Shown: positions 1 to 40,921 of the stretch, in pieces | Layout: each line of letters opens with the position of its first letter | Position numbering within the stretch: the first letter of the stretch is position 1 | Source of the DNA: a virus | Direction: 5' to 3' (one strand) | Virus record (IMG/VR): IMGVR_UViG_3300047331_000043 | Coordinates: 1 to 40,921 of that record | Length of the DNA: 40,921 bases | The notes under the pieces: model-generated | What the model was told of the DNA's origin: nothing | The model's database searches: none | What the model saw: the letters and a program-made list of their open reading frames with translations, nothing else | Made by a program: the position numbers and the translations under genes

Positions 1-324
1 TCAAGCGCCGCCCGTTTTCCCGGCCGCGGGCACTGCCGCTGCTGGCAGCGGGGACGGCGCCTGTACGACGACAACCGTAGGCGCGGGACCGGCCTGCTGG
101 GCGGCGGCAACCAGCGCCAGCCCGTCGCGCGCGAGCGCAGTCGCGGCCGCGCGGCCCGCCTGATTGTCGGGCAGCACCAAGCCGACGATCCCGACCAGCA
201 CCGTGCTGGCGGCCGCGCCGGCGTCCATTCCGCCGAGCAGATAGGCGGTTGCCCCGGTCAGCACGGACAGCAGGCCGGTACGGGTCGAGGTCTGACCCAG
301 CCAAACGCGCACGCGATCAAGCAT
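1..324 (-). CDS. Putative holin-like small membrane protein
   Basis: This 107-residue protein has a short amphipathic N-terminus (WLGQTSTRTG), then one or two hydrophobic segments (about residues 18-53) and a long Ala/Pro/Val-rich tail. The start is ATG at 324, preceded by an AAGGAG ribosome site about 6 bases away. It is the last gene of the leftward late operon, 37 bases after the endolysin, which is a usual place for a holin or a similar small membrane protein. Such short proteins with a WLG-type N-terminus beside an endolysin are common in alphaproteobacterial phages. The holin role is inferred from position and hydrophobicity, since no holin family motif is recognisable. The stop codon is the first codon of the window, so the gene is complete. 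Confidence 0.55.
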   Translation of the reverse strand: MLDRVRVWLGQTSTRTGLLSVLTGATAYLLGGMDAGAAASTVLVGIVGLVLPDNQAGRAAATALARDGLALVAAAQQAGPAPTVVVVQAPSPLPAAAVPAAGKTGGA

Positions 325-361
325 GGAAGTCTCCTTTCGGGTTGAGAGAGGGCAGCCAGAG

Positions 362-940
362 TCAGGCGGCGGACAGCACCGTGCGGGCGGCGGCCGCCTT
401 GGCGCGCCAAGCCGCGGCCTCGGCGTGCGCCGCCACGCACCGCGCCTCGGCGCGGCGATCCCAGCCGCGCAGGAACAGGCCGGCGCTGGCGCAATGGCGG
501 TAGAAATCTTCGTCCCGGTGCGTCAGCCGGTCGATCAGCACGTCCGGGTCCGCCCGCAGCACCGCGGCCAACGTCGCCGGCCCGAACACGCCGTCACCAC
601 GCACCCCCGCGGCCAGCTGCAGGAGCACGATGGAGTTGTGCGGGCCGGAGCCGTTGGCGAAATCGAACGCGCACAAATCGACGCCGCACGGCAGCTGGTC
701 CCCACGAACGGCATCCCAGAACTGCAGGTAGATCGCCGCTATGTCGGCATGCGTGATCGCGCCGAGATCATGGGGCGTCGGCACCGGCCGACCCTGCCGG
801 CGGCAGAATTCGGCGAACGTCGACAGCGTCACGCCGTAAGCCGTCCAGCCGCCGGAGTCGCCGGCCGTGTTGTGCAAACCCTGGCCGTCGAAATCCGGCC
901 GCTGCCCGAACGAGAGCGCGGCGCCAAAATTACAGCGCAT
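362..940 (-). CDS. Endolysin, glycosyl hydrolase 108 family (N-acetylmuramidase)
   Basis: This 192-residue protein matches the GH108 muramidase pattern. An N-terminal SGGWTAYGVT block (about residues 29-38) corresponds to the family DPGGxTxxGIT motif. A central YLQFWDAVRGDQLPCGVD segment and CAFDFANGSGP follow, and then a peptidoglycan-binding-like region with DGVFGPATLAAV. It would cut glycan strands in the wall at lysis. The start ATG at 940 has a GAGGA site about 6 bases upstream. The usual EGG containing the catalytic glutamate before the DPGG block is not present; the matching stretch reads FDGQGLHN. No signal peptide is visible, so export probably depends on the holin. It lies between the holin-like gene and the TM/coiled-coil gene. 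Confidence 0.85.
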   Translation of the reverse strand: MRCNFGAALSFGQRPDFDGQGLHNTAGDSGGWTAYGVTLSTFAEFCRRQGRPVPTPHDLGAITHADIAAIYLQFWDAVRGDQLPCGVDLCAFDFANGSGPHNSIVLLQLAAGVRGDGVFGPATLAAVLRADPDVLIDRLTHRDEDFYRHCASAGLFLRGWDRRAEARCVAAHAEAAAWRAKAAAARTVLSAA

Positions 941-1002
941 TGGATTGTCCTCTGTGTGGTCGGCTTGATTCCGCCGCGCGCAGCCCGGCGGCGCGGTAGA
1001 GC

Positions 1003-1026
1003 GGGCCGCCGCGGCGCGGCCCTTTT
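1003..1026 (+). terminator. Hairpin with short T run, terminator-like on the plus strand
   Basis: A perfect 7-bp stem (GGGCCGC / GCGGCCC) with a 6-base loop is followed directly by TTTT. Read on the plus strand it resembles an intrinsic terminator that would stop transcription running against the late operon. On the minus strand it lies in the gap between the TM/coiled-coil gene and the endolysin and has no U tract. Its function is uncertain. Confidence 0.35.
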
Positions 1027-1036
1027 AGGCCGCCGG

Positions 1037-1516
1037 TCAGTCGCCGGCGTCGCGCGGGTCCGAGGCGCGGCCGCCGAGCCCGGGAAGCCCGGTGCCGGTG
1101 CGGCCGACCAGGCTCACCAGGTCTCGCAGCATTTCAGTATTCAGCCGCACCGCCGCCTGCACGCCCGACAGCTCGCCCAGCCGGTCGGAAATCCGCTCAA
1201 CCCGATCCGAAAGCCGCTCGACCAGAACTGCAATCTGCCGGTCGCCGGCGTTCACCTCATCGCGCTGCGCACTTGTGGTCGACAGCCGCGACGCCTGCGC
1301 TTCCAGCCCCGAAAAGCGGTCGTGCATTTCCAGCCGCAGCCGCTCGCGCGCCGCGTCCTGATAGGTCGCCGTCTCGGTGATCTTGGTATCAACCAGCAGC
1401 CGCGTCGCGTCGGTCTTTGTTTCAATGCGCCGATTGAGCGCCGTTACCGTGCCCATGATCGCCACAAACGCGGCCACGCCGGCCGACACCATGCCGGCAG
1501 CATCCGAAATTTCCAT
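1037..1516 (-). CDS. Membrane-anchored coiled-coil protein in the lysis cassette (spanin-like)
   Basis: This protein has 159 residues from ATG at 1516 (MEISDAAGM), which has a GAAGG-type site upstream; a longer in-frame extension has arginine-rich, non-protein-like sequence. Residues about 8-26 form one hydrophobic segment. The rest is a long charged helix with heptad character (ERLSDRVERISDRLGELSG). One N-terminal membrane anchor plus a periplasmic coiled coil, next to an endolysin, is the architecture of an Rz-type inner-membrane spanin. No Rz1 lipoprotein is seen embedded in or after it, so the spanin role is a guess from layout. It could equally be a holin accessory or a generic phage membrane coiled-coil protein. 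Confidence 0.6.
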   Translation of the reverse strand: MEISDAAGMVSAGVAAFVAIMGTVTALNRRIETKTDATRLLVDTKITETATYQDAARERLRLEMHDRFSGLEAQASRLSTTSAQRDEVNAGDRQIAVLVERLSDRVERISDRLGELSGVQAAVRLNTEMLRDLVSLVGRTGTGLPGLGGRASDPRDAGD

Positions 1517-1544
1517 CTGACAAGACCTTCGAGAAAGTGCGGGC

Positions 1545-4175
1545 TTAATGGCCGAACGTGTGCAGGTGATTCTGCGCCGGCGACAGCCAATAGGTCTGCC
1601 CGGTCTTCTGCTGCAGCAGCCGCTCATGCCGCGCCAGATAGCCAGGATTGAGCCACTCCTGCAGGCTATACAAAAAGAGGTAATTCCACGCGACGCGCGC
1701 GGCGTGCATGTTCACGAACGGCAGGTTGCCGGTCACGATGCGCGCCAGCTCCGGCGCCAGATCGTGCTCCGCCTGCTTCGCCTCGGAGCGGCTGCCATAG
1801 GCGGCCAGCTTCAAATCGTTCCAGAGGTTGAAAACCTCCGTCGTCGCCTGGCCGACCACCGGCCCCAGGATCGTGTCGGAGACGCTGCCGCCGAAACGGC
1901 TGTATTCGCCGAACAGGAAGTCACCCAGCACGCCGAAGCCGCCGCCCTGCGCCATCGCGGCCATCCAGGTGCGGCTGTCGTTCGGCGGCCGCGGATTGAG
2001 ACCGCGAAAGCTGTCCTTGATGGTCATCACCAGATAGCCCAGCACCGCCGAGCCGGCGATCACCTGCGCCACACCGCTCACAGCGCCCGCTATGCCCTGG
2101 CCGCCATACAGCTCGCGGCCCCACACCTGCTTGAATGCCGCCAGCGGCCAGGTCTTGAATTGCGCGAAAAACCGCGCCGCCTCGCCAGCCGCCGTGCCCG
2201 GCCGCAAGCCGCCGAGTATCAGCGCCCGGTCATCAATGCCCGGCGAGACGACCGTCCGCGCTGCGACGTCGGAATAGTAGGCGTGCAGCTTGAGCGAGAG
2301 CTTGTCGCGCGCAATCGCGTCCTGATCCACCGATGGCGTCAGATCGCGCGCCACCCTGACCATTGCCTCCGGCGTCGCGCGCTCCGCCGCGTCCGGCGTC
2401 AGATAGACGCGGCCCTCCGCGGTCGGATGGTTCGGCGCACTGCGCAGCGCGTTCCAGTCGTCCTTGCTGATCGTGTACGCCTCAAACGCCCGCTGCGTCT
2501 CCGCCGGCAGCGCCTCGTATTCGCGGTCGATCATCCGGCCGAGATGGTGCGACAACAGGTGCATGGTCGCCGCCTTCTGCGCATCGACCAAGTTTGTCAG
2601 GCCGCTGACCTTGAAGAACGTATTCGCGATCTTCGACAGTCGGCCCGGCACGCCGTCATCCGGCTGGAACTTGCTCAGCATCGAGCCTTGCGCGCCTTCA
2701 AGCCCGGCCAGCAGCAGGTCGGACACCTCGCGCATTGCTTCATTGCCGCGCGGGCGGAAGATGTTCAGCAGCGCCTGCAGGTAGTTGCCGTGGCGTTCCA
2801 GCACGCCAACTCCCTGATAGCGCAGCTCGCTGGCTTTGGTGACGCCGACCGTCAGGTGCGTTGCCGCCACCAGGCCCAGCTTTGCCATCGACTCAACCGT
2901 CCGCACGCCGTTGGCAATTTCCGCGGTCAGCCGGTGCGCCGGCCGGTTCGCGGTGCCGTCCAGCATGTCAAACCGCGCTTGCAGCTTTGCCTCGGCCTGC
3001 TTGAGCCGGTCGACCGACTCCGGCGAGCTCTGGACGTACTGCTCGGCCAGCCACCGCTGATCGGCTGCAAAAGCGTCGCGCGGGTTCGTGCCCCAGGTAT
3101 CGAGCAAGACTTCCTGCCGCGCGGCGCGGTCCAGCGAGCCAAGCGTCTGCTCAAGCAGCGATCCCGTGCCAAACTCCTTCTGATACGCCAGCCAGGACTC
3201 GCCGTCCTTGAAATGCAGGACGCGCGACGCGCTCGCCCGCTTGGCCACGTTGGCGCCGCGCGGGCGGCCCGGCAGATCGCCCATCAGCATCGCCTGGTCG
3301 TCAACCATATGGTGCCCGGCCACAAAACTGTTGAAGACCTCGCCGAGCTCGGCGGCGCCGACCTCGCCCATGCGGTCCTCATCCAGCAGCGGCAGAACCC
3401 GCTTCACCCAATTCGCCCGCGCGGCGTCCAGGCCGATCGGATCCAAACCCCGCTGCAGCGCACCCCGCTTGTCGCCCGCGTGCCGCATCTTGTCCGCGTC
3501 ATGCACCGTGCGCGTGATGTAGCCGGCATAGTCGCCGATGTAGCCGCCGGCGCGATTGACTCGAGTCTTCGCGACCTCCTGCCAGCCATGGATGATGGTC
3601 GCTATCTGCAGCGCCACCCGGTCGCCGGTCACGCCAGGCTTGCCTTTCCGGCCAGCCGCCTGCATCGACAGCTCATAGAGCTCGCGGCCCCATTTGTCGG
3701 CGAGCGCGCCGGAGCGCGCCGTCTGCAGCAGCCCGGCATTCGCCAGGTCACGCACCAGGCCGACATACTGCCCGCGCCGCGTGACAATGCGCGCCTCGGC
3801 CGAATACCGCCCGCCCTTGGTCGGCGTGACAATCGCCACAATCTGATTGCGCAGTGCCGTCGCCAGGTCCGCGACACCGCCGCGGCGTTTGTTGCCCAGG
3901 TCCGCCGCGGCCGCCCGCAAGCTGTTCCGCCGCATGATCGCTTTCTGCAGGTTCTGCAGTCGCTGGCGCCGCTGGATCGCGGTCGCGAACTGATCGGCGT
4001 CGCCGAGCTCGCGCGCCGCCTGAATCGCGGCCTCCGCCCAGGAAATGCCCTTCTCGCGCACCAGCTGCTGCGCCCGATCGTCCAGCGCCTCCATCGCGGC
4101 CCGCGCCCGGCGACGCGAAAACCCCTCGCCGCCGGCGCGAATCACCTCGTCTTCGCAGTCGCCCGTTCCGCTCAT
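1545..4175 (-). CDS. Large internal virion (ejected) protein, T7 gp16-like position
   Basis: This is an 876-residue protein of the kind encoded last in podovirus tail/core modules. It is rich in charged helices in the first half. Around residues 690-715 it has a Gly/Ala/Val segment (VIAGSAVLGYLVMTI) that could insert in a membrane. It ends in a C-terminal block typical of these phage proteins (FNLWNDLKL, ARVAWNYLFLYSLQEWLNPGYLARHERLLQQ split across the last 60 residues). The start ATG at 4175 overlaps the preceding stop as ATGA, which selects it over a longer frame extension. By analogy with T7, such proteins sit in the capsid core and are ejected to form a DNA conduit through the envelope. 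No enzymatic motif was recognised. Confidence 0.75.
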   Translation of the reverse strand: MSGTGDCEDEVIRAGGEGFSRRRARAAMEALDDRAQQLVREKGISWAEAAIQAARELGDADQFATAIQRRQRLQNLQKAIMRRNSLRAAAADLGNKRRGGVADLATALRNQIVAIVTPTKGGRYSAEARIVTRRGQYVGLVRDLANAGLLQTARSGALADKWGRELYELSMQAAGRKGKPGVTGDRVALQIATIIHGWQEVAKTRVNRAGGYIGDYAGYITRTVHDADKMRHAGDKRGALQRGLDPIGLDAARANWVKRVLPLLDEDRMGEVGAAELGEVFNSFVAGHHMVDDQAMLMGDLPGRPRGANVAKRASASRVLHFKDGESWLAYQKEFGTGSLLEQTLGSLDRAARQEVLLDTWGTNPRDAFAADQRWLAEQYVQSSPESVDRLKQAEAKLQARFDMLDGTANRPAHRLTAEIANGVRTVESMAKLGLVAATHLTVGVTKASELRYQGVGVLERHGNYLQALLNIFRPRGNEAMREVSDLLLAGLEGAQGSMLSKFQPDDGVPGRLSKIANTFFKVSGLTNLVDAQKAATMHLLSHHLGRMIDREYEALPAETQRAFEAYTISKDDWNALRSAPNHPTAEGRVYLTPDAAERATPEAMVRVARDLTPSVDQDAIARDKLSLKLHAYYSDVAARTVVSPGIDDRALILGGLRPGTAAGEAARFFAQFKTWPLAAFKQVWGRELYGGQGIAGAVSGVAQVIAGSAVLGYLVMTIKDSFRGLNPRPPNDSRTWMAAMAQGGGFGVLGDFLFGEYSRFGGSVSDTILGPVVGQATTEVFNLWNDLKLAAYGSRSEAKQAEHDLAPELARIVTGNLPFVNMHAARVAWNYLFLYSLQEWLNPGYLARHERLLQQKTGQTYWLSPAQNHLHTFGH

Positions 4176-6949
4176 AGCTTGGTGCCCCCGCGCGCGATGC
4201 ACGCCGCCGCCGCCTCGTACGCCTGCCGCGAACGCGCGGCGTCTGTCCACTCGTCTTCGAGCGCCTGCAGCTCGGCTTCATCCGCCGGCGACAACGCGCC
4301 GGCCTCGCGCGCCCGCTGTATGAACGCCTCGGCGTCCTGCAGGCCCTGGATGCGCGCGGCGTAGTCAAACGGCGGCGGCGCCGTGCGCGCCGCCTCGGCC
4401 GCCGCGGCCGCCGCGGCACTGTCCCGCGCGTCGGCGTCATCCGGCTTGCCCGCCGCGGCGTCCAGCGCGGCCGCGCGCGCGGCCTCGGGTTCGCCCTGGC
4501 CACCGATCGCGTCGCCGATTGCGTCCTGCGGCAGATACCCCTGCACGACTTTCGTCGTCGCGTCGGCAAGCTCATCATCGGACAGCGTCACGCCGCTTTG
4601 CTGAGCCTGGGCGCGGACTTGCTGCTCGGCCGCGTAATAATCGGCAGCATCCTCGGCCATCGCGGCCTCGCGCATCTCCTGCACCTGGCCCTGGTCGATC
4701 CGCGAGTACTGCTTGCGGCCGCGCAGTTCCTCGTCAACGCCGTCCAGCAGATCGGCAATCGTGCTGTCGTGCGGCAGATAGCCGGCTTCCTCTGCCGCCT
4801 CGCGGGCGCGGTCCAGCGTCATGCCGCCGGTCTTGCGCACCAACATGCCCTTACCCGGGACGAGATGCTTGTGCGCGTCCAGTGCGACCAGGTCGCCGCC
4901 GGCGTCGCGGGCAAGCCCGCCCCGGCTGGCGAGGAAGTGCAGCAGGCTGACCGGCTGGCGGGCACGGGGCGGCTTGCCGCGCGGTGAAGGTGCTGGCGTC
5001 GGTGTTGGCGCCAAGGGCGCTGGCCTGCCGGGCGCGATCTGCGGCGGCGCCTCCGGCATCGCCTCGGATGCCGGAGGCGCCGGTATCTCGGCGGCGTTCG
5101 ACGGCGCGCCTGATGCGGTCCCGGCCTCGCTACCGGCGCCCCCGCTCGGCTCGGAAGCCGGCGCCGGCCGCTGCTCCGCCACGGACAGCGGCCCGGCTTT
5201 CGGGTCGGACGCCCTTGCGAGCTCCTTGATTTGCGCCCGCACGGCCGCGCCGCGCGCGTCAATCTCGGCGTCGGTAAGACCGTTCGACCGCAGCCAATCG
5301 CGATAGGCGCCGTCCTTCGGCGACTTCGTTTTCTGCGCCGTGATGAACAGCGCGCGATCCGTGTCGCTCTCGAACTGCAGCGCGAAGTTTTTCGCCCCGA
5401 ACCCATAGCGCGGCTTTGCGCCTGTCAGCGCAGGCGGCAGCTTGTCGATCACCGGCGGCCGTATCGGTGCGACGGGCGCTGACGGTTCCGCGGCGGCTGC
5501 GTTGATTGCCGGCCCGGCCGTTGCTATGTCTTCAGCCGCCGGCGTCTCCCGGCCCTGCGGTGTCCGAGGATTAAGGCCCGCAGCGGTATCTCCTAGGGGC
5601 CTAAAAAGCTCTGAAGAGGATCCGGGAGCGCCGGCACGGGGCTTCGACAGCAGGTTTTCCGCATCGGGCCTTCTCGGATCCTGAACGTAAGCTGTGACAA
5701 TTCGCCGCTCCCCGTCCGTCGCGTCGAACGGAGCGTCTCCAAACACGACCGTTCGCAGATCTCCGGTCGGGCCCGGCAGGCTGACACGCCATTCGCGGCC
5801 CGATGTGCCACTGCCGGCGATCGTCGGTTCGAAGTCGCGAATTACCCGCGGAAAGGCCACCAGGTCGTCGCGTGTCACCTGCATGGCAGGATCTTTGGTC
5901 GAGCCTTCGCCGTGCCTGAAGATGATCTTCGTCAGGCCCCAGCCGGAGCCCTGCACCGTCACGTCGCCGATGCCCTTCCAGCCGCCGCGCTCGATGATCG
6001 CGCCGTCGATGTCTTCGGGCGTGATGCGCACCAGCGGATCGTTCGCCGGCCCCTGGGGCGTTGCGCGCACCTGGTCGTAAGCCTGGCCAACCGCGTGGCT
6101 TTCCGCCAGCGCTGTGTCGACCAGCGGCTCGACCTCGACCGGCCGCCCCTCGGCCATCTGCGCGACCGACGTACGAGTCAGCGCCTCGCCCAGCGCCGGA
6201 TCGCTCGCCACCGCGGCGCCCGCCTCGCTGCGCGCGTAGCGACGGCCAATCACATCGCCCAGGCCGCCGATTGCGCTATGCAGCGCCCCGCCCATCAGGC
6301 CGCCGAAGGCGAGCTCGCCCAGCGCGTTGCCCATGGTAAAATCGTCATGCTCGGTCGCGGCTTGCAGCGCGCCCAGCGGCAGCAGCGCCGCCTGGCCGGC
6401 GACACCCTGGCTGGCGCCCGCCACCGCGCGCGCCGCCACCCGGCCCAGCACCGACTCACCGAACGCGGCAGCTAGCTTCGCCTCCGGCACGCCTGGGACG
6501 AACGTCGCCGCCCAGTTGAGCGGATCCAGCAGCGACGTCAGCAGCGACACGCCCGTACGCGCGTCGGAGCCGGAAAAAAGCCCGCCCTGGCGCCGCGCGA
6601 TCATGTCCGCGCGCACGGCCTGGTCGTGCTTGACGTCGTGCAGCTCGGAAGCCGTCATCTCGGCGACCGGCGAGTCCCATTTCAGGCCGAGCGACGGAAT
6701 GCCGTATTTTTCGGTCGCCGTCTTGCCGTCCAGCATGGTCGCGTCCGGCATCGCAGCGCCCGGGATCGGATTGCCGTACTCGTCCGCCCCGATCGGCAGC
6801 TGGCCCGCCAGCCACAGCGACGGAAAGCTATGCACCGCGTCGCCGGCGACCGCGCCGAGCACGTCCGCATCTGACGCCGGCACGCGATCGGCGGCCGTCT
6901 GCCGCAGCGTCGCGCTGTCCATAATGTCGCCGGAAATAAAGCCGACCAT
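4172..6949 (-). CDS. Large polyvalent internal virion protein with PBECR-like nuclease domain
   Basis: This protein has 925 residues; start ATG at 6949 overlaps the preceding stop as TGATG. Segments in order: an N-terminal helical region (1-240) with hydrophobic Gly/Ala stretches; a compact domain at about 305-430 with KIIFRHGEG, TRDDLVAFPRVIRD and ERRIVTAYVQDPRRPD, which resembles the phage Barnase/EndoU/Colicin/RelE-like (PBECR) nuclease domains; a helical domain at about 510-580 (ESDTDRALFI...SNGLTDAEID) seen in many podovirus virion proteins; a Pro/Ala linker; and a block at 667-725 (SLLHFLASRGGLARDAGGDL...REAAEEAGYLP) common in large polyvalent phage proteins. It is probably ejected into the host. 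Family assignment of the PBECR-like part is from pattern recognition only. Confidence 0.75.
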   Translation of the reverse strand: MVGFISGDIMDSATLRQTAADRVPASDADVLGAVAGDAVHSFPSLWLAGQLPIGADEYGNPIPGAAMPDATMLDGKTATEKYGIPSLGLKWDSPVAEMTASELHDVKHDQAVRADMIARRQGGLFSGSDARTGVSLLTSLLDPLNWAATFVPGVPEAKLAAAFGESVLGRVAARAVAGASQGVAGQAALLPLGALQAATEHDDFTMGNALGELAFGGLMGGALHSAIGGLGDVIGRRYARSEAGAAVASDPALGEALTRTSVAQMAEGRPVEVEPLVDTALAESHAVGQAYDQVRATPQGPANDPLVRITPEDIDGAIIERGGWKGIGDVTVQGSGWGLTKIIFRHGEGSTKDPAMQVTRDDLVAFPRVIRDFEPTIAGSGTSGREWRVSLPGPTGDLRTVVFGDAPFDATDGERRIVTAYVQDPRRPDAENLLSKPRAGAPGSSSELFRPLGDTAAGLNPRTPQGRETPAAEDIATAGPAINAAAAEPSAPVAPIRPPVIDKLPPALTGAKPRYGFGAKNFALQFESDTDRALFITAQKTKSPKDGAYRDWLRSNGLTDAEIDARGAAVRAQIKELARASDPKAGPLSVAEQRPAPASEPSGGAGSEAGTASGAPSNAAEIPAPPASEAMPEAPPQIAPGRPAPLAPTPTPAPSPRGKPPRARQPVSLLHFLASRGGLARDAGGDLVALDAHKHLVPGKGMLVRKTGGMTLDRAREAAEEAGYLPHDSTIADLLDGVDEELRGRKQYSRIDQGQVQEMREAAMAEDAADYYAAEQQVRAQAQQSGVTLSDDELADATTKVVQGYLPQDAIGDAIGGQGEPEAARAAALDAAAGKPDDADARDSAAAAAAAEAARTAPPPFDYAARIQGLQDAEAFIQRAREAGALSPADEAELQALEDEWTDAARSRQAYEAAAACIARGGTKL

Positions 6950-9900
6950 CAGCGCCTCGGGTCCGCAATGGTCGGCAGGCGAACCATCTGCGGCGGAGAT
7001 GCCGGCTGCGGCTCCGCCGCCGCGGCCGGCATCGCGCTATAGAGGATTTGCACCGGCGAGCCGTCCGGCCGCTGCATCTTCTGCCAGCCGCCATTCAGCA
7101 GGCGCCCCACCAGCACCAGGCCCGTGTCGTCCTTGTTCGGCGCCCAAAAGCCGGAATGCGCGGCGCCCAGCGTGGTCCGCGCTCGGTCGGCCTCAGTCAG
7201 CCCAGGCGTGGTCCCCTGGAACGTCAGTAGGTCGGCACCGGTCAGGTTGCGCTGCGTGTTGATCGTCGCCGCGCGCACCTGATCCATCGTCAAGCCGTTG
7301 TCGCGCATCAACCCCCTGTCGACGCGCATTGTCCCGTCGATCTCGTATTTCTGGTCAATGATCGCGTCGGCGGCCTTGGCGATCGCGGAGTTTCCGTCCA
7401 GCCCGTCACGCGCCGCGTAGTAATAGGCGAGCGTCTTGATGCTGTTCTTGACGTCCAGCGACAGGTTCAGGCCGCCGGAATTGAACGCCGTTGTTGCGTT
7501 GAACGGCGCCATCACGGCGTCGATGTTCGACTTCTTGCCGTCGATGTACTGCCGCACTTCCTCTGCCGGCATACTTTTCAGCCGCTCCATGCCGGCCTTA
7601 TTGTCGCCTGGCACCGAACTCACGATCGCCAGCGCGCGCTGATAGTCTTCGCGCGCCTGCCCCTGGCTGGGCTCGGTCATCGTCGCGAGCGTCTGATACT
7701 GGGGATCGAGCTTGCCGACCTTGACGAGCTCGCCGAACGCCTGCGGCCACTGGTCGCCAAACTGCTTCGCCATCGCGTCCAGCGCGAGCGTCGTGCTGCC
7801 TTGCGCCGGGTCGGTGTGCGTCAGCGTCTTGACCTGCTCGGCGACCTGGTCGTTCGAGAGCAGCCGCGGCTCCTTGACGCCGAGCGCCTGCTGCTGCGCG
7901 ATCAGCGCGCCCTCATAGGCTTGCTGCGCGCCGGCGTCGCCCGGGTTGTTCTGCAGCGCCTGCAGGCGCGCCTGCACCACCGGGTCTTGCGCCGCGACAT
8001 AGGCGGCCGGATCGGCGTGCGGGCCGTTCAACACCGCCTCGCGCTGATTGACCAGCTGCACGAATTTCGCCAGCACCTGGCGGCGTAGCGCGAAGCTGGT
8101 CGGCGACTCTCCGGTCACCGCGTAGACGCCCTGCGCGGTGCCCGCCGCGGCCGTCCCGTCGCCCTCGCCGTCCATGTCCCCGGCCGCAGTGCCGCCGCCC
8201 TGCACCATGCCCGGCCCGCTCGCGCGCCCGGCGTGCAGCCGGATTTGCTGCGCGTAGCGACCCATCCCGCTCGATAGATCGGTCATGGTCGCGTTGATCT
8301 GGTCCGGCCCGGCGAGCGCGATCGACTTGTACGCCTGCCCGGCGATCTGGCTGATTTTCAGATTATTGAGCGTGTCTTCCGCCTGCTGCGCCGGCAGATA
8401 GGTGCGGATCTGCAGCTCCGGTATCGACGCATCCGCGCCGGCCTCAAGCGCCGCCTGGGTGCCCGGCAGCGAGCGCATCAGGTCGCTGCGCGCGGCGTTG
8501 GTCTGGCTATGCCACGCGCTGTATTTGGCCTGCGCGGCCGCCATCAGCCGCTGCTCAAGAATCGGATCGCCGTGCGCCCGGTCGTGCGCCTGGCTAAGCC
8601 AGTCGTCCAGATCCGGCGCGCCGTTCGCGCGCTGGTCGACCGGCGCCAGCGATTGCGTGAACGCCTGGGTCTGCCGCGTCAGCTGCTTGCTGTAGTAGCG
8701 CGTCGCCGCGGCCGTCATCTGCGCTTCAAGGACCGGATCGCCGCCCGCCGCGACGCGGGCGCGCTCGGTCAGATCTTCCAAGGTCGGCACAGTCGCCGCC
8801 GAGCTCGGCGCAGCGCCGTCCGCTCCCGCGCCTGGTGCCGCGCCTGGTGCCGCAGGCGCCGCCTCAGCCGCTGCCGCCGGCGGGCTCGGCGCCGCGCCGT
8901 CCGGCGGCGCCGGCGAGCTCGGCGCGGTGCCGTCCGGCGCCGGCGCCACGGCCGGCCCTGCCAGCTGCACGTTGTTCAGCAGCCGCGCGTAATCCTTGGG
9001 ATGCACCCCGCCGGAGTCCGCGTCGATAGGCCCCATCCAGCGCGCACCCGCGCGGCTTGCGGTCGCCGCCAGCGTCTCGTTCAGGCCGGCGAAGTCCGGC
9101 CGATTGCCGACACCCAGCAGCCGCACCTCGGCCGCGCCCTTGGCTTTCAGCAGCGCAATCTGCTCATCCACCAGGGCGACGGCTTGCGGATTGTTCGACG
9201 CGCCGGAGGACAGAATCACCGTCTTGCCTGCCACCTGCGCATCCGGCAGCGCGCGGATTTGCTGGATGGTGTCGAACGGGCTGGCGTTCTTGATCGCCGG
9301 CCCCGGGATTTTGCCGGCCGCGGCCAGGCCCTGCCCGATGCTGTCGCCGACCGCGAGATAGCCGGGCGCCCCCGAGCCCGGCGCGGTCGCCGCGGGAATC
9401 GCGCCAGTCTTGCGCAGATAATCCCGCGTCTCGGCGACCGGAATACGCGCGGCGAAGTCCTGCGGCGAAATCTCGCCGCTGCGCGGATCGCCGATGGTCG
9501 CCAGCCAGCGATCGACCTTGCCCGGGCCGGCATTGTACGCCGCGGCCGCCAGCATGGTGTTGCCGCCGTACTGCCCCACTAGGCTGTCGAAATAGGCGCG
9601 GCCCAGCTTTTCGTTATAGGTGCCGTCCGTTTTGAATCGCGCCTCATCCCACGGCAGCCCCAGCTTGCCGGCCATCTCCTGCCCGGTCCCCGGCTGCACC
9701 TGCGCGATGCCGACCGCGCCGGCCGGCGACGTCAGCGGGCCGCCCGTCTTCGGGTCGAATTGCTGGTCGCCGCTCTCCTGGTGCCGCATCCGCGGCCACA
9801 GCGCGTCCGGCGACGTATCGGACGGCCGCGCCGTCGCCGGCGGCGAATTGGTCAACGATTTCTCGAACTGCAGGACCTGGGCGCGCTGCACCAGCGGCCG

Positions 9901-10641
9901 CAGATGTTCCTGCGTCGTGATCAGGTCTTGCCCGTACAGCTGCGGCCCATAATTTTGCAGCATCCCCGCCGCGCCCATCGGGTCCGTGTAGGAACGCGAG
10001 ATGATCGCGCCCTGCAGCACATGGCTGCGCGCCGCGGCGCGGCCTGCGGTCAACGCATCGGGCGAGGCGCCCGGGTTCGCCACCTGCCAGGCGTCGGCCG
10101 CCTGATCCGCCGCGGCGACCACAGACCGCTCATTCGCCGGGTCTTGCTCGGCGATCGTCCGCTGCGCAGTAATCACCGCCTGGCCGGTGTCGGCGATCGT
10201 CTGCTGGTGCGCCTGCATCTCGCGCTGTGCGGCGCTATCAACCCGCCCGACCTGATAGCGGTCCCACATGCCTTGGATCATGCGCTGCTGGCGCGGCGAC
10301 GCGCCCTGCGTCACCTCCGCCAGCGTGCTGTTCAGATAGTCGATCACGCGCTGCGTCATGCCCTGCGCGTTGACGCCCTGCGCGGTCAGGATGCCACCGT
10401 CGCCGTACAGCGCCTGCGTCGCCTTTTGCTGCGCCGCCATGTACTTCTGCTGCGCAACGACGGCGTCCTGCTGCTCTTGATGCGCGCGCACGTCGTTGGC
10501 CAGCTGGTCGGACGCGGCCGAGACGGTCGCGCCCAGCTGCTCGACCGCGCGGCCTGGCCCGGCGCCATAATCGGCATAAGCCGGGCGCGGGTCTTGCGGC
10601 TCGACGTCAGGAACGTCGTACGTCGGAACGGTGATCGCCAT
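6949..10641 (-). CDS. Ejected virion protein with lytic transglycosylase (SLT) and SGNH-hydrolase domains
   Basis: This protein has 1230 residues; start ATG at 10641 overlaps the preceding stop as TGATG. Residues 1-270 are helical. Residues about 278-412 are an SLT lytic transglycosylase domain: catalytic Glu289 in RHQESG, AGAVGIAQVQPGTG at 308-320, AAAYNAG near 366-372. Residues about 426-560 resemble an SGNH/GDSL hydrolase: VGDSIGQG at 431-438, SSGASNN at 478-484, GGVHPKDY at 544-551; the Asp usually three residues before the final His is Gly here. A Pro/Ala linker and about 600 helical residues follow. It should locally open peptidoglycan during DNA injection, like the SLT part of T7 gp16. 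The esterase domain may remove acyl groups from surface glycans. Confidence 0.85.
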   Translation of the reverse strand: MAITVPTYDVPDVEPQDPRPAYADYGAGPGRAVEQLGATVSAASDQLANDVRAHQEQQDAVVAQQKYMAAQQKATQALYGDGGILTAQGVNAQGMTQRVIDYLNSTLAEVTQGASPRQQRMIQGMWDRYQVGRVDSAAQREMQAHQQTIADTGQAVITAQRTIAEQDPANERSVVAAADQAADAWQVANPGASPDALTAGRAAARSHVLQGAIISRSYTDPMGAAGMLQNYGPQLYGQDLITTQEHLRPLVQRAQVLQFEKSLTNSPPATARPSDTSPDALWPRMRHQESGDQQFDPKTGGPLTSPAGAVGIAQVQPGTGQEMAGKLGLPWDEARFKTDGTYNEKLGRAYFDSLVGQYGGNTMLAAAAYNAGPGKVDRWLATIGDPRSGEISPQDFAARIPVAETRDYLRKTGAIPAATAPGSGAPGYLAVGDSIGQGLAAAGKIPGPAIKNASPFDTIQQIRALPDAQVAGKTVILSSGASNNPQAVALVDEQIALLKAKGAAEVRLLGVGNRPDFAGLNETLAATASRAGARWMGPIDADSGGVHPKDYARLLNNVQLAGPAVAPAPDGTAPSSPAPPDGAAPSPPAAAAEAAPAAPGAAPGAGADGAAPSSAATVPTLEDLTERARVAAGGDPVLEAQMTAAATRYYSKQLTRQTQAFTQSLAPVDQRANGAPDLDDWLSQAHDRAHGDPILEQRLMAAAQAKYSAWHSQTNAARSDLMRSLPGTQAALEAGADASIPELQIRTYLPAQQAEDTLNNLKISQIAGQAYKSIALAGPDQINATMTDLSSGMGRYAQQIRLHAGRASGPGMVQGGGTAAGDMDGEGDGTAAAGTAQGVYAVTGESPTSFALRRQVLAKFVQLVNQREAVLNGPHADPAAYVAAQDPVVQARLQALQNNPGDAGAQQAYEGALIAQQQALGVKEPRLLSNDQVAEQVKTLTHTDPAQGSTTLALDAMAKQFGDQWPQAFGELVKVGKLDPQYQTLATMTEPSQGQAREDYQRALAIVSSVPGDNKAGMERLKSMPAEEVRQYIDGKKSNIDAVMAPFNATTAFNSGGLNLSLDVKNSIKTLAYYYAARDGLDGNSAIAKAADAIIDQKYEIDGTMRVDRGLMRDNGLTMDQVRAATINTQRNLTGADLLTFQGTTPGLTEADRARTTLGAAHSGFWAPNKDDTGLVLVGRLLNGGWQKMQRPDGSPVQILYSAMPAAAAEPQPASPPQMVRLPTIADPRR

Positions 10642-11171
10642 CAGTAGTACGCCTGGCCGGGCGCCGCGCCGTTTGCCGTCATGCCGGGCGACGGCAGGTT
10701 CGACTGCTGCCACCGCAGGTATTTGTCGCCGACCGAGGCGGCGCCACTCAACAGCGAGGCGCCGGCGCCGATCGCGCCGCTTTCCATCGCCGACGCCGCC
10801 TGGCTGTCAAAACCCGCCGCCTGCGCGTTGTCCTGCACCACGACGTTGCTGCCGTTGGTCAGGATTGCAGTGATTGAACGATAGCCCGTGCCGCCGGCGT
10901 CCTGTTGCACCTGCGCGTCCGAGCCGCTGTTGACGTCGCCGCCCGATGCGCCCTCGGCCGCCCGCTGCCGGCCGATCAGCTGGCCCGTCTTGTCGCCCTC
11001 GTTCTTCGCCTGGATGTTCGTGGCCGTGATCGTGTTCTCGGCCGCCGTCGTCGCGGCGAGCGCCTGCCGCTTGTCGTTGGCCGCACCGCTCAGACCGGAC
11101 ATGATCGAACCGCCGGCAGACGTCAGCGCACCCAGGCCGCCCGCGACGGCCAGGCTCACAGGATCACACAC
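10641..11171 (-). CDS. Internal virion protein, T7 gp14-like
   Basis: This 176-residue protein starts at GTG (11171) with AGGTG a few bases upstream, 8 bases after the preceding gene. The N-terminus CDPVSLAVAGGLGALTSAGG is the typical opening of podovirus gp14-like core proteins: a short polar start and a Gly/Ala hydrophobic helix. It continues with a helical middle (NIQAKNEGDKTGQLIGRQRAA) and a Gly/Ala-rich second hydrophobic stretch near residues 130-155. In T7, gp14 is a small core protein ejected into the outer membrane. Position between the gp13-like and the large ejected proteins agrees with this. The in-frame sequence upstream of the GTG is arginine-rich and was rejected as coding. Confidence 0.75.
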   Translation of the reverse strand: MCDPVSLAVAGGLGALTSAGGSIMSGLSGAANDKRQALAATTAAENTITATNIQAKNEGDKTGQLIGRQRAAEGASGGDVNSGSDAQVQQDAGGTGYRSITAILTNGSNVVVQDNAQAAGFDSQAASAMESGAIGAGASLLSGAASVGDKYLRWQQSNLPSPGMTANGAAPGQAYY

Positions 11172-11179
11172 GCTTGCAC

Positions 11180-11641
11180 CTACAGCTGAAACAGGATGAA
11201 CGGGTCGTCTCGGACGCCCCAGGGCGCGGGCGCCTGCAGGCGCGCGCCCATGTGCGCCAGCCAGCGACGCGCCTGGCCGTTCTCGGCGTCGACCAGATTC
11301 CAGAGCTCGCCATAGCGGTCGCGCCAGGCGGCGATCATCGCCGGCGCCAGGCGCAGCAGCTCGCGCGCGTGCCGGGTCACCAGGTCGGTTCCGAGCAGCC
11401 ACGGGATGCCGTACATCCCGCAATCGGGCGTCAGACCGGGCGCCACGCCGAACAGCGCGGCCGGCACATGGTCGACCGTCGCGCACCAGGCTTCCGCGCT
11501 GATCGTCACGGCGCGCACCAGCGCCGGAAACGGCAGGCTGCCCGTACTGCGCGCAATCTCCGCGCGGTCGGCGGGGCGCATGAACTCCGCCACCGTGCGC
11601 AGATCGAACGCCGTCACGGCGCGTAGCCGGACGTCAGCCAC
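11180..11641 (-). CDS. Internal virion protein A-like (T7 gp13 / DUF2833-like)
   Basis: This 153-residue protein is chosen to start at GTG (11641), which overlaps the last codons of the tail tubular B gene by 8 bases. The opening VRLRAVTAFDLRTVAEFMRP, a central GMYGIPWLLGTD, and the C-terminal NLVDAENGQARRWLAHMG followed by PWGVRDDPF match the T7 gp13-like family, whose fold recalls GNAT acetyltransferases. The gene sits exactly where gp13 sits in T7, between gp12 and gp14. The role is virion morphogenesis or core assembly; enzymatic activity is not implied. The ribosome site is weak, so translational coupling to the upstream gene is likely. Confidence 0.75.
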   Translation of the reverse strand: MADVRLRAVTAFDLRTVAEFMRPADRAEIARSTGSLPFPALVRAVTISAEAWCATVDHVPAALFGVAPGLTPDCGMYGIPWLLGTDLVTRHARELLRLAPAMIAAWRDRYGELWNLVDAENGQARRWLAHMGARLQAPAPWGVRDDPFILFQL

Positions 11642-13871
11642 GGCGCTTGGGCTTGAGCATGTTGGCGTAGGCCTGGACATTGACTGCCGGCGGCGGCTTG
11701 GGCTTCTCCGGCTTTTGTTCCATCCAGCCCGCGTACATCCGCGGGTCCAGCTGCAGCGGCCCCGGCGCCCCTTCCTGCGGCGACTCCGGTTCCTTGATCG
11801 GCTGCACGGCCGGCTCCGGCAGCTCTCCGATTTCGACATAGGGCATCACGTCCAGCAGGGTCACCGGCACCGGCAACGTGCATTGCACGCACACGCTGCC
11901 GCTCCGCTGCCAATCGCCGCTGACATTGACTCGCACGTCACCGGTAAACAGCGCCGCGCCACCGGCGAACGCGCCGCCGTCCTGCCCCGCGGCGTCCCGC
12001 AAATGCGAAAAGTCGGACCCCACCTGAATGTCGCCGGTCTGATACAGCCGCAGCACCACCTGGCTGATCCGCTTGAGCTTCCCCTGCAGCGTATCGAGGT
12101 AGTTGTTTTCCGCGTCGACCGTCTGGAACTGCGAGGTGATCGGCAGGCCGACCACCGCCGACGTCACCGGCTGCGGCAGCGTGATCGAACCGCCCGTCAC
12201 CACCAGGCCGGACTGCAGCCCGGCGCTGGTGTTGGCGGACACCGGCTGCCCGTCGAGATAGTCCAGCCCCGACAGTGTGGTGACCGGGGCGCCGGAATAC
12301 TGCAGCGCGCAGTCAAGGAAGGTGCCCGCCGCCTCGGCCTGTTGCCGGTTGAACAACCGCTCGACGTAGCGTACCGTCCCGCCGCCGATGTAGCGATTGG
12401 CAATCACATAGACCGCGTCCGTGTTGCCCTCGCTGACCGCGCACACGCTCTCGAAAAAGCCGCTATAGGTATCGTGCCGCGACCAGGCATAGACGTCCTG
12501 ATCCCGGTCGAAGGTCATGGAGAGCAGGGCGCCGTCGTTGCGCACCGCCCACACCTGCCGGAACGGCTCTTGCGACCAGCACCATTCGGCAAGGCTGAAG
12601 CCGACGAACAGATGACTGCTCAGCAGCGACACGTCGAGACTTTGATAGGTGTTGGACGTCCAATCGTAGCGAATGTCGCGGATCGCGGTGCCGTAAGCCT
12701 GTTCGTAGAGGACGTCCGATCCGCACACCAGCGGCGGGCGGTCGCTGCAGCCGATATAGGATTGCGGCTGCATGTAGACGCTGCTGGGCGTCAGCACGTT
12801 GTCGCTGCCGCCGACCGCGAGAAACGCCGCGCCGGATGTCAGTGTCAGCAGGCTGTTCAGCGACACCAGGCCGCGCACCGCGTTGACTTGCTTGGTCGCC
12901 ATCGCGATCGTAATGGCGTCGGAAGCCCGCGCCGGCGAAGCTGTGTCGAAACTGTTGAAGTCGGCGGACTGCGAGAAATAGAGCGTGTCCGGCCCCGCGG
13001 GGGTATTCCCGAACACGAGCCGCTGCTGGTGATACTCCACACAAGACGGGTTGTTGCCGTTTGCGAAGGGGTTGTTGTAGGTCTCGACCGTCAGCGCCGT
13101 GTCCGGCTGGATGTTCTGGTCGGAAAACCCGGTGCCGGACGCATTGCCGATGAACCCGTACTCGCCGCCGGCGTCCTTGTAGACGTTGTAGCTGACCGCG
13201 CCGGTCACTGCCAACCATGAGATCGAATTATACACCGAGCCGGAGGCCAGGCCCGGGTTGTTGATACAGGTCGCCGAGGCGGACGGCAGGCTTTCCTCGC
13301 CGTTCGCGGCGATCGACGTCACCACATAGGCGAACAGATATTCGCCATTGCTCGCCTTGTAGCCCAGCGGCGTCGCCGTGACTCCGGTCGGCGGCTGGAT
13401 GCCCGGCTCGAAGGTCTGCAGCGCGAACGTCCACGCATTGTCGGCCGTCCGCTGCAGCTGATACACCGGATAGGACGGATGTACCAAAGTCATCACGTCC
13501 GCCGACTGCGTGTACTTCACCAGCGGCAGATCGGCCGCGGCGTACGGCGTCGCAACCGAATAGGTCGCGCCGCCCGGGCCGGTCAGCACCACCGCGCCGT
13601 CCTTGATGACGAACATGCTGTGATCGCCGAGCACCAGGACGTACGTCTGCGTGGTGTTGAACGCGAACGGGATCAGGCGCGAGCGCACCGCGTAGTTTGC
13701 GGTCGGCGCGATGAATTGCGTTCCCGCCCTGTTCTGCGCGCCGCCGCCTGGCAGGACGAAAGCATTGCGCAGCGTCTTGCAGCCGATGCGGTACTTGGCC
13801 AGGTCGACGCGGCCGAGCAGCAGCGGCGACAACTCGCCCGCCGCGAAGGACGGTTGTATCAGCTCCGGCAT
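11634..13871 (-). CDS. Tail tubular protein B (nozzle), T7 gp12-like
   Basis: This 745-residue protein starts at ATG (13871) after an AAGG site. The N-terminus (IQPSFAAGELSPLLLGRVDL, then GCKTLRNAFVLPGGGAQNR and AGTQFIA) is the signature opening of podovirus nozzle or tail tubular B proteins. The rest is beta-rich with repeated aromatic segments (VKYTQSADVMTLVHPSYPVYQL, YHQQRLVFGNTP), as in this family. A Pro/Lys-rich tail (about residues 700-740) ends the protein. It would form the distal tube beneath the tail tubular A ring and bind fibres. Length is close to that of T7 gp12 (about 790). Confidence 0.88.
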   Translation of the reverse strand: MPELIQPSFAAGELSPLLLGRVDLAKYRIGCKTLRNAFVLPGGGAQNRAGTQFIAPTANYAVRSRLIPFAFNTTQTYVLVLGDHSMFVIKDGAVVLTGPGGATYSVATPYAAADLPLVKYTQSADVMTLVHPSYPVYQLQRTADNAWTFALQTFEPGIQPPTGVTATPLGYKASNGEYLFAYVVTSIAANGEESLPSASATCINNPGLASGSVYNSISWLAVTGAVSYNVYKDAGGEYGFIGNASGTGFSDQNIQPDTALTVETYNNPFANGNNPSCVEYHQQRLVFGNTPAGPDTLYFSQSADFNSFDTASPARASDAITIAMATKQVNAVRGLVSLNSLLTLTSGAAFLAVGGSDNVLTPSSVYMQPQSYIGCSDRPPLVCGSDVLYEQAYGTAIRDIRYDWTSNTYQSLDVSLLSSHLFVGFSLAEWCWSQEPFRQVWAVRNDGALLSMTFDRDQDVYAWSRHDTYSGFFESVCAVSEGNTDAVYVIANRYIGGGTVRYVERLFNRQQAEAAGTFLDCALQYSGAPVTTLSGLDYLDGQPVSANTSAGLQSGLVVTGGSITLPQPVTSAVVGLPITSQFQTVDAENNYLDTLQGKLKRISQVVLRLYQTGDIQVGSDFSHLRDAAGQDGGAFAGGAALFTGDVRVNVSGDWQRSGSVCVQCTLPVPVTLLDVMPYVEIGELPEPAVQPIKEPESPQEGAPGPLQLDPRMYAGWMEQKPEKPKPPPAVNVQAYANMLKPKRRG

Positions 13872-13883
13872 GGGATCGCCTTC

Positions 13884-15824
13884 TCAGACGATCATCAGCG
13901 CGGCGTTCGCGCCGGCGCCCGATCGGTAGAGCGATCCGGCCGGCAGCCCGGTCGGCGAGATCGGCAGGTTTGCCATCTGCGCGCCGAAGCCAAAGACCGC
14001 CCAGCCGCCCGTTGGCCCGCCCTGGTCGGCGAGCCGGAGCAGCACGGTGTCGGACCCATTGGCCGTCTGCACAAACTCGGTGCTGATGTCGAACGGGTTA
14101 TAGCGGATGTAGTTGTCAGTCGCCGTCGACTTGTTAAGATACAGGCGCCCGGCGCCGCCCTGCGGCGGGATGTACAGCCCCGAATTGAACGTGCAGCTGC
14201 CATTGAAGGCCAGCCAGCCGTTCAGCGTATCGACGCCGATCTGGTAATTGGCGGCGGTGTCGAAGTTTATGTACTGCCCGTCCTTGAGCCACACGGCGGC
14301 AGTGTTCGGCGTGACGGTCACGGTGGAAGTGGTCGCGTCGGTGATCGCCGTCGCCAGCCCTGGCGCGGCGAGCGTGATCGTCCCGCCCGGCAGGCCCGGG
14401 CCGTCCTCGGCATAGCCAATCACGCTGACCGTCTGCCGGGAGCCGTTGGCGTCCTGAACGATGGCGCGCAGCGCGTTCGTCGGCGATGGCGGAGCATAGG
14501 TGTGCGCGCCGTCGCCGAAAAAGTTGGCGTAGACAAAGCAGGTGATGTCCGAGACGTGCAGCGACGTCGCACCGGCGGCCGCGTTCGCCAGCAGGTTAGC
14601 CTGCGGCACGAAGCTCCCGCGCAGGTCGACGCCCGCGCAAGCGTACTGGTTCGTGAGCATGAAACTGCCAACACGGACGGATGGGCCAAGATTGAAATAA
14701 AGGCCGTAGGCGAAGGTGGTCGGCCAGCTGCCGCCGAACACGATCGCCGCGCCCGCCGCCAGTGCGGCCGTCGTCGGCGCGGAGAGCGTGACCAGGCCGG
14801 TCGCGTTGTTGGCCGACAGAACGACGGTCCCGGCGGGGATCCCGGTGGCGCTGACAACCTGGCCGAAGCCGGCTTGCGGGATGCCGTTGGCCGCGAATTG
14901 CAGCGTGTTCCCTGGGGCGCCCTGTGCGGTGGTGGTGCTGTAGGTCCACTGCCCCAGGCCGTATTTCTGGCTGCCGTTGATCTGGCCGCCGAGATAGCGT
15001 GAATTCGCGGTGTCGATGCCGCTGGCGAAGAAGTCGAACTCGAACTGGACGGTCGGACCCTCGTACGGGTTCGTCGCCGTGTTGTTGAGCAGGCCGGTCG
15101 CCATGTACTGCGCCCAGCTCTGCGCGCCCACATTGGTGGCCCCGTAGGCGAATATCCCGTCGTTCGGAAAAATCACATTCTGGGGGGCAAGGTAGATCGA
15201 CATCAAGCCGCCCGGCCCCTTGTTCACCTGGGACGACTGGGTTGTGTACTCGGACAGCACCCCGTTTCCGGTCACCGCCCCGTTACCCCGGTAGGAACCG
15301 AGGTTGAGGTTGGACGTCGTCACGCCGCCCACGCTGTTCAACGAACCGCTCAGGTTCAGCGTCGCGGTGATGACCTGATAATTCAGGATCCCGTCATTGG
15401 ACCCGCTGACATAGAGCGTCGGCTTGAAGATACCGAAGGCATCCGGGTTCGCCACGCCCTGCGCTACGGCTGTCGTCGTGATCGTTTGCGCCAGCGTGCT
15501 TTGCAAGGTCACCGGCGCGCCGGGTGCCACACCCAGCGCCGCCTGCGCGCACAGCGCGTCGACATACTGCTTGCAGACCGCTTCGAGGCTCGACACGGGA
15601 TTGCCGGCGCCCAGCAGAAGACGTCCGCTCATGGTGTCGCCGGCGCGCTGCACACGGCCGCCAATGGCGGACGTCAACGGCGTGGAGATGCCTGTGTCGG
15701 ACGGCGTCACCAGCGCCAGCGATGCGTCAATGTTGGTCAGGTTCGGGCCCTGGCCCGGCACACTGTACGGATACGGCGGCACGGGGCCGCAGCCGCCGCC
15801 CTCATAGCCCCACCAATCGGACAT
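13884..15824 (-). CDS. Tail fibre / receptor-binding protein
   Basis: This 646-residue protein starts at ATG (15824), overlapping the tail tubular A stop (TGATG). It begins with a Gly/Pro/Tyr-rich head (MSDWWGYEGGGCGPVPPYPY). Near residues 61-91 it carries AGDTMSGRLLL...VCKQYVDAL, the repeat type found in many phage tail fibres (AGDTMTG...KQYVD). The remainder is beta-rich, low in Lys and rich in Ser, Thr, Asn and Gly, as expected for a trimeric fibre shaft and tip. It sits between the two tail tube genes, so it is probably the receptor-binding fibre. No intramolecular chaperone or depolymerase motif was recognised, and no variable-repeat cassette is seen nearby. Confidence 0.72.
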   Translation of the reverse strand: MSDWWGYEGGGCGPVPPYPYSVPGQGPNLTNIDASLALVTPSDTGISTPLTSAIGGRVQRAGDTMSGRLLLGAGNPVSSLEAVCKQYVDALCAQAALGVAPGAPVTLQSTLAQTITTTAVAQGVANPDAFGIFKPTLYVSGSNDGILNYQVITATLNLSGSLNSVGGVTTSNLNLGSYRGNGAVTGNGVLSEYTTQSSQVNKGPGGLMSIYLAPQNVIFPNDGIFAYGATNVGAQSWAQYMATGLLNNTATNPYEGPTVQFEFDFFASGIDTANSRYLGGQINGSQKYGLGQWTYSTTTAQGAPGNTLQFAANGIPQAGFGQVVSATGIPAGTVVLSANNATGLVTLSAPTTAALAAGAAIVFGGSWPTTFAYGLYFNLGPSVRVGSFMLTNQYACAGVDLRGSFVPQANLLANAAAGATSLHVSDITCFVYANFFGDGAHTYAPPSPTNALRAIVQDANGSRQTVSVIGYAEDGPGLPGGTITLAAPGLATAITDATTSTVTVTPNTAAVWLKDGQYINFDTAANYQIGVDTLNGWLAFNGSCTFNSGLYIPPQGGAGRLYLNKSTATDNYIRYNPFDISTEFVQTANGSDTVLLRLADQGGPTGGWAVFGFGAQMANLPISPTGLPAGSLYRSGAGANAALMIV

Positions 15825-16438
15825 CAGCCGCGCTCCCTGATCCAGGCGGGTTCGTATCGGGTGCCGACCGCGATGCGCCGGCGCGTGCCGTCGCGCTGCT
15901 TGGCGTTCTCCAGCTGGTTCATCGCGACGGACATCAGCGCCGGCCCGATCTGCGCTGAGCCGGTGATGTCCAGCGCGGACTGACTCGCCAGCGCGTACAC
16001 CAGCGCGTCGGAAAACAGCGGCGACGTCTGCGAGGGATCGGTCAGGGCGTACGTGTAGACGCCCACCGGCGAGGCGCGGTTCGTGCCGATTATCTCGCCG
16101 GTCACGCCGTTGAAGGCGACTTCAAAGTTGATGACCGGCTGAGTGCCCCAGACCGTGCCGTTCCAGATGCCCAGGAACGCCAGCGCGTTCGCCGGCATGC
16201 TGTACACGCCTGCCCAACCCGGCAGAATGTCACCGGTCGGCGCTGGCACCAGGGGCGTGAAGACACGCGCGAAAGACCAGTCGTAGGTCTCCAACAGAAA
16301 GTTGAACGCGCTGGTGAAGTTGTCGTTGAGGACGTTGGCTTCGGGGCTGACGTCGGTCACGCTCACCAGCTGCGCCCGCGCGCCGAGCGCGTCCAATGCG
16401 CGATTGTAGACTTGCAGCTGCGTCAGGCCGAACGGCAT
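15824..16438 (-). CDS. Tail tubular protein A (gatekeeper), T7 gp11-like
   Basis: This 204-residue protein starts at ATG (16438). A strong GGAGG site lies 8 bases upstream, so the start five codons earlier is less likely. The opening LTQLQVYNRALDALGARA, the segment EANVLNDNFTSAFNFLLETYDWSFARVF, and the C-terminal LVYALASQSALDITGS...MNQLENAKQRDG are typical of podovirus tail tubular A proteins, which form the ring joining portal and nozzle. It is preceded by one of three related hairpin-plus-ribosome-site leaders in this operon and is followed with a 1-base overlap by the tail fibre gene. Confidence 0.85.
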   Translation of the reverse strand: MPFGLTQLQVYNRALDALGARAQLVSVTDVSPEANVLNDNFTSAFNFLLETYDWSFARVFTPLVPAPTGDILPGWAGVYSMPANALAFLGIWNGTVWGTQPVINFEVAFNGVTGEIIGTNRASPVGVYTYALTDPSQTSPLFSDALVYALASQSALDITGSAQIGPALMSVAMNQLENAKQRDGTRRRIAVGTRYEPAWIRERG

Positions 16439-16447
16439 CGCGGTAGC

Positions 16448-16486
16448 CTCCATCGAAGGGAAGGCGCCGACGCTTCACAGCGCGGG
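16448..16486 (-). promoter_or_regulatory. Repeated leader module, copy 1 (tail tubular A): GTGA hairpin plus GATGGAG
   Basis: On the minus strand, CCCGCGCTGTGAAGCG (16471-16486) folds into a CGCT/AGCG stem closing a GTGA (GNRA-type) loop. It is followed by GATGGAG (16448-16454), 9 bases before the ATG. Related modules with nearly the same spacing precede the capsid (18542) and portal (21771) genes. The distance from hairpin to start codon is 32 bases here. Confidence 0.7.
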
Positions 16487-16515
16487 CGCGGTCGGCACGC
16501 ACAGCACGGGCGGCA

Positions 16516-16538
16516 CGGTGCTGGCACCGCAAGCGGTG
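16516..16538 (-). other. Mutually exclusive small hairpins
   Basis: GCACCG at 16524-16529 can pair with CGGTGC at 16516-16521 or, with its neighbours, with GCGGTG at 16533-16538. The two stems (about 6 bp, 2-base loops as drawn) exclude each other. They lie in the 138-base gap between the 117-residue gene and tail tubular A. They could be an attenuator or chance in GC-rich DNA. Confidence 0.3.
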
Positions 16539-16576
16539 ACGGTTGCCCCGGCCGCCCGTCTGTCAGCGCCGCAGAG

Positions 16577-16930
16577 TCAGCGGCGGCCTTTCGGCTCGGT
16601 CACCACACCGGCCCGCGTCGTCGCCGCCGCCGTCCGCAGCTCGGCGAGCTCGCGCCGCGCCAGCGCGAGCTCCTGTTCCACGGTCAGCGGGACGTCCGCC
16701 GGGTCCGGCTCGATCGGCGTGCCGTCCAGCAGCTCCATGGTATCGGGGTTCAGGACGAACGGCCGCCCGTCTGGATGCCGCTCGGGGATCTCGACTTCCT
16801 CGCCCGGCTCGTAGACGCGGCCATGCACGCCAGGGATTTTCACCTGTTGCTTGGCGCTGTTCAGCTTGAACTCGACCGGCTGCGGGCCGATCGCCAGGAA
16901 GGTGTCGGCGGTGATGCGGATGCGCAGCAC
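16577..16930 (-). CDS. Small phage protein of the head-tail region, function unknown
   Basis: This 117-residue protein is read from GTG at 16930, four bases after the cement protein stop; a GGGGGTG stretch upstream may serve as ribosome site. The first part is beta-like and basic (VLRIRITADTFLAIGPQPVEF, FKLNSAKQQVKIPG). The middle is acidic with EEVEIPERHPDGRPFVLN. The end is a charged helix (PLTVEQELALARRELAEL) and a basic tail. I recognise no family. Position between cement protein and tail tubular A suggests a head completion or minor capsid role, which is inference only. The in-frame sequence upstream of the GTG overlaps the cement gene and looks non-coding. Confidence 0.6.
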   Translation of the reverse strand: MLRIRITADTFLAIGPQPVEFKLNSAKQQVKIPGVHGRVYEPGEEVEIPERHPDGRPFVLNPDTMELLDGTPIEPDPADVPLTVEQELALARRELAELRTAAATTRAGVVTEPKGRR

Positions 16931-16934
16931 TGGC

Positions 16935-17387
16935 TTACACCCCCACCACGTTGATACCGGACGGGTAGTACTCGTCGGCCTGGGCATCGACCACCAGGCC
17001 GGACGAAATCGCGCCGGCCGTCAGCGTAGTGTTCTGCACGATATACTGCGCCTGCAGGTATCGCTCGCCGGCGTAGGGCTCGAAATTCAGGTTGCCGACA
17101 AAGATCGGCGCGCTGGCGACCAGCGCCGTGACCGCCACCGTGGTGCTGTTCAGCACGGTCGGGGTTGCGTTGAACAGCGGGCTGGTATCGGCCACCACTT
17201 CCAGCACAACGCTGCCGCCGGCGACGCTCTGCGAGAACGACGTCGTCACGTCGAAGTAGATTTTGACCGCGCGGCCGGCGCCGATGTCGCGCGGGGCCGA
17301 CAGGTCGATGGTGTTGGTGCTGGCGGTGGTGCCCGTCGCGGCGATCGTCTGCGCGTTGGAGAAGGTGTTGAAAGCGTCGGTGATCAT
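16935..17387 (-). CDS. Capsid cement protein, Bbp16-like
   Basis: This 150-residue protein starts at ATG (17387) after a strong AGGAGGG site. The opening DAFNTFSNAQTIAATGTTAS, then STNTIDLSAPRDIGAGRAVKI, and GERYLQAQYIV near residue 110 fit the Bbp16-type cement proteins of BPP-1-like podoviruses. These are jelly-roll proteins that decorate and stabilise the capsid. The gene directly follows the major capsid gene, as in BPP-1. High expression would be expected, and the leader between the two genes contains a strong hairpin and one copy of the CGCTGCGGAGCAGCG-type repeat. Assignment rests on sequence pattern and synteny. Confidence 0.8.
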   Translation of the reverse strand: MITDAFNTFSNAQTIAATGTTASTNTIDLSAPRDIGAGRAVKIYFDVTTSFSQSVAGGSVVLEVVADTSPLFNATPTVLNSTTVAVTALVASAPIFVGNLNFEPYAGERYLQAQYIVQNTTLTAGAISSGLVVDAQADEYYPSGINVVGV

Positions 17388-17424
17388 TGCAAGGCCCTCC
17401 TAGGCCGATTTGCGGCGTGTGCGT

Positions 17425-17439
17425 CGCTGCTCCGTAGCG
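17425..17439 (-). repeat. Dispersed hairpin repeat (B type), copy in cement-protein leader
   Basis: CGCTACGGAGCAGCG on the minus strand is a one-mismatch copy of the element that forms the tandem array at 19415-19539. Its outer CGCT/AGCG pairs are kept and the loop still contains GGA. It lies 37 bases upstream of the cement protein start. Confidence 0.65.
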
Positions 17440-17463
17440 TGGCGTTTCAGATGTTGGGCGGAT

Positions 17464-17487
17464 GGCCCGGGGATTGCGCCCCGGGCC
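17464..17487 (-). terminator. Strong hairpin after the capsid gene
   Basis: A perfect 9-bp stem (GGCCCGGGG / CCCCGGGCC) with a 6-base loop begins 8 bases beyond the capsid stop on the minus strand. No U run follows, so it may be a partial terminator, an RNA-stability element protecting the capsid message, or a processing site. Confidence 0.5.
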
Positions 17488-17495
17488 GGTCGGCG

Positions 17496-18542
17496 TCAGG
17501 TCACGCGGCCTTCGCTGCCCAGCAACTGATCGCAGATGCGGATCGGAATGCCCTGGAACGTGTCGTAACGCTTGCCCATCACGTCCTCCACGCTGCGCAG
17601 CAGGTTCGGGCGGTTCGCGGCCTGGATGTCGATCGCCGAGGCCACGGCACGGTTGACGTAGAACGCCGGGCGACCCATGCCCATGTTCGGGATCTTGCGC
17701 ATCGCGCGCTGCATCAGCGTGATGAGATCGGCCTTGCCGGACAGGTTCGGCTGGTTGTTCGAGCCGAGCGTTCCGGTCACCGGCAGCCCCGTCACGTCGA
17801 TATTCGCGATGCGAACGCAGAACCGCCAGTCGCGCACGGTGAGGCCCATCTTCCACAGGAAATGGGTGCGATACGCCTCGTAGCGGCCGCCGACGCCGCC
17901 GCCGACGCCGTCGTAGATCGTCTGCAGGCCCTTGTCTTCCATCGTCAGGCCGGCGCCGGTTTTCGCGCCCTTCGGGAAGAAGCCGGCGAGGCTGTTGTCG
18001 CCCCACACCGCCAGCCAGATCGACGTATTCGTGCTCCCGAGCCCGCCGGCGTCGAGCACATTGGTCGCGGTCGGCGTCACCGCGGTCTGCACGGTGTTGT
18101 AGCGCGGCGCCAGGCCGGTGAACGTCTGCGGCGAGATGCGCTGATTGCCGTAGAACAGCGTCCCGGCCATCTGCTGATTGAGGCCCTCCAAGAACGCCTT
18201 GTCTTCCGAAAGACGAAATTCCTCGTCATTGCCGTTCAGCTCGCACAGCGCCTGGTCGATTTCCGAATAGGTCTCCAGCATCGCCGCGGCGTCTTCGATC
18301 TGCGCGCTGGTGGATTTGGTCGGCAGCACGCCGCTGTTGATCGACCGGAAAGTGCCGGTCGGCAGCGAGGTGCGCAGCGTGGTGCGGTGCCCGGTCGGCA
18401 GGTTGCCCTCGATGAACAGCATGTCATCGAGGATGTCATTCTGCTGCGACAGGATTTCGACCACGTTCGCAATCTTGGAGTCGGGGTCGACGCGCTTCAT
18501 CCAGTCCACGAGAGTCAGCGCGGTAGAGCTTACGTATGCCAT
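17496..18542 (-). CDS. Major capsid protein (BPP-1-like podovirus type)
   Basis: This 348-residue protein starts at ATG (18542), with GATGGAG 8 bases upstream. The opening (STALTLVDWMKRVDPDSKIA, EILSQQNDILDDMLFIEGN, LPTGHRTTLRTSLPTGTFR) and later FRLSEDKAFLEGLNQQMAGT, LFYGNQRISPQTFTGLAPRY are characteristic of major capsid proteins of podoviruses with an HK97-type fold. Length agrees with that group. It follows the scaffold gene and precedes the cement gene. The leader contains the second copy of the GTGA-hairpin module, and the 3' side carries a strong hairpin, consistent with special control of the most abundant virion protein. Confidence 0.9.
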   Translation of the reverse strand: MAYVSSTALTLVDWMKRVDPDSKIANVVEILSQQNDILDDMLFIEGNLPTGHRTTLRTSLPTGTFRSINSGVLPTKSTSAQIEDAAAMLETYSEIDQALCELNGNDEEFRLSEDKAFLEGLNQQMAGTLFYGNQRISPQTFTGLAPRYNTVQTAVTPTATNVLDAGGLGSTNTSIWLAVWGDNSLAGFFPKGAKTGAGLTMEDKGLQTIYDGVGGGVGGRYEAYRTHFLWKMGLTVRDWRFCVRIANIDVTGLPVTGTLGSNNQPNLSGKADLITLMQRAMRKIPNMGMGRPAFYVNRAVASAIDIQAANRPNLLRSVEDVMGKRYDTFQGIPIRICDQLLGSEGRVT

Positions 18543-18550
18543 TGTTAAGG

Positions 18551-18590
18551 CTCCATCTAAGAGGGGAAGCCCGGCGCCTCACGGCGCGGG
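18551..18590 (-). promoter_or_regulatory. Repeated leader module, copy 2 (major capsid): GTGA hairpin plus GATGGAG
   Basis: CCCGCGCCGTGAGGCG (18575-18590, minus strand) folds as CGCC-GTGA-GGCG. GATGGAG at 18551-18557 is 8 bases from the ATG. Relative to copies 1 and 3 both sides of the stem changed together (U:A to C:G), which supports a real RNA stem. Hairpin to start distance is 32 bases, as in copy 1. Confidence 0.72.
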
Positions 18591-18626
18591 GTAGCGGCCT
18601 TGCCTAAGGGCCGTAGCGAGTGGCGA

Positions 18627-19385
18627 TCAGGTCTTGCCCGGGTTCATCGTCGGGTAGAGCCGTTTCGCGACAGAGACAGGCGGCGCCGCGGCTCCGTTGC
18701 CCTGGACGAATTCGCTCTCGCCGAGCGCCGCCCCGATGCGTGAGAACACACGGATAATCTCGGGATGATTGCCGAGCCCGTCGCGCAATGTCGCGCGCAG
18801 CGCCGGCGTCCCGAATCGGTCAAGTGCGCGCTGCGCATGCGCAACGGCCGCGTCCAGCTTGGGGCCGCCGCACTCGGCGTCCGCCTTGGTCGCCTCGGCC
18901 CAGCTTTGCGTCAGTGCCACCTGCGCCGCCTGCGCCGCCTCGGCGGCCGCGGCCTGGCGCGCGGCGTACAGGCCGACCAGCTGCTGCGCCTGCTCCTGCG
19001 ACAGCTTCAGGCCGGCCGCGGCTTCCTTGAACGACGCCAGCCCCTCGGCGTCGGCCGTCATGCCCTCGGGCAACTTGAATTCCTGGTAGACGATCGGCTC
19101 CGGCGCTGCTGCGGCTGCCGCAGCCGCCTCGGCCGCTGCGGTCGCCGCAGGATCGGCGGGCGCGTCCGCACCCAGCAGAGTCGCGGCAGCCGCGGGCGGC
19201 GTCCCTGGTGACGTCGCGGCCGGCGCGGCCGGCGGCGTTGCGACCGGCGCAACCGGGGCCGCGGGCGGCGCGACCGGGGCGGCAGGCGCCGCGACGGCTG
19301 GCGCAACAACGGGGGCGGCAGCGCCTGGTGCGGCGTCAGCGCCCGCGCTGCGAGCGGCGACGCCGGGTTGGGTCTCGATCGTCAT
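18627..19385 (-). CDS. Capsid assembly scaffolding protein
   Basis: This 252-residue protein starts at ATG (19385) after AGGAGACTGC. The first 90 residues are Ala/Pro/Val low complexity. The rest is the recognisable podovirus scaffold segment: YQEFKLPEGMTAD, FKEAAAGLKLSQEQAQQLV, a charged Ala-rich helix, then AVAHAQRALDRFGTPALR, GLGNHPEIIRVFSRIGAALG and a C-terminal AKRLYPTM. Scaffold proteins of this pattern occur just before the major capsid gene in BPP-1-like and T7-like phages. It would fill the procapsid and leave on maturation. The 150-base leader in front of it carries five tandem hairpin repeats, unlike any other gene here. Confidence 0.85.
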   Translation of the reverse strand: MTIETQPGVAARSAGADAAPGAAAPVVAPAVAAPAAPVAPPAAPVAPVATPPAAPAATSPGTPPAAAATLLGADAPADPAATAAAEAAAAAAAAPEPIVYQEFKLPEGMTADAEGLASFKEAAAGLKLSQEQAQQLVGLYAARQAAAAEAAQAAQVALTQSWAEATKADAECGGPKLDAAVAHAQRALDRFGTPALRATLRDGLGNHPEIIRVFSRIGAALGESEFVQGNGAAAPPVSVAKRLYPTMNPGKT

Positions 19386-19414
19386 GCAGTCTCCTGATTA
19401 TGAGGCTTTTGCGT

Positions 19415-19539
19415 GTCGCTGCTCCGCAGCGCGGGCGTGTCGCTGCTCCGCAGGGGGGGGCGTCGTCGCTGCTCCGCAGGGGGGGCGTCGTCGCTGCTCC
19501 GCAGGGCGGGCGTCGTCGCTGCTCCGCAGCGCGGGCGTC
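19415..19539 (-). repeat. Tandem array of five hairpin repeats upstream of the scaffold gene
   Basis: Five units about 24-26 bases apart start (plus-strand GTCGCT) at 19415, 19439, 19465, 19490 and 19515. Each on the minus strand contains CTGCGGAGCAG, a 4-bp stem with a GGA loop. Units 1 and 5 extend this to a 6-bp stem, CGCTGCGGAGCAGCG. The linkers are C-rich. The array starts over the stop of the Bbp19-like gene and ends 30 bases before the scaffold ATG. Single copies recur at 17425 and 21987. It does not encode a plausible protein in the late direction. Confidence 0.8.
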
Positions 19540-19924
19540 ATCGCGCCGGTCGATTGTTCAGCGCGGCCGCGTCTTCCGTCGCCTCGGCCTGCATCGCGGC
19601 GAACGCCTTGGGTTCCACCCGCATCACGTCCGCCAGCAGCCCCAGGCCGATGTTCCGCTCGCCCTCACGAAACGACGTCATGTGCGCGTCGCCGGCGACC
19701 ATGCTTGTGTGCATGACGTGGCAGCGCGTCAGCAGCGTCCAGATCAGCGAGCGGCCGGCGCGATGTTCCAGCAGCGCTCCCAGTGCGGCGTCGCGGTCGC
19801 GCCGCGCCTGGCCGACGCGCTTGCGCCGCGTCTCCACGCCATGCTGCTCGCCGGCGTTGAATTGTGGGGATGCGGCGCCTTCATCGTCGCCGACATTGTC
19901 GGCGGTTGCGGTCGCCTCGTTCAT
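19538..19924 (-). CDS. Bbp19-like small phage protein
   Basis: This 128-residue protein starts at ATG (19924) with an ATGA overlap with the portal stop. After a polar N-terminus of about 45 residues comes LLEHRAGRSLIWTLLTRCHVMH, then a short polar stretch and FREGERNIGLGLLADVMRVEP, followed by AFAAMQAEA. This arrangement (GRxxLWxLL, TSF.EGxRNxGLxLLAD) is that of the small Bbp19-type proteins encoded after the portal in BPP-1-like phages. Their role is not established; location suggests head assembly. The last codons overlap the hairpin array. Confidence 0.75.
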   Translation of the reverse strand: MNEATATADNVGDDEGAASPQFNAGEQHGVETRRKRVGQARRDRDAALGALLEHRAGRSLIWTLLTRCHVMHTSMVAGDAHMTSFREGERNIGLGLLADVMRVEPKAFAAMQAEATEDAAALNNRPAR

Positions 19925-21771
19925 CGGCCAGGCCCCGGACCAGACGCGGGCGCTCCGCCGCTGCCGCCCAAGCCGCTGCCGCCGAGCATCGCGGACAGCG
20001 CGTTCTGCCCACCGCCGACATCCGTCTGCGACAGCGTCTGGGCGCCTTGCACCGCCGCCATTGCGTTCTGCGCCGCCTGCTGCGCCTGCTTCTGCTGGGC
20101 GCGCGCCTGCACCTGTTCCATGGCGTCGTCGTCGTCCACCAGTACGCCGGTCGGCACCATCAGAGCGTCCGCCATCGCGTCCAGTGCCTTCTCCGGCGAG
20201 ATCTTCGCGCTGACGATCGGCTCCCAGGTCGGATTAGAAGCCAGCCGGCCGGCGAAGGCGACCAGCTGCTCAATCGACGTCGTCGCGGTCGCGCGCTGCG
20301 CAGCCGCCAGCGGCGAGACGCATTGCACTTCCAGACCTCGCCCCTGCAGCGCGCGGGGCGGCCGCGGAATCAGCTTCCAGCGCGTCAGGATCGCGATCAC
20401 CCGCGCTATCAGCGGGTTGATCAGCTCGGTCTGGTTCCGCTCGACCACCGGGCCAAGCATCAAGAGTTTCTCGCCCTGCCGCGCGCGGATTTCCTCGGCT
20501 GTGACCGGCTGCGCGCCCTCCATCTGCGAAATCATCAGGAACAGATCGGCGAAAAACGCCTCCTTGATCAGCCGCTCCTTGTCGCGGATGAGCGGCTGCA
20601 GCATCTCAGGCCGGAATTTGACCTGATACAGCTCGCCGATCTTGCCGTATGCCTCCGGCCCCAGGAAGTTTATCCCCCCCGGGAGCGCGCTGATGGGCTC
20701 ATGCTCCATCGACAGCGGCGCCACCAGCGGCGGGTTCACCAGCTTGCCCACACCCTCCGCCATTGCGCGTTCGAGCGATTGCAAGGTGCGGACGTCCGCG
20801 AGCGCGTCCATGCCCGGCGATCGTCCGTACACGTCATTGCCGAATGATTTCCAGCGCGGCGCCACGAACGGCTGCTCGTGGTATCCGCCTTGACCCAGCA
20901 GACGGTCGCTGTCCCCGCCGAGCTCCAAATACACGCAGCGATACGGCCAGCCCTTCGCGAAGCCACGCGACCACCCGGCGGGCGCCGGCGGCAGCGCATT
21001 GTGCGTATGCCGTGGGTTCGGCTCGATGACGTGCAAGATCTCGCGCTCGGCCGTCAGCTGATTGCTGCGGTAGAGGTCCTGGACGGCCTTGCTGCAATTA
21101 TCGAAGCCGAATTGTTCGACCATCTGGCCGACATTCAGCACGAAATCGCGATACAGCGTGGTCGGCTCCATCCGGCTGCTGTTCGCCAGCAGGAACTGCC
21201 CAGGTTCCATGCTGTAGCAGCGTATCCCGTTGAAGCGCCCGCGCGCGTCAAGGTCTTCATCGACCAGCATCACGCCTTGGCCGAACACGCCTTGATCGCC
21301 GTAGAGCGTATGCAGCGCGGAATACACGTTGCTGCTGGCCATAACCGACAAGACGCGGGACGTGACCAGGTCCAGCCACGCGCGGACTTCCGTCTGCTGG
21401 TTCAGCGCCTCGTCTTCGACCGCCAGTACGAACCACCTGTGCGCCGGCGACGTCAGCCCGGTCAGCATGCCCGACGCGAGCGTGTTCGCCGCCTGCGTGG
21501 CCGTGCTGTTGATGATCTTGTGACCCGCCTTCCGGCCGCGGGCGCCGCTGTTCGGGAGGGTCAGCATCCGGCCGCGGCGCGGCGCGATGTGCGCGGCCAG
21601 GTCCAGCCAGTGCAGGCGCCAGCTTTCGCGTTCGGTGCGCAGCATCCCCCAGCGGTTCACGCACCAGTCGCGCAACTCCTGGTCGCTCTCGCCGCGCGGC
21701 TGCGCACTGTTGACGGCCGCACTCTTGGCGTTGCTGCCAGTCGACAGCGCCGTGAAATCATATTGCGGCAC
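19921..21771 (-). CDS. Portal protein (head-to-tail connector)
   Basis: This 616-residue protein starts at GTG (21771), with GATGGAG 8 bases upstream. Features of podovirus connector proteins are clear: ERESWRLHWLDLAAHIAPRR near residue 50, INSTATQAANTLASGMLTGL near 88-107, then SPAHRWFVL, and a long helical second half with QPLIRDKERLIKEAFF and MEGAQPVTAEEIRARQGEKL. The tail (from about residue 545) is Gln/Ala/Gly-rich. Twelve copies should form the ring through which DNA is packaged by the TerL motor and later leaves. A GTGA-hairpin leader precedes it and a Bbp19-like gene overlaps its end. Confidence 0.9.
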   Translation of the reverse strand: MPQYDFTALSTGSNAKSAAVNSAQPRGESDQELRDWCVNRWGMLRTERESWRLHWLDLAAHIAPRRGRMLTLPNSGARGRKAGHKIINSTATQAANTLASGMLTGLTSPAHRWFVLAVEDEALNQQTEVRAWLDLVTSRVLSVMASSNVYSALHTLYGDQGVFGQGVMLVDEDLDARGRFNGIRCYSMEPGQFLLANSSRMEPTTLYRDFVLNVGQMVEQFGFDNCSKAVQDLYRSNQLTAEREILHVIEPNPRHTHNALPPAPAGWSRGFAKGWPYRCVYLELGGDSDRLLGQGGYHEQPFVAPRWKSFGNDVYGRSPGMDALADVRTLQSLERAMAEGVGKLVNPPLVAPLSMEHEPISALPGGINFLGPEAYGKIGELYQVKFRPEMLQPLIRDKERLIKEAFFADLFLMISQMEGAQPVTAEEIRARQGEKLLMLGPVVERNQTELINPLIARVIAILTRWKLIPRPPRALQGRGLEVQCVSPLAAAQRATATTSIEQLVAFAGRLASNPTWEPIVSAKISPEKALDAMADALMVPTGVLVDDDDAMEQVQARAQQKQAQQAAQNAMAAVQGAQTLSQTDVGGGQNALSAMLGGSGLGGSGGAPASGPGPGR

Positions 21772-21779
21772 TCTGGCAG

Positions 21780-21816
21780 CTCCATCGGTCGGGAGTCCGG
21801 CGCTTCACAGCGCGGG
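21780..21816 (-). promoter_or_regulatory. Repeated leader module, copy 3 (portal): GTGA hairpin plus GATGGAG
   Basis: CCCGCGCTGTGAAGCG (21801-21816, minus strand) is identical over 16 bases to copy 1. GATGGAG (21780-21786) lies 8 bases from the GTG start, and the hairpin is 29 bases from it. This supports GTG at 21771 as the portal start. Confidence 0.72.
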
Positions 21817-21939
21817 GATCGGGCGGCCGGCGACGCCGCCCAGCGTCAGCGGCCTTGACGGCAACCCACGCGCAGGTGCACCAGCCAAGCGCCGGGATTT
21901 GAAGGTTTTGCGTGGTCGCCCCAGGTCTCGGTCAGGGCG

Positions 21940-21968
21940 CGCCCGGGGCGCTCCCACCGCCCCGGGCG
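21940..21968 (-). other. Long perfect hairpin between the 62-residue gene and portal
   Basis: CGCCCGGGGCG and CGCCCCGGGCG form an 11-bp perfect stem with a 7-base loop. There is no U run on either side. It is the most stable small hairpin noticed in the window and lies 168 bases upstream of the portal start. It may be a terminator without a U tract, a processing site or an mRNA barrier. Confidence 0.55.
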
Positions 21969-21986
21969 CCCCTGCATCGCGTCAGT

Positions 21987-22001
21987 CGCTGCTCCGCAGC
22001 G
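21987..22001 (-). repeat. Dispersed hairpin repeat (B type), copy after the 62-residue gene
   Basis: CGCTGCGGAGCAGCG on the minus strand, a full 6-bp stem with GGA loop, is identical to units 1 and 5 of the tandem array at 19415-19539. It begins 8 bases beyond the stop of the 62-residue gene. Confidence 0.7.
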
Positions 22002-22009
22002 TGGGCGCG

Positions 22010-22198
22010 TCAGCTGCCGATCAGCACCTTGGGCGCCGTCGCGGCCGGCGCGGCGACGCCGTTCGGACTCGTCAGGACGGTCGACGCGACGCCCAGCGGG
22101 CTGCCGCTCATCCGGGTCAGCTGCGCGTTCACCTGGCCCTGGTCCGGCGCCTGCGGCATCTGCGGCGTGTAGGGAGTTTTCGGCGTGGGAAGGCACAT
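22010..22198 (-). CDS. Small conserved podovirus protein, function unknown
   Basis: This 62-residue protein starts at ATG (22198), two bases after the preceding stop. It is Pro-rich at the N-terminus (MCLPTPKTPYTPQMPQAPDQ) and ends with STVLTSPNGV...APKVLIGS. Very short proteins with a Pro-rich start, an S-T-x-L-T-S motif and a KxLLG or KVLIG end are often encoded next to the portal or terminase in podoviruses. The role is unknown; they may be minor virion components. The start beginning further upstream gives an arginine-rich sequence overlapping the previous gene and was rejected. Confidence 0.65.
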   Translation of the reverse strand: MCLPTPKTPYTPQMPQAPDQGQVNAQLTRMSGSPLGVASTVLTSPNGVAAPAATAPKVLIGS

Positions 22199-22200
22199 GG

Positions 22201-22431
22201 TCAGCTGCTCCGTGTCAAAGCCGCGGCGGCAATGCACGCGGTCGCCCATGCGGTCGGATCGGTCGCCGGCGTGGTCACCGGCACCGGCGGAATGCAAAAA
22301 GTCCGCGTGGGATTGCTCAATGTGAAGTAGTAGCCCGGGCTGACCGGCAGGTTCACCGGAGTCAGCGGCTCGCCGCCATAGGTCGCCATGAGCGCGGAAA
22401 TCACCGCGGCCGGGGTCGTGCTCTGGCTCAT
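22201..22431 (-). CDS. Small hypothetical phage protein
   Basis: This 76-residue protein is read from ATG at 22431, which overlaps the metallopeptidase-like gene stop as ATGA. Sequence features: a helical start (SQSTTPAAVISALMATYGG), then Pro/Thr-rich extended segments (VNLPVSPGYYFTLSNPTRTF, PPVPVTTPAT) and a final Ala-rich helix. No family is recognised. Tight coupling on both sides (2 bases to the next start) argues that it is translated. A role in packaging or head assembly is only suggested by position. Confidence 0.55.
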   Translation of the reverse strand: MSQSTTPAAVISALMATYGGEPLTPVNLPVSPGYYFTLSNPTRTFCIPPVPVTTPATDPTAWATACIAAAALTRSS

Positions 22432-22850
22432 GCCGCGGCGGCCGGCGGAAAGATCGCCAGTCCCGTCAGGCCCTGCAGCAGCAGCGCCGGCAGCGCCGGA
22501 TTGTCGCGCAGCACGCAGGCGAGCGCGGGCGCCAGCCGCGTGCAAACGTCTTCCTCGGTCAGCCCGCGCCCCTTGATCTGGTACGCCTCGAAGCACGCAT
22601 GCAGCAGCTCGTGGATTAGCACCTCGGCCTGCTTCGCCGGCGCCATCGCGTTACGAATGACGATTGACATCGCCATTCCGTTGAATGTGCCGTACGCGTC
22701 CCGCCCGTCCGACTCCTCGCTGTCCATCCCGCGCACCGCGACGTCCGCGTGCCCGACCTTCAGCACCAGGCACCGCGCGGCGTCGGCGCTGGCACCGCCG
22801 GCGGTGACCGTCGCAGCGCCGGACAGCGTCGCCTTGCGAGAAATCGTCAC
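22428..22850 (-). CDS. Small HExxH metallopeptidase-like phage protein
   Basis: This 140-residue protein starts at GTG (22850), overlapping the TerL stop as GTGA. HELLH at residues 80-84 is a zinc-peptidase HExxH motif. A following GLTEEDVCTRL supplies Glu99 and Glu100 as possible third ligands, and LRDNPAL near 114-120 matches phage proteins of this type. The N-terminal half is beta-rich. Small HELLH proteins are frequent near terminase genes of podoviruses and siphoviruses; their substrate is not known to me. It could act in head maturation or on a host factor. The longer in-frame extension is antisense-like and was rejected. Confidence 0.7.
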   Translation of the reverse strand: MTISRKATLSGAATVTAGGASADAARCLVLKVGHADVAVRGMDSEESDGRDAYGTFNGMAMSIVIRNAMAPAKQAEVLIHELLHACFEAYQIKGRGLTEEDVCTRLAPALACVLRDNPALPALLLQGLTGLAIFPPAAAA

Positions 22851-24289
22851 TCTGGCCCCCAGTCGGCTGTTGGATCGAAGGCGACAACCTGCCGCCGCGC
22901 AGTCACGCCAGGCGGCGGCGCATGCTGCGCAAATCGTAGCATCATCAGCGCATACCGGCCCGCATCCATCAGATCGTCGCGCTTTTTCACCAGCACTCCG
23001 TTCAGCCGATGGTACAGCTCCATTTCCTCGAACCATTCGGTCAGATGCGAAAAGACGCGCCAGCGGCCCGTCGTCATCCGGTCCAGAATGTCCATCACGC
23101 CAGCCTCGACGCCGCTGCCGCGATCGTCCTCAAAGGTCGCCCGCTCGTGGAGCAGCGACAGACCGTGCGAGCGATAGATTTCCGCCAGCTGCAGTCCGCT
23201 GCCCTTGTCATGCTGCAAGCCGTCATGCGGCCAGGCGAACGGCAGGCCAGGACCCCAGGCTTTCAGGGCGCCGGCGTGGATCAGCGGCGTCTGCTGCCTC
23301 ACCCGGTAGATATCCGTGACGTAGATCGTGTCGCTGTCGCAGTCATGCGCCAGCTTCACGGCCGCGGTCGGATGATCCCAGCCGAAATCCATGCCGGCGA
23401 TCTTGCCCCAGTGCCGGGGTATCGCGAACGGCGCCACCGCCAGCTGCTCGCGCGCGAACGGAAACACCCGGCCACCGCCCAACATTGGCACGCCGCGCGT
23501 CCGCGCCTCCCGTTCGTGCGCGGGATAACTCTCGATGATCTTCGCGCGATCCTCGGCGGAGATGTGCTCCGCTTCCTCGATCGTCATGCACACGTCGACC
23601 CGGTCAGGGTGCGTGACGTTATAGAAACGGCCGACCACGTCGGACATTCCGAGCAACGGGGTGAAGGTCATCCAGACAAAGCCGCCGGTCGCGTTCGTGC
23701 GCGACAGACCCTCGGTATAGATCGGCTCCGGCGGTTCTTCATCGAACCAAATCCAGTCCAGCGTATCGGCCTGCCAACGCTGCCGGCCCTGATCATACGA
23801 CTTGAATTTCAGCCGGCTAACGTCGCCGCTGACGTGGCGAATGTCGCAAGTGTCGACGCCGTCAGAGATGCCGCGCGCGGGCGCCCAGTCCAGAATCGCG
23901 TCATGCGGTATCGCACCCGTGCCGCGGTCGCCCGGCGGACCCAGCAGCAGCTTCACAACAGAATCGCGGACACTCTCGGAGTCCTTGCCGCCCGCCCAGG
24001 CGCGCGTCGGCTTGTCGAACCGCCGGCCAGGCCACCAATCGGGATAGCGGCCGGTCAGATGAAACGACGCCTCCGCTGCGCCGCAAAAAGTTTTACCCAG
24101 CTGATTCCCGGCGCGTAGGAGCCTTTCGCGCTTGCTTAGGCCGAGCTCGTGAAACAACAGCTGCTTTGGATACGGCCGATAATCCAGCACGCGATTGCGC
24201 CGGCGCCGCAACGTGAGCTCCGCCTGCAGCTCCGCCAGCAGCACCTCCGGCGTCACCCCCGCGGGCAGCAAGCTCTCGAAGTCGGTCAA
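22847..24289 (-). CDS. terL: Terminase large subunit (packaging ATPase/nuclease)
   Basis: This 480-residue protein has a Walker A motif RAGNQLGKT (residues 59-67), Walker B LDWIWFDEE (177-185), and a nuclease-type Asp pair in GMDFGWDH (Asp301, Asp305). It also has RRNRVLDYRPYPKQLLFHE before the ATPase core, as in podovirus terminases. The start is taken as TTG (24289), with AGGA 5 bases upstream; no ATG is available in the N-terminal region. This gives a 197-base out-of-frame overlap with TerS. A GTG ten codons later is the main alternative start. It pumps DNA into the procapsid through the portal and cuts the concatemer. Confidence 0.9.
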   Translation of the reverse strand: MTDFESLLPAGVTPEVLLAELQAELTLRRRRNRVLDYRPYPKQLLFHELGLSKRERLLRAGNQLGKTFCGAAEASFHLTGRYPDWWPGRRFDKPTRAWAGGKDSESVRDSVVKLLLGPPGDRGTGAIPHDAILDWAPARGISDGVDTCDIRHVSGDVSRLKFKSYDQGRQRWQADTLDWIWFDEEPPEPIYTEGLSRTNATGGFVWMTFTPLLGMSDVVGRFYNVTHPDRVDVCMTIEEAEHISAEDRAKIIESYPAHEREARTRGVPMLGGGRVFPFAREQLAVAPFAIPRHWGKIAGMDFGWDHPTAAVKLAHDCDSDTIYVTDIYRVRQQTPLIHAGALKAWGPGLPFAWPHDGLQHDKGSGLQLAEIYRSHGLSLLHERATFEDDRGSGVEAGVMDILDRMTTGRWRVFSHLTEWFEEMELYHRLNGVLVKKRDDLMDAGRYALMMLRFAQHAPPPGVTARRQVVAFDPTADWGPE

Positions 24290-24602
24290 TGATTTCCTGC
24301 AGTGTCTCGATGGAGAGGCTGGCCAGCGGGTTGACCTCCTGCACCGTCATTGCAGTCAGCCGCTGGTGAACAAACGGCGCCATGTCCGCGGCGATGCCGG
24401 CCGCATCCTTGAGATGCCCGGCAACCACCATGGACTGCATTGCCAGCCCCATCACCTCAAGCGGCGTCAACGCCGCCATCTGTTCCGGCGTCTTCCCGGC
24501 GGCAACCCATTCCTCGGCCTGGCGCTGCAGCAGCTCCCGCTGCACCGTGCGCTTGTTCTTCGAGCCCTTGACGCGGCCGCCGGTCTTGATCCCCTTAGCC
24601 AC
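24093..24602 (-). CDS. terS: Terminase small subunit
   Basis: This 169-residue protein starts at GTG (24602). The N-terminus is basic (AKGIKTGGRVKGSKNKRTVQ), typical of the DNA-recognition part of small terminases. Helical segments follow (LLQRQAEEWVAAGKTPEQMA, PLEVMGLAMQ) and then SLSIETLQEIIDRLRELAAR. The last 60 residues are Gly/Ala then Arg/Lys/Ser low complexity and are encoded entirely within the TerL overlap. It would recognise the packaging site and load TerL. The gene order TerS-TerL, with a short membrane-protein gene overlapping its start by 8 bases, is consistent. Confidence 0.75.
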   Translation of the reverse strand: MAKGIKTGGRVKGSKNKRTVQRELLQRQAEEWVAAGKTPEQMAALTPLEVMGLAMQSMVVAGHLKDAAGIAADMAPFVHQRLTAMTVQEVNPLASLSIETLQEIIDRLRELAARGGDAGGAAGGAAGGAHVAAPAQSRAGLSAVSKAAVVSRARPKQARKAPTRRESAG

Positions 24603-24714
24603 GCGGCCACCACCACCACCACGGACGCCGCGGCGGCGCCGGCGATGACTCGACCGGCGGCGCGACCTGGCGCGCGAACAGAACCAGGCGGAACAGGAGA
24701 AGCCAGCCGTTCAT
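24595..24714 (-). CDS. 39-residue Trp-rich membrane peptide
   Basis: Start ATG at 24714 overlaps the preceding stop as ATGA and the stop lies within the TerS start region. The sequence is a single hydrophobic segment (WLLLFRLVLF, residues 4-13), a Pro/Ser linker, and a run of five tryptophans near the end encoded by a GTG triplet repeat read as TGG. Coupling on both sides favours translation. No family is recognised. A membrane role is inferred from hydrophobicity only. Confidence 0.4.
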   Translation of the reverse strand: MNGWLLLFRLVLFARQVAPPVESSPAPPRRPWWWWWPRG

Positions 24715-24926
24715 CGGCGGAAGCAGTCGACAATGGCCCAGAGCCGGGCCGTCGCCTCGTACGCCCACAGCCGCGCCATCACAACGTCGTACGACGTCAC
24801 ATAGGCGCCGCCGCGCGGCTCGCCGATTTCGACCGCGATGGTGTTCGCGAACCACGATTGGCAGATCAGATCCCGGCTTTCCTCGCGCGACCGCGGGTGC
24901 CCCCAGGGAGACTCCATCTGCGGCAT
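24711..24926 (-). CDS. Small hypothetical phage protein
   Basis: This 71-residue protein starts at ATG (24926), overlapping the preceding stop as TAATG. It has a polar N-terminus (SPWGHPRSREESRDLICQSW), then ANTIAVEIGEPRGGAYVTSY and an amphipathic helix rich in Trp, Ala and Arg (VVMARLWAYEATARLWAIV). No family is recognised. Its place directly upstream of the terminase genes and tight overlaps on both sides suggest a packaging-related or generic late-operon protein. Confidence 0.55.
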   Translation of the reverse strand: MPQMESPWGHPRSREESRDLICQSWFANTIAVEIGEPRGGAYVTSYDVVMARLWAYEATARLWAIVDCFRR

Positions 24927-25351
24927 TACCTTACCGACAGCTGCGTGTACCCACGGCGGCCCTTGGTGCCCGGGATCACCATGCCGACCATTTCCGCCGT
25001 TATCAGCCGGTTCTCGGTCGGCGGAATCGCGGGCACCTCATTGAGAGACAGGACATGCTTGCCCGCATAGGCCACCGGCGCGCCGCCCATCATGCCCTTG
25101 ATCGCCTCATTCAGCAGCTTGAGCCGATCTTCGGTCGCCTTCGCCTGCAGCTGCAACGCCACGTACTCGGCGACCGTCGCCACCTGCGCCGCGTCACGCA
25201 GCACGAGATGGTTGGTCGCCGGTGTCGCGGCCTGCTGCGCTGCCGGCGTCACGTTGTCCAGCGCGCCCGCCGCGGCCGCGGGCGGCCGGCGCTTGCCGCG
25301 CGGACTTGCAGCCAGCAGCGCCGCGTGCGTGATCTTGGTCGCTGGTCTCAT
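24926..25351 (-). CDS. Hypothetical phage protein, possibly related to YqaJ-type C-terminal domains
   Basis: This 141-residue protein starts at ATG (25351), one base after the recombinase stop. A basic Ala-rich N-terminus is followed by a helix (AAQVATVAEYVALQLQAKAT), EDRLKLLNEAIKGMMGGA, a beta pair around AYAGKHVLSLNEVPAIPPTE, and a last part ending GRRGYTQLSVR. The pattern helix (LKxxI), small beta hairpin, aromatic-basic end recalls the short domain found at the C-terminus of some YqaJ-family phage recombination nucleases, but the nuclease core is absent. This is a weak resemblance, and the function is unknown. Confidence 0.5.
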   Translation of the reverse strand: MRPATKITHAALLAASPRGKRRPPAAAAGALDNVTPAAQQAATPATNHLVLRDAAQVATVAEYVALQLQAKATEDRLKLLNEAIKGMMGGAPVAYAGKHVLSLNEVPAIPPTENRLITAEMVGMVIPGTKGRRGYTQLSVR

Positions 25352-25352
25352 C

Positions 25353-26072
25353 TCATACCCCTTGCGCGCCAGCGGGATCGCCGCGCGTCACGTCCAACAC
25401 GACGCGCACTTGCTGCGCGCCCCAGGTCGCCCCACCACGCGCGGTGCGAACCCCGCGCGCCGTCAGCGCCGCCGCTACCTGCCGCAGACTGATCGCGCCG
25501 GCCGCCCGCGCGTCGGCGATGTACGGCAGCACGCCGCGCGCATGTTCCAGCGCCCGGCGCGTCTGCGCAGCTCGCCCAGCAGCCGCCGCGACGCAGTCGC
25601 CCGACAGCAGCTTAGGGCCACCCAGCTTGACGCCGCGGGCTTTCGCGGCCGCTAAAGCCGCGACCGTGCGCTGGCTTATCAAGCCCGCTTCCAGCTCGGC
25701 CACGGCCGCCATGATAGTCAGCATGAACTTCGACATCGGCCCGGCCGGCAGCTGCGGCAGATCGCAGAACGTCACGCCGCCCTCGCCGCAGCCCTCCACC
25801 ACCGACAGCAGAAACCGCGCGTTGCGCGCCAGCCGGTCCAGCTTGGCGATCACCAGCACCGCACGCCGCGCGCGGCAGGCCGCAAGCGCCGCTGCCAGCT
25901 GCGGCCGGTCATTGCGCTTGCCCGACTCTACTTCCGCAAATTCCGCCACCAGCACGCCGCCAGGCTGCCCGGCGATGTGCTTCGCGACGGCCGCGTGCTG
26001 GGCTTCCATGCCCAGGCCGCTGCGCCCCTGGCCGTCCGTGCTGACACGGTAATAAGCAATAAAGTCAGGCAT
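25353..26072 (-). CDS. Serine recombinase (resolvase/invertase family)
   Basis: This 239-residue protein has the resolvase catalytic domain at residues 1-145: YYRVSTDGQ with nucleophile Ser11 and Arg9, ESGKRNDRPQL near 49-59, AKLDRLARN near 77-84 and a long helix MSKFMLTIMAAVAELEAGLI. The C-terminal part ends in a recombinase-type helix block (SLRQVAAALTARGVRTARG, WGAQQVRVVL). Length fits small recombinases rather than large integrases. It could resolve or invert a DNA segment, or be an inactive passenger. No crossover-type inverted repeats were found near it. It sits in the late operon upstream of TerS, while a separate tyrosine integrase is at the right end. Confidence 0.85.
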   Translation of the reverse strand: MPDFIAYYRVSTDGQGRSGLGMEAQHAAVAKHIAGQPGGVLVAEFAEVESGKRNDRPQLAAALAACRARRAVLVIAKLDRLARNARFLLSVVEGCGEGGVTFCDLPQLPAGPMSKFMLTIMAAVAELEAGLISQRTVAALAAAKARGVKLGGPKLLSGDCVAAAAGRAAQTRRALEHARGVLPYIADARAAGAISLRQVAAALTARGVRTARGGATWGAQQVRVVLDVTRGDPAGAQGV

Positions 26073-26094
26073 TGAACGGGCGCAGCTGGCCCGG

Positions 26095-26283
26095 CTATTT
26101 CGCGCGGCGCGGGCCGCTGCACGTCTCGCGCAGCACCTGCCGGAAAGCGTCTAGCTCGGACTGAATCATGCGGCCCGCCGCGCTCTCGCTGCCGACATCC
26201 GCCAGCATCTGCTCAAGCCCGCGGGCGTGGTTTGCCACCAGATAGGCGACAGGCACCGCCGGCGCGGGCGGCTGCTCGGTCAT
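26095..26283 (-). CDS. Small hypothetical phage protein
   Basis: This 62-residue protein starts at ATG (26283), overlapping the preceding stop as ATGA; 22 bases separate it from the recombinase. It begins with a Pro/Ala segment (TEQPPAPAVPVAYLVANHAR), then a helical charged part (LEQMLADVGSESAAGRMIQ, ELDAFRQVLRETC) and a basic end. No family is recognised. Confidence 0.5.
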   Translation of the reverse strand: MTEQPPAPAVPVAYLVANHARGLEQMLADVGSESAAGRMIQSELDAFRQVLRETCSGPRRAK

Positions 26284-26657
26284 GGCGAGCACCGATCGTC
26301 CAAATAGCCCGCGAAGCTGGCGGCCGCCTCATGCCACAACGAGTCATCCTCGGCCGGCGTCGCCTTGTCCGGCAGCGGCGTCTCGCTGACGTGCTTCGCC
26401 GGCGCCCGGTAGCTCACCGTCCGCACCAGGCGCGGGCCGCCGCCGACGCTCCCGTTGATCGGCGGCATCACGTACAGCATGGCGAACCCGTCATGCGCTG
26501 ACACCAGCACAACGTCGCCGGCCGCAATCATGTCCGCGAACACATCAAAGTAATGTTCCGCGTCCAGCTGCGCCAGCACACCGGGGCACCGATAGTGCCA
26601 TTGCGTGAAGCCGTTGGCGTAGGCGAGCACTGACAGCCCGCGGACGTCAGCACTCAT
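26280..26657 (-). CDS. Hypothetical phage protein (ANGFTQWHY type)
   Basis: This 125-residue protein starts at ATG (26657), overlapping the preceding stop as ATGA. It contains LAYANGFTQWHYR (about residues 11-23), AEHYFDVFADMIAAGDVVLV and an extended region around FAMLYVMPPINGSVGG. The phrase ANGFT-x-WHYR followed by YF--aaDMl-xGD-v-V recurs in small phage proteins encoded near packaging or tail genes, of unknown function. The C-terminal 30 residues are acidic and polar. A virion or assembly role is inferred from the operon only. Confidence 0.6.
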   Translation of the reverse strand: MSADVRGLSVLAYANGFTQWHYRCPGVLAQLDAEHYFDVFADMIAAGDVVLVSAHDGFAMLYVMPPINGSVGGGPRLVRTVSYRAPAKHVSETPLPDKATPAEDDSLWHEAAASFAGYLDDRCSP

Positions 26658-27073
26658 GTCGCCACCACCGGCGCGCCCGCCTCGGCCTGCGCATGCGTCT
26701 GCGCCTGCAGGCGGGCGAGCTCGTGCTGTTTGATCTGCGAAGCGGTCTGCGTCGCCAGACGCACGACGAAAGCCAACACGGTCGGCGGTGCGGGATGCGT
26801 CGCCATCACCTGCCCGACCACCGACGCCAGCGCGCAAACCGCCATCTCGTCATCGCCCTGCGCGAAGCCGGACACCAGCGACACCATTGCGCCAATCAGC
26901 TCGTGCGTACGATCGGCACGGAGTTTCTGCGCCCCGGCCTGTTCCACGGCACGCGCCGCGGCCGCCTCGGCCTGCGCGGCCGTTGACGGCATGGGCGCTG
27001 CTGGCGGTAAACTCGGGCGGGCGAGGCTCGGACGTGCCGCACGCTTGGCGCGGGCCGGCTTGTTCTTTGTCAT
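26654..27073 (-). CDS. Hypothetical protein, first gene of the leftward late operon
   Basis: This 139-residue protein starts at ATG (27073) after an AGAGAGA site. The first 30 residues are basic and Pro/Ala-rich (KNKPARAKRAARPSLARPSL). Two amphipathic helices follow (THELIGAMVSLVSGFAQGDD and LASVVGQVMATHP) and a Gln/Ala-rich tail. No family is recognised. It is divergent from the rightward gene at 27153 with 79 bases between, so the late promoter may lie there; no good promoter motif is visible. Confidence 0.55.
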   Translation of the reverse strand: MTKNKPARAKRAARPSLARPSLPPAAPMPSTAAQAEAAAARAVEQAGAQKLRADRTHELIGAMVSLVSGFAQGDDEMAVCALASVVGQVMATHPAPPTVLAFVVRLATQTASQIKQHELARLQAQTHAQAEAGAPVVAT

Positions 27074-27152
27074 GGGGCAAGTCTCTCTGTTGCGGAGATG
27101 TAGCGGCCGGGCACCCGTCAGGCGCGCGGCTTAGGCGGTGAAAGGACGACAG

Positions 27153-27524
27153 ATGGACCAGCCGTGGATGTCTCGGCTGCAAGGCGTAGGCTTCTACGTG
27201 TTGAACGAAGACGGTTCCCCGGTGCCAGAACCTGACGTCGTCCAATGGAGCGAGTGGCACACCACGCACGTCACGACGCTGGCGTGGGACGAAATAGGCG
27301 ACGCGCTCGTTTCGACGATATTCCTCGGTATCGACATGCGACCGCGCTTCACCAGTGACGGCGCTCCCGTCCTTTGGGAAAGCGTGATCATCGGCGGCAA
27401 GCATGAAGGCACCATGCAGCGATACACGTCCCGCGACGCGGCCTTGCACGGGCACCAGCTGATGATCGCGAGAGTCACGGAAGGCTGGCAGCCGGACGTG
27501 CACACCGACGCGGACGGCGGGTGA
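27153..27524 (+). CDS. Conserved small phage protein of unknown function
   Basis: This 123-residue protein starts at ATG (27153) with AAGGA 7 bases upstream. It has GVGFYVLNEDGSPVPEPDVV, VSTIFLGIDMRPRFTSDGAP and LWESVIIGGKHEGTMQRYTS followed by RDAALHGHQLMIARV. Proteins with this pattern (YVLDG-PVP-D---W--W, ISTVFLGLDH, PLLWETMVFGG, RYSS---A--GH--MV) are small, widespread in alphaproteobacterial phages and without known role. First gene of a short rightward pair with the zinc-ribbon gene. Confidence 0.75.
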   Translation: MDQPWMSRLQGVGFYVLNEDGSPVPEPDVVQWSEWHTTHVTTLAWDEIGDALVSTIFLGIDMRPRFTSDGAPVLWESVIIGGKHEGTMQRYTSRDAALHGHQLMIARVTEGWQPDVHTDADGG

Positions 27525-27742
27525 TGCCGTCCAAGCAGCTGCCACTTTTTCAATTACGCCCCCGCGCGCGCCGCGTTCTGATGCATCCGATGCAATACCT
27601 CGGCGTCGATCGGGCGGGTCCGCCGGTCCGCAGATTCAGGTGCGGCCGGTGCGGTGACGAGACGCCGTGGCTGTCAACGGACGGGATGCCACGCTGGGAG
27701 AGAGGTATCCCGTGCCCGGCATGCAACAAGTCCGCACACTGA
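27524..27742 (+). CDS. Small zinc-ribbon protein
   Basis: This 72-residue protein starts at ATG (27524), overlapping the previous stop as TGATG. A zinc-ribbon-like pair of CxxC motifs (CGRCG and CPACN, 20 residues apart) fills the second half; the first half is basic (RPRARRVLMHP). It probably binds nucleic acid or a protein partner. Rightward coupling to the preceding gene suggests a joint role. Confidence 0.6.
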   Translation: MPSKQLPLFQLRPRARRVLMHPMQYLGVDRAGPPVRRFRCGRCGDETPWLSTDGMPRWERGIPCPACNKSAH

Positions 27743-27769
27743 GCTGACGCGCTCGAAGGAAATCAAGTC

Positions 27770-27798
27770 TTGAGCGACGCGACCAATGGTCGTATATT
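27770..27798 (+). promoter_or_regulatory. Sigma-70-type promoter with palindrome in the spacer
   Basis: TTGAGC (27770-27775) and TATATT (27793-27798) are separated by exactly 17 bases. The spacer contains the palindrome CGACC-AAT-GGTCG (27780-27792), suited to a repressor that would block the promoter. Transcription should begin near 27805, giving a leader of about 37 bases to the coiled-coil gene at 27842. Confidence 0.7.
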
Positions 27799-27841
27799 GC
27801 CGTTGTCGCGGCGATCATGCCGGACCAAAGAAAGACGAACG

Positions 27842-28207
27842 ATGGCCGATGTCACAGCTCCAACCGAAGCGCAGATCGCGCTGGCGTCCTATGACCGGAT
27901 GCTGGAAGAGACACGCAAGTTCTCCGCCGAACAGGCCAAACTCGCGAGCGAGCAAACCAAGCTGCAGGCCGAAGCGCGCAAATACGACCGCGAGCTTGAC
28001 CGGATGCTGGAAGAGACACGCAAGTTCTCGGCCGAGCAATACAAACTCGCGAGCGAGCAAACCAAGCTGCAGGCCGAAGCGCGAAAATATGATCGTGAGC
28101 GTTGGCCCACCTACGTCGCCGCTATCGGCGGAGTGATCGCCGCTATCGGCGGCTCGATCGCCGCTGCCGCTGGCATCTCCACGTTGCTCAAGACCCACGG
28201 GTTGTGA
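27842..28207 (+). CDS. Duplicated coiled-coil protein with C-terminal membrane segment
   Basis: This 121-residue protein starts at ATG (27842). Residues 18-52 and 53-87 are near-identical 35-residue units (DRMLEETRKFSAEQ...LASEQTKLQAEARKYDRE), predicted as a long charged coiled coil. Residues about 91-112 are a Gly/Ala/Ile hydrophobic segment that fits a tail anchor, followed by STLLKTHGL. A shorter single-unit relative lies at 29759-30016 on the opposite strand. The gene has its own promoter and is followed 7 bases later by an HTH gene. Function is unknown; a membrane-bound role such as superinfection exclusion is possible. Confidence 0.7.
   Translation: MADVTAPTEAQIALASYDRMLEETRKFSAEQAKLASEQTKLQAEARKYDRELDRMLEETRKFSAEQYKLASEQTKLQAEARKYDRERWPTYVAAIGGVIAAIGGSIAAAAGISTLLKTHGL
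27893..28102 (+). repeat. Two direct 105-bp repeats inside the coiled-coil gene
   Basis: Units 27893-27997 and 27998-28102 are in frame, 35 codons each. They differ at a few positions, several of them silent (for example AAATACGACCGC against AAATATGATCGT), so the duplication is not brand new and both copies have been under protein-level selection. Confidence 0.85.
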
Positions 28208-28214
28208 GAGCGAC

Positions 28215-28454
28215 GTGGACAACGTCAACGCCGGTCGCCAGGTGATTCGAGACCTCCCAAAAATCCGCGACGCCCTCGGTCTGACGACCGGGGGCTTGGC
28301 TTCGCTGCTGGGCGTCGATGCCCGCACCGTGCAGCGCTATCTGGCGCTGGAGCGTGAAGTCCCCGAGCCCACCTGGCGGCTGCTCAATCTGGCGATGACA
28401 CTGCCGGCGGCGCGAACCCAGCTGGAACACATGGCAAGTGCAATGTCTCCGTGA
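28215..28454 (+). CDS. Small HTH DNA-binding protein
   Basis: This 79-residue protein starts at GTG (28215) with GAGAG upstream. It has an XRE-type helix-turn-helix: LTTGGLASLLGVDARTVQRY (about residues 23-42), then LALEREVPEPTWRLLNLAM, the usual pattern of small antitoxin- or Cro-like regulators. It lies 7 bases after the coiled-coil gene and shares its promoter, which holds a palindrome, so autoregulation through 27780-27792 is a natural hypothesis. It could also be an antitoxin-like partner of the membrane protein. Confidence 0.75.
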   Translation: MDNVNAGRQVIRDLPKIRDALGLTTGGLASLLGVDARTVQRYLALEREVPEPTWRLLNLAMTLPAARTQLEHMASAMSP

Positions 28455-28484
28455 GGCCGCGCAATCCTTGATTGGCGGCCATCT

Positions 28485-28501
28485 ATCGACGTAGAGTCGA
28501 T
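28485..28501. repeat. Small inverted repeat in a 234-base gene-free stretch
   Basis: ATCGAC-GTAGA-GTCGAT is a 6-bp inverted repeat with a 5-base centre, 31 bases after the HTH gene stop. It could be a weak terminator stem or a binding site. Nothing else was recognised between 28455 and 28688. Confidence 0.35.
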
Positions 28502-28688
28502 CTAGCGATGCGAGGGTGCGACCGCCGCCCGGTGCGCTGCGGGGCGAACCATACTGCAGCGGTGCGAATGTGCCTGCTGTCACATCGGCGAACGTCCGTT
28601 CGGACGGATGAGACACCCGTCAAGGCTTTACAAGATGCGGAAACCGCAGCATTTGCTGGACTTTCCGCGTCAAGCCGCGTTCACGCCC

Positions 28689-29081
28689 TCACAGCTTCAC
28701 GCACCGTTCGCCGGCCAGCTGCTGCCGGTATCGCGTGCGCTCGGCCTGCCACTGCGACCGCAGCGCCGCCTCCGCAAATAGACGCGCGCTCACCTGGCCA
28801 ATCCACCAGACCGACGACTCGCTCAACTCGCCGATATGGCGCTGGCCGCGGCGGCTGACATTGACGGCGGCCGACAGCCGCACCAGGCCGCCCGCGCCGC
28901 ACCGCGCCACCACCGCGTCCGCCGCGTCGTCCAGCTCGACGTCGCCGGCCAGATGCGGAAAGCCGCGGCGCGTCACCGGCGCCAGTAGCAGCCGATCGCC
29001 GGTTGCCTCAAGCACAACGCCAACGTCCCGCCCGCGCATGACAAGACTGCCTGCGCGCAAGGCTGGATGAAGACGGGCCAA
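28689..29081 (-). CDS. Hypothetical protein, possibly PemK/MazF-like fold
   Basis: This protein has up to 130 residues from TTG at 29081; ATG at 29039 gives 116 and is an alternative. Neither start has a convincing ribosome site. The segment GRDVGVVLEATGDRLLLAPVTRRG, then AGDVELDDAADAV, GLVRLSAAVNVSRRGQRHIG and LSESSVWWIG suggest a small beta-barrel with a final helix. The order (GDVVL, PVTS, SVVR, IGRLS) loosely recalls PemK/MazF-type toxins, but conserved catalytic residues cannot be checked by eye. It is divergent from the HTH-like gene at 29272. Moderate confidence that it is coding; low confidence in the family. Confidence 0.5.
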   Translation of the reverse strand: MARLHPALRAGSLVMRGRDVGVVLEATGDRLLLAPVTRRGFPHLAGDVELDDAADAVVARCGAGGLVRLSAAVNVSRRGQRHIGELSESSVWWIGQVSARLFAEAALRSQWQAERTRYRQQLAGERCVKL

Positions 29082-29193
29082 ACTGTTTTCACTGAAAGGG
29101 AGAAGGCGGGTGCGCAGTGCTCCCCGCAGAATACCAATCCTCTACGCCAAAACGGGCGGGGAGTGCGGAATAAAAATGCAGGTGCGGAATTTT

Positions 29194-29208
29194 GTGATAG
29201 TCAATCAC
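29194..29208. promoter_or_regulatory. Candidate operator in a divergent intergenic region
   Basis: GTGAT-AGTCA-ATCAC, a 5-bp inverted repeat with a 5-base centre, lies in the AT-richer part of the 190-base gap between the divergent genes 28689-29081 and 29272-29592. It is a plausible site for the small HTH-like protein encoded to its right. Confidence 0.35.
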
Positions 29209-29271
29209 GCTCCGCGGCTGTCTTGTTCGTGTTCTACGGTGCCAGAAGTTCAGACCAGTGGGGCGCACTAC

Positions 29272-29592
29272 ATGGACGACAGCAACACCGCGCGCAGAGA
29301 TATTCTGGTCCTGATCGGCCACGCGCTCTACGGAGCCGCCGGCTGGCAGGCCTCGCTGGCGCGCGAGCTCGGCCGGCTCAACCCGATCAACAAGGACGGC
29401 GGCCTGGTGCTGACGACGCCGGAAGGCGAGAGATACTCGATCCGCGCGGCTATAGACGACAGGCTCGTGCGCCGATGGATCAGCGGCGATCTGGACATCC
29501 CTGACTGGATAGGGCCGGCGCTGATTCAGCTGTGCAGCATGCGCTGTCGCGAGCTGGCCGCGGCCGCGGATCGTGTGGCCGATCGCTGGTGA
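29272..29592 (+). CDS. Small helical regulator-like protein
   Basis: This 106-residue protein is read from ATG at 29272; a longer extension starting at 29110 is Cys/Arg-rich and looks non-coding. It has RRDILVLIGHALYGAAGWQA, SLARELGRLNP, a short beta pair (GLVLTTPEGERYSIRAAI), then DRLVRRWISGDLDIPDWIGP and a final helix. This resembles a small XRE-like helix-turn-helix protein with an insertion (WQ--LARELG ... V-RW--G---IP). Regulatory function is inferred. It is divergent from the 28689 gene. Confidence 0.6.
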   Translation: MDDSNTARRDILVLIGHALYGAAGWQASLARELGRLNPINKDGGLVLTTPEGERYSIRAAIDDRLVRRWISGDLDIPDWIGPALIQLCSMRCRELAAAADRVADRW

Positions 29593-29758
29593 CTACGACA
29601 CCAGCATGAGGTCGTTCAACGGGCCAGCAGCCGCACGATTGCAAGCACGGCGCCGAGCACAACTTTCGCGGTCGCAACGCTCCTTGCGTGGCCATCGCAT
29701 CGTCCAGGCCTTCAGCCCCCGACCAGGTTCCGAGTAGTTTTACGAACGCTGCCCATTA

Positions 29759-30016
29759 TCAGTGGAGAGTTTTCAACAGCGTGACGATGCTGGCAACTGC
29801 GGCGGTCACTCCACCAATCGCGCCGATCAAGATAATCCAACGCTCCCGGTCGTACTTACGAGCCTCGGCCTGTCGTTTGATGCGCTCATCCGTTAGCCTG
29901 TTCTGTTCGGCGACGAATTTACGGGTTTCGGCTAGCATTCGACCGGTCTCGGCCAGCGTGCGGTCGTAGGAAGCACGCGCGATCTGCACATCATCGGGTG
30001 GGATGGTGTCGCTCAT
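29759..30016 (-). CDS. Coiled-coil/tail-anchored protein, relative of the 27842 gene
   Basis: This 85-residue protein starts at ATG (30016). The order IARASYDRTLAET, ETRKFVAEQN, RQAEARKYDRERW and a C-terminal hydrophobic segment (residues 61-80, IILIGAIGGVTAAVASIVTL) parallels the 27842 protein, with a single coiled-coil unit and the same AEARKYDRERW junction. The DNA strand is opposite, so this is an inverted paralogue 1.7 kb away. It is the last gene of a leftward trio with the 30032 and 30466 genes, 15 bases after the former. Function is unknown; membrane association is likely. Confidence 0.68.
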   Translation of the reverse strand: MSDTIPPDDVQIARASYDRTLAETGRMLAETRKFVAEQNRLTDERIKRQAEARKYDRERWIILIGAIGGVTAAVASIVTLLKTLH

Positions 30017-30031
30017 GTCAATCTTCGCGGG

Positions 30032-30469
30032 TTAGTGGAACGCGATCAGCTTAGCCAACACGGCCAGCGTAAGCGCGACGTTGATGCCAACGGCCCATGT
30101 CATCAGGCCGAGCCGGGCGTCCATTCCGCCCAGCCGGGCATCCATGCCATCAAGACGCCCTTCCATACGGCCTAGCCGCGCCTCGATGCTCCCAAAGCGG
30201 GTCTCGTATGCCGCTACCTCCTCGGCAGCTCGCGCGGCCTTGTCGGGGTGGGCGCCGGCATCGAGTAAGGCTTCTCTGAGTGCGCCGAGCGCCGTCAGCT
30301 TGTCGACGTCGATCGTCCGCGGCACCCGAACGATAACCGCTACCGCCTCGGCCTGGTCTTGCGTGAACCCGGCAGCGATCAGACGCCTGACGTCCGCGGC
30401 GGCCACCCACCTGACATCGACCGGCTCGCTACCATTCGCCTTGAGCACCACCGCCGCCGCTCCCCTCAT
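30032..30469 (-). CDS. Coiled-coil protein with C-terminal TM, DUF1640-like
   Basis: This 145-residue protein starts at ATG (30469), overlapping the preceding stop as ATGA. Residues 26-50 (VRRLIAAGFTQDQAEAVAVI) are like the opening of DUF1640/CCDC90-type proteins. Residues about 85-120 carry heptad-like repeats (RLGRMEGRLDGMDARLGG). A C-terminal hydrophobic helix follows (AVGINVALTLAVLAKLIAF). This is a membrane-anchored coiled coil. Similar proteins are frequent in alphaproteobacteria and their prophages. No biochemical role can be stated. It is the third membrane-tailed coiled-coil protein in this region. Confidence 0.65.
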   Translation of the reverse strand: MRGAAAVVLKANGSEPVDVRWVAAADVRRLIAAGFTQDQAEAVAVIVRVPRTIDVDKLTALGALREALLDAGAHPDKAARAAEEVAAYETRFGSIEARLGRMEGRLDGMDARLGGMDARLGLMTWAVGINVALTLAVLAKLIAFH

Positions 30470-30969
30470 GCCGCGTCACGCGCCGTCCGGCGCACCGCGC
30501 CGCCGGTCGCGGCGCACAGTCCAGCACCGGCCGGCCGGTCCTTCCAGCGCAACCACACGACAATCCGCCCGCACCCCGCCTCCCAGCGCGCTTTCGCCGT
30601 CTTGTCGTCCATCCGCAACAGCCGGCCGATCTGCCGCCAGCTGTGCACCGGCTCGCCGTCCCGCGCGTGCCCCGACCAGTAGGTCAGCATTCGGAAGCCC
30701 ACCACGCGGCGTGTCACCCCGTCAGGGATGGCGCTGGTGATCCACCGGCGCGCCTCCTCCCACTCCGCGATCGCCCGCGGCGACGGCACCGGCCGGCGGA
30801 TCACCGGCTCGCCGCGCCCATACTCCTCCCAATCGCGCAGCGGCTCCGGCATCCCCGACCGATAGCCCGCCGGCCAGCACCCCCGTCCGCACAGCAGCAG
30901 CTCGGTCGAACCCGCCTCGATCAGACGCGCGACAACGGACTCCAGGCACACCGGCGGATTAACGGGCAT
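30466..30969 (-). CDS. DUF6362-like phage protein
   Basis: This 167-residue protein starts at ATG (30969). Characteristic parts: VARLIEAGSTELLLCG, YRSGMPEPLRDWEEYGRGEP, RRPVPSPRAIAEWEEARRWI, PDGVTRRVVGFRMLTYWSG, and a helix-turn-helix-like segment HSWRQIGRLLRMDDKTAKAR followed by WEAGCGRIVVWL. This is the pattern of DUF6362-type proteins found in alphaproteobacterial phages (PxP-R-PSP, RR-V--R, W--I---L--S--TA-RRW), probably small DNA-binding regulators. It heads a leftward group with the two coiled-coil genes. Family assignment is from memory of the pattern. Confidence 0.7.
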   Translation of the reverse strand: MPVNPPVCLESVVARLIEAGSTELLLCGRGCWPAGYRSGMPEPLRDWEEYGRGEPVIRRPVPSPRAIAEWEEARRWITSAIPDGVTRRVVGFRMLTYWSGHARDGEPVHSWRQIGRLLRMDDKTAKARWEAGCGRIVVWLRWKDRPAGAGLCAATGGAVRRTARDAA

Positions 30970-31095
30970 GAGTCATCGTCCCACTGGATGAGAATAGACG
31001 CAGAAATCGGGCGTTGTGTGATAAAGCGCAAGTGTTAATGCACCGCAGTCCGGTCTGACCGCGCGGGCGAATCTATCGGGAACGCTGATTCGGAG

Positions 31096-31124
31096 GCGCG
31101 ACTCGGGGCAGCGCGACTCGGGGC
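31096..31124. repeat. Tandem 14-bp direct repeat upstream of the Uma2 gene
   Basis: GCGCGACTCGGGGC occurs at 31096-31109 and 31111-31124 (15-base period), 66 bases before the Uma2 start, in the 220-base divergent gap 30970-31189. It could be a pair of binding sites. Confidence 0.45.
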
Positions 31125-31189
31125 GGTGCCTTGCCACGTTGCCGGAAAAAGCCAAGAACACCGCCTCAGACCGCCGGTGGGAGAGGCCA

Positions 31190-31786
31190 ATGAACGTCGC
31201 GCTGCGCAAGCCCATGACGCTCGACCAGTTCCTCGCCTGGGAGGACCGGCAGGAGCTGCGCTACGAGTTCGACGGCTTCCAGCCCGTCGGCATGACCGGC
31301 GGCACCGCCGCCCACGCCGCGATCCAGCGCAACCTGATCTATGCCCTGACCGGCAGGCTGCTCGGCAAGCAGTGCCAGCCGTACGGCAGCGAGCTGAAAA
31401 TCCTGGTCGACGGCCGCATCCGCTACCCCGATGCCTTCGTCGTCTGCACGCCCGTCCCGCCGCGCGCCAAGGTCGTGACCGACCCCGTGGTGATCTTCGA
31501 GATCGTCAGCGAAAGCAGCGTCACCACCGACTTCGTCACCAAGAACGCCGAATACCGGGCAACCCACTCCGTGCAGCTCTACGTCGTCCTGCAGCAGACC
31601 AAGGCGGCGGCCGCAGTGTTCTCCCGCAGGGGCGGCTTCTGGGTAGCCGACCTGCTCGGCGGCGCCGACGACGTGCTCCGGATGCCCGAGATCGACCTGG
31701 AGATCCCGCTCGCAGAAATCTACCGGGACGTCGCCTTGGACGACGCGGCTGGCAGCGCTGACGCGGACGACCCGGCCAGCGCCTAG
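31190..31786 (+). CDS. Uma2 family (DUF820) PD-(D/E)XK endonuclease-like protein
   Basis: This 198-residue protein starts at ATG (31190) with GAGAGG upstream. Family features: MTLDQFLAWEDRQELRYEFDG with Glu26, GTAAHAAIQRNLIYALTGRL, YPDAFV with Asp81, VIFEIVSESS with Glu104, and Lys118 in TKNAEYR. All four catalytic-type residues are present, so it may be active. Uma2 proteins are abundant in cyanobacteria and some other bacteria; their biology is poorly known. In this phage it stands alone on the plus strand between leftward genes, like a moron. Its stop codon overlaps the stop of the convergent neighbour in a CTAG. Confidence 0.88.
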   Translation: MNVALRKPMTLDQFLAWEDRQELRYEFDGFQPVGMTGGTAAHAAIQRNLIYALTGRLLGKQCQPYGSELKILVDGRIRYPDAFVVCTPVPPRAKVVTDPVVIFEIVSESSVTTDFVTKNAEYRATHSVQLYVVLQQTKAAAAVFSRRGGFWVADLLGGADDVLRMPEIDLEIPLAEIYRDVALDDAAGSADADDPASA

Positions 31787-32343
31787 ACCCGTTTGCGCTC
31801 GGGCATGCGCTCGACCACGAAAAAGATGTCGTCACCGTTGGCGGCCGCATAGCGCGGGTCGACGCGGATCAGCGCCCGCGCAATGCGCTCCCACGATGCC
31901 CGCGCCTCGCCGTTCGGGCTCTCCTGCATCGCGCGATTGCGCAGGATGCCCAGCTGGGTCGCCGCCCGGGCTGCCCGACTGCCGGACTCGCCCGGCCGAT
32001 CGAGACTCCGCACCAAGGCGCGCCAATGCGCCTGTTCCAACGGCGTCAGGCTCTCGCACCCGGGCGGCGGCGGCAGCGAGACCACCGGCGGCCTATGCGC
32101 CTTCCACCACTCGTCCAGCAGCGGCAGCAGCTGCGCGAACGAGGGAAAGGCCGGGCACTGCGCCGCGATGTCCACCAGGCTGTCCGACGTGAACGCCTGC
32201 GGCGGAAACCGCGACAACAAGGCCACGGCGTTCGCCGCCACCTTGCCGCCCAGTTCCGGCACCGTGCGCGGCCCGCTGGTGAGCAGCGCCAGCTTGGCCA
32301 GCCAGTCGGCCACGCGATCGACGGCCGCGGCGCCTCCGCTCAC
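31783..32343 (-). CDS. Hypothetical partner of the replication-initiator-like gene
   Basis: This 186-residue protein starts at GTG (32343), overlapping the preceding stop as GTGA. It has RVADWLAKLALLTSG, a helix block KVAANAVALLSRFPPQAFTS followed by SLVDIAAQCPAFPSFAQLLP and LLDEWWKAHRPP. A second helical part follows (LTPLEQAHWRALVRSLDRPG). The end is basic (ERMPERKRV). The segment PPxAFT------A-----FPSF-EL---LD-W segment is often seen in phage proteins encoded right after a replication protein, perhaps a helicase loader or replication accessory. The function is inferred from the pairing. The in-frame upstream extension is Gly/Arg-rich and antisense to its neighbour. Confidence 0.6.
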   Translation of the reverse strand: MSGGAAAVDRVADWLAKLALLTSGPRTVPELGGKVAANAVALLSRFPPQAFTSDSLVDIAAQCPAFPSFAQLLPLLDEWWKAHRPPVVSLPPPPGCESLTPLEQAHWRALVRSLDRPGESGSRAARAATQLGILRNRAMQESPNGEARASWERIARALIRVDPRYAAANGDDIFFVVERMPERKRV

Positions 32344-33650
32344 GACAGGCCATACGCGGCTCCTGGCGACGCTCTGGCGGGCGGCAGGGCATGACCCCCC
32401 AGCAGCAGGTCGGAAAGCAGCCCAGGGCCGTCCTCTGCCGCCCCAGCGGCCTGGTACGCGGCCAGCCACGCCCGCACCGACGCCAGCGCGCCCGCCGCCG
32501 TGTTCTCCCGCTGCAGCGCCCGGGCTTTGACGGCCGTCACCAGCCACGCCCGCGGATCGGTCGGCCGCCGGTCCCACGCCTCGTCCAGCACGTCCAGCAC
32601 GAGCTCGCAGTCGTCGCGGGCGAACTTGCGCAGCTGGCCGAGCAGCCGGCGGGCGGCGCCGTCGTCAACGTCCATGATGTCCTGCAGCCGCGCCCGCCCC
32701 TCGCTCCACAATCGCGACCGAGCATCTGCAACCTGCGGGCTTTGCTGAGCGCCTTCCTGCTCAACCGCGAGAGAATCCAAAACCTGCGACTCCGGCGACG
32801 CGGCCGCAGGCTGCGGCGTAGAGACGAAGTCTCTACGGATCTTTCTTTCTTTCTTACTTCCCTCACTCACTGTCCGATTCAGTGCGGTTTCGTCGGAGCT
32901 GATTTTTGCAACCGTTTCAACGGTTTGGCCGACATTCGTTGACGCTTCGGAATTACTCGAAATCCGATTCAGCCGATTCATTCCGCCATCGTACAACGTG
33001 TTTTCAACGACTTGGTCTGAATCGTCCACAGCTGGAAATCCCGATTCAGCCGATTCAATCCGCCTAGGCGGAACGATCCCCACGGAAAGCCTTATTTTAA
33101 GCCGAAAATCGGTCCCCGCGACGGCGCCGAGCGTCACCCCGAGCCTGGTTGCCAGGTCGCCATAACTCAGCGACGGGTCGGCCTGCCACTCGTCTGCCAT
33201 CCGCGCGGCCAGGCTGTCCGCCGGCCAGGTCGCTGCCACTGGCTGCGCAGAGTCGGGCACCGAGTCGGCACCCGGGCCGCCTTCAACCTCCACGCTCGCG
33301 GTGAACTGCCGGACGCGGGGCGGCATGAAGTGGCGCCGCTCCGGCCGGCGCATGCCTTGCTGGTGACGGTAGAAATTTCGCATCGCGCCATAGCGTCGCT
33401 TGCGGTCGTCGCGGTAGGGCATGACCAGGCCCTGCCCGACGCACTCAGACAGCAGCGCCTCGCCGTCGACGTCGCTTTCGCCGGGGAAGACGTCTCGGGC
33501 CATTTCCGCCGGTCGCCAGGCAAACGCACCGGCGTCGTCACAAAAGAACGGCAGGAACAGGAACAGCTGACGCGCCCGGCTCGACAGCGCCATGAATGCC
33601 GGATCGCGGGCGAGACCGAAATAAACCTTGCGGTATGGCTCCCGGATCAT
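32340..33650 (-). CDS. Phage replication initiator-like protein (O/DnaD-like layout)
   Basis: This 436-residue protein starts at ATG (33650). It opens with MIREPYRKVYFGLARDPAF and LSSRARQLFLFLPFFCDDAG, a winged-helix-like N-terminus seen in phage replication proteins. It continues with LLSECVGQGLVMPYRDDRKR and a His/Arg-rich FYRHQQGMRRPERRHF. The middle (about residues 120-290) is polar and low in structure. The C-terminal part has RLLGQLRKFARDDCELVLDV followed by DEAWDRRPTDPRAWLVTAVK, the usual end of such proteins. It should bind the origin and recruit a helicase. Repetitive CCGATTCAGCCGATTCA-like runs within the gene (33040-33065, 32965-32985) may be part of an origin, as iterons often lie inside O-type genes. 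Confidence 0.65.
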   Translation of the reverse strand: MIREPYRKVYFGLARDPAFMALSSRARQLFLFLPFFCDDAGAFAWRPAEMARDVFPGESDVDGEALLSECVGQGLVMPYRDDRKRRYGAMRNFYRHQQGMRRPERRHFMPPRVRQFTASVEVEGGPGADSVPDSAQPVAATWPADSLAARMADEWQADPSLSYGDLATRLGVTLGAVAGTDFRLKIRLSVGIVPPRRIESAESGFPAVDDSDQVVENTLYDGGMNRLNRISSNSEASTNVGQTVETVAKISSDETALNRTVSEGSKKERKIRRDFVSTPQPAAASPESQVLDSLAVEQEGAQQSPQVADARSRLWSEGRARLQDIMDVDDGAARRLLGQLRKFARDDCELVLDVLDEAWDRRPTDPRAWLVTAVKARALQRENTAAGALASVRAWLAAYQAAGAAEDGPGLLSDLLLGGHALPPARASPGAAYGLS

Positions 33651-33841
33651 GGCGCGACAACGCCCCTGACCGTCATAGGTCGTACACGTAGAACGTGCAG
33701 CAAATGCAACCGAAAGGGGCTGGAAACCGAGTCGGGAATTGAGGTAAACATGAACCGTCCAGTGGCTTTGGCCCAACCGAGTCGCGCTCTCGCAAGTCAC
33801 AACTCTGTTGCGCCCTGGTGGATAGGGAAGACCAAAGGCGG

Positions 33842-33864
33842 CGGCCGGCGTCAGGCACCGGCCG
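33842..33864 (-). terminator. Terminator-like hairpin after the papain-fold-like gene
   Basis: CGGCCGG and CCGGCCG form a 7-bp perfect stem with a 9-base loop, 36 bases past the stop of the 33901-34749 gene in its reading direction. It is followed by a moderately T-rich stretch (CCTTTGGTCTT). The remaining part of the gap 33651-33900 shows no gene. Confidence 0.45.
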
Positions 33865-33900
33865 TCGTGTCTCCCTCTGGCGGCCCCCGCGCGCCCGCCA

Positions 33901-34749
33901 TCACGCGGAAGCCGCGCTCACCGCCGGCGCGCTGATCGCCGCCGCCGCCACTTCCAGCCGATCCAGGGTCTCCCCCGACAGCGTCGTGCCGGCGGCCGTC
34001 AGCCAGGCCCGCGAAATCGGGACCACCGCCTGAAAGGCGTACGCGAGGATGAATTCCCGCGTGCACATCTGCAGGCGTCCCCAGGTCACCATCGTCCACA
34101 GAGGACCGTGGCCCACTGCGAGCATGAGGTGTCCGCCCTCGCTGCCGGGCGCGCCATCGCCCACCGGGCCGCCCGCCGGTACTTCCAGCACAGCTTGCGT
34201 CATCGCGCTGCGCGGCAGCGAGAATCCCATAAGCACCGCGCCGCACAGGTCGATGGCCGCCGCCAGGTGATCCAGATTTCGAGGGTCGACCGAGGCATAG
34301 GCGTCCAGCCGGTCGCGCTCGCCGCCGTCGCCGATCTCGACGCCCTTGGTGCGCCAGTACTCAAGCAAGTCGCCCAGCACCAGGCCGCGATCGGTCGCAG
34401 GATTGGTCGGGTCATAGCCGCCGACGTCGATGTAGGTCTGCAGCACCGCCGGGTCGCGCATGATGCGCTCCCGCCCCGCCACCGCCCCCCAAAGCTGCAG
34501 GGCATGCGCGACGCCAGCAATCGGGCAGGTGCCGAGCCTGTCGTTCAGGCAGTACGGCCAGTCGGCGACACTGCGGAAAAACCCCCGCTCGACCAGCGGC
34601 GCCCCGGCAGCGGCCGCCAGCGCCACATGATCGGCCAGCCGCGGCGTCCGCGGATGCAGCGGCGACAGCTTGAGACCGCAGATCCGACCGCGGGGGGGCT
34701 TTTCCGCCGGGGGCGCCGCGGCGGCGGGGGAGGGGAGGGCCTCTGTCAC
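33901..34749 (-). CDS. Papain-fold-like (C1-type) cysteine peptidase-like phage protein
   Basis: This 282-residue protein starts at GTG (34749), overlapping the lipoprotein stop as GTGA. A block with NDRLGTCPIAGVAHALQLW (residues 69-87) places Cys75 at the head of a helix as in papain-like enzymes. Further segments are YIDVGGYDPTNPATDRGLVL, LAAAIDLCGAVLMGFSLP, then GGHLMLAVGHG with His207 and MVTWGRLQMCTREFILAYAF. The order Cys helix, GGHxxxxVGx, TWGxxxxxT--F fits a papain-like catalytic fold, and similar proteins occur in alphaproteobacterial phages. Activity is not proven. No signal peptide is seen. Early-operon position next to a lipoprotein is unusual for a peptidase. Confidence 0.65.
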   Translation of the reverse strand: MTEALPSPAAAAPPAEKPPRGRICGLKLSPLHPRTPRLADHVALAAAAGAPLVERGFFRSVADWPYCLNDRLGTCPIAGVAHALQLWGAVAGRERIMRDPAVLQTYIDVGGYDPTNPATDRGLVLGDLLEYWRTKGVEIGDGGERDRLDAYASVDPRNLDHLAAAIDLCGAVLMGFSLPRSAMTQAVLEVPAGGPVGDGAPGSEGGHLMLAVGHGPLWTMVTWGRLQMCTREFILAYAFQAVVPISRAWLTAAGTTLSGETLDRLEVAAAAISAPAVSAASA

Positions 34750-35417
34750 GAGCCGGCCGCCCGACGCAGAATCGCCCGCGCGTCGTCGGGCGAGTAGAAC
34801 GGCGCCGGCAAGGGGGGCGCGGCGGCCGCGGCCGCCGTCACCCCGAACGCCGACAGAATGACCGGCGCCAGCGACACCGCCGCCTGCACGATCGCAATCG
34901 CCGCCTCGGTGCTCGGCGACGCCGGCAACGCGCCCTGCGCCGCCTGGGCGATCGAGCCGACCAGCTTTGCGATGTCCTGCACCGTGCCCACGTCCGGCGT
35001 CGTCCCGGCGGCAACCAGCGTGGAGACCTGGCCGGCATCGGTCTGCACCTGGCTGATGTAGCCCTGAATCTTCGTGACCGTCGCCGCCGGCACCCCAAGG
35101 CTGGTCAGCAGCGGCGTCAGCGCCGCCAGCCCGGTCGCCAGCAGCTGCACGTCGCTCGCGGCCTGCTGCACCGCGGCGCTGACCGTCGATGCCGGCGCGG
35201 TCGGCGACGTGGCCGCGCATCCGCCGACCGCGGACGCGACCAACGGCCCGCACAGCAACAGGCGCAGAATCAAGCGAGTGGGACGAGACTCCTTCGCGCC
35301 GCGATGCTTGGACTCGCGGGTCGTGATCGCGGCACGATGAGGGTTTGACCGGCCAGAACGGCCGATACGACGGGGAAGAAGCCCCGGCACACCCACCCAG
35401 CCGCCCGGCGGACGCAT
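34746..35417 (-). CDS. Putative lipoprotein
   Basis: This protein has 223 residues from ATG at 35417, which touches the stop of the Cro-like gene and has a GGAGG site 9 bases upstream. A lipoprotein signal (LILRLLLCGPLVASAVGGC) appears only from residue 49, with Cys67 as likely lipidation site. The preceding 48 residues are Arg-rich, so the functional start may be the TTG at 35273 (175 residues; AAGGAG lies 15 bases upstream). The mature part is Ala/Val/Thr-rich and helical (VQQAASDVQLLATGLAALTP, QDIAKLVGSIAQAAQGA), ending FYSPDDARAILRRAAGS. An early-expressed phage lipoprotein could mediate superinfection exclusion; this is inference. Confidence 0.65.
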   Translation of the reverse strand: MRPPGGWVGVPGLLPRRIGRSGRSNPHRAAITTRESKHRGAKESRPTRLILRLLLCGPLVASAVGGCAATSPTAPASTVSAAVQQAASDVQLLATGLAALTPLLTSLGVPAATVTKIQGYISQVQTDAGQVSTLVAAGTTPDVGTVQDIAKLVGSIAQAAQGALPASPSTEAAIAIVQAAVSLAPVILSAFGVTAAAAAAPPLPAPFYSPDDARAILRRAAGS

Positions 35418-35636
35418 TTATGCCGCCCTCCGTTTTGACCGAGAGGCGGCCGTCGCCTCGATGATGCGATTGAACAAGTTGAGGCGCGGACTTCTGCCCT
35501 GCCGGAGGTCGCGTACGAGGCTCGGGTCATTCGCGACGCGACGCCCGAACGCAGCTTCGCTTTCTCCGGTGCGCTCCAAATGAAGCACGATGTCGCGGAT
35601 CAGGTCGGCGGGATCGATGGGGCAAAGCGTGCGCAT
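35418..35636 (-). CDS. Cro-like small HTH regulator
   Basis: This 72-residue protein starts at ATG (35636). DLIRDIVLHLERTGESEAAF, GRRVANDPSLVRDLRQGRSP and LNLFNRIIEAT give a helix-turn-helix of the type found in small phage and alphaproteobacterial regulators (TGMS--AFG----DP--VRDLR-GRSP). It is transcribed away from the CI-like gene at 35723, with the operator cluster 35648-35703 between them, which is the classic Cro/CI arrangement. It heads the leftward early operon with the lipoprotein and papain-fold-like genes. Confidence 0.75.
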   Translation of the reverse strand: MRTLCPIDPADLIRDIVLHLERTGESEAAFGRRVANDPSLVRDLRQGRSPRLNLFNRIIEATAASRSKRRAA

Positions 35637-35647
35637 ACCGGGATTGG

Positions 35648-35703
35648 TATAGGACTATTCCTGGACTCGAAAGAGGATTCTTCCTCCCCACGGCAGTCCT
35701 ATT
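35648..35703. promoter_or_regulatory. Left operator cluster between the Cro-like and CI-like genes
   Basis: Two 18-bp imperfect sites, TATAGGA-CTAT-TCCTGGA (35648-35665) and AAGAGGA-TTCT-TCCTCCC (35671-35688), have centres 23 bp apart. A half-site TCCTATT follows at 35697-35703. They match the perfect AATAGGA-N4-TCCTATT palindrome found at 36474-36491. They occupy the 86-base divergent gap and would let the CI-like protein control both directions. Confidence 0.7.
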
Positions 35704-35722
35704 TCGGGGTAGCGGGCGCCGT

Positions 35723-36079
35723 ATGAGAAAGCCCGTAGATGCACCCCGCGCGCTGGTCGCCGCCGCCGTACTGCAGACAGGTGGCAACTTGGCGGAGCTC
35801 TCGCGAGCCATTGGTAAAAATCACGCGTACCTTCAACAGTACCTTGAGCGGGGTATCCCGCGGGTACTTTCGGAGGATGTGCGTGAGAAGCTCGCGGTAC
35901 TTCTTGATCTCAATCCAGACCAGCTTCGTGGAACGGTTCCTGGCCGCGGAGCGCCAAAAGAAGCGGCGCCGGACGCAATTGCCACGACCGACGAAGAAGC
36001 CAAACTCCTTCGGCTCTACCGGAATCTTGACCCGGCCGCCCGAAAAAAAGCTATAGAGGTCCTGAAGGTTCTGGCCTGA
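35723..36079 (+). CDS. CI-like phage repressor (HTH, no peptidase domain)
   Basis: This 118-residue protein starts at ATG (35723). The N-terminal HTH domain has ALVAAAVLQTGGNLAELSRA, IGKNHAYLQQYLERGIPRVL and LSEDVREKLAVLLDLNPDQL. A Pro/Gly linker and a C-terminal helix (DEEAKLLRLYRNLDPAARKK) follow. This matches short phage and chromosomal repressors of alphaproteobacteria that lack an S24 autoprotease domain, so induction would not be by self-cleavage unless via a partner. It lies between two operator clusters. The stop overlaps the ATG of the membrane protein gene. Local DNA is less GC-rich than the rest. Confidence 0.8.
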   Translation: MRKPVDAPRALVAAAVLQTGGNLAELSRAIGKNHAYLQQYLERGIPRVLSEDVREKLAVLLDLNPDQLRGTVPGRGAPKEAAPDAIATTDEEAKLLRLYRNLDPAARKKAIEVLKVLA

Positions 36080-36423
36080 TGTTCATGCTGTTCGTACTGA
36101 TCATCAAGGGCGCGGTTCTCCTGATCGATCCACTAGCCGCCATCGGTTACGTGACTGCTGGACTTTTAGCCAACCGAGTATCTCAGGCGTTCACCTTTGG
36201 CGGCGGGTGGGGTATTCTGATATCGTTGCTTACTTTTGCGATGGCTGTTTCAGAAGTCCGTCGAACCGGTCACACCGTCAGTTTCAACCCAGGCTTGATC
36301 TTCGGATACGCGGTCCTTTATGGCGGTGCCTCAACGGCTATCTTCCTGATTGCACGCTCGATCCGTGATGGGAAGAAGTCGCCGGACTCGAATGCCAAAC
36401 CGCCGCATGACGGGCTCCCGTAG
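36079..36423 (+). CDS. Small membrane protein co-expressed with the repressor
   Basis: This 114-residue protein starts at ATG (36079), overlapping the repressor stop as TGATG, so it is translated from the same lysogenic message. Hydrophobic segments are visible at about residues 3-32, 42-57 and 73-91 (LFVLIIKGAVLLIDPLAAIG, GILISLLTFAMAV, LIFGYAVLYGGASTAIFLIA), with a polar C-terminal tail. No family is recognised. A membrane protein made in the lysogen beside cI is a good candidate for superinfection exclusion, but this is inferred only from placement. Confidence 0.65.
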   Translation: MFMLFVLIIKGAVLLIDPLAAIGYVTAGLLANRVSQAFTFGGGWGILISLLTFAMAVSEVRRTGHTVSFNPGLIFGYAVLYGGASTAIFLIARSIRDGKKSPDSNAKPPHDGLP

Positions 36424-36470
36424 CGCAGACCTTTCAGATAGAAGGTCCGAGGGTGATAGGTCTTAGCCTA

Positions 36471-36516
36471 TATAATAGGAATTGTCCTATTGATGGAAGA
36501 TAGGCATAGTCCTATC
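36471..36516 (+). promoter_or_regulatory. Right operator pair and promoter of the rightward operon
   Basis: AATAGGA-ATTG-TCCTATT (36474-36491) is a perfect 7+4+7 palindrome, and GATAGG-CATAGT-CCTATC (36499-36516) is a second 18-bp site 25 bp further on. A TATAAT -10 hexamer (36471-36476) overlaps the first site; no good -35 is seen. Binding by the CI-like repressor should silence the operon that begins at 36545. Confidence 0.75.
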
Positions 36517-36544
36517 TTTATCGCCGAACAGCTCGGACGGCCCT

Positions 36545-36736
36545 ATGCTCGACCAACAGCGGACGCCGCCCCCGGAAGGCCGGCACGCCTTCCGGGTCAT
36601 CGCCGAACCTCTCTATGGCTCGGAGAGGATCGAATGGATCGTCGTGGCGCACACCGCGCAGGACGCCGTTGACCATGTGAGTTGTCGCCTGTTCGATCAG
36701 GGCTACTGCATCGTCGCGGTCGAGAACGCGCCGTGA
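36545..36736 (+). CDS. Small hypothetical protein, first gene of the rightward operon
   Basis: This 63-residue protein starts at ATG (36545), about 70 bases after the putative -10. It has QQRTPPPEGRHAFRVIAEP, SERIEWIVVAHTAQDAVDH and CRLFDQGYCIVAVENAP, a small alpha/beta pattern (beta-x-beta-helix-beta). No family is recognised. The next gene starts in the GTGA overlap with its stop. Confidence 0.6.
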   Translation: MLDQQRTPPPEGRHAFRVIAEPLYGSERIEWIVVAHTAQDAVDHVSCRLFDQGYCIVAVENAP

Positions 36737-36930
36737 CGGGCCATTATGCGGAGCTGATCGACGCCGGCTGGTTTGCCGACGAGGCGGAGGAAATCTGCGC
36801 CTACGCCCGCGACACCGGCCTGGACGTGGTCGACGTCGAGGGACTGGCGGAGCTCTGCCTGTCCGCTAACTCGGCGGTCAGCTACCGCACGCTCGCGCTC
36901 TACCATTTGCGCTGGCCGGTCAGCGCATGA
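36733..36930 (+). CDS. Small hypothetical protein
   Basis: This 65-residue protein starts at GTG (36733), overlapping the previous stop as GTGA. It is acidic and helical: GHYAELIDAGWFADEAEEIC, AYARDTGLDVVDVEGLAELC and NSAVSYRTLALYHL. No family is recognised; it may be a small protein-binding factor. Confidence 0.55.
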   Translation: MTGHYAELIDAGWFADEAEEICAYARDTGLDVVDVEGLAELCLSANSAVSYRTLALYHLRWPVSA

Positions 36931-37271
36931 TCCGCCAGCCCGCCAACTCGCATTTCCTGGCCTGCGAGCCGGAGGCGGAGCTGCGGCGCGCCTACGAGGC
37001 GGCCGACCAGGCGCTGCGGATCGTCCGCGACGCCCGAAAGGCGATCCGACGCATGGGCCTGCCCGCTGAATCGGTGCTGCGGGAGGCGATCGGCGAGCAG
37101 CTGGACGCGGTGTTGCGTCGGCTGGAAACCGCCGAGGCGGCGACCCTGACCGCGCTGACGGTCATGGCCGACGCGCCCTACCTGTCCGGCGTGCAGGCGG
37201 CGTTCCGGCAACTTGAGGATGATCGCCTGGCCCTCGCGGCCGAGGCGTCGGCGTTGGCGGCGACGGCATGA
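36927..37271 (+). CDS. Small helical hypothetical protein
   Basis: This 114-residue protein starts at ATG (36927), overlapping the previous stop as ATGA. It is almost entirely helical and Ala/Arg/Glu-rich (AELRRAYEAADQALRIVRDA, LREAIGEQLDAVLRRLETAE, VQAAFRQLEDDRLALAAEAS). No family is recognised. It could be a coiled-coil adaptor. Part of the ATGA-linked chain 36733-39596. Confidence 0.55.
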   Translation: MIRQPANSHFLACEPEAELRRAYEAADQALRIVRDARKAIRRMGLPAESVLREAIGEQLDAVLRRLETAEAATLTALTVMADAPYLSGVQAAFRQLEDDRLALAAEASALAATA

Positions 37272-37729
37272 AGCAGGCGGATTGCTCGGGCGATGTCGGC
37301 GAAGACGTTCCTGCTGGCAGTGCCGCCGATGACGCGCGCCCCGCCAAGCCAGGCGGGCAATGGACTCCGGCCAGGCTGGCGCTGCTGGAGTCCGACTACG
37401 CCACCGTAGGGGACACAAAGGAGTTGCTGGGACGGCTGAACGCGCTGGACGGGCCGCCGCTGACGGCTCGCGCGATGCGCTGCCAGGCCTGGGTGATCGG
37501 CGTCAGCACCCGGGCCAACCCGCGGGACCGTCCCTACGGCCGCCGACCGAGCACCGGCGGTTTCGTCGTGCCGGCGGATCTCGATCAGGCCGAGGCGGAC
37601 CCAGCCACGATCGCCAACTGGGCGCGCGCCCATGGCGTGCCCGGCAATCCGCCGCCCCTCGACGCGGTCAACGCGCGGCGGCTGCAGCATGGGCTGCCGC
37701 CCTTCACCCCGACGCGGAGCTGGCCATGA
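37268..37729 (+). CDS. Myb/SANT-like or HTH DNA-binding protein
   Basis: This 153-residue protein starts at ATG (37268), overlapping the previous stop as ATGA. After a polar N-terminus, residues 31-77 read GQWTPARLALLESDYATV, KELLGRLNALDGPPLTARAM and RCQAWVIGV. This is the WT-x-R--LL-----...LLARLNALPG-P-T--AV--RA--LG pattern of small phage regulators with a trihelix fold. A Gly/Arg/Asp linker and a second short segment (PATIANWARAHGVPG, VNARRLQHGLPPF) may be another DNA contact. It is probably a regulator of early or lysogeny genes. It precedes two secreted proteins in the same coupled operon. Confidence 0.65.
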   Translation: MKQADCSGDVGEDVPAGSAADDARPAKPGGQWTPARLALLESDYATVGDTKELLGRLNALDGPPLTARAMRCQAWVIGVSTRANPRDRPYGRRPSTGGFVVPADLDQAEADPATIANWARAHGVPGNPPPLDAVNARRLQHGLPPFTPTRSWP

Positions 37730-38247
37730 GTGATATCAGAAGCGGTATCACACGGACGGCCGCCATGATCGCGGTCGCCGTGCTGATGACGGTCGGCCTG
37801 CCCGGCGCAGCCCGGGCGCAACAGCAGCTCCCAACGCCGAACGGCGAGCGCGCGCAGGGCGTCGTGCCGCTCGGCTGCTACCAGACCGTCAACGGCAATA
37901 TCGTCTTTGTGCCGTGCACCACCTCGGGGGCAACCCCCGTTCCCGGCAGCGGCGGCGCGCCGCTTGCGGTGACCACCAACCAGACGGGCGGAACGACGAG
38001 TGCGACCGCGGGCGCGTTCACCATCGCCGCGGCCGCCAACCCCGGCCGCCACGGATGCACTTACCAGAACATTTCCACCGGGATCGTCTATCTGTTCTTC
38101 GGCGCGGGGACCGCGACCGTCGCTGCCTCGTTTCAGATCGCCGCCGGTGACAGTGCAACCTGCGAGCAAGCCGGCATCGTGCTGACCGATGAAATCCAGA
38201 TCGCCGCGTCGATCGCCTCTGCCGCCTATATCCAGGCCCTGCAATGA
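37726..38247 (+). CDS. Small secreted protein with signal peptide
   Basis: This 173-residue protein starts at ATG (37726), overlapping the previous stop as ATGA. A Sec signal is clear: TRTAAMIAVAVLMTVGLPGA, cleavage likely after ARA (about residue 31). The mature part is Gly/Thr/Ala-rich and beta-like (VVPLGCYQTVNGNIVFVPCT, TYQNISTGIVYLFFGAG) with four Cys that could form disulphides. This type of small beta protein (GxxxxxxNxS...VYLxFG) resembles phage surface-associated or fibre-associated proteins, but its family was not recognised. It is followed at 38244 by the SGNH hydrolase gene, suggesting they work together outside the cytoplasm. Confidence 0.65.
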   Translation: MSDIRSGITRTAAMIAVAVLMTVGLPGAARAQQQLPTPNGERAQGVVPLGCYQTVNGNIVFVPCTTSGATPVPGSGGAPLAVTTNQTGGTTSATAGAFTIAAAANPGRHGCTYQNISTGIVYLFFGAGTATVAASFQIAAGDSATCEQAGIVLTDEIQIAASIASAAYIQALQ

Positions 38248-39596
38248 GTCGCCCGGCAATGCGCGCTCTCGTCTATTCGGCCGCCGCGCTGTTCTGGGCG
38301 GCGGGCGCATCCGCGCAAGGTCTGAAGCACGCCGGCAGCTCGCGCCAAATTCCGGCGATGCCGCCCACCCGGATCATCAACGCGGGGGACTCCTACGAGG
38401 CGAACGGCAGCTCCTATAAACTGGCGTCTTGGATAGCCGCCCTCAGCAAGCAGACGATCACCTTCAACCCGGCAAGCGACTATGCCGTTTCCGGCACTGG
38501 ATGCACTTACCCGTCCACGACCGGACAAAGCATCAGCCAGCTGCCGCGAATTCTCGCCGACCTTGCGGCGAACGGCCCGGCGTTCGTGCTGCTGAGCGAT
38601 GACGACAACAACTACAACCAGGCAACCCCGGCAGCGACCGTGAGCTGTGTCACGTCGATGCTCTCGCAGATCGTGTCCGCGGGGGGCACGCCGGTGCTTG
38701 TCATGAAGTTGGTCCGGTGTGCATCTGGATACAGCGCCGGCTTGGAGGGATTTCTCAATCAGGTCTATCAAGGCTACCGGCAGTATATCGCGACTCATCC
38801 CGGCATTTATCTCTACGACCCGAACCCTTTCAATACGGTCGCCACAACCGGATACGGTAACGTTTTGAATATGCAGGCCGACTGCATTCATCCGAACGTG
38901 ATCGCCGTCGAGCTTATCGCGTCCGGCATCCTGGCAATGCTGACACCGCAATTGAACGGTGCATTCCAGATCCCGCGCATTCTGGACGCTTACAACGCCT
39001 CAACGTCGCCCGACGGAAACTATATCGGCGCGACCGGATTTATGCTGTCAGGTGGCGGCTCGATTGCGTCGCCCGTCACCGGGACGGTCGCGAGCGGGTT
39101 CTCGTGGTCCTACAGTCCTACGCCGACAATATCGGCCGGAACCATGGTTGCGTCGCTCGTGCCCCGCACGGACGGCGGTCAAGGACAACTGCAGCAGTTT
39201 GCCGTGAATGGTCTCACCGGCGGGACCGCAGGCGATACGATCCAGGCCCAGCAAGCCTATAACATCACCGGCGCGTCGGTCGGAACCAGCTTCGAGTTTA
39301 CCTACGTGCTCAATCTCACCTCCGTCACCTCCGGGTTTGTTGGGTGGCAGGGCAACCTCAAGATTACTGACGGCACGAACTCGGTCTACTGCAACACATT
39401 CGGGACGCTCTCCCCTTGGCCGCAGACCGCATTAGCGATACGCGACCGCGTCCTCTGCACCGTGCCTGCCGGATACAACCTGGGAAGCCTGAGCGTCATT
39501 CCTTTTCTGTCGATCACCCTAAACCCCACTTCCGGCGCGACCTTCACGGTGCAGATCGGGGAATGGTCACTGAGACTTTGGAATGGCGCGAGCTGA
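38244..39596 (+). CDS. Secreted SGNH-type hydrolase with C-terminal beta domain
   Basis: This 450-residue protein starts at ATG (38244), overlapping the previous stop as ATGA. A signal peptide precedes ASA-Q near residue 24. SGNH/GDSL blocks: NAGDSYEANG (Ser50), LLSDDDNNYN (Asn122/Asn123 as block III), and QADCIHPN with Asp213 and His216, a proper D-x-x-H. The domain ends near residue 230. From about 240 to 450 there is a beta-rich region with YIGATGFMLSGGGSIASP, probably carbohydrate-binding. Likely it removes acyl groups from cell-surface glycans. An enzyme exported through Sec in a CI-controlled operon could alter the host surface. Confidence 0.75.
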   Translation: MSRPAMRALVYSAAALFWAAGASAQGLKHAGSSRQIPAMPPTRIINAGDSYEANGSSYKLASWIAALSKQTITFNPASDYAVSGTGCTYPSTTGQSISQLPRILADLAANGPAFVLLSDDDNNYNQATPAATVSCVTSMLSQIVSAGGTPVLVMKLVRCASGYSAGLEGFLNQVYQGYRQYIATHPGIYLYDPNPFNTVATTGYGNVLNMQADCIHPNVIAVELIASGILAMLTPQLNGAFQIPRILDAYNASTSPDGNYIGATGFMLSGGGSIASPVTGTVASGFSWSYSPTPTISAGTMVASLVPRTDGGQGQLQQFAVNGLTGGTAGDTIQAQQAYNITGASVGTSFEFTYVLNLTSVTSGFVGWQGNLKITDGTNSVYCNTFGTLSPWPQTALAIRDRVLCTVPAGYNLGSLSVIPFLSITLNPTSGATFTVQIGEWSLRLWNGAS

Positions 39597-39682
39597 CGCC
39601 CGGCCAGTCGGCTCCGCCGCCCGCGGCCACCCGGCGCCCGGCGCCGGGGGGCGGCAGCCGAGCGTCCGCGGTGCAAGCAGCG

Positions 39683-39698
39683 TCACCGCCCGCGGTGA
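39683..39698. other. Small hairpin upstream of the excisionase gene
   Basis: TCACCGC and GCGGTGA form a 7-bp inverted repeat with 2 central bases, in the 138-base gap after the SGNH gene. It could be a terminator stem or an Xis/Int binding feature; no T run follows. Confidence 0.3.
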
Positions 39699-39734
39699 GA
39701 GCACCGACGTGATCACCGCGCACCCGTAACCAGG

Positions 39735-40028
39735 ATGATCGAGGTCATGGAACCAGCCAATTTCCGCGTGGCCGATCTGGCCGCCAGGTGGCGATGCTCG
39801 GCCGGGCATGTCCGTGGACTCATCCGATCCGGCGCCCTACCGTCCCTCCGGCTCGGCAAGCTCATCCGCGTGCCAGCCGCCTCCGTGCACGCATTCGAGG
39901 CAAGATGTCAGACCCAGCCCGACCCCGCCTCGTCCGAGTCGCCGGGCGCACAACCTGGTACATCTATCACCAGCGCCGTCGCCTCTCTACGGGCTGCGAA
40001 GATCGCGCGGGCGCGGAACTCGTCCTAG
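39735..40028 (+). CDS. Excisionase-like HTH protein
   Basis: This protein has 97 residues from ATG at 39735 (an ATG at 39747 is an alternative). FRVADLAARWRCSAGHVRGL (about residues 10-29), LIRSGALPSLRLGKLIRVPA and SVHAFEARC form an AlpA/Xis-type winged HTH (helix-turn-helix 17 pattern: sv-elA---g-s---Vy-lI--G-L-a-r-G---RI). The last 40 residues are Ser/Ala/Pro-rich and overlap the start of the integrase gene in another frame. Directly in front of int it is probably the recombination directionality factor. Confidence 0.75.
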   Translation: MIEVMEPANFRVADLAARWRCSAGHVRGLIRSGALPSLRLGKLIRVPAASVHAFEARCQTQPDPASSESPGAQPGTSITSAVASLRAAKIARARNSS

Positions 40029-40921
40029 CCCGCTATCGCGCCGAGCTCGACAGGCCGCAGCTCGCAGTCATCTCCATCACCTCTATCCTTGACCGCTATC
40101 TCGCCAATCGACAGAGCGAACGCCGTCCCGGCGCGGAGCGGCTGCGCTGGGCGCACAAGCCGCTGCACTCGTTCTTCGGGGAAAAGCCGCCGGAGCTCAT
40201 CTCGGCTGCCGATGTCCGGGTCTACATCCGGCGCCGCGAGGCGGACGGTGTCAAAAGCGGCACGGTGCGTACGGAGCTACAGGCACTGCAGGGCGCGCTG
40301 CGATGGGCGCACGGCGAAAAGCTGATCGGGCCGCCGCCCCCGCTGCCGCTGCCGCCGAAACCCCCGCCGCGGGAGCGTTGGCTGACGCGCGAGGAAGCGG
40401 CCCGGCTGGTCGATGCATGCGCGCGGCCGCACATCAAGCTGTTCGTCCAGCTGGCCCTGCAGACCGCCGGACGCGCCTCGGCCCTGCTCGGGCTGACCTG
40501 GGATCGGGTCGATTTGGAGCAGGGGCGGATCAACCTGCGGGATCCGACCGTCGCACGCAGCAAGAAAGGCCGCGCGGTCATTCCGATCACCGACGCGCTG
40601 CGTCCGGCGCTGGTCGAGGCCTATGAGGGCCGCACGACGGAATGGGTGGTGGAATGGGCCGGCGGGCGGGTCGGTTCGGTCAAGCGCGCCTTCCGCGAGG
40701 CATGCGCGCGTGCGGACCTGACAGGCGTCACGCCGCACACGCTGCGGCATACCGCGGCGACCTGGATGGCCCAGGCCGGCGTGCCAATGTCACAGATCGC
40801 CGGCTACCTGGGTCATTCCAGCACGCAGATGGTCGAACAGGTCTATATCCACCACTCGCCGGACCACATGCGCGAGGCGGCCGCGGCGCTTTCGGGAAAC
40901 AGTGACCGGTTGGCCGGGTGA
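39905..40921 (+). CDS. int: Tyrosine integrase
   Basis: This 338-residue protein starts at ATG (39905) with GAGG 5 bases upstream; a longer in-frame extension is Arg/Pro-rich and lies in the excisionase reading region. Catalytic residues: Arg190 (TAGRASALLGL), Lys220/221, His278 and Arg281 (HTLRHTAATW), His304 (GYLGHSS) and Tyr314 (VYIHHSP). The N-terminal part (residues 1-52) is arm-binding-like and 55-140 the core-binding domain. It inserts the phage at its attachment site. The stop is the last codon of the window and the gene reads outward, so the attachment site is probably beyond the right edge. Confidence 0.92.
   Translation: MSDPARPRLVRVAGRTTWYIYHQRRRLSTGCEDRAGAELVLARYRAELDRPQLAVISITSILDRYLANRQSERRPGAERLRWAHKPLHSFFGEKPPELISAADVRVYIRRREADGVKSGTVRTELQALQGALRWAHGEKLIGPPPPLPLPPKPPPRERWLTREEAARLVDACARPHIKLFVQLALQTAGRASALLGLTWDRVDLEQGRINLRDPTVARSKKGRAVIPITDALRPALVEAYEGRTTEWVVEWAGGRVGSVKRAFREACARADLTGVTPHTLRHTAATWMAQAGVPMSQIAGYLGHSSTQMVEQVYIHHSPDHMREAAAALSGNSDRLAG

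Follow-up and report, generated by a model that had tools for sequence, protein, structure and literature searches.

A candidate structured RNA leader before high-copy virion genes in tailed phages

Three late genes in the window, by which we mean the whole stretch of 40,921 nucleotides analysed here, are each preceded by a short hairpin leader that recurs in many other tailed phages, most of them uncultured. We regard it as probable (about 0.6) that this is a cis-acting RNA leader of late operons, common to unrelated phages, which raises or coordinates the expression of the genes for the highest-copy virion proteins at the mRNA level. That the leader is a conserved structured RNA is well supported on comparative grounds.

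Results

The window is an IMG/VR virus record with a podovirus structural module of the BPP-1/BcepC6B type and an integrase. The integrase gene (phrog_1) occupies positions 39788-40921, reaching the end of the record, and its presence suggests that the phage is probably temperate.

A preliminary description of this DNA had reported three minus-strand leaders of the same layout, with a hairpin followed by GATGGAG and a start codon, and all three were found again in their places. The leader of the major capsid protein gene (phrog_212, 17496-18542, minus strand, as are all features of the leaders) contains a hairpin GCGCC-GUGA-GGCGC at 18574-18587, which we call hairpin 2. Its extended form (18570-18591) passes through a C.C mismatch and then pairs CCC with GGG. 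Between this hairpin and the start codon at 18542 lie the UCCC box and the Shine-Dalgarno sequence, AGATGGAG (18551-18572). On the other side there is another hairpin, hairpin 1, CGGCC-CUUAGGCAA-GGCCG (18595-18613), which the first reading of the capsid leader had missed while seeing hairpin 2 correctly. The portal or head-tail connector gene (phrog_332, PF12236; 19921-21771) begins with GTG at 21771 and is preceded by hairpin 2 of the form GCGCU-GUGA-AGCGC (21800-21813) and by the box and Shine-Dalgarno sequence CGATGGAG (21780-21798). In the leader of the tail tubular protein A-like gene (phrog_394, phrog_9239; 15824-16438), hairpin 2 is GCGCU-GUGA-AGCGU (16470-16483), extended at 16464-16489 by a C.C mismatch and then GCGCC/GGCGC, and CGATGGAG is present again at 16448-16464. 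This leader stands as described, but the start of its gene has to be moved: it is most likely 16438, because the ATG at 16453, which opens the longest reading frame, falls within GATGGAG.

The hairpin is thus real, with a stem of 5 bp that continues beyond the C.C mismatch in all three copies of the window. The change of U:A to C:G in the stem of the capsid copy is also real. The GATGGAG part of the leader was recognized correctly from the start; the conserved unit, however, extends through UCCC to the Shine-Dalgarno sequence. Hairpin 1 is clear in the capsid leader; before the portal and tail genes it is degenerate at best. All three occurrences of the core GCGCNGTGANGCG in the window fall at the leaders, a count reached by none of 100 dinucleotide shuffles of the window (mean 0.36). 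A scan of the window for the leader with two mismatches allowed did no better than chance.

The window has other repeats as well. A different hairpin, GCUGC-GGA-GCAGC, lies on the minus strand at 19411-19544, 17426-17438 and 21988-22000; it is repeated five times in tandem, with a 25-bp period, upstream of the protease gene and otherwise occurs singly in the late region. Its exact copies were found only in contigs of the same phage, and its GGA loop resembles sites of the CsrA/RsmA type. At 27892-28100 there are two tandem 105-bp copies with 91% identity, probably a duplicated coding stretch.

What does the leader look like in other phages? A loose hairpin pattern run over viral contigs recovered their leaders amid chance matches, and the conserved parts were found by successive scans: with this pattern, with the Shine-Dalgarno sequence added, without the stem and without the loop. 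With all loci pooled, at least 193 distinct leaders in at least 205 loci were collected; redundancy among contigs was removed by simple identity rules alone, and contigs L001-L003 and L088, being 100% identical to the window, add no information. In this unit a stem of 5 bp closes a G(N)GA(N) loop; 3-9 nt further on stands UCCCNNAGAWGGAG, which includes the Shine-Dalgarno sequence, and then the start codon. The spacing from GGA to the start is 3-15 nt, mostly 7-10, and most of the 193 leaders listed have 8-9 nt. Among the leaders listed, the loop is GUGA in 99, GUGAU in 44, GCGA in 12, GGAU in 8 and GAGA in 6, with rarer kinds besides, counts which are biased to GTGA and TCCCTTAGATGGA by collection with patterns. 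A single phage record has from one to six copies. Some of these stand in tandem, as in contigs L144 (approximately 170-265), L206 (approximately 2262-2360) and L353 (6207-6287, minus strand). The first unit is degenerate in L206, while in L144 it has a full Shine-Dalgarno-like box with no start codon right after it.

A second type of leader was noticed in one capsid group (L042, L044, L053 and relatives), where the hairpin GCGCA-GTGA-TGCGC lies directly before AGAAGGA, without a UCCC box. In the same group a leader with hairpins 1 and 2 also precedes the preceding gene.

In many leaders hairpin 1 lies 6-11 nt upstream of hairpin 2 and has a 4-5 bp stem with the loop CUURGGCAA. When it was collected without a pairing rule, at least 4 bp were formed in 52 of 59 cases (arm shuffles: mean 11, maximum 21), and hairpin 2 followed downstream in 43 of the 59, against 2 in shuffled spacers. 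The pattern joining hairpin 1 to the Shine-Dalgarno sequence, CTTGGGCAA...CCCTTAGATGGAG, matched 101 places in viral contigs and its reversed version one; a start codon follows all 35 non-redundant places of this kind. Two further contacts are possible on paper, namely a pseudoknot of the hairpin-1 loop (GGG) with CCC and a mini-hairpin UCC/GGA that would span the Shine-Dalgarno sequence; in both, the partners hardly vary.

The preliminary description had taken the paired change in the capsid stem as covariation and as a sign of RNA structure, and this view is borne out by strong covariation in many other phages. We built a covariance model, R1, of 62 copies from other phages and none from the window. 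In its alignment 98% of the cells are paired and four of the five pairs show two-sided changes, in rows that had been chosen for pairing. Other collections avoided this choice. A stem-free scan gave at least 4 contiguous pairs in 68 of 78 distinct hairpins, compared with 31 on average and at most 40 when the arms were shuffled 1000 times. In rows picked on no other basis than the loop of hairpin 1 and the downstream box, helices 1 and 2 were 98% paired with 95 two-sided changes; no shuffle of 500 reached this pairing or these changes, and they were lost when the partners were slid. With anchors that had not been used for fetching, a GNRA hairpin was present in 24 of 33 places with a start codon versus 2 of 29 without one.

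Applied unfiltered to the whole window, R1 ranked the three leaders first to third, with rough E-values of 2.1e-9 for the capsid (18551-18589), 2.5e-6 for the tail (16448-16485) and 3.1e-6 for the portal leader (21780-21815), the next match having E 0.08. The model R2, also built without window sequence, again placed them first to third, and its match to the capsid leader (18551-18615) has a similarly rough E-value of 8.4e-13. Over 450 kb of phages free of the element, the best match of R1 had E 0.43. The folding energy of the long leaders is not distinctive, with z-scores near 0; the isolated fold of the capsid hairpin (18570-18592) stands out with z -3.75. The case for an RNA element is comparative and does not come from the fold energy of the long leaders.

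Downstream of the leaders we scanned 118 non-redundant proteins. The capsids among them fall into eight Pfam families (Phage_capsid, P22_CoatProtein, SU10_MCP, GP7, Phage_capsid_3, Phage_cap_E, Major_capside and Phage_capsid_4), and the window's own capsid family, phrog_212, is also represented. The HK97 fold is probably common to many of these capsids, yet by sequence they are separate families. The other proteins include at least 23 scaffolding proteins, several families of tail-tube proteins, portals and two prohead proteases. The common denominator of these genes is the high copy number of their products in the virion. The earlier supposition that the three genes of the window need high or balanced expression agrees with this, as in other phages the motif nearly always precedes head, scaffold and tail-tube genes.

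It is instructive to follow the element across related phages. Carriers within the phrog_212 family are contigs L353, L151 and L285; in L353 the leader also precedes the portal gene, and the tandem copy lies before the capsid gene. In the fetched regions the element was absent from BPP-1 and BcepC6B, the protein relatives of the window, from the capsid relatives L004-L010, L012 and L015, from nine named phages of Rhizobium, Sinorhizobium, Roseibium, Acetobacter, Bradyrhizobium and Rhodoferax, and from Caulobacter phages SR18 and DMCA and Limnohabitans phage DC31; all 14 named phages scanned were without it. The same capsid family thus occurs with and without the element, which does not simply track capsid ancestry. 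The preliminary description had proposed a covariance model scanned against related podoviruses and held that absence from relatives would count against the leader. The outcome supports the leader: many other phages carry the motif, and a model made from their copies recovers the three leaders. It has one nuance, in that BPP-1 and BcepC6B have none.

Among 385 genomes of the class containing an Enhydrobacter assembly, probably the Alphaproteobacteria, where NCBI taxonomy places this genus, two have true copies. At least one of these copies lies in a prophage, together with capsid, portal and terminase genes. The capsids of carriers have relatives in Rhizobium phages, with up to 59% identity. 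These capsid relatives and the copies in genomes of the class suggest alphaproteobacterial hosts for many carriers, within a sampling of genomes that covered one phylum. R1 gave four matches in 289 genomes of the class, of which only L366 looks plausible, and a strict leader pattern had no match in 399 genomes of the phylum. Short blastn searches with the consensus against 50,697 phage records returned chance-like partial matches or none. One match in a microvirus (H21) was rejected as a leader, since it is internal to a capsid gene.

Comparison with Known Elements

A comparison with Rfam 15 gave no match at the leaders of the window (up to E 5) or at five loci of other carriers (up to E 1). 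No description of such a leader came up in the open literature consulted, which included few preprints. Several known systems share single features with it. In the leader of T7 gene 10, a 5′ hairpin and a Shine-Dalgarno sequence before the major capsid gene boost expression, but that leader is tied to a promoter of the phage RNA polymerase, whereas no conserved promoter was seen at the leaders described here. The mini-ykkC or guanidine-II riboswitch consists of two small hairpins with conserved ACGR loops shortly before the Shine-Dalgarno sequence of metabolic genes. The arrangement of two small conserved-loop hairpins is similar; the loops and the gene targets differ, and Rfam gives no match. 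Hairpin promoters of the N4 type need a gene for a virion RNA polymerase of approximately 3500 aa, and the longest open reading frame of the window has 1254 aa. CsrA/RsmA-type sites carry GGA in the hairpin loop; GGAY loops, which might act as such sites, occur in 13 of the 193 leaders listed, most loops being of GUGA type.

The nearest described element is SAS/ESAS of cluster K mycobacteriophages, a short conserved sequence at the translation starts of many genes, with an inverted repeat just upstream in about half of the cases and a suspected role in translation (PMC3203893). SAS is a 13-bp sequence, GGGATAGGAGCCC, adjoining the start codon, the repeats are 17-bp imperfect inverted ones with a variable spacer, and the element is confined to non-structural genes of one phage cluster (PMC3203893). 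The leaders considered here are likewise positioned at translation starts and repeated within a phage. They differ from SAS/ESAS in all three defining features: they carry UCCCNNAGAWGGAG in place of GGGATAGGAGCCC, have 5-bp stems with fixed loops of 4-5 nt, and stand before capsid, scaffold, tail-tube and portal genes in many unrelated phages.

Discussion

If the leader acts in cis on the mRNA, then we can ask: How might it raise or coordinate expression? The folded leader may keep the ribosome-binding site open, or a factor, either a host protein or the ribosome, may bind it and favour initiation or protect the mRNA, and both could apply. Such a factor would more likely be encoded by the host than by the phage. 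A blastp comparison, which may miss factors below its sensitivity, found no protein family that extended beyond 8 of the 21 carrier phages compared; the lack of a family common to all carriers points to a host factor or to the RNA itself. The UCCC box is conserved and its role is putative. As the first tandem unit of L144 has no start codon right after it, the downstream box may serve more than ribosome binding. Against an expression leader of this kind speaks the fact that cultured relatives with similar capsids manage without it.

The leaders lie within co-directional late operons, in short gaps, at a near-fixed distance to the start codon, and no conserved promoter or other sequence was found upstream of the hairpins across leaders, nor any sigma-70-like promoter in the leader region of the window. 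The position in such gaps and the lack of a conserved promoter would also suit RNA processing: cleavage of the late polycistronic mRNA close to the hairpins, by an RNase of the host or of the phage, would leave each high-copy gene on a stable segment of its own, protected by a hairpin at the 5′ end. Stabilisation of mRNA by short, stable 5′ hairpins is a known mechanism. We consider this unlikely, since the loop identity is kept beyond the needs of simple stability, and initiation is indicated by the UCCC box and by a nearly constant distance to the start codon. The small hairpins, fixed loops and covarying stems also resemble protein-binding sites, tandem copies exist, and the GGAY loops of some copies present GGA as CsrA-type sites do. 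An operator for a translational repressor or timing regulator could be imagined on this basis, with a phage or host RNA-binding protein restraining the synthesis of virion proteins like coat proteins at RNA-phage operators. However, the hairpin is upstream of the Shine-Dalgarno sequence and does not cover it, the loops are mostly GUGA without GGA, and the blastp comparison found no gene common to all carriers, which makes an operator quite improbable.

Repeats at several late genes and tandem copies would be expected of a DNA element too, either a late promoter or a dyad-symmetric binding site. Such an element is very improbable, for the letters of the stem vary without loss of pairing, the loop, of 4 or 5 nt, is not a palindrome, and the distance to start codons is near-fixed with no conserved sequence upstream. 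An antitermination site like that in lambda nut is scarcely credible. Lambda boxB has a 5-bp stem and a tetra- or pentaloop with a GNRA-type fold, and the present hairpins have the same stem with similar loops, GNRA or GNRA plus one (GUGA, GCGA, GAGA, GUGAU and others). Their copies, however, stand directly before start codons of many genes throughout the operon and not just at the head of the transcript. Inspection by eye revealed no boxA-like box, and no shared N-like gene was found, the blastp comparison giving no protein in all carriers, although small N-like proteins diverge fast.

Going beyond the expression leader itself, we tentatively suggest a portable RNA signal for the expression of high-copy virion proteins, which unrelated tailed phages (HK97-, P22-, SU10- and BPP-1-type and others) have either exchanged or retained by convergence. 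A factor encoded by the host, or directly the ribosome of a particular group of hosts, might read it, and it would then mark the ancestry of the host and not that of the phage.

If our reading is true, the leaders would constitute an undescribed family of structured leader RNAs of tailed phages, distinguished by where they lie, ahead of the genes for the most abundant virion proteins, and not by a gene family. The leader could serve as a marker of late, highly expressed genes in uncultured phages and may help to link phages to their hosts, and it would be a candidate leader for strong expression in the host group concerned. The question also arises of what in the cell could recognise one and the same RNA in phages with no genes in common.
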